Shown one piece after another: positions 1 through 64,000 of a stretch of DNA of 64,000 nucleotides. Position 1 is the first letter of the stretch. Each line of letters starts with the position of its first letter. The translations under genes were made by a program, and so were the position numbers. The stretch lies in assembly GCA_000231825.2 (NCBI GenBank), contig JH720300.1, positions 738,480 to 802,479 on the forward strand, written 5' to 3'. The notes beneath the pieces were generated by a model that did no database searches, had not been told where the DNA came from, and saw only the letters and a list, made by a program, of their open reading frames with translations. This stretch comes from Tetrahymena elliotti 4EA (lineage: Eukaryota; Ciliophora; Oligohymenophorea; Hymenostomatida; Tetrahymenidae).

Positions 1-3000
1 TATCTTTTAATAATTTGGTCTCAAAAAACTTTATATCAAAAGGTATTTCTTGAACTATACTTATTTGTATTATGAATATTACAACTATTATTATTAATTG
101 TGAGGTAATGTTATCATATATTACGCAAATATCTTGTGAAATTAAATTGAGATAAAGTGAAAAATTGTCTTATTAAGCATACTAGCTCACTAAATCATAA
201 ATTTATTCTAAGTCTACATACATAATGTTTCTTTTAGGAATATTATTTTCTTGCTATATCTCATAATATACTTTTAAATTGGTTTCTGATATAATCTAGT
301 ATTAATTACTAACAAAGCGCAATATGTACATATTTAATAATTTTAAATTTTAGATTTATCAAAGGCTACTCTTCTTCTTCAATCACATTATTCCTATTTA
401 ATTAATTTTTTCATGCTAAAGATACAATTTTGTTATAGCATGTAATCACTTTCTTTTCTATTTGAACTGAAAAAAACAAAGCATAGGGCAATTTTATATA
501 ATAGGAGTAATGAACTAATCTTTTCTAAATAAAGTTATTTCTCAAATAAACAGGATTTAGAAAGAGATAATCAAAACTTTAATAGCAAATGTAACAGAGC
601 TGATGAACAAATTTTTAATTAGATTAGAGGGCAGTAGTATTTAAATAATATTGATTACTAATACAAAATAAAAATAGATAATCAATATCAGTAATTGTGT
701 GATACTTTATTATATCTCCTACATTTGTATTCATTAATCTACACTCATAATACTTTCTATGTATATCCTTATATAGTTTACATCAATAAACTATGATAAA
801 TATTATATATTTTTCAAGGGTTTTCTTAATTAAACATATTTTAAATTAAAAGAAAATAATAATTGTGCAAAACATTTTTAAACTTCGCTCATATTCATCG
901 CTCAAAGAACAATATTTTTTATTTTAAAAAAGACCTTGTTACATTTCCTTTTTTTGATTAGCATTTATGTATGGTCAATAATATTGAAACAGCAGTCCGA
1001 GTTATTTAGAGATTGGGCATAGATTTAAATTGATTGACAAACTATCATAATATCAAGATTAAGTTATACTAAAATTGTAAATTTTTTGAAAATTTATTTA
1101 GTTGTAAATTCAATGAATTATTTTTATCTTTAATCAATTTTACATTCATTTTTCTACATTCACAAGTCAACTATTAATTAATTTAAGTAATATTTTAATA
1201 TTATGTTACTGAGATCTGATGCTTACAATCAAGTATTCCCAAAGTAAGTCCTTACAAATAAATTTTCTCTCTATTTTCTCAACCATAAAAAGTATTCCCA
1301 AAATAATTCTCCTCAAAAAAAATATCTTTCATTTATTTGAAATAATAATTACCAATCAATGACGCAAACACATTTCTAATTCAGGCGTATAATTTCAAAG
1401 ATTTCAGATTTCCCAATTATATTTAATCTATGACTTGACTCCATTTTATAAAAAATCTTATTTAATCCTTCAATAGGAATTGAGACTAGTAGCCACTCAT
1501 AACACTATTAGACTGAATCTTCTGATAAATGATAAATTAATAATTTTTAAATATTAATATGGGTATTAATTACTATTGATGATTTAATTTAAAAAATAAA
1601 TAAAAGGGGTAAAAAATATCTTCCTTCATTTGTTATTTTAGCTATTGGCTGCGTATGAAGCCTATTATTGTTGGTCAGCTACGACTAAATTACCTTAATA
1701 ATTTTTAATAGTAGAATAGAAAAATGCTTGTTATAGAGGCTAAAAATTTTTTCCTAATAAGTATTTAGTGTAATTATGATGTAAATTAAATGTACATTTA
1801 CTAAACGAATGGTGAAAAATATGAAAACAATTAAATTAACAAAGCACTGCCAAAAGAGAAGAGAAATATTGTAACAAAAATCAAAAAAAGAGTAAATCAA
1901 CTGAAGTTGTTTTTGGTATTTTTTATAGAATGATAAGAGAAAATAGAGCTAGAAAGAGCTGTATCAAGTCTATGTAATAATATCATATACTATTACCAAT
2001 CAATGAAGAGATTTTGTACCATTAAAATAGATATGACAATATTGTATGTACATAAAATAAATTAAAATTTGAAATTTGATCATTTAAATAATTTATTTCA
2101 TTGGTCACTATGGTTCTATTAAACATCATTTTGGTGTAATCAACCTAATTATTTCTTCTAAAGTGTAATTTAAAAATAAATTTCAGAATCTCTAACTGAA
2201 TCAAATAATTGGAATTAACGAACACCAGTCAAAATTGATTTTCCCTTACATTACATTTTCTACTTACATTTACCTTTTAGCAATAGATTTTGTTCAAAAT
2301 CCTAATACTTATTCACTGAAAGTTACTGTGCCAATCAAATAGATATTTCTTTGCATTTCTAATCAATCGCTTACTAACTATTTTAATGTCTTTAGCTTTG
2401 GTAAAAATTAATTTTCGAAATACTGGAAAAAGTGCAAATATCTTTTATTGACGCACTAAATATGTTACTAAAAATTTAATTATGTATTTTCACTTATCCT
2501 ACTCCTACTCTTTGAGCTTAAAGTTATCTATAAAACAATGCCACTTAATTTTAACCAATGCTAAATCTATAAAACATCAAAATTTCTAATAGTAAATTAT
2601 TTTTAATTACAGATGATTGAAGACAAGTATAGATGCATTTAATTGCATCATTAATTATATTTAAAATTTACTACAAGTTTATATTATATTTGTAAAGCTT
2701 AGTTATTTGTTTAAGGGTTAATTTCGTCCTTAGTATTTCTTTTTAAAGTATTTCGAATGTTTTTTCAATAATTATTTTATTTATATTATTCAATCATTAA
2801 AAATAGCATTTTTCCTTGAAAAATACAAATCAAATTTCATTTATTTTCTAATAAATTTTGTTTCAACTTTAAATATAAGTATAGCAGAAAAATATTGTAA
2901 CAAAGATCAATATAAAATGAATATAAAAAGCAAACATTCACCACTAATTTTTATTAAGAAAGTAAACAAATTAATTGAATTTAATTTACAGTAAAGTGAA

Positions 3001-6000
3001 GGTTTAAAATAAAAATCATATCAATTCCTACTCATAATCACAAACTAATTATTCCACTTCTCACTCTATCAGCTTCAACATCTTTACTTTAGAAAAACAT
3101 TAATAAGAGTCATAAAAGGAATTAGTAATTTAACACTTGATTATTTTTGCTTTGATACTAGAAAAGAAAATTAACAATTTATGAGATTTGATTAACAGAT
3201 GAGCAAAAAAAGACTCTGAATGAAATATGTGAAACATCTCATAATCAAAGATAAAAAATATTCAGAATAATTTGTTAATTTAAATGACTTTTTTTTGAAA
3301 ATAGTTACCTAAAACTAATTTATTGATAGCTAAACTTTTCAATTCATTTGGACTTATATATTTTATTAAATTTTCTTTAATTCCATTCAATTTTGCAAAA
3401 GACAGTAAGGTCAACTAAGTATTAATTTTGTGTATACAATAAAATAATAAATCTGTGAAATCTATGATTATCGTCTAGCTTCATTAACTGTTACTTACAG
3501 TATTCAAAGAGGGTTAATATACTGTATTCCCTTGTTAATGATCCTAATTAATAAAGACCATTTTTTTGAAAATAGTCAAAAGAAATTGGTCATTAATAAA
3601 GACTATTATCCATCACACAATAACGAGAATAAAGAGCGAATACAGTAAAGAAATAATAAATTAATACCTTTGTTTTTTTATTGTGAAAAAACTAAAAAAA
3701 TTTTCTGAATTTTACAAAATTATTATCTTTTGAATTTCATAAAAGCTTGAAAATGAAAATTTTTAATTACTACTTAAAGAAAATAGCTTGGAAAATAATA
3801 CTAAATTAATTTATTCTTTATTGGCAAATCTTCTCTCTATTAATTTGAGCAGATCGTAAATATATTATCACAAATTCCAAGCAATTTAAAAATTAATCTA
3901 TTTTCATGTATTGATTAAACAGCAGAAAATCAAAACGATCGATAGGGATATTAAGCTCATTAAAACTATTTAAAATTAAAATTTTTTTTTCTTCTTTCTC
4001 TAAATAAAACAATTTACCTCTTGCAAATATCTCTAGTTTTTTCAATCCAATCCTTTTAAGTGCGTAAAAAGTTAAATGTAAAAAAAAGACACTGACTTAA
4101 ATTAATCTTTGAATTATTTTATAAATAAAACTAAATAAATTAAGTGTCAATATTTTTAGCTCTATTTTACTTTAATTTTACTGCTAAAATAGAATCTGGG
4201 CTAGTAAAAAATTAGAGGGATTTAACAAGGATGATAAGTAAAATAGAAATTATTACAAAAAAAAATTCCTTAAAAAATATGAGATTCTAAACTCGGTTAG
4301 TAGTTAGTTGCTTTGGTATTAAGTTGTTATCTCTCCGTCACTTATTTTTGAAGATCACTTTAAGGAGGAAGGAAGGATTAATTAATATGATCTTAAGTTT
4401 CAAATTCTAAATTAAATGTATCTACTTAATGTTCTATTGTTAATCCTCCTTCCAAAAAAGGGTAAACATACTCTCTATACTTAAGTGCTGGCAAAAATTA
4501 TAAATCAGCTCTTGATTTTTTATGCTACTGAAAGCTATAAATGAACTACAAACTTTTCCAACTATTATTTGGTTGAAAAGTGGTACTTGATACTCCTCTT
4601 AATTTCGTAACTTCATAGAACTAGGCCCTTATAATGCTAACTAAACATCTAATGGTGGTACTAAGAATTATTCAATAAGATAAAAAATACAATTTGAAGA
4701 GTATTTATATTTCTAAGGCTTCTCTTTCCTTAATATGTTTCTGGTACCTAAGTAATTTTACTTTCTAACATGACCTTACTAAATTTGCTAAAAATATGGT
4801 TCTGATGCAAAAAGTCAAATTTATGTTACTGTAGAATCAATAATACAAACTAGTTTACAATTCTGGCCATTTGGTCTTAACCTGCTGCAGCTCTTGATCT
4901 AGCTACTAAGGTTATCTAACCTGCTATCTAAGTTAAGCCCTCTGTAAATTGATTAAATATAAGAATTAATATTAAACTTTAACAAAAATATTTTATTATT
5001 TTATCAAATCTATTTTAAAACTACTAAAATATTACAATTTACTACTGTAAGCTAACTTTTAATTTTAAATAAGAAAGAAATTTGATTATTTTATCTTCCT
5101 AAAATATTATCATACGTTCTTCTCCTGATCTAATCTCTATCATTCGTTTTAATTTCTTTATACTTTTCAGAATTAATACTTACATTCCTCTTAAGTCTCA
5201 TTTTCAATCAGTACCAGATTAAATTGAATAACAAAATAAAAATTTTATTTAATGAATATACTATGTTTAATAAAAACCTGCAAGTGTTCTCGCATAAGAA
5301 GATTTCATTTTTTCTAAAATATCTATGAACTTTTTCTTTGTTTCATAAATTTGATTTTAAAAATTAAAATTTTTTGCTAACATTCTTCTATTTTTTAAAT
5401 TTAATTTAAAAAATGTCAAATTCAATTTAAAATCCTAACATCATTAATTGAAAATAGCTCTGATATAATATTCTATTAAGAAAGCGTTGAGAAAATAAAT
5501 TTTTAAAAAGAGAAGAATAAATAACTATTTATATTTTTGTAATTGTCTGTGGTTTATTAAGTGAGAGAAAAAATGTGATATATATTAGAGGAGCTTACTC
5601 ATATATGTATTATTTAAATAAGTTCTAACTGGTGGTCGCTTTATATTGAAAGAAGTGTAAATAGACCAAGACTTAATATTAATAAAAAATAAGAAATATC
5701 AGTTAAGTATATTCTATTTATATATTTTTCAAATCAAACAAATAGTTACCACTAGTTTTTTTAATGTGATATTTACTTAATAAAAATAGTCAAAAAATAA
5801 GGTACTCACCTTTCAAAATAATTTATTATAAATTTATCATTATAAAAATAATACTGAGATAGATATACTTCAAATTTATTATTTCGCTCTTATCTCATTA
5901 AAACTTTTATAGTAGCTAATTTACTAGTCATTTTTTAAAAATGATTGCATGTTTTGAAACAAATTTTTTTCCTGAATAATTTGAATTTCACTTTTTCTAA

Positions 6001-6810
6001 CTTTCTGTTCATCTAGTATCAACCAGTTTTCTTTTATCAAATATTTACAAAGTTAATTAACTAACTAAATATTTAAATAAATTTTAGATTCAAGCTTCAA
6101 ATATCTGGATATTCAATTTCTATTTTATTTATTTCAATTTTAATTTGGTAAATTGAAACTCCAATCATTTAAAAATAAATACTATCAATCACATTCTTAT
6201 AAATTTTACTTAAAAGAAAAGCTTATCAAAATTTACAAAAGTTGTAATTTAAATATGAAGAGAGCCTTAGCATCATATATAATTCAGAAAATTTAATTAA
6301 TTTTTAAATAAACATACATCATTAATAAAAATACTTATGTATTTAAATATTTTAATGAAAAAACATGTTTGAATGTGAGTAATAATTTTTGTTTTGGAAA
6401 ATATCAAATCATTTAAAAGATTACTTTTATTATATCTTTTTTTTTATTTCATTTAAAAATATTTCAATTTTTATTACAGTAAAGTAAATGAGGATAAAAT
6501 AAAAAGACATTTTTAAGTTTGACATAAATAAAATGGAATCATTTTACATAGACAATTCAACTAGGTAATTTATAAATAAATAGTAGTAATATTCAGTAAG
6601 CCCGAATTCCAAAAGTAATTGAAATTAACAATTTATTTTTATTAAAAATACTTTAAAAAATAAAAATGATTTTAAGTCATTTTTTAACTAAAAATTAACT
6701 TTTAATTTTAAATGGATTAGGGAAAAGTAGATTGGTAATTTATGAAATATTAATGATATGACTGTTGAGTTAGTTATTACTAAAATTTTAAGGCATTAAC
6801 TTGTTTGATT
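1..6810. other. Long AT-rich region without a convincing gene
   Basis: Both strands were read with TGA as the only stop. No stretch shows the mixed, G/C-containing codon pattern of the genes further along. Homopolymer A/T runs and short open frames are common but are expected at this base composition. The only part with coding-like texture is about 4470-4960 (separate entry). A 14-base word, aaatattgtaacaa, occurs at 1864 and 2890 and again at 63670. A gene with very divergent sequence could be missed here. Confidence 0.6.
4470..4960 (+). pseudogene. Possible decayed coding fragment
   Basis: One frame reads ATGLLKAINELQTFPTI-like text (starting M-L-L-K-A) at about 4524, continues through two in-frame TGA codons, and carries plausible protein text such as FIELGPYNANQTSNGGTKNY and YGSDAKSQIYVTVESIIQTS. 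Near the end a shift to another frame gives AAALDLATKVIQPAIQVKPSVN and a TGA. The G/C-richer codons and N-glycosylation-like N-Q-T stand out from the AT-rich surroundings. TGA stops plus an apparent frameshift suggest a relic; mis-read introns are an alternative. The family was not recognised. Confidence 0.25.
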
Positions 6811-8811
6811 TCAAAAATCTATTGAAAGATCCCAATGAAGACAGTCAGCTTGATAAGAAATAAATGGTTTAACTATTTAGCAATAAATTACCAAATGAGC
6901 AAGCATTGCTCTTTTTTTAAGGAGATATTCACTAAAACATTAAGAATAAACAGGTTATTCACTCTTAACAGTCGTAATGTAGTAATTAAAGTTTAGTATT
7001 TCTAATTCTTACTTATAAATTTCGTGACCTTTGGCTAAGTTTTCATAATATTTTTATCTATATAATTTGATAGTAATAGAGTAATAATAATCCAAAGTAT
7101 TAAGTTCAACTAAAGAAGGGAATTTTTAAAGTATAGTTCCAAAAAGTTAATATGATAAGTTCCTTTCTTATGTTTTAAAAAAAACAACATTTGGAAGTAT
7201 TTCTATTTATTTAAATAATTAGTAATCTAAGTACTTTAGTGTAGGCTTATGCATGTTAATAATTTTAGTTTTTAAATCCAAATATTTTGAATCTTCCCAA
7301 TAGATATTATGATAAAAATTTAAGGACTCTAATCTAAATTATTTTAAGTGATTGATTATATCATCATCAGAAAATTATAACTCTTTATTTAATGCCCATG
7401 AGAATTTTAGATTTATTAATTCTTTCAACTAAAATAGTAAAACCCATTAAACTTGATCAAAAAACTCAAAATGTTTTTCTATTGTAAATGTTTTTATTTT
7501 TCTAACATTTTCTACTTTATCTTTTTAAGAGTCAAAATCAAAGATTGTTGTATCACCAACATTAAATTTAAAAATCAAAAGATTCTTTAAATTAATAATA
7601 GTTTTAAACATTTCTATTCCTTCTTTTTTGTTCTCACAATCAACTTACAAAAAGAGATTCTTCAAAGTGTTCTCTTTTGATATGAGTAAATTTTAAAAAT
7701 CTTGATAGTCTTCTATATCAAAGTGTTAATCATTTGGGTACTTTAAGTTCAACTCTTCTATTTAATTGCAATCCTTCAAACTTTTGCATATGAGTTTTTT
7801 AAGATCTTCTTTTTTATAATCTGTATCTGAGAGGTCTAGAGTAATGATTTTAAGATTTTAATAACAACTAAAGTAACTCAAAAATTAATCAAGTTATACC
7901 TTTTACTAAAATTTAATTCCTTTGATACATAAATCTTCAATTTTTTCAAACTCTAGGAGAGCTTCTTTAAGTTAAAGAGCATCACTAGCCTTGCAATAGT
8001 TATCTGATAAAAATGCAATTTCTTTCAAACTTTTTCCAAATTTAGTTAACTACTTAAGATTGGATATCTGCTATTTTAAGGAACAGTTTTTGCTCCATAA
8101 ATCTATTCCTATTTATTAGAGATTTTTCATTTCAGAAATATTGCTATAAGCATTTTTATAAAACTCTTAGTTAAAATTCATATTGAGAATACCAATTTAT
8201 AGTTCCTTGAGACTCTTAAGCTTTAAGATCCTCTCTATTAGTTTATTCTAGAAAAGCATCATTTCATTTTTCTTTGTTCTTAAGGATTCATCTTCAAACT
8301 CAGAATTATCTTGCATTATCGATAAGTATTCGATTGAGTTGAATTAGTCATTTTGTATAAATACATCTAAGATTTCGTGAAGACAGTTACCTCTCTCAAG
8401 CTAAAATTTATTGTAGTCATGTTGAATGCTTACATATTTAAGATTCTTCAAAGGAAGGAGTATGTCCAAAAGCATATCTTTTTTATTCTTCTCTTATTAC
8501 TTATTAGTAACAGATTAAGTTAAATTGATAATAGTCAATTAAGTAATTTAATCAGCATATTTAGGATATATGTCATTTTTTATAACATTAATAACATCTT
8601 TTGCTAGGATACCTTAAGGATAAATTTACTTAAATTAGATCTATAAATGATCAATATCTAACTGAAATAAATCAATGAACTCTTTGATTTTATCAATTTT
8701 GATTTAATTTTCTTTTGTCCAATTTTCATATTCTACCTTCAGTATTTTTACATCACCTCTCTTTATTCTCTACCAATTTAGAATCTCAAAATTCTGATTT
8801 AAAACTATCAT
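6811..8811 (-). CDS. Leucine-rich repeat protein, 666 aa, intronless
   Basis: One uninterrupted frame runs from ATG (8811-8809) to TGA (6813-6811), with very many TAA/TAG codons read as Gln. The C-terminal two thirds show irregular leucine-rich repeats of the L..L..L.L type, for example ERILKLKSLKELQIGILNM, FEKIEDLCIKGIKF, NLKIITLDLSDTDYKKEDLK and LKELINLKFSW. Such ribonuclease-inhibitor-like repeat arrays are common in ciliates and usually bind proteins. No kinase, F-box or membrane segment was seen. The N-terminal ~150 residues are acidic/helical without a recognisable domain. The gene is divergent from chorismate synthase, 527 bp apart. The LRR assignment is firm; the cellular role is unknown. 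Confidence 0.85.
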
Positions 8812-9338
8812 TTTTGGTCTTTATCCTAAACAAAAATTTAATTTTTTTTTTTTTGCTTTATTTTCTTGTTGAGAGTGTAAAATCCTATTAAATTATTCTC
8901 ATATCCTTTGAAATTCTGAAAAAATTTGATTATTTGTATTTATGGAGGTAATAAAAATTGTTCTTTGTTGAATATACTGACAAAAGAAATATTATTTCTT
9001 AGACAAACAAAGATAACTGATTCAATTTTTCTTCATTCATCAATTCTATTTTATGTTGAAGAACAAATAATTTTTGAGCAGGATGTGAAATCTATTTTTA
9101 TTTTTTAATGCTATTTTTTAAAAATGACTACATGCAGTGAAATTCAACTTCAATGAAGCTAATGCTTGTCTAGTTTAGCTACTTTACTTTTAAATAGATG
9201 ATATAAGATTATCAAATATATGATGGAATGGTTGCGAAATTTCTTTGATCTTCTTGATTAAAATATCTATCTAATTATTTATCTTGCTTATCATAATCTT
9301 ATGAATATTGTCAATAAAATTGTTAGAAATTAATTGAA
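8812..9338. promoter_or_regulatory. Divergent intergenic region between LRR and aroC genes
   Basis: This 527-bp spacer lies between two divergently oriented start codons, so it must hold both promoters and 5' leaders. It contains long T and A tracts but no motif I can name. A standard-code open frame at 8926-9108 lies inside it and shows no domain. Confidence 0.4.
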
Positions 9339-11455
9339 ATGAGTACTTTTGGTAGAATTTATAGAGTTAGTACTTTTGGAGAGTCTCATTCACCTGGTTA
9401 ATTTAAAATGCAAGCTAATATATATTAAACATTTTTTTTTATGTATTTATATATAAAGCTGTAGGATGCACAGTCGAAGGATTTCCTACCCTTATCAAAG
9501 TAAAGAGGGTAATTTATTTCACTTTTGATATATGTTCATCAATCATGCAAAAGATATTTAATACTTAATAATAAAATAGGAAGATATTTAAAAAGCTCTT
9601 GACAGAAGAAGGCCTGGATAGTCTTCCTTGACTACAAAAAGAAATGAGACAGATTAAGTAGAAATATTATGTGGATTAGAAAATGAAATTTCAATTGGTT
9701 CACCTATAGCATTTTTGGTGAGAAATTAAGACCAAATAAAAAAGGTGAATGATTTTGTTTGATTTGATTATCTTTTTTTTCCCTTCTTTTTAATAATGTT
9801 AGCCTAAAGAGGAAATTTGTTATTTTACAGGATTACAGTGAGATGGAGAAGGTGCCTAGACCAGGTCACGCTGATTATACTTATTTAATTAAGTATGGAG
9901 TTAAAGCTTAATCAGGGGGTGGAAGAAGCAGCGCTCGTGAAACTATAGGTATAATTAAATTACATATAAATTGTAAAGAGATTTGATCAAACAAAATAAG
10001 ATTAGCTTATAATTTACTTAAATAACCACTTACAGATGTAAATAAAAATAATCTTGAAATTTGTTTGATAAATTTCAGAGTAAATTTAAAATTTAGTTAC
10101 ATTTGGCTCTTCATTATATCCATTTATTTAGATTGCCTTTTTTTACCATTTAATAAATTTCTAAATAAGGAAGAGTTTGTGCAGGTGCATTGGCAGATAT
10201 TTACTTAGAATAGTAGCTTAATATGAACATATTTAGTTTTGTTTCAAGTGTGGGTGATATATAAGTTCCAATTGAATTTGTTTCTAGAATTGTTAATTCT
10301 CCCCTTAGAGAGTATACAAAAGAGAGAATAGACTTGTTAGGATGCATAACTATATTGAAAGATGCATCTGATAAATTTATTTATAAATGTGAAGAATCTT
10401 TTTATAATTAGTAAGGAGAAAAAATAATTAATTATGATGAGAAATTACTAACTTAAATCGAAATTGTTAACGTAAGATGTCCCCACCCTCCAACTGCTAT
10501 TAAAATTATTTAAAAGATACAATCTATCAGGGAATAAAAAGATTCTATAGGAGGTACTGTAACATGTGTGATTCAGAATACACCTATTGGTTTAGGTGAA
10601 CCTTGCTTTGACAAAGTAAGTCTTTTTATATAATATATACAAATTGTGTTTATTACTTTTGGATTAAATACATACATCCCCACCCCATATATAAATATTT
10701 GTAATTAATAATAATAAATGATGCTGAGATAATTTATTGATTAATATATTTATCCTATGAATCTTTTTAAATAATAATATTAAAAATAAAAAGCTGCCAG
10801 CCTTACTTGCTCATGCAATAATGAGCATTCCAGCTACTAAGGGGTTCTAGATAGGAAGTGGGTTTGAAGGAACTAAAATGCAGGGATCTCAGCATAATGA
10901 TGCATTTTATAGCGAAAAACAATCATAAGACAACACACAAATCACTGAAAAAGAAGAAAAACAAGAAAATTTATTGCTTAAGACACTAACAAATAATGCA
11001 GGAGGCACTCTAGGAGGAATTTCAAATGGACAAAACATAGTAAAATATTAACAGCATTCCTAATCTTTTCTTTAATCTTTTATTATCATTTCACTTGAAA
11101 AAATTTTGTTATTGTGTAATTAAAATGCTTTGCCAGCTTAGTATAAAATTCTAGATTTATTAGATTAGCCAATTTACATCTATAAATTAATTCTTGATAT
11201 TTGTAATATTTGTAATAGTACTTTTCTGTTGCTTTCAAGCCTGTATCAACTATAGGTTTACCTTAAAAAACAAGTAACTTAGAAGGTGAAGATACTATCC
11301 TTGAAGCTAAAGGTAGACATGATCCATGTGTACTACCTAGAGCTCCTCCAATAGTAGATTCAATGGCTTCTATCACATTAATGGATGCGTTCTTATTATA
11401 GTAAACTCATTAGCCAAAGGTTTAGGAAGGATAATCCCAGTGGTAGTATTTTTGA
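9339..11455 (+). CDS. aroC: Chorismate synthase, 7 exons, 439 aa
   Basis: Catalyses the last shikimate-pathway step, 5-enolpyruvylshikimate 3-phosphate to chorismate, using reduced FMN. Exons: 9339-9396, 9459-9508, 9580-9744, 9831-9948, 10170-10615, 10794-11039, 11219-11455; all introns are GT..AG and the phases close exactly (1320 nt). All three family signatures are visible: [16 protein letters not shown] (about residues 14-29), [18 protein letters not shown], and [18 protein letters not shown] near the C-terminus. The two histidines needed in the fungal enzyme correspond to GESH and RPGHAD. DRRRPGQ and GTLGGISNG are also present. In the third signature Asp replaces the usual Glu (IVDSM for IVESM). 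An insert rich in E/K/Q precedes [10 protein letters not shown]. No targeting peptide is evident, so it is probably cytosolic. Confidence 0.97.
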
Positions 11456-12674
11456 TCAAGTGACATTAAATAATAGTAAACATTAAAATTTTGCATTTAC
11501 TGATTAAAAACAATTAATAATTTTTAGAGTTATCATAAGAAAATAGGTGAATAAGCATATATTTTATGGTCAATATATATTGTTTTTGTATTAAAAAATA
11601 TGAATCTAAATATATTCAACTAGTATGAATTTTATAATATTTTTTTTGATTTTATTTAGAAATTGATTACAGACATTATCAAGCTTAACATTTGTTTAGG
11701 ATTTTTTAATCAGAGGTTATTTATTTAAAAATTTTGTAAGCTAAAAACTATTAGAATGTGAGTCTTAATTATAAGCTAAAATATATTGTAATAACTTAAA
11801 TTTTTTACGCTTTCTTCCAAAAGCAAAGAAAAATTTGTTTTAAATTTGTACTTTTGGTATTTGAGAAACGAAAAAGATAGTTTTGTATTTTGGAAAAATT
11901 ATTTTTTTTGTTTGAAATAAAAATTACATCATTTATATTGGAAGAAGTATAAGTGTAAGGATGGATTTTACCAAAAAATGAGTTTTACATTTTAAATTAA
12001 AGATATTTTGAAGTTTTTGAAAGAGAAACTTTGCAATTTTAGTGGTAAAGTTAGAAAATGTAATCAAGATTTTTTAATCTGTAATAACTCTTTTGCTTTT
12101 CTATGAAATAAAAACCTTATGATTTTAACCATCAATTTAAATCAACTTTTATAATTGCAATATTTCGATGGTAATTTGATAAGCTTGTTTTAGATTTACT
12201 AGTTTGAGAATAAATAGTGAATAATTAAATAACTTGTTCTTTGTGGTAAAATAAAAAGATTTGTAAAAATTCACTGGCTGATTTCTTTTATTTTTCTTCA
12301 AAAATTTTTTTTCCAGTAATGATAATTAATATGGAATACTGACAATTTCTAAAATATACTTTTAGAAGTAAGAAAGAATTTAAAAAAAATGTTATTATAT
12401 GATAGATTAGATAGAAGTAACTTTATTAAAAGACCTAATATGATTTTAAAAATGTAAAAATATATTAATTATAGTTTTTAAATGGATACAAATGCTTTTT
12501 TTTTAAGTTAAAAGATTAGCTAGTAACACACATATATACAATTTTACTAGTAATTTGATTTGATTAGTAAAAATATAAATAAATTCTTAATCAGTTGAAT
12601 TAAATGGATAGATAGAATATTTTTCATTTAAAATGGTCAATTATAAAATGATAAAATGTGAAAGATTAATCTTT
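11456..12674. other. Intergenic, convergent gene ends
   Basis: This is the 3' side of both chorismate synthase (plus) and POC16 (minus). It is A/T-tract-rich sequence with no gene, hairpin or repeat that I can support. Confidence 0.6.
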
Positions 12675-15600
12675 TCAAATAATGCTAGGATCTCCCAAAG
12701 GACTAGAAAATAAATTAAAAACTGTTATTTGATTGTTAGATGAAACTAAGATGAAGGGAGCTTCATTTATTTACTGTTCTTACTCTATAGAAGAATTATC
12801 TTTTCTAATTTTTTATTACTAGTCAAACACAAACAAATCTGTAATTTCTTGCTTTTCTCCAATTCTTCTTCTATCCAACTCTATACCATTATGAGCATCA
12901 TATAAACTCAGATATCCATCTTTATTAACAAAATTTAATTAATTTACTGCAAAAATTTTTTAATTTTACCCTAGTGACCAACAAAGATAATATCTCCTTT
13001 TTCATTTAAAGCAATCTTCTTAGGTAAGCTGACAAGTGCTATTTGTCTTACATTCTATTTATTTTATATTTTTTAAATGATTAGTTCAAATTTAAGATCT
13101 TGCTTTGAATTTTCTAAAACATAAAATGTCAATTTCTTATAAAATTTTTAAAAATTAAATAAAGGTTATTTACAATGTGCTCTCTGTAATTTCTAATTTG
13201 AATAAAATCTATCAGTGGAGAAATAACCAAGTACTCATCTTTTTCCTGTTTTGAAAAAATTGCTTGGCAGAATTAAACCTATTAATAGAAAGTTGTTGTT
13301 TATTGGATAATTTTAATTTAGTTCTAAAATATTCTTTTGTTATTTTAACAAAATGAACTTTTACTAGTAAGTAACAAAATAATTATCAATTGTTCGCAGA
13401 TTTTTGTGATTAGAAAAATACATAAATAAGCTTATATTTTTTCCTGTTGAAATATGATTTTACTTTTCACTACCCTTAAAAAAATTCTTATTTTCAACTT
13501 GGCCGATCATAAAATAGATGTTAAATAAATTAAAATATAATTTTTTACCTAGTTTAATTATTTGTTTTTGTAGGTCTGCAATTTGTAATTATCAATTAAA
13601 TAGTACTCCAATTCATATATTTTCATCAGTTCCTCTACAGGATTTTGCTTACGCTTTAAGCATTTACGGTTCCACACTTATATTTTTGAGTCTTATGTTG
13701 TTACAAGCCACGTAGATAGTGGATCATGTATAGAAATATCCATAAAATCAGAAGCGGACCCTATATTATCTGCTATTTTGTTAATTTGTATCAAAAATGG
13801 TTAAAGCTTTTCTACATGCAAGATGTAAATATCTCCCAACGAATTTGCAACAATAATATTTCTTGTTTATGGTAAAGCTCTTAGTGCGTTTATACTTAAA
13901 TTTAGTAAATTTGAGTCTCCTTTTTTGTTAAGCTTTTTATTTTCACCTGAATCATGAATAAAAGAAGATCCATAATTTTCGTAGCTAAGGTAATTATAGA
14001 ATCTAACAAATCCATCATTATAGCCACAAACAAGTATATTTAATTCATCCATCGTATCCATGCATAAACACTCCTTTTTGGGTGCATAAAATTCAGTTTT
14101 TTCCTCTATAGAGTCTAACTCCCAAATTTTTACTGTATAATCATTTGAAGAAGAAATTATAAGTCCATTATAGCCCACTCGAGGAACATACCTGCATGAT
14201 TTTATCAGCTTATCACTTTGATGAGTAGAAGATATTCTTAAAGTTGCATTATCTTCAAAGTCAACTAGCCACATAAGTCCACATTTACTTAACAACATAA
14301 TCCCCGACATAGCTATTTGCTAATCAAGCCCCTATCTAATCTCATCATCTCCCATACTTGAATAAGCTATAGGATATGAATCAAGAGTGTAAATCTAACT
14401 ATTTTAACTCACAGTAGTAGCCAATTTTTGTATGTCCGTAGCATTTAAATCTCCTAAATCAAATTGATAGACATTAACTGTATTACTTAGAATAATTAAA
14501 TTATTTTTTATAACTATTATTTCACTTATTCCTTAGTTGATTACTCCTTAGCACATGCATAGCATGCTGCCAGATCTTAAATCAAAAATGACAATGCATC
14601 CCTAAATTTTTTAAAAATTCCCTTAAACAAACTCATTTTCACTAAATTATTATTGATTTTTTTTAATTATGATTGATTCTGTTATTTAAATTTAAAGTTA
14701 TTTATTTGAGTTTAAAAGAAGAAGAATAATGAATGATGTGTTACAGATGATGTGCCAATAAGGGCTAGGTGTTTTTAGTTATTTTATATTGAAAGATAAT
14801 TCAATGAAACTAAATTTCCAGTGTTTTTATTTGTAAAGTCTGCTTGCTAGTACTCTAAGCTCATTCTAGAATTAAGTCTCCAGAATTAAAGACCATTTTT
14901 ATAAACAACTGCAAATTCTAAAGCTCCTAAGGTTACATTATTCCATTTAGTGCATACAAATGTATCATTTTCATCAATTGTGCTGCTTGAAACTAATCTA
15001 CCTGAAGCTAGTTCCCAAATATTAATCAGCTGAGCTCCATTTTTCACTATTTTTTCTTTTTTTTCTTCAACTTCATTTGCAACAAGTAGCTAAATTACTG
15101 ATAACAAATAATTAGAACAAGGAGATATTTAAATGCTCAGCAAATTGCACTCCTAAGGATGATATAACTCTTTAATTTGTGCATGAGAGTTTGAGTCATA
15201 AACTTTAATTGAAGATGCCTTTTAAGATTAAGTAACATAAAAATTAAATATTACTTGAAGGCTATTACAATTTCAAATTGAATTTTATGATAAAATTATA
15301 AGCTAAAACTAATAATTAATTTCAGCTTTTTAACATAACAATCTTTAAAATGAATTTTCAAAATTACTTTATTTTATAAAGTAGCAACATAATATCTACA
15401 GTTAGGGCTTATTTCTATTTTAGAAATAGGATATTCTAGTTAGGTTACTTTTTAGTCTCTATTTGGTGATTACATGTGAGATACAACTAAAAAGTTATTC
15501 ACAAATGTAACTAAGTAACGATTCTTTTGGTTCCAGATAAATTTTTCTTATGGAATACCTCCCTTTGTATTGAAACCAACAACACAATTGATATCTAAAT

Positions 15601-18600
15601 ATTAGCCAGGTCTTCTTTCTTCAAACAATCTTTCTTATCTGCCATTTTCATTCAGATTGAGATTCATGTCATACTATTTTAGTAATAATTATTAGTATTC
15701 AAAACATTTTATAGAAAATTACTTGATAATTTTATGCTGTGTTAAAGATTGGGGTCTTTTAGATTTCCTTTAAATCATAAACATCTCCTAAATTGAATTT
15801 TTATTGTAAATCATCATAAAGACCTCTTATTGGTTTTGATAATAGTCCTTGATCATCTTTATTATTTTTACATTCTTCAATATAGTTATTTCCTTCTCTT
15901 CTTACAGATAAATTTGAAAACAAAACTTTTTCTTCTGGCTCATTAGTCTTTAACTAAGTTTCTGGATTATTTTATTCGTTTTCATCTTCAATTGGGTTAT
16001 TTTCTAGCTCCTTAAATAGTTCTCCCTAAAATTTCCAGCAATATAAACTTTTACTAGTTTAACCAAATGCAAAAACTAAGTTAAGTTCATCATCACTAGT
16101 TATTACTCCTTCTACATATTCACCACAATTATAAGCCTAAAAAGCAGGACTTACACCTCCTCTAAAATGATAATCCCAAATCTATTTTTATTTAAAATAA
16201 TTATTAACTTAAAACCTTAAAAATTATTTAATTAAATTGTGATTTTTTAAAAAATACCTTTAACAGTTAGTCTTCTCCTGTTGTAAATATATATGAGGCA
16301 TTATAAGATACGGATACATTATTTATCTATCCTTTGTGAATATTAGAATACTCACGAAACAGTTTTATTTCATCAGGAACGATTTTGTATTTTTTAATTT
16401 TAGATTTTTTAGTGTAAACAATCATCTCATCTTTTCTTGTACTAAATCTAACATCTTTAATTTCTTCCAAAGAATTTATTGTCAACTTCATCTCAAAGTT
16501 ATTCATATTATGAATTTTCACTGAAAAAGGATCACTCATAATATAAAAATAATCACCAACAACATCAAAACCAGTGCTGATAAGATTTTTAATCTCTATT
16601 TACTTCACACATTAAAATTATTCATTAAAAATAGATATTTTTTGAGAGTCTGCACTCAATCCATATTTATCATGCCTACTTACATCAACCCTATTCAATA
16701 ATTAAACATATTTTCAAATAAATATTCATTTGCTACACTATTCAATTAAAATAGATTATTCTAACCACTATTTAAATACTTTTTACTCAAAAATATGTTA
16801 TATTTTAAATTTTTGATGCTCTAATAACTAAATAAATTGTTAATATTACTTTAAAATACGAAATTTATGAAGCTCGAGCTCACAAGCTACTGTATAGTTT
16901 CTTATGTCAAATATTCTGACAGAGCCTGATTCAAAGCCACATACAAATTTATCTCTATTATGATAGGGCTATACACATGTAACTTATTCATCTAGACATC
17001 TGAATTCGTATACTTATTAGAAGAAAATATTATTTGAACCTTTTAATTTCATCAAATCCCAAATTCTGATTGAGAAATCTTGACTGATAGTGATAAGCTT
17101 TCTTGCAGATTTATGATACTTTAAATCTATTATTTTATCACTGTGACTTCTAATTATGATAGTAAATTTCTTTTTTTCTATACTTAATGCTCCAATAGTT
17201 CCATTTAAGCAACCACAAACTATATAGTCATTTATACTTAAACTACATACTTAGCTATCTAGCTTAGCTTCTAAAATTAATTCTGAGAAATCCATTTTCC
17301 AAACTTTAATTTTTCCATTACTTCCACAAGTAATAACATATTATTTACTTGCATCTTAGCTGTCATTATGCAAACCTATGCATTTAATTGGTTCTTCATG
17401 TATCATAAAAACACCTATTTGTAAAATATAAGATTAAATGTTAATTCTTAACTATAAATTTATACCTATCATTTCTTTTTCTACTGAATCCAAAATATAA
17501 AGATTTCCAGTATTTCCAACAACAAGAATTTTGAATGATTTAGTGTCTGTTTAAGCAATAGCAAAATCACAAAACACATTATCTCTAGCATGTTCACCTA
17601 AATAGGCAGAGTGTTAAGCTAAAACGGTTTCTTATCCCTTTCCTTTAATCCACCAAAATCTTATATTTTCTTTTCCCACACTAATCAATCCCTTAGAGAT
17701 ATCTTTTTTATCAATAAAACCCAATTTAACTATATCAAAGTTGCTTAAATTTTTCACTATGACCTATTTATAAAAATACATTTTTTAAAATAAAAGATTT
17801 TTTCATAAAATTTATATATTATTTCAATAAAATAATAAAAATTTCTTGAATTTCTAAAAAATAAACCATTTTAAAAATAGTCTTTCCTTTCTTCTTTAGT
17901 ATTTCATTAAAATTAAAATTTATATATGCATTTAGAGTAGAGTTAAAAAATTAAATAATTTAAATATTAAATTCATTATTTAATCACATCAACAAGTTTT
18001 GTTTTGATTTTAATTTCTTTGTTTGTTTGAAGAAAATTTAAAATAAAATAAATTTTTTAGTTTGAAGATGATTAGTTAATTTATTTAAATTGAAAATCCA
18101 AATTAATTATTCGTTTTATTGTAATACTTTAAACAACCACATCCTCTTTCAAAATTTTTTAATTGAAGAAAGATTTATCAATAAATAAATTGATTATTGC
18201 TTAAAATTTATTTTAGCATTCAATTAAGTAGTTTAATGGTTAGATTTTTAACTAAATAAAAGCAGATTAAAACTGTTTTAAATTCATTTTAAAATAAAAT
18301 TTTTTACCTAATCCCCTTTAATTATCATAATTCCTGGACGTTTGGCATTATCCAAACCTGCTAAAGCAACATAAAGCTCTTTTTTATAGTAAGTAATATC
18401 AACTGATAATATTTGTTAATAGCCTGTATAATAAAATCCAGTACGCTAAAGAGTATCTGAATTCCAGAAAGATATTTGAGTACTGTCCGTGGTTATTATG
18501 AGCTTATCTTTACTTGAGGCAACTATTTGCTATATTTCACTATTTTAACCAAACATGTATTTTTATTCTCTAGTTTTGACATCTTACATAATTAAAACAC

Positions 18601-20035
18601 TTCCACTACTGTATAAAATACTACCACTACCAAAGCTGCATACATTTTTTTTCCCACCACAATAACCCTAATAAAAGATCATTGAAAGTCAATTTTAAAA
18701 ATTCAAAAAATTACATGAATATGTGATAGCCTCATAATGGGAGTAGGTTGAAGCTAAAAGCAATTTTCATAAACAATTGGCACAGTTTCTTTTTCTTATT
18801 CCTCAAAATCTTCTAAATCTTATTCTTGTTCTTGCTCAACAATTTTATGTTTATACTTATTTTTTAAAGAAGATTTTAGTCCATTTTAATTTGAAGAAGG
18901 GATTTTCAAGCTAACATCTTCAAATGAGCTGTTATTGTTTTCAGAATCATTATTTAATTCTTCTTATTCTATTTCATTTTATTCCTCTTATCCAGGTTCA
19001 ACAATCTGCACTTTCTTTTTTAAAATAGATTTTAAGTTCTCTTTACTCTTTTAAGGTTCAATGTATTTTTAGCTTTCAGTTTATTTAGGAGGTTCAAGCC
19101 TAGGAGGTCTTACATTGGCTTGACTTTAATTATTTTCATTCTATTAAACAGAGTGAGTAATAAATATCCATTAATATCTATCATAAAAAGTTTCATTTTT
19201 AGGAAGTATGAAGTGCATTTCTTTAGGCATATTTTCAACATTATATAAATTATTAGAAGTAAATAGACCTTTATACTTTGCATTTGCACATAGTTATATA
19301 CTTCTAATATAATAATCAATATTTGCATCTGTTATATTGGGTACTAATATTTATAAGTAGCTTTTAGAATCAATACAAACTATACCCCATTTATTTGGAA
19401 CTTCTGAAAAATTCACCTGCAATTCTTTGTCAGCTGATTTCTTTAAATTATTTTACATTTTAAATATTTCTCAGCTTGATAATGTTTTTTATATTTACCT
19501 TAACTTGCTTATAAAAATTAGAAAAAGATACTTTATATCTCTAGTTGTTTATAGAATAAATTATATGAAAAGCGAACACACTACCAGCAGGTACTTGCAT
19601 TTGTATATATATCTTATTTTTAATAATAATTTAATATCCATTCTTTCAAATATGCTTTTATAAATATCTTACATAATTTCCTATTAATTAAAGAGATGAT
19701 ATTTCTGCTGATTATCCTGGAATTGTTATATTATTTTGTGTTGAAACTTGTCCTTCAATTTTCAAAATCTTTCTTGAAACATCTTTATCCTTTTTAAAAT
19801 AATTTTGTTAAATTTTCAATTCTTTCCATCTAATTATGGCTTTTATAATAATGCTTAAAACTTATTCTTCATTAGCTATTCGAAGTTAATTTTATTGTAT
19901 TCATATTTTTAATCTATTTACCATAGCAACAGTAATTCTTCCCTTTTTTTCTATATTCTTCAAATCAAGAACCTTAAAGTGCTTGAATACATCTACGAAT
20001 GGATTTTACCAATAAAGATTAGGCTTCATTTACAT
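12675..20035 (-). CDS. POC16: WDR90/POC16 orthologue: DUF667 domain plus WD40 repeats
   Basis: WDR90/POC16 is a microtubule-associated protein of the centriole/basal-body inner scaffold. Here the start MQMKPNLYWQNPFVDVFKHF matches the family opening (HPFLNVFRHF). The rest of the CFAP20-like DUF667 domain follows across three introns: GRITVAM/DKDVSRKILKIEG, GNY/IYIQMQVPAGSVFAFH, YKVSFSNFYKQVK, IRSIQLCANAKYKGLFTS and PKEMHFILPKNETFYDRYQW. An acidic Q/E linker precedes many WD40 units, e.g. NGKIKVWKMD, ISQDFSIRIWDLM, SNDYTVKIWELD and GHQDGYLSLYDAHNG at the C-terminus. About 15 introns, most 40-110 nt; the longest is 17764-18307 (544 nt). Roughly 1,900 residues, comparable with human WDR90. TGA stop at 12675-12677. 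An in-frame ATG six bases downstream is an alternative start. Two genes split at the 544-nt intron is less likely because phase and fold continue. Confidence 0.9.
17764..18307 (-). other. 544-nt intron in POC16
   Basis: The minus-strand donor follows MIIKGDQ and the acceptor precedes VIVKNLSNFDIVKLGF, phase 0. The interior is almost pure A/T with no coding texture. It is much longer than the other introns of the gene. Confidence 0.7.
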
Positions 20036-21375
20036 AACACTTAAACTAATAATCTATCAACTATTTATTCAATATATTTTACTAATTATTAAGCAAATTA
20101 ATATTTTAAATCTATGGAAATAAATTAATCAAATAAATTTCTTTTCAAATTCAAAGATTTGTTTTGGAGCTGAAAAATAACAAAGCAAGCAACTTATCTT
20201 TTTCATTATCAAAAAAACAAATTTTTCAGTATCTAAATTTTTAAATTCAGACTAAAGGTAGGAATCATTTAAATAATTTATAAGCTGTTTAAAATCTCAA
20301 ATGTTTAGTAGAGTTTTTGTTCAATTTCTATCAAATCAATTTTAAAAAAGTAATGATCAAATATTTTTAATATTTATTGTTAAAATCAATTTAATTCAAA
20401 CAAAAAAAAATCAGTTTTTAAAAGTGAAAATAATTTTTAAACCAGTAAAAAAAATATTTTTGAATTTTTTTTGAATTTTGATAAAAATTTATTAAAATAT
20501 TTTAGAAAAAATTATAAATAAAATATTGAAGTGTAAAATAAAATAATTATTTATGACATAACTTATTTAATTAATTGGTTATTTAGTTTCTTATGATATC
20601 ATTTGGAGCACAAGAAATAAAGGTAGTCAGTCAGAGATCAGATTCGTCAGAAATCAACAAAATAAAATTGAATAAAAGGATAAATAAAATAGCTTGAATT
20701 TAAACAAAATATTAAATACTCTGAATAAAAGTGTGTTAGCTGATGGTAAATATATATTTGATTAATATAGAAAAATGGTGGATTATTTTTTCTCAAGCAG
20801 AATTAAATAGAGTGTCTAAATTAAGCAAATTTACTGTTAAAGATTTATAAAAATTGCAAGCTAATTTGAGTACTCTATACTTTAAACTTCTAAACTAAGA
20901 AAGCTCGAACATTTATTTCAGAGCAAGCTACAAGTCAAATAAAAATATAGAAAGAATTGAATAGATATTTGATAGTTTTAAATAAAATAGTATTTTCCCC
21001 CTGAAAGTGCATATTACTACCAGTTTGCTAGACAATCATAAAATAGTAAGCTGATTCCATTTATGAAATTTAAGGTAATTTAGGTTATATATGGTATATG
21101 ATCTCTCATATTAAAGGAATATTAGAAAGTCAATAAGTAGGTAAATAGGCAGACAAGTTAGTTATTTAGTTAACATCTCTCTTTTAACTATTTAGTTAAT
21201 ACTAATTCTTTTTTATTGATTTTGCTTGTTAAAATTTGATTCGATAGCATCGCTGCTCTGCTAGATTGATAATAAAGAAAATTAGATATCAAATAAATAT
21301 TTAAAAAAATTAATACAAAAGATTACGATCTTGAGAAAAATAGATAACCAAAGAGTAGAAAAAAAACAAATAGAA
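20036..21375. promoter_or_regulatory. Divergent region between POC16 and RBR ligase
   Basis: About 1.3 kb separates the two start codons. The part nearest POC16 (20036-20580) is nearly pure A/T and non-coding. The rest holds the uncertain 103-aa frame and probably the 5' leader of the ligase gene. Confidence 0.4.
20743..21054 (+). CDS. Unrecognised 103-aa open frame
   Basis: ATG to TGA in the ciliate code, with helical, coding-like text in the middle (SQAELNRVSKLSKFTVKDLQ). A good GTAAG donor overlaps its last codons (21046 onward), so it may be an exon of a longer transcript, perhaps a 5' exon of the Ariadne gene downstream, although the phases do not join directly to that gene's start. No family was recognised. 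Confidence 0.3.
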
Positions 21376-23488
21376 ATGGAAGAAGACATAAATGATGATG
21401 ACTATTATGACAATTACGATGATGATGCAGATTATGATCATGCCGATTATGAAAATAATTTAACAAAAATGACATCTTAGGTAAAGATTTTAGGCTCTAA
21501 TTATTCACTCATTATTCATTCTTTCTAAGGAGAATCTAAGTCTTAAAAAAAGGCACAAAAACATTTCATAATGAAATTTTTAAAGAAATATTATTTATTT
21601 AACTCCAAGAGAGATTATTTTTATTAGAAAATGTTGATTTTAGCTAAAATATTTTATTTTTAAATAAAAAAGCGCACTTTAGTTTGGAAAACTACCAATG
21701 ATATCTATTAGGTAATCGATTAAAAGGTTAAAGATCAAATGGAGACATTGAGTATGTCATATGATGACACTCTCATCATATACAAGCATTTCTAATGGAA
21801 CAAGGATAAGATGGACTAAGAATATTTTACCAAGCCAGAAATTATTTAAAAAAATGCAGGTCTTAGCTATCAAGGTATGCCCAAAGTAGCATCTCCTTCT
21901 ATCAAAAATTTTATTTGTCCAGTTTGCTATGATACTGCAACTGAAATAGACTATCTTCCCTGCAATTAAGCAATTTGCAAATCATGCTGGAGACAATATA
22001 TTATTGATAAGGTAATTATTTTATTTAAATAGTGCATTATTTCGACATTATATCTTAGTTTATTTGAAATTGCTAATTGAACTATCATTTTTTTAGAAAA
22101 AATTCTCTAATGCATTTTTATTGCAAATAAATAGACACTTGGAAATCAACTATAAATGTTCTTCAAATGTCCATTTGAAGGTTGTAGTCTTGTAGTTCCT
22201 TAGTCATTTATTTTTAAGTACCTTAAAGATGATAAAGAAAAGCAAGATTACAAGCGTAATTTAGGTAGAGTATACTGTCAAGAAAGTAAAACTATGAAGT
22301 GGTGTCCTGCTCCTGGTTGTGATTATGCTGTTGAAAATACTCATTTTACTCATTAATATGTCCAATGTATTGACTGTAATACTTCTTTTTGCTTCAAATG
22401 TGGCAAAGAGCATCATTCGTAATTCTTTATTTTCAAAATATTCAATTTCATTCAATATCTTATGCAAAAGCAAATTACTTTTTTAGAAAGATAAAATCAT
22501 AGCTTGATTAAAAAAGCAAATCTTGTTCTGAAATTTATTAAAAAATTTTTTAATTGAGCGAAAATTTCTTCAAAAGAAAAAATATATTAATATTATATCA
22601 TTAAAAATTAAAGGCCCTGCACTTGTGATATGGTGCATGAATGGGAGCTTAAAAATTCTTCAGAAAGTGAAAACTTGAGGTGGATTTAGCTTTACACCAA
22701 GCTTTGTCCAAAGTGTAGAAAGCCTATTGAAAAGAACTAAGGTTGTAATCACATGACTTGTCGTCCTCCGAATGGGTGTGGATTTGAATTCTGTTGGCTA
22801 TGTCTTGGAGATTGGAAGACTCATGGAGAAGCAACTGGTAAATTTTAAAAAGAAATATTCTTAAAAGTAATTGGTTTGTTCATTTAATAATAAAGGTGGA
22901 TTCTACAAGTGCAATAAATTTGAAAGTATGAATACAGATGAAAAAGAAAATAAAAAGAAGGAATTCGATAAGGAAAAATCATTGTTAGAAAAATATATTT
23001 TCTATTTTGAGCGTTTCAACAACAACTAAAAAGCTGAAAAGTAAGCAAAGGAAGATTAATCAAAGATTACTTTATTGATTAAAGAAATACATGATAAACT
23101 TGGATAAGATCAATAATACTTATAGTTTTTAAATGAAGCAAATAATTTCTTAATAGATGGAAGAAGGTGTCTCAAATGGACATATTGCTATGGTTTCTAT
23201 CTCGATCCTAAAAAGAAAGAATTGTTCGAAGATTAGCAAAGTTATTTAGAAAAAACCATAGAATCTTTACACTCAAAGATAGAAAAAACAGATTTCAAAA
23301 AAAGATTTTTAGAAGATTTGAAAATTAAAGAATTTGATATGTATAAAATAGAAATTGTAAATCTCACCCAAGCAGGAATTAAGGTACGTTATTATTTAGA
23401 AATACATTAAGAAGTTGTTTAATTATAATTTTTAAATTAATAGTTCAAAAAAGGTATTCTTGAATCCTATGAATCAGGTACTTTTTGA
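21376..23488 (+). CDS. ARI1: Ariadne-type RBR E3 ubiquitin ligase, 494 aa
   Basis: RBR ligases receive ubiquitin on a RING2 cysteine and pass it to substrate. Exons: 21376-21480, 21673-22011, 22135-22418, 22614-22837, 22896-23383, 23444-23488; phases close to 495 codons. Domain order: acidic D/Y-rich N-terminus (1-35), a helical region (LIIYKHFQWNKDKMDQEYF), RING1 (CPVC...CKSCW, ~110-145), IBR ([31 protein letters not shown]), then RING2 ([19 protein letters not shown], ~275-292) with the family's catalytic Cys in CNHMTC, then [15 protein letters not shown]. The Ariadne domain is present and complete ([31 protein letters not shown]), which separates it from parkin-type ligases; in the family it autoinhibits and docks neddylated cullins. 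The first intron (21481-21672) is open in frame, so retention is possible. Confidence 0.95.
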
Positions 23489-25973
23489 GATAAAACATTA
23501 GAAAAATACCACCAAGAAAACCTAAGTTAAAAGAGTTTTAATTTTAATTAGAAGAAGAAGAAAAATCATTAGTAATAAAAATACAATATATTAAATATAG
23601 TAAATAGTTCAAACATCAAACACTAAAAAACACACAAAACAACAACAATTATATTCATACACATTAATGTACGTATCAATCAACTTACTTACTTCTCCCT
23701 ATCTATTAGTTCTTAATTCATGTTTATCTATCTACAAACTCAAAAAAATAATTTAATTAATAAATAACCTTTTTGATATATTTTATTTACCTATTTTTGT
23801 TTCTTTTTCAAATATTTCTAAAATAATTAATTTCCATAATATACCAACAAATCATAAGTATGAGGAGTTAAAATAAAGTAGCTGTAAATTTTATTTAAAA
23901 ACAATATAATTTTGAATAGCATTTTCATGATCTCGTGAAAACTAGATTTTGAATAATCTCTCATAAGAATTGAATCGCAATACATATATAAATAATATTG
24001 TTTATTAGATTTATTTGATATCACTGGTTTATAGATTAAAGAGTAAAATGTTGTAATCTCATTCATTTTAGCTAAAAAAAAGAATAGGCAAATTGAAAAT
24101 TACTTTTACTCCGAAAAAACGAAAAAAGATATTTGGAAATAAAATTTTTCCATCTATTAGAATTAAATTAACGCTCCCAAAATAAATAAATGAACAAATC
24201 AAAGAATAAAACAATTCATGAATATATATCACCAATCATAAATAAAAAATAATTTAGCCAATATTGCAATTTTAGAAATCAGATTATAGGTAAAATAATC
24301 ACTTAATGGCAATGAAAGCTTAGTGTTTATTTTGTTTTTAGGTATTTTATTAATATTCATCTAAAAAAAAATAAATAAACACCAAAAAACCAGGTGAAAA
24401 AAAGTAAAACACAGGAAAATTAACAACAAAATAAAAAAAATAAAGGAATGGAAAAAAGAACTAAAGAAGTGATCACACAAAATGACCAGGACCCACTATG
24501 CATATTAATTAAATTTAACTGATAAAATTAAAAATAATAAAATAAATAAATAAATAGTGACAACCTTGTATAACTGTATGTAGCCGAAAAGGCAGTACCC
24601 TAGGGTACTATATATTCATCTAAAAAAATTTACAGTTGATTTTCTTAAGATTTATTTAGTAACTCTTTTTATTCTGAGAAAACGGTTCAAATTAAATTCT
24701 TTCAAAATATTAAATAATTGTGTGTGGTATTATTCATCTACTATTCTCAAATCTTAATGAGCTACTTAACTTTTATCTAACCTAAAATGCCTTACAATAC
24801 TAATTAATTCCTAATCGAAAATATCCATAATAATATCAGAATTAGAATTGAGAAAATTCTGAAAATTTTAACTGAGATTAGATGAATAAAATATTAATGA
24901 AGAGACAGTGATTACTATTTGAAAAATAAAATCAATTTTTTTTGTTAAATTGTATATTGCAATAAAATAGATAGAAATAGAAGAAGGGAGTAAAATTACA
25001 AAACTTACTTATTCCTATTTGATTTAGAAAATGTTAAATTTATCATATTATTTATTTTACTTCTTTGAAAAAGTATTTGCCTTTGAATTGAAATCACATA
25101 TTTAAAAATAAAATTAGAACTAAAAGCTTGATTTAGCTTTAAAAAAATAATTAGGATTAATTAGAGTGTTTATTTTTGTTTTTGTTCTCAAATTAACTTT
25201 TTTATCCTTGAATTTTTAATTTAATTTATTTTTAAGTCACCAAAAAAATCAAAAAAATCCAGAATCACAAATTATGTTTTCTGCCTGAAATCGTGAGAAA
25301 ACTTCTTTAACAGAATCAAAACATGATTAAATTAACTTTCAGAATAATTTTATTTATTAATTTACTTATGAGTTAAAAGGTAAATTTAAAATAATCAAAT
25401 ATAAAATATTTTTCAATAGGCTTTAGATTAAACCAGCAAAACAACCAATTTACATCTTTAAAATAATTTATCTAAAATTAGTGATTAATTTTTATTTTAA
25501 ATTGGTATTTTTTAATTAATGATTTTAAACTGGCAGTTTTTTGTATGTAATGATGATCAATCAACTTATATCTTTTTATTACCTCAATTATTTAAAAATT
25601 GTAACCAAAGTAACAATTAAAATTAGTTAGATATCTTTTATTTTTGAATTTTCATCATAACTAAATTTAAAAAACAATAAAATAATTTCTCTATTCTTAC
25701 TAACATAATATAAATAATATTTGTTTATGCTTACCACCACATTTCTAACTTAAGATTGTTTTGGTAATGTAAATTTTATCTCACAAATTTTTATTTAAGA
25801 ATAATTTCTCTAGAAATCAAAGGTATTCATTAAAATTTTTAACTTATTTTTATTACAGTAATCATAAACAAAATAATTCTAAATAACTGCTATTAAGTGT
25901 TCTTTAAATAGTTTACATTTTTTCTCAAATAATAAATATTGATCAAAAAAAAAACTTCAATCTGAAAATAAAA
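23489..25973. other. 2.5-kb intergenic region
   Basis: No gene was recognised on either strand. A 79-codon minus-strand frame at 23827-24066 has no domain and random-like composition. A G/C-richer island around 24470-24620 contains a perfect 16-bp palindrome (separate entry). Confidence 0.5.
24595..24610. repeat. Perfect 16-bp palindrome agtaccctagggtact
   Basis: The sequence is identical to its own reverse complement and is 50% G+C in surroundings near 15%. It has no loop, so as RNA or cruciform it would need to open at the centre. It lies in a locally G/C-richer stretch (24470-24620) with no protein-coding frame, which could mark a small RNA gene or a protein-binding site. I could not match it to a tRNA or snRNA. 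Confidence 0.6.
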
Positions 25974-26639
25974 ATGAAAACCATCAAAAACATTAGATAT
26001 TAAGTCTTGGAACATAAATACATAAATTCAGCTGTCAAATGCCTCAATGAAGTTAGGAATCAGCCTGGTTCTTCTAACAAAGCTTTAGGAGCTTCTGAGG
26101 TGATATCATGTGAAGAGGATAACATTTTTTGTTTATTTCATGACACATGCACAACCACCATCATTGGTATTGATACATCTAAGAATAATTATGTCTGTGG
26201 AATTTTACCAGGTTTTAATTTTTTTGATTACATTTAGTATATGAAGTTGTCAACATCAGATTCTTTTTTGAATGAAAAAAATTATATATCTCTTAGACTA
26301 TTAGAGCCATTTATACCATATAACTACTAAAAAGGTGAGTTCTTAATAGCTACAGGGTATGGAGTTAGATCAAAATATGAAAACCAATAAATAAGTTAAA
26401 ATTTAATGAAACTTTTTATTGAAAATGCTCAAGAGTTAGGATATTTCATAACAGCAGGAATAATATAAAATCCTGTTTCAAAACATATCTTTGAAAAATA
26501 AGGTTATTAAATAATTAACTATGTCTACCTTGCAAATTTAAATTTGCCTTTAATATCTAAAAGTAAAATAAAAAACCAACGTGTTTTCTTTTATGGTCTT
26601 TTAATACCAGAAAACATCATTAAAAGTAAATTCCCATGA
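25974..26639 (+). CDS. Probable GNAT-fold acetyltransferase, 221 aa, intronless
   Basis: ATG to TGA without introns. The central and C-terminal part reads like a GNAT N-acetyltransferase: a hydrophobic strand pair with aromatic residues (GEFLIATGYGVRSKYENQ), a helix (ISQNLMKLFIENAQELGY), then FITAGIIQNPVSKHIFEKQGY, which resembles the family's closing motif in which an Asn-containing loop and helix lead to a K-x-G-[FY] turn. The classical acetyl-CoA motif Q/R-x-x-G-x-G/A is not clear: GYGVRSKYENQ is only a possible counterpart. N-terminal Cys residues (CEEDNIFCLFHDTC) have no assigned role. Substrate unknown. Function rests on fold resemblance only. Confidence 0.7.
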
Positions 26640-27559
26640 ATTACTTATCAAAGATCTAGTCTTTGAAATTAAAGATATTACTAAAAAAATATTTTACTTT
26701 TTGTGTTTGTAAAATTATTAAAAAAATTTTAATTCTTTTTTTGTGTGGTTTTTTTGGATTTATATGAATAAAATTAGATAGATTAATTTCTCGAAAGAAA
26801 CGTATATATAAAATTAATTCTTTAATGCTTAACAATACAATTTTATTATTAGAAATTCAATTTGAAGATATAAAGTCCATAATTCCTTTATAATATTAAT
26901 GTTAGTTATATTGTTTAATAAAACAATTTTATTATTAGATATTCAAATTGAGGACCGAATGTTCATAATTCCTTTAATTAAAATTATGATCTAATATTTT
27001 TTTAATTTATGTGAAAAACAATTGTATTTTTAACTATACTTTTATATAGAGCATTACCTTACTTTTATATTTTATTGTGTTGTTTGTCTTAAAATTTTAT
27101 TTTACTTTTTCATACTGGCTGGCATTAACAATTTCCTTTTGTTTATAAACTTATTTTTTTTTCCTATTTTTTATGATCTCAAGTTAATTGTGAAAAAAAT
27201 TAAAAATAGTTTTTTTATTCATTTCACTTTTCGTAAGGAACTTAATCTTTAAATAATTTCTTACAATATTTCAAATAGATACCTTAATAATAATTAATCA
27301 ATATTAGATAACTTTTGTTATAATTTTCATATAATTGTGAATACAACAACCACAATTATTTTTAAATTTTATAAAGAACCAATCAATAAATATACTTTGA
27401 AATAATAGTATTTATTTTATATAAATTATTTTAAATCCTTTAATGAACAACTTAAAGGTCTTTTAAAGATATATAAATTTAACTAATTTTTTAATATAAT
27501 AATGATAAATTATTTTAATTTTAAGTGAATAAGTAATTTTTTCAGAATTCAGAACAATT
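26640..27559. other. Intergenic region, convergent gene ends
   Basis: It holds the 3' flanks of the GNAT-like gene (plus) and the PAP2 gene (minus). The only structure is a 54-nt imperfect direct repeat (separate entry). The rest is A/T-rich without coding signal. Confidence 0.6.
26837..26976. repeat. 54-nt direct repeat, two copies 86 nt apart
   Basis: Copy 1 is 26837-26890 and copy 2 is 26923-26976. Both start acaattttattattaga and end cataattccttta, with a handful of substitutions and no length change. This is a recent local duplication in non-coding DNA; no transposon ends or target-site duplication were seen. Confidence 0.75.
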
Positions 27560-29443
27560 TCAAGCGTTTATGATGTTGCTTTTTAGATTTTATAACTCCT
27601 GATTACTATTTTGATCAGATGACGGTTTTATATTTAAAGTGTCTAGATTATCTGATTTGGGTTATTTGTTTTGAACATCAGTATTTTAAATATTTTGAGC
27701 AGATTTTCCTTAGCCTTGCTGTTCTTCATTAGGAGTTATTTTATATGAATTTTCGTTAGTGTTTGAGGATTAATCTGAATGTAAATCTTCAATTAGAATA
27801 ACGACTTTAGTTTCTTAATTTGTAATTTCGTAGTTTAAATCTCCTTCAACTTAACATTTAAAGAATTGAAAAAACTTAGTTCTAAAGAGTACTAAATTCA
27901 GCCCTGCTAAAAAGGTTCCTAAATTGTAAGCTATGAAGAATCTAAGATAGACTAAATCCTTTGGAGTAAATTAAACAGATATCCAAGGAATACCAAAACT
28001 GATGGCCAATAAAATAATATCAGAAATAACTCTTAATAAAATCATTTTTTTAGGCATCTTTTTGTAATTTTCTAAAAGCTTTTTCTCATTGTAATTTCCT
28101 TTCATAAATAAAAATCCTATTAATAGTCCAAAAGTTAGTCCATAAACACCCATATCTGAGAAAGTTTTATGATATAAAGAAACATGTAGTAAATCAGAGT
28201 CAAATGGTTTTTTACAAGTTTAAATGATGCCTTCTATCCACATTTAGGGTATATCAAAATGACTTTTATTCATTTCATAAACAAGAATGCACATTCCTGT
28301 AATGAATAAGTATAATAAAACATATGTAACAAGCAACCATTTCTTTTTTAAAGTAAAACCTTTTTCTTCCATAATTTTAGCACTAAAATACCTAAATCTT
28401 TTATAGAATACCTATTTATAATTAAATAAATTTAATTAGTTTTTCCTCTCATACTTGTTACAAATTTTTCTAAGGAGAAAATTAATGTAAAAACCAATAA
28501 ATAAAATAAAAATCTAATGGGCATCAAACTAATAATTTTTCAGTAATTCCAATGGCTCTTTTAATTATTTTGATAAAATGAGTAATCTTAATCAATAAGT
28601 ATATTAAAATTTCTTTAATTTTTTACAGAATTTTTTTTGTTTACTCTTGGTAAAGTAAATTTTTTGTAAAGAAAATATATGAATGAGTAATTATCTTTTT
28701 TAAAGCCTAAAATTTCAAAAGAAAAAATGAATTTAAATGATTACACAAATGAAAGCTAAAATCCAGAGAATTCCAAAGACCCAACCTAATAAAACTTAAT
28801 TTAATGAATGCATTCCTAAACAAACTCTAGCCCAGCCAATCAAAATACATAGAATTAATCCAATTAAGTTAACCCAAAATCTTCTTTAATGGAGCTTATA
28901 ATTGCCATTCTCATCTTTAATTAGCATTTTAAAGCAGTCATTATCAGCTATATAATGAGAAACATAAACCATGACTAAGTTATTTACTCCGTGTCCTGAA
29001 GGATTGCCAAATTCAGGCCCACATTCGTCTGTTTTTATGTCTAAATCTACAAAGTATGGTCTTGGGTCTCTGTATAGACTTTTCAAAAAAGTCATTTAGA
29101 AAAGAGAAAGAACTGTGATCATGAGTAAATATAACCCATCTATTTATCTAGGTGTAATCCAAAAAACATAAGCAATCATAAGACCGTCCAAAATGATAGA
29201 TAAAGTTGATATTCTCCTATTAAACCACTCATAACCGCTTCCAGTATGATCCATAATATGTAAAGTTACTTCATTTGATTTATCAAAGAAGTCATCCCTA
29301 GTAAAAATATCTTAAATGATGTAGGCAATGCACAGAATGATGGCAACCCAAAATAATAAACTTAATTTTTAAATATTCTTTCTTCTATTCTCTTCAATTT
29401 ATTTTTGAGTGATCGTTTCTTCTTTTTGAGTTTACTACTACAT
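27560..29443 (-). CDS. PAP2-superfamily lipid phosphatase, 516 aa
   Basis: A multi-pass membrane phosphatase of the type that dephosphorylates phosphatidate, sphingosine-1-phosphate or similar lipid phosphates at ER or endomembranes. Exons 28745-29443 and 27560-28411, with a 333-nt intron, phase 0. Family motifs are visible: KSLYRDPRP (motif 1, K-x6-RP), NPSGHGVNN (motif 2, PSGH) and ARVCLGMHSLNQVLLGW (motif 3, R-x5-H). The nucleophile and acid-base histidines are therefore present, but the usual Asp after motif 3 His is replaced by Asn/Gln. Several hydrophobic helices precede and follow, including LSLLFWVAIILCIAYII, and the Q/N/S-rich C-terminal ~100 residues are probably cytosolic and disordered. 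Resembles the sphingosine-phosphate-phosphatase/glucose-6-phosphatase branch; the exact substrate is unknown. Confidence 0.88.
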
Positions 29444-30449
29444 GATTATTGGTTGTCTTCGCTTTTTCTACTTATCTTTCTACTTTTTTTGTTTTTTTTT
29501 TGTTTGTTTATTTGATCAATAATTTTGAGATACAAATTATTATGATATAATTTAAAGCCCTTTTGCTTTGATCGATTTTAACCAAGTAAAAACTAAAGTT
29601 TAATGGATAAACATTTTAGTTAATTTGGGTAATAGTAATGTATTATAAGAATTTGGTTATTGCATTATTATTTAGCAAATGCGGATAGACTATATTAATA
29701 GTAAATAGCAGATATAATCTTTATCTGTCGGATTTGATAGATTACTTGTTTTAATTACATTTAATCTTATGAAACACAGAAATCTCTATTAATTAAAATA
29801 GATAATCTAGAACAAATCTTATTCTTACTTGACATTTGTACACTTTGCTAAAATTATAAAGGAGCATACCCATGTATAATATTCAAATATACTTATAAAA
29901 TCTATTAAATATTAATAAATATTTACAATTTCTGTTGATTGTATTCAATGCCATCTAGATAATTAAAATTTACTTTTTTAAATTAATAGATTTGTGATCT
30001 GAATAAATCATACACAAAATTTAAAAAAGAATACAAAAGTTCTTCTGAAATCTAGAATAGAATCCTAAAAAATCTTACCAATTATTTGATTTAAATATAT
30101 AAACAATAAAACAATTAATAATTTATTTGAAGAAATAAATAAAATGATGAAGAAATGATATTTTATGTTGAAAATAAAAGCAAGCATTCTTACAATATAA
30201 AGTTATTTTTTACCATAAAATACCAAAGATCCTATAAAGGAATTTTTTAACTGTATCAGATAAAAATTATTTTGATAAAAAGAAAATTTGGAGTTTTTAA
30301 TGTTTTACAAAAATAACTTTTTTAAGTTTTAAAGAATAGCACAAAATGTATCATAATTTGTTACTTCATTTTATTTATCTTATCAAAACATTATGTAGAA
30401 GCTATTATATATTTATTTATTTATTTATTCAAAATTAGCCCTGCTAATT
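29444..30449. other. 1-kb intergenic region
   Basis: This contains the PAP2 upstream region and the VPS13-like downstream region. It is A/T-rich with a short ttatttatttatttattc tract near 30414. No gene was seen. Confidence 0.6.
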
Positions 30450-33400
30450 TCAAAAATCAATTACATAATCTTCATCATCTTCCTTATTAATAATTTATGA
30501 TAAATCAACCATTTTTTTTATTCTCTATTAGTAAAAAATAAATTAAAAAAATAATAAATTGATTACAAAAGTAATTTACATTGATCATGTATTTAATTGC
30601 TTTAAATTTTGAAGTTGTAGACATTTTAAAATGATATAAGCTGACTGTATGTTTGTTGGTTAAATTAGAATTGAAATTTATAATCATCTATCCTGGAGGT
30701 ATTTGAATGTTTATGATATCTTCATTTTCATCAGGAGAAAAATGATCTTTAGCATCTATATTTATTGAGCCGATACAAATGCAAACATTAAATTACTTAG
30801 TGCCTATATACTCATCAAGAAGATCAAAGAATTCTATTTTCTTTTCTTTAAAGATTAAATTTTTTTTCTTCTAGCCAGCTATTTTTTTGTAGAGATAGTA
30901 ATTAAAGATTTAGTACATCTAAATTTTAGATCTTAGCAAGCTTAGTCTTGTGTGCAACTTACTATCTCTGCCATTAATCAATTTAGATAAATCTCCTTCT
31001 TCTCCTATTATTTTTTATTTAATTTATAAATCTTTTTCTTGATAAAATTTTGTGAATTTAAAATACTTTAAAGGTTGATCTGCTTTGTGTTGGACTTGTA
31101 TGTGGTCTAAATCATTTCTAAAGGATCTTCTTAAATAGCTTCTAATCTGCTTGGTAGATTATTTCTGTTTTCTGAAAATAAGGATTGGTATTCCTTTGGA
31201 AAATTTGGTAGATTTTTGATATCCTCTAAATCAATATAATCTTAATCAGTATTTTAAGAATGAATATTTGTAAAAAATAATTTTTAATTGTTATTTTAAT
31301 TTTAATTTTAGTTTTAATCAAAATAATCATCTTCATCATCATCAAAAAGATAAAGACCATCTTTTTAATTTTTTTCTATATCATAGTTCTCTTTAACACT
31401 ATTTTTTTATTATTTATTATCACCTTACTTTTATCCTAAATTCTTAGAATTAGCAAGAGGTCTCAGCAAAGATTAAATTTAAAGTGAAGAATTTATTTTA
31501 TATTGACCATTTCTGTATTTGAGAAAATTGGCTTTCTTTATGATGCTTGTTACTTTTTGGTAATCTCTTTTAGAAAAACACTCAGCAATTTAATTTAAAA
31601 ACTATCTAAAGGGGAATTCTTTGTAGTAGTTGAGAATTTCTTTGATGTCTCTTGTGTCCTAGTTTAGATGAATTTCAGGTAGCTATACATTTAAATTAAC
31701 TTAATTTCTTGATGTGTTGGTTAAAAATTTAATCACAAAATTTGTTTTAATTTAAATTAAGTCTCTTCTTTCCTTTTCTTTCATCATAATTTCATTTAAA
31801 TCTATTTTCCTTTTCTCATTATTTTCTTTGTGAGATTTTGTTTCAAAAAAATCTTCTTGAATTTCAAAATCTTATTAAAATATTTGTTTTCTTTTCTTTG
31901 GAGAAGAAGATGAATGCATGCTTGAGTTATTAAATTACGAATTGGTATAATTTGAATCTTCTTTTACCATAAACTCATCAATATCTTAATTCTTAGCTGA
32001 TTTAGTATTCTACTCTGACAAAGATTCAAATTAGACAACATCAATATTTGATCTTCTAGTCACTTACTAAGAAAAAAAATTTTAGCCACTATTCTATAGA
32101 CTGTTACTAACAGGGAAGGGAGGAGATCCAATACCGTCATAAGATGCAAAAAATTATCTATTATTGTTGTTATTATTAGAATTATTATCAAAAATCTTTC
32201 TTTAATTCTGCTTTCTCTAGGCTGAATCGATCTATTATGAGTAGATTGTTTGGTTATTTTTATCATTTGCTAACTTTTTATCATAAATACTTCTGGGTTA
32301 AAATGGAGTAACTCCTACAAACAAACTCTCCTGCTGAATTTCTGATTTCGATTTCTTATCACTATTGGCTTTAACAACCTTTTCACATCCATGAAGATAA
32401 ATAGAAATTGGGCTGAAATCAAAAAAAAAAATATAATCATTTTATTTATTAGAGAATTCTGAGTAAAGCAAATTATAATAAAAAGTTAAAAATCTATTAT
32501 TTTTATCAAGAAAGTAAAGCTCAAATTTGCTGATTTTGAATATCAAAGTGAAAGTTGATTCTTTCAACTCTTCTAAGAATTGCAAACTTCTCTTTTCTGT
32601 TTCCTTCATATTCTGAATCATTTCTATTTCCTCAGTCAGTTCTTTATTTAAAATATCATTGAAAATTGCTATTGTCTACTATAAGTTGGCCATCTTCATT
32701 TTTTAATTACTTAATTTATTATTAAAAAACTATTAAAATATTTTGATTAAATGTAAAGTATGAATCATACATCAATTAAGGATATTCTAGACTATAAAGA
32801 ACACTTGTTAGTTAAAACTTTTTATAGACTTCAGTATATTGTTCTTATTGTGTTTTTTACAATCTAATTTTCCAAATAACAAGCCTAAACCAATCCCTAA
32901 TAATTTACTAATTTACCTTCTTTTACACTTCTGTTATGTTTTTATTAAATTACTGCATAATAGGACGTAATTTTGGTTTAAATCTCTGCAAGTAAGGCCA
33001 GTAACTTTAATTTTTAAAAAACTCTGTGATTTCTTTTAATGTAATAAAGTATTCTTTATCAATCATAATTTCTGGCTGAGTTATACTCATTTATATTAAA
33101 TAATTATTCTACATATTAGCAATTTAGGAATTAATAAACTAAACATGACTTTGAGAAGATAGCATATTTACTGAATTCATTTAAGGATTTGTTGCAAAAT
33201 TAGAATTATTTTATAACCTAGGAGAAGTAGAATGAATGTAATTGCATTTTATTAAATTTATTTTTAGTATTTTAAATATATGAAGATCATCACTTGACTA
33301 AAAGAACTACTTGATTAAAAAACTCCTTAAATCATCAAACTTAATAGCTTCTAATATTCCCATATTTTGATAAGCAACTTCTCTTAGCAAACTATCTGGA

Positions 33401-34427
33401 ATAGCCTGTTCTGATTTATTCTTTAAATACACTGTTAGGTTAGTTATCTGAAGAAATTTAAGCCATTTAATAGATTCCCTATTTTAAGAAAGTGGATCAG
33501 TGCTTAAATCAATAACTTTTGTATTAATAGTGGACAAAACCTCACTTTTTTAGGGTAAAAGGAGAAGATTTTCTATTAATAAACCTATTGAGATAGGATT
33601 TTAATAGGAAATATAATCATCCTCTAGTCTAATGTGAATTCTATTAATAGATATCTGTTTTGAATAGCAAAAATAATAAAATTTTTAACAATAAATAAAT
33701 AAAAACTATCTTCTACTTTTAATTTCTCTAACATTTCTTTTAGCTTTTCTTCAATTGCCTTTTCAAAAATACCTTTCTCTTCTTGTTTTGAATTTGATTT
33801 TTTTTCATCAGCAAAGTCATAATTTGCTGATAATTTACTGTTATTTCCCCTTATTTTTTTCAACCCTTCCTAATTCAAATATAAATAACCTTATTTTTAT
33901 CAAGTCAGCTCTATAAATATCTACAAAATATTACCTATATTTAACTTATAAATTTGTAGAGGTTAAATGTTTTGAAAATGCTTTTTTCACTTGTCTCAAG
34001 TGCTGCTTCATTTCTGCTGTAATTGCATGTTAGCTTATCCATCAATTCATCTGATTCATAATAATCCTAAACAAGTAGGTTTTAAAATCAAAATCAACTA
34101 AATTTAACTAAATTTTACAGCTCCAGACTTAATAGAATTATAAGATGGCTTTAAAACAATCATGAGTTCATCTACTTAAATCTTGACATTTGATAGCTGC
34201 AAAATAGAGCCGTATTCAACAGAAATTTTAGAAATTAGTCCAGCTTTCAATTAAAATGGAATATTTAATTCATTTTTGATAATATTATTAATCTCTACAG
34301 GTTTTAAAGTTAGCTACCTAAGTTCAAACTTTCCCTGCATCAACCCTAAATTTAACTGCTGGTCATTGAAACCATATAAATACTATCCTATTTTGTTATT
34401 CAAGTATTAAAAAAATGCACCTTTCAT
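30450..34427 (-). CDS. Short VPS13-like (chorein N-terminal) lipid-transfer protein
   Basis: VPS13-family bridge proteins move lipids between organelles along a long hydrophobic groove. The N-terminus has the chorein pattern: MKGAFFQYLNNKIGQYLYGF, DQQLNLGLMQGKFELRQLTL, IPFQLKAGLISKISVEYGSI. Further VPS13 landmarks follow: ISINRIHIRLEDD, WPYLQRFKPKLRP, WFRLVIWKIRLQK, and YTE/FFNNKLSN leading to the helical LQQTIAIFND. The middle and C-terminal parts are Q/N/S-rich, ending KEDDEDYVIDF. About 1,200 residues in at least 7 exons; introns of 52-113 nt fit phases, plus one apparent intron of only 29-35 nt near 31040-31070 needed to keep frame. It lacks a recognisable VAB, ATG2-C or PH-like C-terminus and is far shorter than yeast Vps13. 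Splitting into two genes near 32700 is possible but the family text crosses the junction. Confidence 0.8.
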
Positions 34428-35238
34428 TTTTAAAGATTTAATTATTTTCCGCAAAAAATATTTATTAATAAAAACTAATCAAATTTTTAATTTGAAAATA
34501 TGTCTGGTAAATGTTAATAAAATTTTATTTCATTAATTGAGATTATCAATAAAAACATCTAAAAATATATTCTTCACTTTAAAATATTTTAAACTTAAAA
34601 GTAGAATAATTCATTTTAATTTAACTTTTAAAGTTAGCTATTTATTTATGAATATTTTTCTTATCTTAAATACTTAAATAATATTAATTTTATTAAGTTT
34701 CAATCTAAAACTGTATTAGAATATCTTATGTAAAATTGTTCTATACTTTTAATTCAGCAATTTTATTTGTAAACATTTAGTAGAATTTTGGCAAATAAAT
34801 CTTTAAATTAAGAAAATAACAATTACTTAGAATTTTATTTAGAAAATCACAATATTTTGGTAAAATGTTTTTAGAGAGTTTAACATTTGGTTTTAGAAAT
34901 TAAGCTATTTTTTGTTAGGTTAACACAAACATTAAAGCAACATTTATATTTCATAAAGAAGATAAATCTTGAAAATGTACCTAATCCTAATCATTCTTTA
35001 CAACTAAGCGTAATAAAAAAACAAAAGAAGATAAACTAATTTTTAAGAAATAAACATATTAAAATTATAATTAAATTATTTTGACTGCAAACTTAATTTT
35101 CCAAAACTAAGTTTTTTTTATATAATAACTTTAAACTTTTAATTAATTTATCAATTAAATTTTGGAAAAATAAACATATTTTTGATAAATTTTAACTAAT
35201 AAAATACACATTTATCCTTAAATAATTATAAATTTGCT
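34428..35238. other. Intergenic region
   Basis: A/T-rich spacer between two minus-strand genes. It contains many T-runs and no coding frame or repeat that I can support. Confidence 0.6.
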
Positions 35239-38200
35239 TCAATATTTTTTAGGTGAATATGAATTGTTAAACTTTTAATGTCCTTATGGTTTTGTTTATT
35301 GATTAAATCCAGAAAAAAAGTTTTAATTTGGAAGTTAAAGATAGTTTTTGTTATAATTAATCTAATTGGATTATTGGGGATTTTATTAAATAATAGGTGA
35401 AAACTGAGGAGGGTATTACTAATATTATTGTGGGATCTAGTATGGATATTGTTAAAATGACTATGGGGATCTGTTGAAAGATTCTGGAGATTATTGATAG
35501 GAGTTTGATAGTTATTTAAATGAATTTGGAGAATACTGAGGAGATGGTAAAGATTGCATTTAGTTTGAAATTACTTCTTAGTTATTGATAGGATTATAAC
35601 AATTTATGTCTTATAAGGTTTTATTAATTCTTGATCTTATTGATTCATTGAATTAGATTGAATTATTTTAACTAAGCCTTTAACAAAGCAGTATATGAAT
35701 GTAATAAAACTGGTTAAATTACTTTTTGTTAATAATTTTTTCATATGAGTCTTTTTTTTGTTATTTGAAAAGAAGATCATCAGAGTTGTTAAGATCTAAA
35801 TAATATTCAATTTGTTTAAGATCTTCTTCTTAAATTAGTTTATCTACTAACTATTAAATAGTTATATTTGATCCTTGGTTGCTATACACATATTCATCTT
35901 TTGTTTTTGGCTCATGCTTAATATTATCAAAGAATATTTTAAGCATGCTCTTTTAAAAAGTACTATCTTTAGCTTAGTTTAACTAAATTTCTTAGATATC
36001 TTTGTATTCAAACTCTACAAAATTTATCTATTTAATTACTTAGAGTGGTAAGATGCAAATTCTCACAATCTTACCTGTATAAATCTACTATAAAACCCTT
36101 ATCTAATTCATAAAGTGTTCTTGGTAATCAACTAAGATCTTATAATAAACATCCTATCCTGTGAATTTCCAGTCAAAAATTAATGCCTCTTTTTCATTTT
36201 CTGCAACCATATCATACCTTTTTTTCTCTCCTTCACTACTGAATTCTTACTCAACTCCAGTTACTTTCATCCCTCTTATTGTAATATAATCTTAAACCAC
36301 TCTAACATAATGCTTTAGAAAATTTTGCTAATCTTCAGTCAAAGAATTACAGCTTTTCAACATGTTCTAATTATTTCTGAATAAATTTGCAACATATCTA
36401 TGAATTTCAATTCCTTTTTCTTTTTTCATTTTGATTAATTTATTTTCTTTAGAAAATACATCTTTCTTTATTTCAGAAGAAGGATTTAAAATGTATTTCA
36501 GATAAAAAATAGAGCACAACCTATTTTTCTAAAATCCTTATTTTTCTAACTCCTCAATTGGCTAATTTATTATGATAACCTAATCATTTAGCTATCTAGT
36601 AAGCTTTACTACATTTTTATCCTCTTCCTCTTTTTAAGTTTATAAACTACTTTTTATTAAATTTTTTTAAAAAAATATAATTTATAAAAAATTTAATTAA
36701 ATTTCTTAAAAAATTACTCTTGATTTGATACATCCATTATTATTTTTTCATTCATAATATCTTAAAAAGGCTTCTTCTGTGATTAGTTTTAATCATGCTC
36801 TAGCTATTATTACATTATATCTTATTTGTTTTCATATTTATCAGATGATATTTATTGATACTATTAGATATTTTTATTTTAATTATTATTAAAAATATTA
36901 AAATTATCATCCTTATTAAATAATACGATATTTTTTTCTGAGCTCCTTTTTTTATAAAAAGGTTTTTCTGAGAATAAGTCATTTTTTTAAAAGTTTTGAA
37001 TTTAACAATCATTCTATTGTAATCTATAGCCATAATTATTCTAATCATTTTCTTCTCCTTAACTATTTAATTTAGGAGGGTTTAACTCTTATCCAATATC
37101 TTTTTAAAGGTAATCATTTTTATCAAATATATTAAGATTTGAAGTTTTATTATAAAAAGTAATATTCTTTTTTTATAAATTGTTCCCAATAATATCAATT
37201 TAATTACTGTTAAATTAGTTTTGATATTATTAACTATTTTTATCTCCATTTTATTATCTTTACTCTTCCTTATTAAAGTTATTCTGTTGTTAAATTTTGT
37301 TGTAATTATGAGGAGATCTCTCACTTTAAGAAACATCATTTAAAGCTTTATTATTAAATATGTTTATATTTTTATTTCTATCAAAGAATACAACATTCCT
37401 TCCTCTGTTATTTTAATCATAAAAATTGATTTTTTAATTTTAATTTCTAGCTTCATAAAATAATCCATCTTAATTTTTAGAAGAATAAGGTTCTCTTTCC
37501 AGATTCAATTTATTAGGAATTATTTCATTTTAGTATTCATCTCTTTTGCTGGGATAATTATCAAATATGTTAAAATTATTTTTTCTATCAAAAATAACTA
37601 TCTTCTTATCTCTATTTAAATCAAAATACATTAAAATATGTATGATCTCAAATTAATAAATTTAAATTACTTTTTCATTGAATCATTTTAGAATAGACCT
37701 TCTTCATTAACAATTCTTTTTTTATTACAACTTTCAAGTAATTAGAAATCATCAGGGTATTCTTCATGATTTAAATTTTCAATTCTTCTTTTTGAATTTA
37801 GATTGCCTAATGTTAGTTTCTGATTAGATTTACTTTTTTTAAAAAAAAATTATTTATTTAATCTAAATTCAATTAAATATTACTCTAAACGCCTTTAATT
37901 TAAAATATTATCTTCTTAAATTAATTCATGACCAATTTAATTGCTCTAATTCTTAGAATTTTATTAATTTTATGGTTTATAAGGACTTTACACCAATTTT
38001 TTTTCAGATAAAACACTTTATGAAGGATGTGAATTCTAATTATCTTTTAAATTACAATTCTTTTCATCAAAGCCAATAGTGTTATTATTTTTACCAAATT
38101 AAATAATTGAGTACATTTTATTTTAGATATTTAATTAACTTTATTTCTAAAATTTTTCTTATTCAATTTTTTATAACTCTTCTGGTTTATAAAAGTAAGG

Positions 38201-38590
38201 TCTTTATGAAGAATTTTCAGCTTAGTTTTTTTAAACAAATATTTCTTGTTCATTATTTTAGTTCTAATTCTAAGGAATTAGGCATTAATTATCATTTAGC
38301 TATTATTTTTCTTTTATTTAACTTGAGTTTGGTTAATTCTAGCTACTTTGAAAAACTTATTGTTATTTTTCTATTCTTTATCCTTATTTGTCCTAAGAAA
38401 TTGCAATCTATTCTAGTTTTTCTTAAGTTTTGAATAGATTTTAGCAATAATTAAATTATTATTCAAATTCTTCTCCACTTAAATTAGAGAGTAATTTGAT
38501 TTGAGATTCTATCTTACTTTTTATTTATTAAAGATTTAACATTTGCGAATTTAAACAAAATTAATTAATTATAAATATTATCTTATTCAT
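35239..38590 (-). CDS. RecB-like PD-(D/E)XK nuclease-domain protein, Q-rich, 1074 aa
   Basis: Exons 37671-38590, 36718-37611 and 35239-36649 join in phase to 1075 codons. Residues ~1-600 are Q/N-rich with a repeated motif ending N-I-F-[DN] (separate entry). Residues ~684-800 match the RecB/Cas4/Dna2-type PD-(D/E)XK layout: EKGIEIHRYVANLF (the G-x-x-x-H helix), GVEQEFSSEG (the Glu strand), RYDMVAENEKEALIFDWKFT (Asp, then D-x-K) and QIRVLQQIYTGKIVRICIL (the QxxxY-like helix). All metal-binding and catalytic positions appear filled, so it may cut DNA. The C-terminal ~120 residues are P/Q/Y-rich (QSFQQYPYQIPQQYQQYPPQ) and probably disordered. A paralogue lies just upstream on the same strand. Start chosen at the first in-frame ATG; Met17 (38542) is an alternative. 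Substrate unknown. Confidence 0.75.
36900..37611 (-). repeat. Four-copy ~16-residue protein repeat in the nuclease gene
   Basis: Within exon 2 four segments share one pattern: KIVIFDRKNNFNIFDN, NVVFFDRNKNINIFNN, NITFYNKTSNLNIFDK and NIVLFNKDDNFNIFNN. Consensus: [NK]-I/V-V-x-F-[DN]-[RK]-x-x-N-[FIL]-N-I-F-[DN]. The copies are separated by 60-100 residues of Q/N-rich linker. Regularly spaced short linear motifs of this sort usually bind a partner protein. A looser relative (SIIQFGKNNNTIGFDEKN) occurs in exon 1. Confidence 0.75.
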
Positions 38591-39239
38591 TTTTAAGGCC
38601 TTCTTTAATAAAATAAAAACAAATAAATAAAATTCTTTTATCTCAAAATTATTTCTATTTCAAATAGCCATTATTTAAGTTAAATTCATAATTTAATTGA
38701 AGATTCTTAAGATATTTCTAAATAGACGATAAAAAGATCATAAATTAAATAAATTTTTTTGCGTAAATAATACAAAATTAAAATCCTAAGATAAGGTAAT
38801 TAAAATTTAGCAATTCTTATTAAAATTTAATTTTGAAGTAAATTAAAATTGAAAATAAGAAACTTTCTTATTAAAAAAATTTACTAGCCCCTAATTCTTA
38901 ATTAATGAGCTTTTACAGTACTATTTAACTTTTCACAAATTTATTCTGATTTTTTAAAAATTAGAATACCAGACAGACTACATAAAATAAATTTCAAAAC
39001 ATTTTTAAAATAGAGAGTATGAAAAAAAGTAATTATGAAACTTCTGAATCAAAAGATACATGTAGACAGAGGCTCTAATTGTTAATTAAGTATCAAAATA
39101 TATCTAAATCATAAAATTATTACTTCATTAAGGTAAATTTAAATTTAGAGATTTTAAGTATGCAAATTAAAAATTAAGAATGACTAAAATAAGTATTTAT
39201 AAAAACCAGAGATAAATTATTTTTGAAGGATTAAAAATA
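38591..39239. other. Spacer between tandem paralogues
   Basis: 649 bp between the start of the nuclease gene and the stop of its upstream paralogue, both on the minus strand. It is A/T-rich with no coding signal and presumably holds the promoter of the 35239-38590 gene. Confidence 0.6.
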
Positions 39240-41974
39240 TCAATAATAATTATTATTATTTGGGTATCTTTTGTATGGCTTATAATAGAATTAATTTTAA
39301 TTTTGATTATATTAGTAGTTATTTTACCTAAAGTTTACATTTTATTAGTTCCAATTTTATTGCATTTATTAACTATTCAACATACTTGGTAAGTAATTTT
39401 AATTTAAATTTTATTAAGATTAGTTCTTCTCATTCACTACATTAATTATTTTTTTTGCTGATTGTTAAAATTCTTAATTTAAATTCAATTATTAAGGTAA
39501 ATGTTATAAATTTTACTAAATTATTATTTGTTAGCATAGCATGATATGTATGTGATAGAAGATTTTTAATTTTTCTACTCTTTAATTGTTAGCTTTTTCA
39601 TCTTAGATTAAATGTTTATCTAGTAATCCATCTGTATTTTTGAGATTAAGGTACTTTGATATAAGTTGAATGTTATTATTTTAAATGATATTATTCACAA
39701 ATTATTAAAGGTTAATCTACTTCCCATTGAGTTCTTCAGTATTTTCTTAGGTAAAATTAAAAAAATTTTTATCCCTTAAAAACCAAGAAATCAAGCTGTT
39801 ACTAAATTTTGAGTCATTTTTTTATCTTTGATAATAGGTTTTTATCTCATCTTCTTCAAATTCACAAAATTAAATTTATTTTATTTCTCTTAATTGTAAG
39901 ATACAAACTCTAACTTTCTTTTATTTGTAAAGGCCTTCCTACTCTTATTGCTTATTTTTTATTAGTTTTAAGTATTAGCCTTCGTAATCAACTAGTATTT
40001 TATATTCTGGAGGTCCTTTTCTCATTAAGAATTCTGTTATCAATATTTCCTTTTAGTTACTTGAAAATACCAGCAAACTATTCATCTTATTTTCTCTACT
40101 TTAATATACTATTTCATCAATATACATTTCTCTTATGTTCAAATAATCTTTAAAAACTTTGGAATATTGAGAAAGGTATTTCTATTCATTATTTGTGATT
40201 AGAAAACTTTACGTTTTTTCTTGATTTAATATACAAGCTGCAGTGTACTCAAAAATATTTTTTTCGATACGTTCTTCACAATATTTCTTATATTTATATT
40301 CAAGAATATTTGGAATAATTTCATCAAGCTTATAGTTTGGTAAATTATATTTTAAGCAATAAATTTAAAAATCTAAAAATTTATCTTCTAAGAACCCTTT
40401 TTTGTTCAGCTCATTTTTGCTGGAGTTTATGATGATAGAATCTGATTATTCTCTCTTTAGGTATATTTTATTCTGTTAAAATCTATTTAGTTTTTTAAAT
40501 TTTAAATAAATAAATGATTTAATAAAATGAAGAGTAAAAGAAAATGATTTTTTAACCAACCTATTTTGTTATAAGATGTCATCTATCTATCATTTCAATA
40601 AATAAATCAGTCTCATAATTAGGTTAAAAAATATTTAGTTAAGATTGTTTTCTTAATCGAATCAATATAATTAATTAGTCTCATAAAAAGGTAAAAAATA
40701 TTTATTTACTAATCTCTGCTGTAAGAGTCTTATGTTTTTTCCGTAAAATAATTAACATTTGGACAAATTTTTTTTTATGGAGTATCCATTGTATTGTACT
40801 ACTTTTAAAAGAATATTATATTCTTATTTTAAATATCTTCCATCTAGCTTTAAGCTCTTTTCTAGTTGATGTTTAGCCATTTTTAATCTTCATTTTATGC
40901 AAGATGACCTTAAGGCTTGGAGTTTTTAATTTAACTTTCTTTTAATGTTAGCTTTTCTAAAAGTTCAAATAAAGTTTATTCATTTTAATTTATTTATTTT
41001 TAAATTTCTTCTCTTGATTATTAGTCTAAGTCATGAATTCTGCTGTTTTTAAAATTAAGAGATTCATTTATTTCAGATAACTACTATATTTCTAATTGCA
41101 ATTTGTTAATTTCTGAAGACAGATCATCAAAATGATCATTTAAATCTCTTTGTGTTTAAGTTTCTTCAAATTCATTATCCTCCTTATTATTATCAAATTT
41201 TTTGGGTTACTTTTAGGATAATTGAGATTTTATTTCACTTTCTTCTTTGTAAATGTTGATTGGTTTATCAAATATCTAACTCATTTTTGAAGGATAATTC
41301 ATCTGATTTTAAAGTTGTATCTGATTTTATGAATCATTTAGGGATTGTCTTTCTTAATCCGGCTAATAACTTAAAGATATTATTTAAGCTTTCTTTAACT
41401 CTATGTCATCTTGAATTTCAAGTAATTTATCTTAGTCATTTTTATTAATATTTTATTTTTCTCTCTCTAGCTTTTATAGATCTTCTTCAAGCTTTCTGAT
41501 TTATTATTCTATTTATTTTATAGTAGCAGGCTGACTAGTTTCCATAGAAATTTAAGATTTAATATTGGTTTCATATAAAACATTATTTGATTATTTTTCT
41601 ACTTCACAATTATTTTGATACTGCTATTAACAATATTAATAATATGGTTCCTTAATATCTTCATATCTCACATTTTAGAAACCAAGTGTTTGTTGGTTTT
41701 AATATACACTCTGAGAACTGATTTGATCTGGCATCATATTCTCTTTAATTGGTGTTGGTGGAATTGTTTTAGTTGATTCATTTTAATCATTATTTTTTAC
41801 ATTATTTTAATTAGAAGCAATATTACTACCATCTTTAAGCAAAAGCTATTTCTGCATTAAATATGTTTCATGATTTTTCAAAAGTTTATCTAATTTAGGT
41901 TGATCAGTTTCTTTTTCAATTTATTTTTAACAATTTTAAATTTCTAACTCTAATTACTAAATCTAAATTTCCAT
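39240..41974 (-). CDS. Paralogue of the PD-(D/E)XK gene with degenerate active site, 835 aa
   Basis: Exons 40710-41974 and 39240-40482 join in phase (836 codons). The N-terminal 420 residues are Q-rich with coiled-coil segments (IRKLEEDLQKLEREKQNIN). The C-terminal half aligns along its length with the neighbouring gene: YLKREQSDSIIINSSKNEL with KLTRQLNDQVIIINQPIEEL, YKILVDYEGQYLKLI with YKILVDYQEHFMNQI, KVRVCILQLREIKQIQFCEFE with KIVRICILPLQVIKQINFVEFE, and FYHIHIMLCQQ with FYYIHILLCQR. At the nuclease core, however, RYDMV is replaced by KMNSL and IFDWKFT by ITEFLMR, so the Asp and D-x-K are gone. The G-x-x-x-H helix is also lost. It looks like a pseudo-nuclease that keeps the fold, perhaps a regulator or scaffold. 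The C-terminus is N/Q/Y-rich. Confidence 0.75.
40483..40709 (-). other. 227-nt intron of the pseudo-nuclease gene, with Cbs-like 15-mer
   Basis: GT..AG on the minus strand, phase 2. On the plus strand, 40552-40566 reads ttaaccaacctattt, matching 13 of 15 positions of the Tetrahymena chromosome breakage sequence TAAACCAACCTCTTT. A partly duplicated segment around the donor (agtctcata...aggt[t]aaaaaatattta at about 40607-40640 and 40676-40707) is also present. Confidence 0.6.
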
Positions 41975-43481
41975 TTTTTTTATTTTTTAATTATTTTGAA
42001 TTTTGAAAATTAATATTAGAAAAATATTAATTGTTTGTATATTTGTTTTGATATCAATAATTGAGATAAAACAATTTTTTGTTTATTTTATTTTCCTACT
42101 ATTTTTTTTTTTGATCTTTGATCAGACTTTTATTCAAACTTGAATAATAACTAACATAATATTTTTTTTGGACAAATTTTCAAAATATTTTGTTGATATT
42201 TTTAGATTGAAATTTTAACTATTTAGCCAATTTAATTTTCATTTAAAATAAATATATTAATCGTAAGTATTCTTTACAGATAAATTAATTTTAGTTGATT
42301 GCTTCTTCTTTTTATTATCATTAAATTAACAGCCTTTTTTTAAAATATTTATTTATTTTTTTTTCAATTAATTAACATTAATTTATTTTTTGAATTCCAT
42401 CTCATCTTTTACCAAAAAAGTGTATTGTTAATGACATTAAAGATATTATTCAGAAGATAAAAAGGAAAAAATAAAATCAATTGTATCAAATAGCAAACAG
42501 TGATTTTTAGCAAGTTTTTGTCTATAAATGTTTAAATAGCAAACACCTCTTAATTTACTAAATACATTAACAAAAATAGATAATTATGGAAAAGATTTTG
42601 ATAAATTAGCATAGAAATGTTTTTAATTCTTTTAATTTTCATATTAAACTTTTTTCTTTAATAAAGTTTTAACTATTTCACTTATTATTTTTGTATGTTC
42701 AATCTTTAAAATTAGATATTATTAATTTTGCTAATTAATTAAGATTTGAGATGCTTTAAAATTATATCAAAATTGATAATTGATGATAATGTATCATATT
42801 TTTACTACTCATATTTGTGATAAAAGTGAAATTAGAACAAAATTAGTTTGTAACAATCCTTTAATAAAAATACTGTGGTTTGTTCATCTATTACACAAAA
42901 CTAACTATTCATTCTTATTTCTTGATAAGCTAAATCAATTTACTTAAAAATCCTCCTTAAAACACAAAAAATTTGAAGCGTCTTACATTTTTCTTTTCTA
43001 ATAAAAATAATAATGTTTTAAAAATTAAGAAATAAAATATAAAATAAAATTTAGATTTTATTCCTGCTGAGAATGATTTTAATGATCTGAAAGATAGAAT
43101 ATTTGGAATAAAATGAGAGAATTTCTTAGAAAAGTAGGAAGGATATATTTCATTTGCAATTATGAACAAATTAGGTTATTATTCGACTAAAAATTCTAGT
43201 TTTTTTAATAGAAATTGAATGCATACATCAAATCAATAGCATCTTAAAGTAAGAAATTAGATAAAAATAAAGATAAAAAAGAATATAAAGTGAATTAAAT
43301 TATCTATTTAATTAAACATTTATAGACTTAAAACTTTAATAAATAGCACCACAAATACAGCTTACACTACTATTATAACATATACTTTAAACTATTTACT
43401 TCAACTAAAGACAATCAGTTTACTCAAAGTTACACTATCAATCAGTTTTAAATTTTTTCTACTAGCTGCTTTAATTTTTAA
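41975..43481. promoter_or_regulatory. Divergent 1.5-kb intergenic region
   Basis: It lies between the start of the pseudo-nuclease (minus) and the receptor gene (plus). A 70-codon frame at 42957-43169 on the minus strand is F/K/I-rich and looks like chance. No promoter motif was recognised. Confidence 0.5.
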
Positions 43482-44519
43482 ATGGTTGACAATGGAGAAA
43501 TCCTTTTTGGAGTTGGATCATTTCTGTCTTTGATATTTACAACATTTTTAATTCTTATCTACTTTTTTGGAAGCTATCCAAGGACATTCGCCTTCCACTT
43601 AGTTTTTATGGTATGCTTAAATAATTTTTTATGGTCATTAGCTGTCTTTCCTGCAATATTCTTAGATTTAATTACAGATGATGCCTATTTAAATACATAT
43701 CTTTGCAACTTTTAAGCTTTTTTGATGTGCTTTTCAACTAATAGTGGATTTTTTTATGTTATCTCAATATCCTCTTCTCTAATGAGGACAATTATAAAAA
43801 AAGAGGATATATCTGATGCTATGAGAAGTCCTCTTAAACATTATGGACCTACAAATATATTACTACCACTGATAATGGCAGTTATTCCTATTTTTATCAG
43901 TAGATATGATCATTTACCTCCATTTGAAAATGTTTAGTGCTACTTAATTGTAAATGGGCTCAGTGATACAGTTGGTTTACTGTTGAGAATTATCATATTT
44001 TTTGCACCTTACATATTTGCTATTAGTTATTAAATATTTACTATAGTTAGAATAATAAGCTTTATACATAAATCTACATCTATAAATACATCTGAAAGAA
44101 ATGAAATAAAAACTCTAATTTTATATCCTTTTATTCTTTGTTTGACACAAAGCTGGCTTATAATAAGTCGATTTTTTGAGATATTTGCAGGTGTAAGAAT
44201 TGAATGGCTAAATCATATTAATCTATTTTTCTTTTCACTTGAAGGGTTTTTAAATGTTTTAGTTTATGGTATTATTTCTCTTGATATCTGCAAAGCCTTT
44301 AAAGGACGTAAAAGATAATCCTAGATTTCACATAAAAAAACTATCTAATAAGATTCAAGTAATTTTAGCAATAGTTATTCCAACTAATATGCAGAAGGAA
44401 TAGATGCACCTCTAAATGATAAATCTTGTGGTATTACGTCAGATTTCTCAATTAATACTGATTATAAAAAGGATACTTTTATCTACGAAAGAAACAGTTC
44501 AGATGAGAGCAATTAATGA
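43482..44519 (+). CDS. Seven-transmembrane receptor, cAR/secretin-like, 345 aa, intronless
   Basis: A single frame, ATG to TGA. Seven hydrophobic helices can be counted: ILFGVGSFLSLIFTTFLILI, TFAFHLVFMVCLNNFLWSLA, LCNFQAFLMCFSTNSGFFYV, ILLPLIMAVIPIFI, LLRIIIFFAPYIFAISYQIF, LILYPFILCLTQSWLIISRF and NLFFFSLEGFLNVLVYGIIS. The last one resembles the final helix of Dictyostelium cAMP receptors and secretin-type receptors (Q-G-F-L-N-x-L-V-Y-G). A Cys before helix 3 (TYLCNF) and one in the second extracellular loop (VQCYL) could form the usual disulphide. The C-terminal ~75 residues are polar and S/N-rich, probably cytosolic and phosphorylatable. No ligand can be inferred. Other seven-helix ciliate families are possible. 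Confidence 0.72.
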
Positions 44520-44958
44520 ATGAAAAACCAATAAAAATACTTATAAAAAAAAAAAAGCTAATAAATAAAAAACCCTACTAATATTTCTTATTCTTTTACT
44601 ATTTATATTTCTTTGGTATCAATCTTGAATCTGCAACTAATACTCAAAAAATGTTAACATAAACAAGAAGATGATTTATTTAATTGACCTTTATTCATTA
44701 ATTTTACGTAAGTTTCTAATCTATTCTGCTATATTCAATCATTAATTGTAAACTCTTCACTTCGTTTACATCTTCTGCAATTAAAAGAAATTTTCTTCTA
44801 CCAATTAAAAATATATGTTACTATTGTTAATTAACATATAAATTACCAAAAATATTTGTATTTTTGTAAATGTCATTTTCTGCTTAATCTTTTTAAAATA
44901 CAATTTACACAGTTGAAAAAATAGGATCTGTTCTTAAAAAAAAAAATCACCTTTCTCA

Positions 44959-44996
44959 AGATTACATATATTAATTAAGATTACATATATTAATTA
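44959..44996. repeat. 19-bp perfect tandem duplication
   Basis: Two identical adjacent copies of agattacatatattaatta, at 44959-44977 and 44978-44996, in non-coding DNA. Probably a replication-slippage product. Confidence 0.85.
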
Positions 44997-45383
44997 TCAT
45001 ATCCCACTTAAAAGTAATAACTTGTAAAACCTTTACTTTCTTAATCATAAATCATATTTTATAAATAATTTGCTTCAAAAATAAAAAAATTTATTTAATG
45101 GATACTTAGAGTAAGAACTTATCTGAATCAATAAAAACTCCTAAAAAATTCAAAAATTTCATGAAAGAATTCAAAAAATCTATAAAAATATTCTTAAAAA
45201 AATAGATTTAAGCCTTTTTGAAAATATTTTAATTGATTTGAAAAACAAGAAGTATTTAAAAGTAATAATTATATAATGTATATTATGTATGATAAAATAA
45301 GAATATTTAATTTAAACACTAATTCTTTTGATTTTGGATATTAGAAATAAATTATTTTCATTTATTAGAGTAAAAAATCAAAA

Positions 45384-45839
45384 ATGTTTTTGATAATTTT
45401 ATTCAAGATATTTATTTCATTATGTTTTCTTAAAAGTTTCTGTCAATAAATAAATACTTTAGAAGATATTTTAAGGATTCAATTTAGTAAAGAATAAGAC
45501 TATATTCTTTCTCTAAAGGATAGGATGAAAATATAAATTATATCAAATATTTTGTTTTCTATAAATTCATTTTACACATTTTTTGAGAGAAAAAAATGTA
45601 GATTTTTTTAATTTTTTAGTGGAGAAAAAAATTTTTACTAAGTTAGAAGAGCAAATAAATTGTTAATAAATAAAACTTTATCTATAATTGAAGATATTTA
45701 AGTAAGAGATAATCAGTAATAGAATAAGATATTACTAAATTAATTAAGCCAAATCAATTTAAAGATTTTTTGGAAATGTTTATATTAAGGTTAGAAAAAT
45801 AGAAACCGGATTCATTCTGCTTCACACTTATTTTCTTGA
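45384..45839 (+). CDS. Doubtful 151-aa frame with signal-peptide-like start
   Basis: ATG to TGA in the ciliate code. The N-terminus MFLIILFKIFISLCFLKSFC resembles a secretion signal followed by QQINTLEDILRIQ. The rest is K/I/N-rich and similar in composition to random A/T DNA; alternative frames near the end also stay open. A frame this long can arise by chance when the only stop is TGA. No domain was recognised. Confidence 0.25.
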
Positions 45840-46335
45840 TATAAGAAGCTTATCAATTAAACAAAATATTAATATGAACTCAAAAATAAGTAAACATCTT
45901 TGAAATTAAAATTCATCAAAAAACTAAAGACATAATTGAGGATTGAAAATACCACCCATAATCTTAAAACATATAAAATTTAATGATTTAAAAATTCTTT
46001 GATGCAATCAATTCTCTTAAATTTAAAAAAAAAATAGTAAATTTTGACTTCAAATTTGATTTGTTCAGCAAATTATATTTTAGACATTCAATATTCAATA
46101 AGTTTATATGATATATAAATTGTAAAAATAAGTTTATTAATAATTGATTCAGATATTATGCCAAAGATACTTGATATATTTTATTTAAATATAAAGTAAT
46201 ATTGTTTTAGAATTAAGTGGAACATTTTTAAAAGTAAAATGAGACAAGTATAAAATAAATGCAAAGAATACCTTATTTTTTGATATTGATTATTAATTAT
46301 TAGATTATTATATACAAAATTTTTTTCTTTTTTAT

Positions 46336-48692
46336 TCATTTTTTAGCTGTTGTTGTTTTTGTTATTGCTTTTGATGGTGTTCCTAAATTGGATTTCTAGG
46401 TGGCATTGTTACTTATACTTTTTCCTGATTGCGAGGTACTTAAAGAATTAGCTTTTTATTTAATAAAAGATTAATTAACTATCTTTTTTTTATTGAAAAT
46501 TATTTACATGATTTATTATGAGAAGAAGAACTAGCAGTAGAGGGTACATATTTTTATGGCATAGGCTCTTTTACAGGAGGTTTTGCATTGGGCTTTATTG
46601 TTTTTTCTAACTTTGAAGTATTTTAAAATTCCTGAGGCTAAGCATTAACTCTGATTACCTTGCAATCCTCTTTAATAATATAATTTTTTATTTTAGCATT
46701 TTATCAATATTTATTTTACCTTCTTGATTGAAACTAGATTGATGGTCAACAAAATTAGGGAGAATAGATTAGTTTTACATAAAATCTTAATTTTCTTTGT
46801 TGCTTATATTCTATGTTTTATTTGGTAATCCTACTACTGGAGCATTTTTCCATCTGTGGTCTTTTGATTCTACCTTAGGTTCTTGGAAAATAACAATTTT
46901 CTTTTGTTAGAATTCCTCATCGTTGTTTGCATATTAATCAGGTTCAGTTTATTATTTTTAAGTGAAATTATTTTATAGCTAAACTCCAGGAATAGTTCCA
47001 GCTATCTTTTAAATTTACTCCAATCTTTATTTTAAGAAAAAAATTAATTTAGAAAAAACAAACTAAAAAAAATATTTTACTCTTTTTTAAGGAATTCAAT
47101 TTGATTCATTCTTTCAAATTCTAAAGGATCAACATTGCTGTTATTGTTTAAATTTGAAGAACTCATATTTGTTTATAAATTAGTAGAAAAATTATTTTGG
47201 ACAGAATTTAATCCTTGCATTTGTTATATTTGATTTGAAAGAGTTTAGTAGTTGGTATTATTATCGGCATTGTTAATTATCATGCTACTATATTATTATG
47301 GATTTTTTTGGATTATTGATTGCATTAAGGCAACTTCATTTTAAGCTTATTGATTTTGAAGTTACTACTATTGCATTTATAGAAGTTACTGTTATTAAGC
47401 AGAGTTTTATACAACATAAGACTATGAAATAGCTGAGGTAGCTTATGAAATATTTTTTAATTATGAATTATTGTTTACAGTTTATTACTAAGGATTATCA
47501 TCTAATTAACTTAAGAATACGTCTGGATTAAAGCCAGTTTATGAGCCTTAAATAACATTCATAGCTTCGAAATTTAAGGCACAGACACCTCTCATAAAGG
47601 CTTTTTTAAGGTTTTCAGACATTTATTCTTTGGTATATTAAATATTATTTAATTATAATTATGTTTCTTGAAGCTACTCCTTCAGCAATGCCATTTCTTT
47701 ATTGAATCTGTTGGTGATTTCATCGATTTCAATTAAATGTTATTTTTCTTTTCTTTCAAGATCTGATTAATGCTTTCCTTCTTTACATACTTTATAAAAA
47801 GCACTAAAGACTCTCTACTTGAGATTCTTTTCAGCTACTATTTAAGCAAGTTTATTTTTCTTTTAAATTAATTTGAATAGGATTAATTTTCATTGGATTT
47901 ATTTTTACCAAAATGAATTTACTTTTTTTTATTCTATTTTGTACTTTTTATAGCTCTTTATAGCTGCAAAGAAATATTGTAATGATTTCTGAGTGTGGAA
48001 TCTAGCTTTGGCTTTTTAAGTTATTGCGCTCATCTTCTCAAGTCTTTCTTTCAAGATTCCATTAATCCTTATTTACTCTTCTAATTTTTCCTTTGTATCT
48101 GTTTACTAATATTCAATAAAAAAATAATTAAATCTTTCTTGATCTATTTAAATGCAATTTGTTATAATATTTTTAGAGATTTATGCTAAATTACCTCTTT
48201 GTGCTTGTCTTCATACATTTATAAATATCTTTCAGTTTAATTTTTCACAGATATCCTTTGATCTTCTAACATTGATCTCTTCATTCCCATAAATTCTGAA
48301 ATTGCATCAGTTTTAAAAACATTGAGTAAATGTTCAATTTTAACTTTGAAATGTTCAGTATCTTCATCAATAACTTGAGGTGCATGATTTCTACCTCCTA
48401 CAATTTAACTTCCTGCAGTTGAACTAGCTTGAGCTTTAGAAATTGTTCCAAATTTTTTGGCTTAATTTGATTTATACTAATTTGCTGAAGATAAGTCATC
48501 ACAAAAATCATGATCTGGCTATCTAGATGTGTTCATTTTTGAAATTGATTCAGTATCTGCATTAATTGTGTTGCTTTCACTTAACTCACTCTCTATATTT
48601 ACTTCATAATTTTATTTTTTGCTGTATTCCTCAAGCTCATTGAAATCATCAAGTAATGTTTTCTTCTTTGTGGGATTCTTATTTGAATTCAT
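46336..48692 (-). CDS. POC5: POC5 orthologue, centriole/basal-body inner scaffold
   Basis: POC5 binds centrin and builds the inner scaffold of centrioles and basal bodies. The diagnostic block is KKAFMRGVCALNFEAMNVIQ, nearly the same as the conserved POC5 KxAxMRGVCALNxEAM motif. Upstream, helical segments with aromatic spacing (RFHTQKSLQYFFAAIKSYKK, NLKQRVFSAFYKVCKEGK) are in the place of the Sfi1-like centrin-binding repeats. Near the C-terminus HRWKNAPVVGLPNK matches another family block. The middle is Q/N-rich. About 670 residues in 6 exons, with introns at about 48075-48164 and 47888-47949 and three more nearer the C-terminus; all are GT..AG and in phase. Ends TTTAKK then TGA (46336-46338). 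The gene is divergent from a coiled-coil gene 845 bp away. Confidence 0.9.
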
Positions 48693-49536
48693 AAATTCTT
48701 ACTTATAAGTAGTATTCTTGATTGCTTTAGTGTTTGCTTTTATTAAATAGAATTTTTACTTTTGAAAAATATCACTGTAAATTATTTAAATTAATCTTAT
48801 TATCTCTCAACTTGATTTAATATGATTGCAATTTATTTGTTTATGATAAAAGGATAGCTATTATTGATTTGATTTTTTCAATGAGGAATGATGAATTGCC
48901 ACCTAAAGATTTGTTTGAAATTCAAAAAATAAATGCAAATTCCACATATCTTTAATATTAATTTATAATTGTGATGTTATTTACTTATTATTAAATTTTT
49001 TAGATTCAAATTTTATCCTAATTTATTTAAATTCTTTAAATTAATTTTAATCATTTTTTGTTTTGTTTTAAATTTTGAAAAAATTGTTTTCCTGTTCGTT
49101 TTTACTTTTAAAATAAAAAAGATTGAAAGAATCTATTTTTTAAATATGTAATCCTAATCTACTATAAAAAACAATATTGTCAGTTGATAACTGAAATAAA
49201 TAAATAAATAAAAAGAAACACTTACTTGATAAAAGATAAAATCAAATTTAAGATTGGAATTTGATAAAAATTGGATGACTATGATTGTGTAGCTTGATAA
49301 ATCAAAAAATCAAATCAAATACCAACTACAAAAATTAAACGATATTTATTCAAAAATTATTTAATTGAGTAAAATTTTTTGCAAAAAATATAAAGAGAGA
49401 TTCAATAGATAATTCAATAGTTTGTTTGATTCATAGCAAGTTTTAATTAAATCATCAAGCACAAACAAAATACAAATACAAACAGAATACTTACAGTTAG
49501 TTTTAGCTTAGCATTTCAATTATTATTCAGTCAAAA
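48693..49536. promoter_or_regulatory. Divergent region between POC5 and coiled-coil gene
   Basis: An 844-bp A/T-rich spacer between two start codons facing away from each other. No motif was recognised; it must hold both promoters. Confidence 0.45.
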
Positions 49537-52500
49537 ATGTAAACTCAAATGAAGGGAATATTATATTAACGACGCAATTCAAAATCATCTTAATCAGGTG
49601 GTGAATAGAATAAGTACTTGAATTAATTTTTCATCTTTTTAGAATCTAAATCATTCTTTTATTTCTTTAGGATTTAATCATAAGATCAACCTTAAAAGTT
49701 CAATAACATATAACAAATGAACGAACAGTTATAAAAGCTTAGACAATAATATTAGCAATCTAATATAAAAACTGATTAAATGCCAAATTCTTCTCATAAA
49801 AAAATTTAATTTTAAGAATCGCCATCTAAATTAGATAAAAGCAATATCAATAATTCTCCATACAACATTAATTCTAATTAGACTATTCAAAACCAGCAAA
49901 GTCTTATTTCTGCAGCTCCTCCTTCAAATATGCATTCTTTTAAGTCTTTGGAGTAAGTACCTGCTACTCACCAATAATACGTAAATAGTTTTATGTTCTT
50001 AAAATTTAAATTATTTTAGTAAAACTGAAGTAAAAGCATAAACATACTAATTAGATAATATTTTATTATAAAATAGTAGGAAATTAAAGAGCTGCAACAA
50101 AAGATTCATGAGTATGCTAAAAGTAACTAAATGTTGATTGAGAGAAATGCTATTTTAGAGAATGACTTACTATTATAAAAAAGCTAAAACAATGTTTTAT
50201 AGCACTCTAACTCTCTAAGCAATGGAGTAAATAGCTTGAATAACACCGCAAATTCACTAAATGTAGATAGATAATTGCAAGCTGCTTTAATAGAAAAGCT
50301 TCGTTTAGAAGAAATAATAGATTTCATGAAAGAAGAAAATGAAAAAACTTTAGAAGAGCTTAATATTTACAAAAATAAATCAGATTTATTGGAAAAGGAG
50401 CTAAAAGATACCTCATAAACTGTTTATCAAAATTAAAACTAGGTTTAAGCATTTTATTCTCAAAACAAAAAGATAGAAGATTAGCTCAAGCTCTCCAATA
50501 TTCATTTTGTTAATGCATAAAAAAAGTTGAGTCTATTGGAAAAAGAAAACAAAGAATTAAATGAAAAATTGAATTCTCTTGAACAGGAAAAGAAAAAAAT
50601 TTCACAAAAATGGCATGCAGTAATTTTTTAATTATTTAAAATAAATAAAAACAAATTTAAAATTGGATACACACCTATTTGAATCAAATCAAATTTAACG
50701 AATAATTTTCAAATTTTAATAAGACAAACTCTCTCTCTCTCTCTTTTACTCATACTGAACATATTTTTTTTCTAAAAATTTCATTTTATTTTTATTTTTT
50801 CAATTTAGTAAAAGATAGTCATTAGAACAGCTAATATAAAATATTTCCCATTTAGTTAGATTGAAATTTTAATAAAATTTATCGTTAATTAAGTAAAAAC
50901 AATTACAATTTGTTAACTTACAACAAGAATTATTTAGTAAAACAATTTTGATCAAAATTTTAAATTGCTTTTTGATTTTATCAAGATAAATAAATTATTT
51001 TTATTTTAAAAAAATAAATCCATTTTCAATTTAATTTAATTAAAAATTTAACAAAATCTTATAAAAATAAAAAGATTAAAAATTTTGAAGCTTCGAATTT
51101 TCAAAATATATTGTTTTGACGAATTTTCAAAAAATTTAGACAAATTTAGTAAAAACAATTTTTATCTTAAGGAAAATAAAGATTCCCATTTATTTAAATT
51201 AATTTAAAATAAATTCTCTCATAGTTAAATAGAAGTGAATTATTCTACAGATAGATACTTTTTATCAAAAATGTTATTTTATTTTAAATTTTTATTAATC
51301 TAATTAAATTGTTTAAATATTTAGAAAGTAATTTTATCTTAAAAAAAATCACAATGAGCTAAACAATTGATTTCAAAGCAGAAATTAATTAAATTAAAAA
51401 TTTCTTGATTTATTGGAAATACTGAAACATAAGACTAGTAAAAATTTGATATAAATTAATATAAATAAGATAAAACTAAACTTTTAATTTAAAGGTTACT
51501 TGTGATTAATTAATTATATTATTAAAAGAATAGCTCTCACGTTACTTCTATTTATTTTAATTAAAATAATAAATTTGGTAGAATTAAATTAATTAAAAAT
51601 AATGTAAACTTTTTCTGGTTATAAGATAGTAGATCAAATTTTAACAATCTCTACCTGATTCTAATAAACTATTACCATTCTTACTTTTTATTTTTAGATT
51701 AATTAATTTCTTTAGGGTGTTAAAAACATAAATTCATATAGTCACATGATTACCACCAATTCTGTTTTAAAATATTTATAATGAGAAGAATCCTTCAATT
51801 TTTAAATTTCATTATGAAATAAATGATCAACAAATTGCAAACAATAAATAGTTAGTTATTCTCTTAAATTAGAGACTGAAAATAACAAAAAAATCATTAA
51901 TTATTAGAGGGAAGAAAATAGTAACAAAATAACTTTTATTGATTAAAAATGAAAATTTGAAATATTTATTATTCCTTCTCAAAGTGTAAATTAAGATTTG
52001 TTGTTACACTAGTAATGAAAATAACTACAAAAAAAGGAAAAATAGAAGTTTTCTATAAATCTGTTTTGATAAATGAATAGTTTGTAATTTAGCAAAATTT
52101 TTGGTGTAATAAAAAAATATTAGTGAATCTGGGGAAAACGAAAAAAAATTTATAAAAGTGTTTAGAAAGTAATATTATTAATTCTTCAGTAATTAAGTAA
52201 GCCTAAAATAATTAATCTTATTTTAGGAATGACTAATTAAATTTTATTTATCCCCTTAAATGAAAAATACAATTTTTCTTTAAGCCTGAATTATTCATGA
52301 CTTATTTATGGGTAATGAAAATTATTTGAGTTTGCTAATAATTGGTGTTTTATTCTAAAATATACATTAGGAAAATAATTAATTAATTTTTTTGTCCTAT
52401 ATAATGTGTAATTTAGGCTAGCTAAAATAGAAAATAAGAAGAGAAGCTCAAATAAAAAGTTAAAGAACTTGAGACAGAATTAGGTGAGAAGTAGATGGAA

Positions 52501-53814
52501 TGTGAGGAATTCAAAAAGAAATATGTTTCAACAAATACAGAATTGAGAGTTTACAAAGAAGGAGAGTTTAATTATAAAGACATTGTTGAAAACAAATTCA
52601 AAGAGCTTAAAACTAAATGGTAGGATGAAGCCAAGTTAAAAGATGAACTACTCAAATAAAATAATGAACTACTTTCATAACTAGAGTAGTTTTCTTAGGA
52701 GTTGCAGAATTATCAATCTAAATGTGAAAGATTGTAAGATGAAAAATGTGATATTTTATAAAAAAGTGAATTATTGCAAGAGCAGAATGAGTAATTATAA
52801 GTATTAGCAGTTAAGAGGGAAATTACTTAAGATAATAATTAACCTATACAACTTACTCGTGATGAATTGACTAAGAGACTTTAGTAAGCCAACTCAGAAA
52901 TTACAAACCTAATAAAGCAAAATGAGGAATCTAATCAATAGATTCTTATGCTCTAACAAGATAAGCACATCATGAATAAGTAAATAGAAGAATTTTTAAA
53001 GTAGAACGAATAATTGCAAGATGCTATAAATGCTTTATTAAGTGAAAATTAGCAAGAGTAAGAACTTTTATCTCATTTAACATCCAAGAATATTCATGGA
53101 AGTGGAAGTAAAAATCAGAGTACTTATCAAAATAACGTCTCAATGACCTAAGCCAAAGAATTAGATCAAGAATTTTAGCAATCAGGATTAGAGAGGCAAA
53201 AAGAAAAAAAGACTTTGATTTTAGAATCTGATGATTATCTAAAATTGATATTGAGTATAAAGTCTGTAAAAGACGAATCTTTAATTGAAGATATCAAATA
53301 AAAAATAGAAAATTTGATTGAATTCTCATTAGTTAGCTTAATTTAAAACAAGGATAGTGGAGAAGTATTAGTGTGCAATAATTGCAAATAAGCTTGCTAA
53401 AATTAGAATAATAATAATCAAAAAGGATTTGAGAAGTAATATTATGAAGTTAAACATCTGTACGATAGGCTTCTAATTAAATATTACAACACATAAAAAA
53501 AATTGCAAATATTTGAGGAAACAGGTGGCAACAAAATAAGATAGACAGGAAATTTAAACTCATCCTTTTAAATGTAAAATAGATTTATTATTTTAGACTT
53601 TTTAAATTTTTTTTTAATTTTCAGTTTGTTTGTTTTTTTTATTTTTTTACATCAAACAAACACCCAAAAAAAAAACGACTTAAGCAAATTTAATTAATTT
53701 TGTATTTTTTTGTCTAATAATTTACCTTATAATCAATATTTTTTACACATCTTTCATCAATTTTAGGGAAAAATAATATTCAGAAATCATGAATGTAACA
53801 AATAAAAATATTGA
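49537..53814 (+). CDS. Long coiled-coil protein
   Basis: Exons 49537-49613, 49671-49980, 50077-50619 and 52417 onward join in phase. The first ~130 residues are Q/N/S-rich (SNIKTDQMPNSSHKKIQFQE). After that comes long heptad-type coiled coil (LLEKENKELNEKLNSLEQEK, KLKQKVKELETELGEKQMEC, LQDEKCDILQKSELLQEQNE). Near the end there is a small Cys motif (VLVCNNCKQACQNQ), possibly one half of a metal site. No motor, kinase or membrane segment was seen. The third intron is 1,797 nt; the acceptor of intron 2 is uncertain by a few codons. In-frame TGA is at 53812-53814, but the last ~220 bases look non-coding, so the true end is probably near 53580. A cytoskeletal or basal-body role would be typical but is not shown. 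Confidence 0.7.
50620..52416 (+). other. 1,797-nt intron or unexplained insertion in the coiled-coil gene
   Basis: It starts gtaatt after ISQKWHA and ends taatttag before ASQNRKQEEKL, phase 0, with coiled coil on both sides. It is far longer than other introns here. It contains a (CT)n tract at about 50730-50746 and near-repeats of ttagtaaaaacaattt, but no coding frame. Alternatives: two separate genes, or an eliminated segment if the DNA is micronuclear. Confidence 0.55.
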
Positions 53815-54635
53815 TCAGAATTAATTTGAAAATCATGATCAATTATTTTATTTAGAGTTTCTTAATATTACGAATTTATCTTCTTTTAAAATTTTGGAAA
53901 GTCAATAATCAATAATATATATTCAATCTTAGATTTATTTTTGGCAAATTTGTGTTATTTTGATTGATTCAGATAAAAGAGAAAAAAGATTTAATTAAAA
54001 GCCAAACAAATCAGATTAAATTCGATATTACCATCAAAATAAAAATAAATTATTCATTTGATCACTTATTTTAAATAAAAGATATTTCTTAATTACAAAA
54101 GCTGCTTCCACTTACATTTAACCAAAAAAGACAATCCACAGAATAGATTATCCATTATTTTACTTATTTACAATTATTTCCAAATAGTAAGTAAGAAGAA
54201 TTAAGCAAATAAATTCTAATCACCCTCATCACTATCACACAAAAAATACTTAATTTAGGAAGACACGATTTGTAAAAGGATTTAGAAATAATCTTTACTA
54301 AAAAACTTAATTTGTAACTCAAAAATACAATAAAAGTATTTAATCATCTTCAATCTATCATAGAAAATAAGAAGATAAAATACTTTGAAACAATTTATTT
54401 CAAATTAATTTTGTCTTTCTTTTTTACCAATCAAAAATTTTCTTTTCCAAGTTTAAAACAGCAATTTTTCTCTTCCTTTGTATTACTTGCTTAAAGAAAG
54501 AATTTTTGTGTAATTTTAGCACAAAAAAAATAAAATTTTTTGAATACCAAACGAGATAATTTTTATTTACGATTAGAGATATTAATAAAGCGAGATTACA
54601 CATTTTTGTTTCCTTCTGTCAAATATAATTTAAAT
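53815..54635. other. Intergenic region
   Basis: A/T-rich spacer between two plus-strand genes. It probably holds the 3' end of the coiled-coil transcript and the promoter of the N/Q-rich gene. No structure was seen. Confidence 0.55.
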
Positions 54636-55933
54636 ATGAATAAATTCAAAGAAGATGACATGCTAAGTTTTTCTTAATTGTAAACTTTATTTTTTTAAAA
54701 TTATCTAGAAACAAGAATTTTACCAATCAAATTTCTCCATAAGAAGGAAGTTTTGAAGAATCATAAGAATAAAAATCACTTGTGTCTGCTTACAAATCTG
54801 GGGCTTATTTAATTAATCAGTAGAAAAAGAATGCTGATATAAACGACTCTTTTGAAAGCATAAAATAAATTTCTTCTAATCAATTAAATCAGAATTTTAA
54901 TAATCACCAGCAACTAAATTAGCCACACCCTCATCAAAATTAGCTATCATAGGATTCGAATATGAGAGAAACTATTTAGTAAGATGATTTATAGAACATA
55001 AATAATATGAACAATTATCATAGCAACAGCACTCTAAATAAGTCTTATAATTTTACTAGTGCACTTAACTCTACAAATACTAATCTCATTTAGAATATAT
55101 TAAAAAATGATTTCAATATTAAAGAAACTCTAAGTGAAAATTCTCAAAAAATGCTCAACACTATCCTTAACAAGTTCCTTAATACATAAGGTCTTAACTC
55201 TACATAAATTTTAAATTAATCCCAATAAAATAAAAACTCTAAATCATTTGGTAACTTGAATGATACTAATTCTACAGGAAGATTAATAAATAATATTGGT
55301 TAAAGAGTAAATCAGGATAATAATTAAGTAAAATCTGGTCCTCCAACACGTACTTTAGAGCGCTCTCTTCTTCGTAGAAACAAGAGCAAAGAAAATTATC
55401 AATTAAATAATAGTTCAGGAAACTTGAACAATAATTCTCATAATACATCTAATAATGCAATGTTAAATTAATCTGTTGATAATCATTAAAGACGTTACTA
55501 GGAGATCCATCTTAATAACATTTTTTCTTAGTAGAACAAAAATGGGTCTAGTGGATAAAACAGTACTCCCTACACAAATATATTAAAACAAAGAAAGAAT
55601 TCAAACTCTTTTAATTAAATGAATGGCACTCCAAGCAGCACTGGAGGTGGTTATTAATCCATCCACTAGATGAATAGATCCTTTGACGGAACCCAACAAT
55701 CAGGTACCAAGGGATCTAATTCAAGTTATAGCAAATTTATAAAGAGAAAGACTGGATAAAATAATACTAACATGACCAACTATAGTAACCACTAAAGTGG
55801 CACAAAAAATAATGTATTCTCAAATTAATAACAATTTACATTTATGCCTGATCATTAATAATAATAATAACATAACCAAAATAAATTTGGTGAATTTTAG
55901 TATCACAGCATGCCTCAATACAGATAATTCTGA
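54636..55933 (+). CDS. N/Q/S-rich low-complexity protein
   Basis: Exon 1 is 54636-54679, followed by an apparent 29-nt intron (54680-54708: gtaaac...tctag) and exon 2 54709-55933, ending at TGA. Without the intron the ATG and the long frame are out of register. About 420 residues, dominated by Asn, Gln and Ser with few hydrophobics. Recognisable islands are NDFNIKETLSENSQKMLNTI (helical), PPTRTLERSLLRRNKSKENY (basic, R-x-x-S phosphosite-like) and SYSKFIKRKTGQNN. The C-terminus carries poly-Gln (HQQQQQHNQN). The composition is prion-like, suggesting an RNA-granule or regulatory protein, but no domain supports a function. Confidence 0.7.
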
Positions 55934-58136
55934 AGTTGTTGATAATTAAATTATTTATAAATAATAAAATTCCAACTATCACTAAAATTTGTATAAAATT
56001 TGTATAATACTGTTTGATTTTGTTTAGTTTGTTAGCTTTATTTGATTTGATATTATTAGCTTCAATTAATAGACTTTTGGTTGGTTTGTTGTTTGATTGA
56101 TTGGTTTATGGGTGGCATGGTATGATAAATTAACTCTCAAATGATTAAAAAATGAATATATATATATAAAAGTTTCAATAGAGGTTATTATAATTACTAA
56201 AGAATATTAATAATTAATTATAAATTAACTATTTGCAAATGATTTATGTGGATTTTAATCAATATTTCCAACAAACTAATTCAAGTTTTAAATTTTTAAT
56301 GTAAATTAAGTTTCTTCTATTTTTAAATTAAAATTGATATCTTTAAATATTTGTGTGCTGCTGGTATTAATTCTTTTAAATTCTCAATTATTTTTTATCA
56401 ATTTAAAAAAAATCCATCTGTTTTCCCAATTCCGTTTTAAATAATTAAATTACTGATGATGATATATGCTGTATTATGCATTAATTGTGATTAAACTTTA
56501 ATTTCAAGTGTTGTACATTTTGTCTTATACCAGCAATTAGTTAGTTTATTAAATTATAATTAAATAGGTATGCTGGCATATAACAGAAATTTATTTATAA
56601 TCTTTAAAATAAAATCAACTTTTTATGGGGAATATTCACTGCTTTGGTAGTGAACATAATAATTAAAGAAGAAAAAAAAAAGAAGCATTGAATTTAGCTA
56701 GTAAAAAAATAGGATCTATTTTTTATTGGTATGGATTATGAGAGAAATATTTCTTTAGTTGATATTCGAATTTGTTTGTTATTTGATCTTTGTGTTATTT
56801 TTATAAAATTTTTTTAAAACTTTTCAGAAATATGTAATAAAACAATAAATAATTCTTACCATAATCCTTGGCTTTAAAAGAAATCTACATGATTGTTTCA
56901 AATAATTAACAAAAAATATGATAATATATTTAAAATCTAAACATTTCTTTTATTTATCTGTAATTCACTAAATCTTTACCTAACTAGGTCAAAAAAAATC
57001 CAATTTTAAATAAATTTCTGAAAAACTTATAAAAATATTAGTTAAACAATATTTTGAATGATGTTTATAAGATAATTTTGTTAAAAATGAGTGGAAAATA
57101 AATATGTGATATTATTTATCTTTGTTAAAAGCTTGATCAGAAATAGAGTAAATTAAATTTTGGTAATAGCAGCAACCGTTTATTGAAACATTAGTGATAA
57201 AAAGCTAATTAAATGTTGATTCTTAAATTATTAAGAAAATCAACTAGGTTCAAGGCAGAATGATTAAAACATAAGCATGAGTTACAGTTTTCAAATGCTA
57301 TCCAGACATATTGAAGGATATATCTTTAGACTGTCTTTATCTATTCACTTCTATTTTACAATCAATCAATTTAAATAATGAGTGTATTATTACAGACAAA
57401 AAACAAGTTAAGAAATTTTAAATTGATTTGGTTATTAGTTGAAAAAATTAAATTTCTATTTGAGTAAAAAAAATTAAAATAGGTTTAATAAGCCTAGCTA
57501 TTAGAAATTCCTAAAACGGGAATTGAGGTAAAAAATATAAGAAAACAGAATTTTCTTTTTTATCTTACAGAATTAGTTTTTTCATTGAAGTTTTGTTAGT
57601 TATAATTATAGTGAGTCTCTTTGTGTAGCAAAGAATTTGGCTTGAATTTTGTGTGAAATATTTTTATTTAGTTTCTCATGAAAAATCAGATTTTTTTAAT
57701 TTTGGGAATATTTAAAAAAAATTAATGTTTTTGAAATTTGAGTGATTTTACTTATCAAAAAAGAAATGGAATTAAATTTACATTAAGTAAAAAAGATGAA
57801 TCTGAAATAAATAAGTGTCAAAGATAAAAAGAAGTGAAAGATTGAGATAGATTTCATAAGAAGTACCTTTTAAAAAATTATGAATAAATGAGTAATCTGT
57901 GTGATTTAATAAAAATCAGTATCATTGAAAATTAACTAGCAATTTGATGCATTACTAAATGACCAATAAAAAACTTACCAGCTGAAAGTTAAAAATTTGA
58001 TAAATAATTAATTATAAAAAAATAATTAAAACACAAAAAATAACAAATAATAAAAAAACAATAATTAGTCTAACAAGATTAATTATATTAACAAGTAACT
58101 AAATCAAACATCTAATACAAACACACAAACACATAA
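55934..58136. other. 2.2-kb intergenic region
   Basis: No gene was seen. The segment 56040-56110 is T/G-rich and contains ggttggttt (56079-56087), the reverse complement of the core of the chromosome breakage sequence, without the flanking match. A (TA)n tract lies near 56156-56167. Confidence 0.5.
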
Positions 58137-58553
58137 ATGAAAGATATTCTTAAGCAAGCTGCTTCCATTGCCTTGGATTATAACGAAATTATGAATCATT
58201 TATCTCAGATTCGCCATGAGCTTTATGACTGTGCAGAAATTCCCCACATGTTCGATTTCTTATTGGAGGAAAATCTCCTCTAAACTTTTGCAAATGACCA
58301 AGCTTAAATTACTAATTCTCTTGAGTATATGAAGGAAACAGGGCAAATATCTCTTTACATTCAAACAAAATAAAATATTAAAAACATATGCAAAAAAATT
58401 GAAGAGCTCGCCCCAAGAATTTGCAGCGCCAACAAGTAATTCTTAAAGATTAGAGGAGAGTTACAAGGAAGTAAAAACAACATTTCCATCACTCTTCTTG
58501 ATTAACTTGAATGCTAAAGCTATATGATAAATAGATATTTCTAAGATATTTGA
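58137..58553 (+). CDS. Unrecognised small helical protein, 138 aa
   Basis: A single exon, ATG to TGA, preceded by an A-rich leader. Codon use is richer in C-ending codons (GCC, CTC, TTC, CGC) than in the neighbours, as in well-expressed ciliate genes. The protein is predicted all-helical by eye, with no signal peptide or membrane segment: ASIALDYNEIMNHLSQIRHE, FDFLLEENLLQTFANDQAQI, NIKNICKKIEELAPRICSAN and LLDQLECQSYMINRYFQDI. The size and helical bundle pattern resemble small subunits of cytoskeletal or tethering complexes, but I do not recognise a family. Confidence 0.7.
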
Positions 58554-59481
58554 AGCTTAAAGTTTGAATATCTGATAATGAAAACAGAACCTAACTAAGT
58601 TGACTGATTTTTTAGTAAAAATTAACATTATAATAAACAACAAACAATCTCACTCTTTCAAACCTATTATATAAGCAAACAAATAAACAAATTCGATATC
58701 ATATTCAAATATTTCAATAAATAAATCTACAATGAGCATTTTCAAAACTTAGTTTCTAAACACGCTTTTAAACAACTCACAAAAAATAATTGAAAGCTGT
58801 CTTAAAATATTTTAATCAGATATAATAAAAAACTTATTAAGAACTCAACTAGTAGGGTTTTAAAATCATTTCTAAAATTAGAAATGAACCATAATAACTT
58901 CTACACTTCTCATAAATAATTTCACTCATTCCTTTATTCTATAAAAATATATCATATTATATTATTGTCAAATCTCTCTATATTCTATATGTCTGTTGCT
59001 TGTAAATAATCACTTTCTTCAATTCCCAAAAATATTTCTATTTATATCTAAAACATTTGCTTCTCCAATTAACAATTTAAGACTTCAAAATATTAAAAAG
59101 ACGATCAATCAAGCAAACAAACAAAAATTGTGAGTAGATTTGTTAGATACGATTTATTTACTATTGATGAATTTGTATTTATTTATGAATGTATTTTTAC
59201 TTTTCCTACCCGTTTGAAAAATTGATTTAATACTGTTCAATCTTTAATTTATTATAAAGTTAAATATTGAAAAGAGTTATTTATAAATCGGTTTAATACA
59301 TATGTTTGTTTAAATGCAAAATTAAAACAGAATAGCCGCTGTTATTAATCAATTTTGAGGGATTTATTTAATTAGTGTATTTTCATCTAATAAGACAAAT
59401 CTTCTATAGTTCTCTTTTGAGAAACTACATAAATATCAAAGGAATCAATCATTTCTAATTTTACAAGACACTGAGTTGTTA

Positions 59482-59706
59482 ATGGAAATAGAAGAATTCT
59501 AATAAATATAAACTCAATAGATAAATTCTAGCAATACAAAACGAATGAAATAAAAAAATATACTGGGTAAAAAAGTTAACCCAAAAATTAAAGTCGCTAA
59601 ACGTTATTTAAATATTTAGATAAGAAATATTTAGCATTCAGTAAATAAGGATCAAAAAGGAGGATAGATATAAAAATACATATATAGAAATAGTTAAAAA
59701 TCTTGA
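59482..59706 (+). CDS. Doubtful 74-aa frame
   Basis: ATG to TGA with several TAA/TAG codons read as Gln (MEIEEFQQIQTQQINSSNTK) and a basic stretch (ILGKKVNPKIKVAKRY). Composition is more gene-like than the surroundings, but the length is within chance. It could be a first exon; no partner exon was established. Confidence 0.25.
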
Positions 59707-60234
59707 TTCTAGAGCTAAGATTTCTTCAATTAAGTATTATCGATACCTAATTTTCTAAATTTAGACTTTAGATTTTAAAGCAAAATTATCATATTCTTTT
59801 TAATTTTACTAATTCACTTAATCATTTAAGAGACAATTAAAAATTACATCGCTAATTAATTGCTTTTAATTTAATCCTTATAAATGTTTATATAATAAAT
59901 ATTATATGTAATGTACTATTTGCAGACAATTACTCCAGTAATTGAATAACTTAAGTAATCTCTCTATAAATCAACTATAAAATAGGTAAACGCTAATTTT
60001 TAGATAAAAACATGCCAAAGGTATCGGTTGCAAGCAATTATACTTATTACCATACTTTTAATTTTGATCTGCTAATTTATAAATAAAATCTAAATAATTG
60101 AGAATTATGATTTTATGCTATTTCTATGAATTACAAAAACTCTAGAATCATTTCTATATGAGCGAACTACTTCTCTCATTTTATTTTAGATTTTTTCTTT
60201 AAATATATGGCATAATTTTTTTTCAGCAAGGAGG

Positions 60235-60458
60235 AATTCTGAATTCAAAGTAAATAAAATTGTTTTCAAAATAGAAATTTCTAGATCAAGATTTAAAATT
60301 TGGATTTCTATAAAAGAAATTCTCAAAATGAATGCAAAGAAAATAATTTATTTCTTTTTCGAAGGAGTAGACAAAGCAGATAAAAATAAATATGACTTTA
60401 AAGAATTAAATTAAGTGAAATCATATAAATTTTAAAAGAAAATTTCAAAAAAGAAATG
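60235..60458 (+). CDS. Doubtful internal exon
   Basis: An open frame follows a good acceptor (tttttttcag) and reads NSEFKVNKIVFKIEISRSRF, then IYFFFEGVDKADKNKYDFKE before TGA. The GEN-like codons GGA GTA GAC AAA GCA GAT contrast with the A/T surroundings. No start codon precedes it and no domain was recognised. Confidence 0.25.
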
Positions 60459-61666
60459 AATCATTTCATATTTTACTTTAGTTTATAAAATTTCTCAAAT
60501 TTTATTCTTCTTTCACCTTACAGAATTTATTGGAGCTAAATGCTCTCTAATTTAAAAAGTGAAGGTGGTATTTGTTTATTTACAAAGAATAAATATTTAA
60601 TTTTGGAGATATTATGTAAAATAAAATATAACAAAATTATATTTTGGCTTAGTATAAATTTGATTGTTAGAAATTTCCTTCATTAATTTTTATGAACATT
60701 CATCAGAATTAGAAAATGCATATAAATTTTACAAATAATTTCTTATTAATTTCCTAGTTACAAGGTATTTTCTAATATTTTTTATAATTTTATACTTCTT
60801 CAAATTCTACTGATTTTATGCTCGCTCATTCTCAAAAATTTTCAGTCAAAGCAAAATATAAACTAATTAGAATAAAAAAACAATAGGCACAACTTAATAA
60901 AAAGCCAGTTAAACTTTAGATTTCGTTTAAATGGAGAGAAAAAATAATCTTCTTAATTTATAAAAGAAATTAAATATTGTCATTAATACCGTGTAAATCA
61001 AAATTTAAATATTTATCTATATTATTATTATTATTCTTCCTGTTTGTAATATGAAAGAAATAAATTTTTCTATATCATATCATTTTTAGAAGTTTAAATT
61101 CAGATTAAAATTTGAAATCATTGCTAATTAATATTTTTACTTTTCAAATTTACATTCATAACAATATTATTTAAAATTTTTAGAAATTTCATTCAGAAAA
61201 CTTTTTAGAAATCTCATAAGATCCATAAATAGAGTTCGGTGTTTTTAATTGAACAACTCTTTAACTTCATGAAAAAATAAAAGTTTTTGTTCAAACATTG
61301 ATTTTTAAAATTATTATTCTTTGTTTTTTTTGTTGATTTTTTAAAAATTTTTACTGTCAAAAATCAATTAATTATATTTATTTAAATTTCTGGACGAAAA
61401 ACATTTAAATTTCAGATTGGTGAGGATTTGTATTATGAAAATATAAACAAATAAAAGAGGAGTTAATTCTTTTTGACAAATACTTGATAAATTGTTTCAT
61501 TTTCTTTTCTTCTTTAAAGCTGTATTTTTTCTAGTAAATGTATTAAATACCTGAAATCAATCTTGAAAAATAATCTATATTCTTTTATAGTCTAAAGCAA
61601 TGTCTACCTTAAATTTAGTGTTCTTAAATCATTCAAAAAGATAAATTACAAATTTTTAAGGTTAGT

Positions 61667-62055
61667 NNNNNNNNNNNNNNNNNNNNNNNNNNNNNNNNNN
61701 NNNNNNNNNNNNNNNNNNNNNNNNNNNNNNNNNNNNNNNNNNNNNNNNNNNNNNNNNNNNNNNNNNNNNNNNNNNNNNNNNNNNNNNNNNNNNNNNNNNN
61801 NNNNNNNNNNNNNNNNNNNNNNNNNNNNNNNNNNNNNNNNNNNNNNNNNNNNNNNNNNNNNNNNNNNNNNNNNNNNNNNNNNNNNNNNNNNNNNNNNNNN
61901 NNNNNNNNNNNNNNNNNNNNNNNNNNNNNNNNNNNNNNNNNNNNNNNNNNNNNNNNNNNNNNNNNNNNNNNNNNNNNNNNNNNNNNNNNNNNNNNNNNNN
62001 NNNNNNNNNNNNNNNNNNNNNNNNNNNNNNNNNNNNNNNNNNNNNNNNNNNNNNN
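61667..62055. other. Assembly gap (389 N)
   Basis: A run of 389 N. The length may be an estimate from scaffolding. Sequence on both sides is A/T-rich non-coding DNA. Confidence 0.99.
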
Positions 62056-64000
62056 TTTTTTAATTTACATTTCTTTTTTACATGAAAATTTTATATTTAG
62101 AAAATTCAAGTTTTACATTTTATTAATATATGTATAGGATTAGTAATGATTTCTCAGAAAAATATCTATTGTCATAACAATTTAACAATCAAAATAATAA
62201 TTAAAATTGTTAAGCAATAAGACTAGAAAATAAGAAGAAATCATTAGAATCTATTATTTCTTTAACTAAGTCTATGACAATATTTCAGTTTTGTAAAAAT
62301 ACTGATAGCTTGATGATATCTCTCTATCTATGCCATTTTTAGAAAAAAGCTATAGCTCAAAATAAAACTTACCTTTTCTTAAAATTTATTTTAATAAAAT
62401 TAGTTCGAGTTATTATTTTTAAATTTTTTTGTGGCATTTAAAATACTTACCATATTCATTATTAAAATTTTTTAGAATAATAATAAATAAATTTACTTGA
62501 CTGACAAAAAATGCTAAAAACATAATAGCTGCCATTCAATGAGAAGATTTTTGAAACAATTAGAAATAAATGTATTCTCCTTATAAAAAATACTTTATTG
62601 TTAAAAAAATAGAGCCTTTCTCTAAATTAAAAAGAAAGCATTACACATAAATGAAGATTTAAAAATACGAATACTTTAAGTGTGTAACAAAAAAGGATGA
62701 TAATATACATTACATTCAATATTACTTAGTAAAAACAATTAAAAAATACATATTTGAGTACATTTTTTCTTTATTTGTAATACATGACAAATAATTTTTT
62801 CTTTTTGTTTGTTAGTCTTATCTTTCAATTATATGGTTATAAATACATTCAATATAAAAGATTGATTGGCAATTTTTTCAATTTCAATGCTTATTATAAG
62901 AAAGAATCTATTTTGTTGCTGTTGTGAATATTTTGTAAGGAAAATAAAATACAAAACAAAATTTGTAAACAGTATTTTCTCTGTTGATTCAGGATTTATT
63001 TTAATATTTCATTATATAAATATTTAAAAAAGTTAATTTTTATTCTTTCAAAAAATGTATTTTTAATATTTCCTAAAATAGCAAAATAATGGGAGTAGTT
63101 GTCATGGAAAAAAATAATAATCTCAAAAGATTGAAGAAAAAAAAATTAATTCAAGTGGTTGTTGATAATAATAAACAAATAAACAGTAAATAGTAAATAA
63201 CATCAATAAAAATGAATTAAATATATACTTTATCTGTTTTTTAATTAAAAATTCAAATGAATTGAATATTATTGTTTGTTTATTAGTTACCATGTGAGTG
63301 AGTAAACATCAATTTTGATTTACTTTCTCTTATGGTTAAATAAGGAAATATAAATAAAAAATTAATGAGTAAGAAAGAATGATGATCAAAAATAAAGTTT
63401 TGTCAAGCATCTATTTATGTTATATTGATGAGCATACAAAATCTTTCTGATAGGATTTTTATTAAAATTTTTATAACGCTATATTTTTCAATTAGTAAGC
63501 TGGCTCGTTTTTTTATTTTAATTTAAATTTAGCACAAGTTGATTAGAACTACCCTATCTATTTATCATAACCTTAGTTTTATATTATATTTTTCCATAGG
63601 TTTTGAACTAACTAAACAAATGATTTAAAATACACAGCTTACTAATTTCTATCTAATTCTCATAAAATAAAATATTGTAACAACGATAATTAAGTTAATC
63701 ATTATATTATTTTCAAGAGTGTAATAACTCATAGGGTATTTTGAAATTGATTTCTTAGTTTATTAACTTTTCTATTTAAAAAAAATATTAAACACAATAT
63801 GACCCCTATACAAAATATTCAATTAAATTAACTAGAAAAATTCATAAAAAACTTACTTGCAAGCGCAATCCTACTTTTTGTATTGTTATTTTATCAAATA
63901 ATAAGCTAAATTACTAAGTTAGAAACAAATTTAGCTATAATTGTTTTTATTGTTAGGAATCAAGTTTCATTTATTTCCTAATATTCCTATCTACGACTAA
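62056..64000. other. A/T-rich region without a convincing gene
   Basis: A short frame near 63089-63150 gives NNGSSCHGKKQQSQKIEEKK ending in Cys then TGA after a possible acceptor (ctaaaatag). It is reminiscent of small lipid-modified ciliate proteins but too short to support. Nothing else was seen. Confidence 0.5.

Follow-up and report, generated by a model that had tools for sequence, protein, structure and literature searches.

The window analyzed here, a stretch of 64,000 nucleotides, follows a ciliate genetic code in which TAA and TAG specify glutamine; open reading frames of at least 150 amino acids number 114 under translation table 6 and zero under table 11. As the preliminary description had it, two neighboring genes, here called A and B, lie on the minus strand, and the outer bounds of the pair, 35239 (the end of B's TGA) and 41974 (the start of A's ATG), agree with those first given. 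The features are as follows.

39240 to 41974, minus strand: gene A, predicted pseudonuclease of 835 amino acids (exons 41974-40710 and 40482-39240; intron 40709-40483, 227 bp)
39504 to 40460, minus strand: C-terminal domain of A (amino acids ~430-748), predicted PD-(D/E)XK homologue that lacks the catalytic residues, followed by the C-terminal extension (33% identity to B over 290 positions)
40032 to 40079, minus strand: counterpart in A of B's aspartate stretch (Ser557, 40079-40077, AGT; Glu572, 40034-40032, GAA)
35239 to 38590, minus strand: gene B, predicted RecB-like nuclease of 1074 amino acids (exons 38590-37671, 37611-36718 and 36649-35239; introns of 59 and 68 bp)
36870 to 37610, minus strand: segment of B's N-terminal arm in which a ~17-residue motif (KKIVIFDRKNNFNIFDN type) occurs four times, the segments starting at amino acids 306, 375, 451 and 529
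35608 to 36555, minus strand: C-terminal domain of B (amino acids ~637-952), putative PD-(D/E)XK core followed by a ~110-residue extension (sequence motifs; low-confidence AF2 core order)
36172 to 36213, minus strand: stretch with the codons of B's two predicted catalytic aspartates (D751, 36213-36211, GAT; D764, 36174-36172, GAC)

All introns of A and B run GT...AG and join their exons in phase, the splice sites having been set by inspection of the sequence without transcript support. A run of 453 TGA-free codons has a chance probability of about 1.4e-4 at the local composition, and exon 1 of A has the top coding score among the 22 segments listed, a ranking in which the exons of both genes belonged to the training set.

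A and B are homologous (BLASTP: 85 bits, E 8e-21, 79 of 240 residues identical), with 33% identity over 290 aligned positions of their C-terminal regions. The common C-terminal half of the preliminary description is therefore upheld as homology, but the homologous part measures ~300 rather than ~350 residues. The genome, that of a Tetrahymena-like ciliate, contains four further relatives, namely C and D as well as E/F, another tandem pair, which brings the family to six genes, such counts being lower bounds; the ~110-residue extension beyond the core is common to all six. The His, Asp, D-W-K and Gln residues are retained in five of the six genes, A alone having lost them, and both active sites of E/F are intact, so that ‘active plus dead’ is not a rule of the family and one member has decayed. 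The pair of A and B itself does combine an active-type with a dead site, as first proposed, though it is not an isolated system, the family containing a second tandem pair among its six genes. On the tree, A and B group as sisters, with branch lengths of 2.05 for A and 0.97 for B; active-type E, with its intact site, has a longer branch than A (2.34), and a long branch alone is therefore no proof of lost constraint. A mobile-element origin was set aside because six divergent genes were found, each at a single place.

The N-terminal arm of B is long and Gln/Asn-rich. Its repeated motif gives 4 matches against 0.11 expected, and at least 4 were reached in 0 of 2000 shuffles, the pattern having been drawn from these same copies; for the single matches in A and in C, 110 and 185 of 2000 shuffles, respectively, did as well, so neither is significant. 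By eye, the arm of A, unlike that of B, looks rich in coiled-coil-like helices. Two further candidate features were rejected: SUMO-interacting motifs are not enriched in A or B and are conspicuous in member C only, and an N-terminal helical hairpin common to A, B, D and F gives a weak signal noticed after the fact: for 2 of 15 pairs, fewer than 10 of 500 shuffles did as well.

The RecB-like PD-(D/E)XK pattern reported for B is borne out, the residues occurring in the order H688, E738, D751, D764-W-K766 and Q787. The arrangement Asp ... Asp/Glu-x-Lys is present in B, C, D, E, F and a relative from T. utriculariae, with an Asp-to-Asp distance of 13 residues in B and F and of 15 in C, D and E. 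The motif Ia His (H688 in B) is invariant across these six active-type sequences; at the motif I column all of them have Glu except D, with Gly, and A has Asp. Motif IV, defined as QhXXY in the part of the source consulted (PMC6237815), keeps its Gln and hydrophobic residue in all six, and its Tyr is absent from every one (QIRVL in B; QILAT, QIKAI, QLFEA, QIQEV and QIIAT in the others). Altogether, these six sequences, with pairwise identities of 20–51%, agree in seven columns in or beside the motif. The domain of B is very probably a PD-(D/E)XK nuclease, a reading supported by a phage-exonuclease profile match of member C and by weak structural matches of the low-confidence model of B, both described below.

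In A, Ser557 replaces the first Asp, E572-F-L574 replaces D-W-K and L595 replaces Gln; where the others have His, A shows E495 in a seven-way alignment or Phe in a two-way alignment, and the acid kept at the motif I Glu column is Asp. The Asp ... Asp/Glu-x-Lys arrangement is accordingly absent (Ser557; Glu572-Phe-Leu574). The six active-type sequences (one of them from T. utriculariae) have 11 invariant columns, of which A has lost seven, all lying within the active site or adjacent to it; it retains the other four, that is, 4/4 (or 7/9) of the invariant columns outside it; in the strand region after the active site, 16 of 30 residues are identical to those of B. The claim that A carries a domain homologous to that of B from which most catalytic residues have been lost is thereby supported, and we are highly confident that A is unable to cut by the mechanism of its family.

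The structure models, on which a check of the nuclease fold had been proposed, amount to a weak test of it. The AF2 model of B has the core order a-b-b-b-a-b, at low confidence (mean pLDDT 52.6). A Foldseek search with it returned 585 matches at E <= 10 and 0/585 at E <= 0.001, with the Wolbachia CinA-CinB complex first, Cas4-family SSO0001 next and a mixture thereafter. Its VIA list has weak matches to Cas4-family, Dna2 and Hjc nucleases, together with unrelated helical chains of like Z (e.g. 7wb4 at 5.1). For A (mean pLDDT 47.1), no nuclease was noticed among the 50 VIA matches listed, from a pre-filtered list and a poor model, so that the fold may still be present.

No library searched holds an accepted model for the six-gene family. 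The Pfam scan covered the domains of the six members, the three exon frames of B and the T. utriculariae protein; no member rose above a family cut-off, the best rows below it being CdiI_3 at 0.0099 (D) and Zn_ribbon_DnaG at 0.049 (A). PADLOC and NCBIfam gave no accepted match for A–D (four of the six members); PADLOC rows for BilC (E 0.0085) and two Cas4 models (0.29 and 1.5), from one member each, were too weak, and NCBIfam rows (best 0.024) were set aside. A phage-exonuclease profile matched member C (E 1.7e-5) and none of A, B, D, E, F or the T. utriculariae relative; sequence searches of the PDB returned no related name (best E 0.012). PDDEXK_1 (PF12705) had zero matches genome-wide and none to the members' domains, its control matching in 12 of 14 genomes. 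EXO5 (PF09810) likewise had zero genome matches, with sensitivity unproven (control matched in 1 of 14 genomes, above the cut-off in none). The one genome match to Dna2 (PF08696) is a separate locus on C14, and the pieces of B match neither Dna2 nor a helicase.

Among 5.8 billion proteins, a fragment of B used as query had 0 matches, under length limits that exclude full-length A- or B-like proteins; the six-member profile had 1; and full-length A scored over its domain, a search whose range included A- or B-like proteins of full length from T. utriculariae, had 0. Such zeros do not establish absence of A or B in sister species. Phage records queried with member C gave no match, and pattern matches in viral contigs (132, six-member alignment) and in prokaryote contigs (102, member C only) yielded 0 confirmed cases each; at this level of sensitivity, therefore, neither prokaryotes nor viruses yielded a donor. 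In the literature, the family is undescribed in titles and abstract beginnings among the matches listed.

The preliminary description could match the pair to no named eukaryotic system; however, human MGME1, a mitochondrial RecB-type exonuclease, has the same residue order as B (His-Glu-Asp-Asp-x-Lys-Gln-hydrophobic), shares the 13-residue Asp-Asp distance of B and F and, like B, is without a helicase. B differs from MGME1 in its lack of a PDDEXK_1 match and of the motif IV Tyr, its long Q/N arm and its ~110-residue C-terminal extension. Cas4, Dna2 and AddB also share the RecB-like motif order, and the best structural matches of B's model, weak as they are, include Dna2 and a member of the Cas4 family. 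These iron–sulfur nucleases carry four conserved cysteines; the family of B has none conserved (the 16 columns that do not vary between the five active-type genes include no Cys) and no recognized helicase, and the Dna2 match of the genome lies elsewhere. An active nuclease joined to a related subunit without an active site is known from RecB-RecC, XPF-ERCC1 and MUS81-EME1, which the putative A/B pair resembles. It differs from them in that no helicase or helix-hairpin-helix was recognized in the pieces of B or the members' domains, and in that A and B, whose partnership is only presumed, look like a within-family duplication.

The interpretation that we prefer is that B would belong to the PD-(D/E)XK superfamily and cut DNA in a metal-dependent manner, its RecB/MGME1-like site being carried on a long Gln/Asn-rich arm, and that tandem duplication of its lineage would have given rise to A, in which the active site was lost and the scaffold and C-terminal extension were kept. 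A would then most likely be a pseudonuclease that binds nucleic acid, B or both without cutting, and it would position or restrain the cutting subunit. As a whole—B cutting and A kept as a pseudonuclease acting on nucleic acid and/or B—this account has, in our judgment, somewhat less than an even chance, and we are a little more hesitant that A works through B. What the sequences show is homology, the family size as found, the loss of catalytic residues in A alone and its open frame; catalysis by B, the fold of A, contact between A and B and the pathway that they serve are inferred. So, given that neither site of E/F is damaged, is a non-catalytic partnership of A with B.

A may instead be a drifting duplicate from birth-and-death evolution, without activity or nuclease-linked role. 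Relaxed constraint would also give A's long branch relative to B, the intact sites of E/F mean that the family needs no dead partner, and tandem duplication with fast evolution is described as frequent in species-specific Tetrahymena genes in the part of the source consulted (PMC6564038). We nevertheless regard drift as rather unlikely: the frame of A is open across 835 codons with introns in phase, its conserved columns outside the site and the B-identical residues after it persist, and E's branch exceeds A's despite an intact site.

Recruitment of A to a separate, B-independent task, such as nucleic-acid packaging or binding, is a shade less plausible, as nothing positive favors such a role, though exon 1 of A may encode a further domain. 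Its arm does differ from that of B, with a coiled-coil-like look, and there is precedent in the same superfamily: according to the portion of the report consulted, the nucleocapsid protein TP1 of the virus TTV1 derives from a Cas4 nuclease and, like A, has lost catalytic residues, although TP1 is viral, encoded by a split gene and has a capsid role, whereas A is a cellular gene (PMC4625639). A Paramecium nuclease derived from glutathione transferase, as described in the part of its source consulted, was judged unrelated (PMC9865852).

A bolder version of the partnership is a long shot: an obligate heterodimer of cutter and guide that arose within Tetrahymena, with the dead subunit reading DNA and the Q/N arms concentrating the complex where chromosomes undergo programmed breakage or DNA is eliminated. 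Rearranged active sites occur in the PD-(D/E)XK superfamily, and A might still cut with Glu572 for Asp, the motif I-column Asp and a Lys from a neighboring position; the superfamily name itself permits D-to-E at the second acidic position, but with the first Asp changed to Ser, Lys and Gln to Leu and the His lost, such cutting is highly improbable. That the B-type domain matches the motif by chance and is no PD-(D/E)XK nuclease, as the lack of accepted Pfam or PDB sequence matches, the low-confidence models and the absence of Foldseek matches at E <= 0.001 would allow, is barely credible against seven invariant motif-region columns in such divergent sequences, the phage exonuclease match of C and the presence of several PD-(D/E)XK nucleases among the structural matches.

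Much of the germline DNA of Tetrahymena is cut out and lost at each mating, and the trimming and repair nucleases of this elimination are incompletely known. An unlisted six-gene RecB-like family, in which one paralogue with a naturally dead site lies next to its active-type sister, offers concrete targets for knock-out and biochemistry, and the case of A and B lets active-site loss be timed against intact paralogues. The result would be modest if the family consists of housekeeping repair enzymes, and larger if A and B take part in rearranging the genome.

The preliminary description had claimed a tandem pair of minus-strand genes with related C-terminal halves and long Q/N-rich arms, and both points were borne out. 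The C-terminal parts of gene A (a predicted pseudonuclease) and gene B (a predicted RecB-like PD-(D/E)XK nuclease) align in a two-sequence comparison (E 8e-21), an A fragment recovers B in a whole-genome search (E 2.9e-22), and the N-terminal arms, which precede the nuclease-like domain, are Gln- and Asn-rich in both proteins, with no convincing alignment of one arm to the other. B's arm contains four spaced copies of an approximately 17-residue KKIVIFDRKNNFNIFDN-type motif (window 36870-37610, minus strand), a count reached by 0 of 2000 shuffles with a pattern derived from those same copies; in a genome search, the motif-bearing exon frame matched no other place. Genome searches seeded with the domain of each member in turn closed on the following six genes, a lower bound since the search scores just its best candidates.

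Members of the six-gene family (window coordinates for A and B, whose splice sites were placed by inspection; contig coordinates for the others)
41974-39240, minus: gene A, contig C8, tandem with B; one intron (227 bp); 835 aa
38590-35239, minus: gene B, contig C8, tandem with A; two introns (59 and 68 bp); 1074 aa
1277394-1278200, contig C21: C; gene region L010:2074-4722
85762-86547, contig C36: D
1206705-1207682, contig C15 (L024:3206-4183), plus: E, second tandem pair with F
1209809-1210873, contig C15 (L024:6310-7377, running to 1210876), plus: F, second tandem pair with E

An outside relative was found in T. utriculariae (ABPG72_007115, here P0011; 351 aa), 51% identical to C across 154 positions; it ends early within the C-terminal extension and is perhaps a truncated gene model. 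Approximately 5.5 kb separate member C from the nearby contig end, whose last 600 bases lack telomere repeat. The C arm has five acidic hydrophobic stretches resembling SUMO-interacting motifs (5 vs 0.28 expected, 0 of 2000 shuffles, under a definition set after looking); stricter SUMO-interacting patterns gave no significant enrichment, and P0011 has one such stretch near its start (as many in 195 of 2000 shuffles). F carries an insertion of approximately 37 residues, located after the motif I Glu and before the first Asp.

The genome comprises 134 contigs (89.95 Mb), and the window, in contig C8, has a GC content of 22.7% and contains 114 ORFs of at least 150 aa under the ciliate code vs 0 under the bacterial code. 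The assembly is probably macronuclear, because GGGGTT, the Tetrahymena telomere repeat, occurs at one of four readable contig ends (that of C15; six ends taken, two masked). A telomerase fragment is identical at 129 of 136 positions to PDB chain 6d6v_A, from T. thermophila, which points to a near relative of that species that is probably distinct from it. The window also holds a WD40/beta-propeller protein fragment (13540-14712, minus; Pfam WD40 29.9 bits, cut-off 27) and a weak CFA20 domain match (18763-19470, minus; E 0.0057; 16.8 bits, under the cut-off of 24).

In a seven-sequence alignment, 11 columns are invariant across the six active-type sequences (B to F and P0011, all with D-W-K). 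Seven are active-site or adjoining (a His, an Asp, all three residues of D-W-K, and a His and a Gln in the next helix); of these, the Trp and the second His adjoin catalytic residues and are not themselves proven catalytic. The other four are non-catalytic (Tyr, Leu, Glu, and an Ile that sits two residues ahead of D-W-K). In A all seven differ and all four are retained, a split with a chance of 1 in 330 under random losses, for classes named after the columns were seen. Among the genome's five active-type genes alone, 16 columns are invariant, and A loses the same seven plus two of nine others (chance 0.003). When each active-type gene was omitted in turn, it lost 2-8 of the 18-24 columns invariant in the other four, none of them among the seven. 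The motif I Glu is absent from D. The Asp-Asp distance is 13 in B and F, as in human MGME1 (D238-D251), but 15 in C, D, and E. The RecB-type PD-(D/E)XK pattern claimed for B holds for His, Glu, Asp, D-W-K, and Gln. The motif IV (QhXXY) Tyr is missing throughout the family, which is therefore not filed as a strict RecB-type group member and is probably a PD-(D/E)XK-like protein working like a RecB-type one.

A and B are sisters (support 100/99) in a seven-row, midpoint-rooted tree that also groups E with F (79/92), and the simplest reading of the sequences would be tandem duplication followed by active-site loss in A. That A is instead a drifting duplicate is possible, though we doubt it; one argument for drift is weakened by the terminal branch lengths (A 2.05, B 0.97, E 2.34, D 1.65), since E keeps its active site yet evolves no more slowly than A, and rate alone is therefore no proof of lost constraint. 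Somewhat less likely still is that A has a job independent of B. The loss of catalytic residues claimed for A stands for the seven columns in or beside the active site. Acidic residues persist in A, with Asp at the motif I column and Glu at the D of D-x-K; that A still cuts through a rearranged active site is very improbable, a judgement already allowing for these acids.

A would most likely be a non-catalytic relative binding DNA or B; B would probably perform metal-dependent DNA hydrolysis at D751/D764/K766, and the arms of both may have a recruitment role, the steps beyond the residue pattern being a proposal. No accepted family match for A-F was obtained in the libraries searched. Dna2 has a single match in the genome, at a locus distinct from A/B; PDDEXK_1 has none, nor has EXO5, in a search without a positive control above its cut-off. 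Among the matches listed, no paper on the six-gene family was found. Inactive nuclease paralogues partner active ones in the cases of RecC, ERCC1, and EME1. TP1 is described as an inactive Cas4-derived protein (PMC4625639). Active sites are intact in both E and F, so a dead partner is not general to the family, and, given the precedents of inactive paralogue pairing and TP1, the A/B pair would be a variant on an existing theme.
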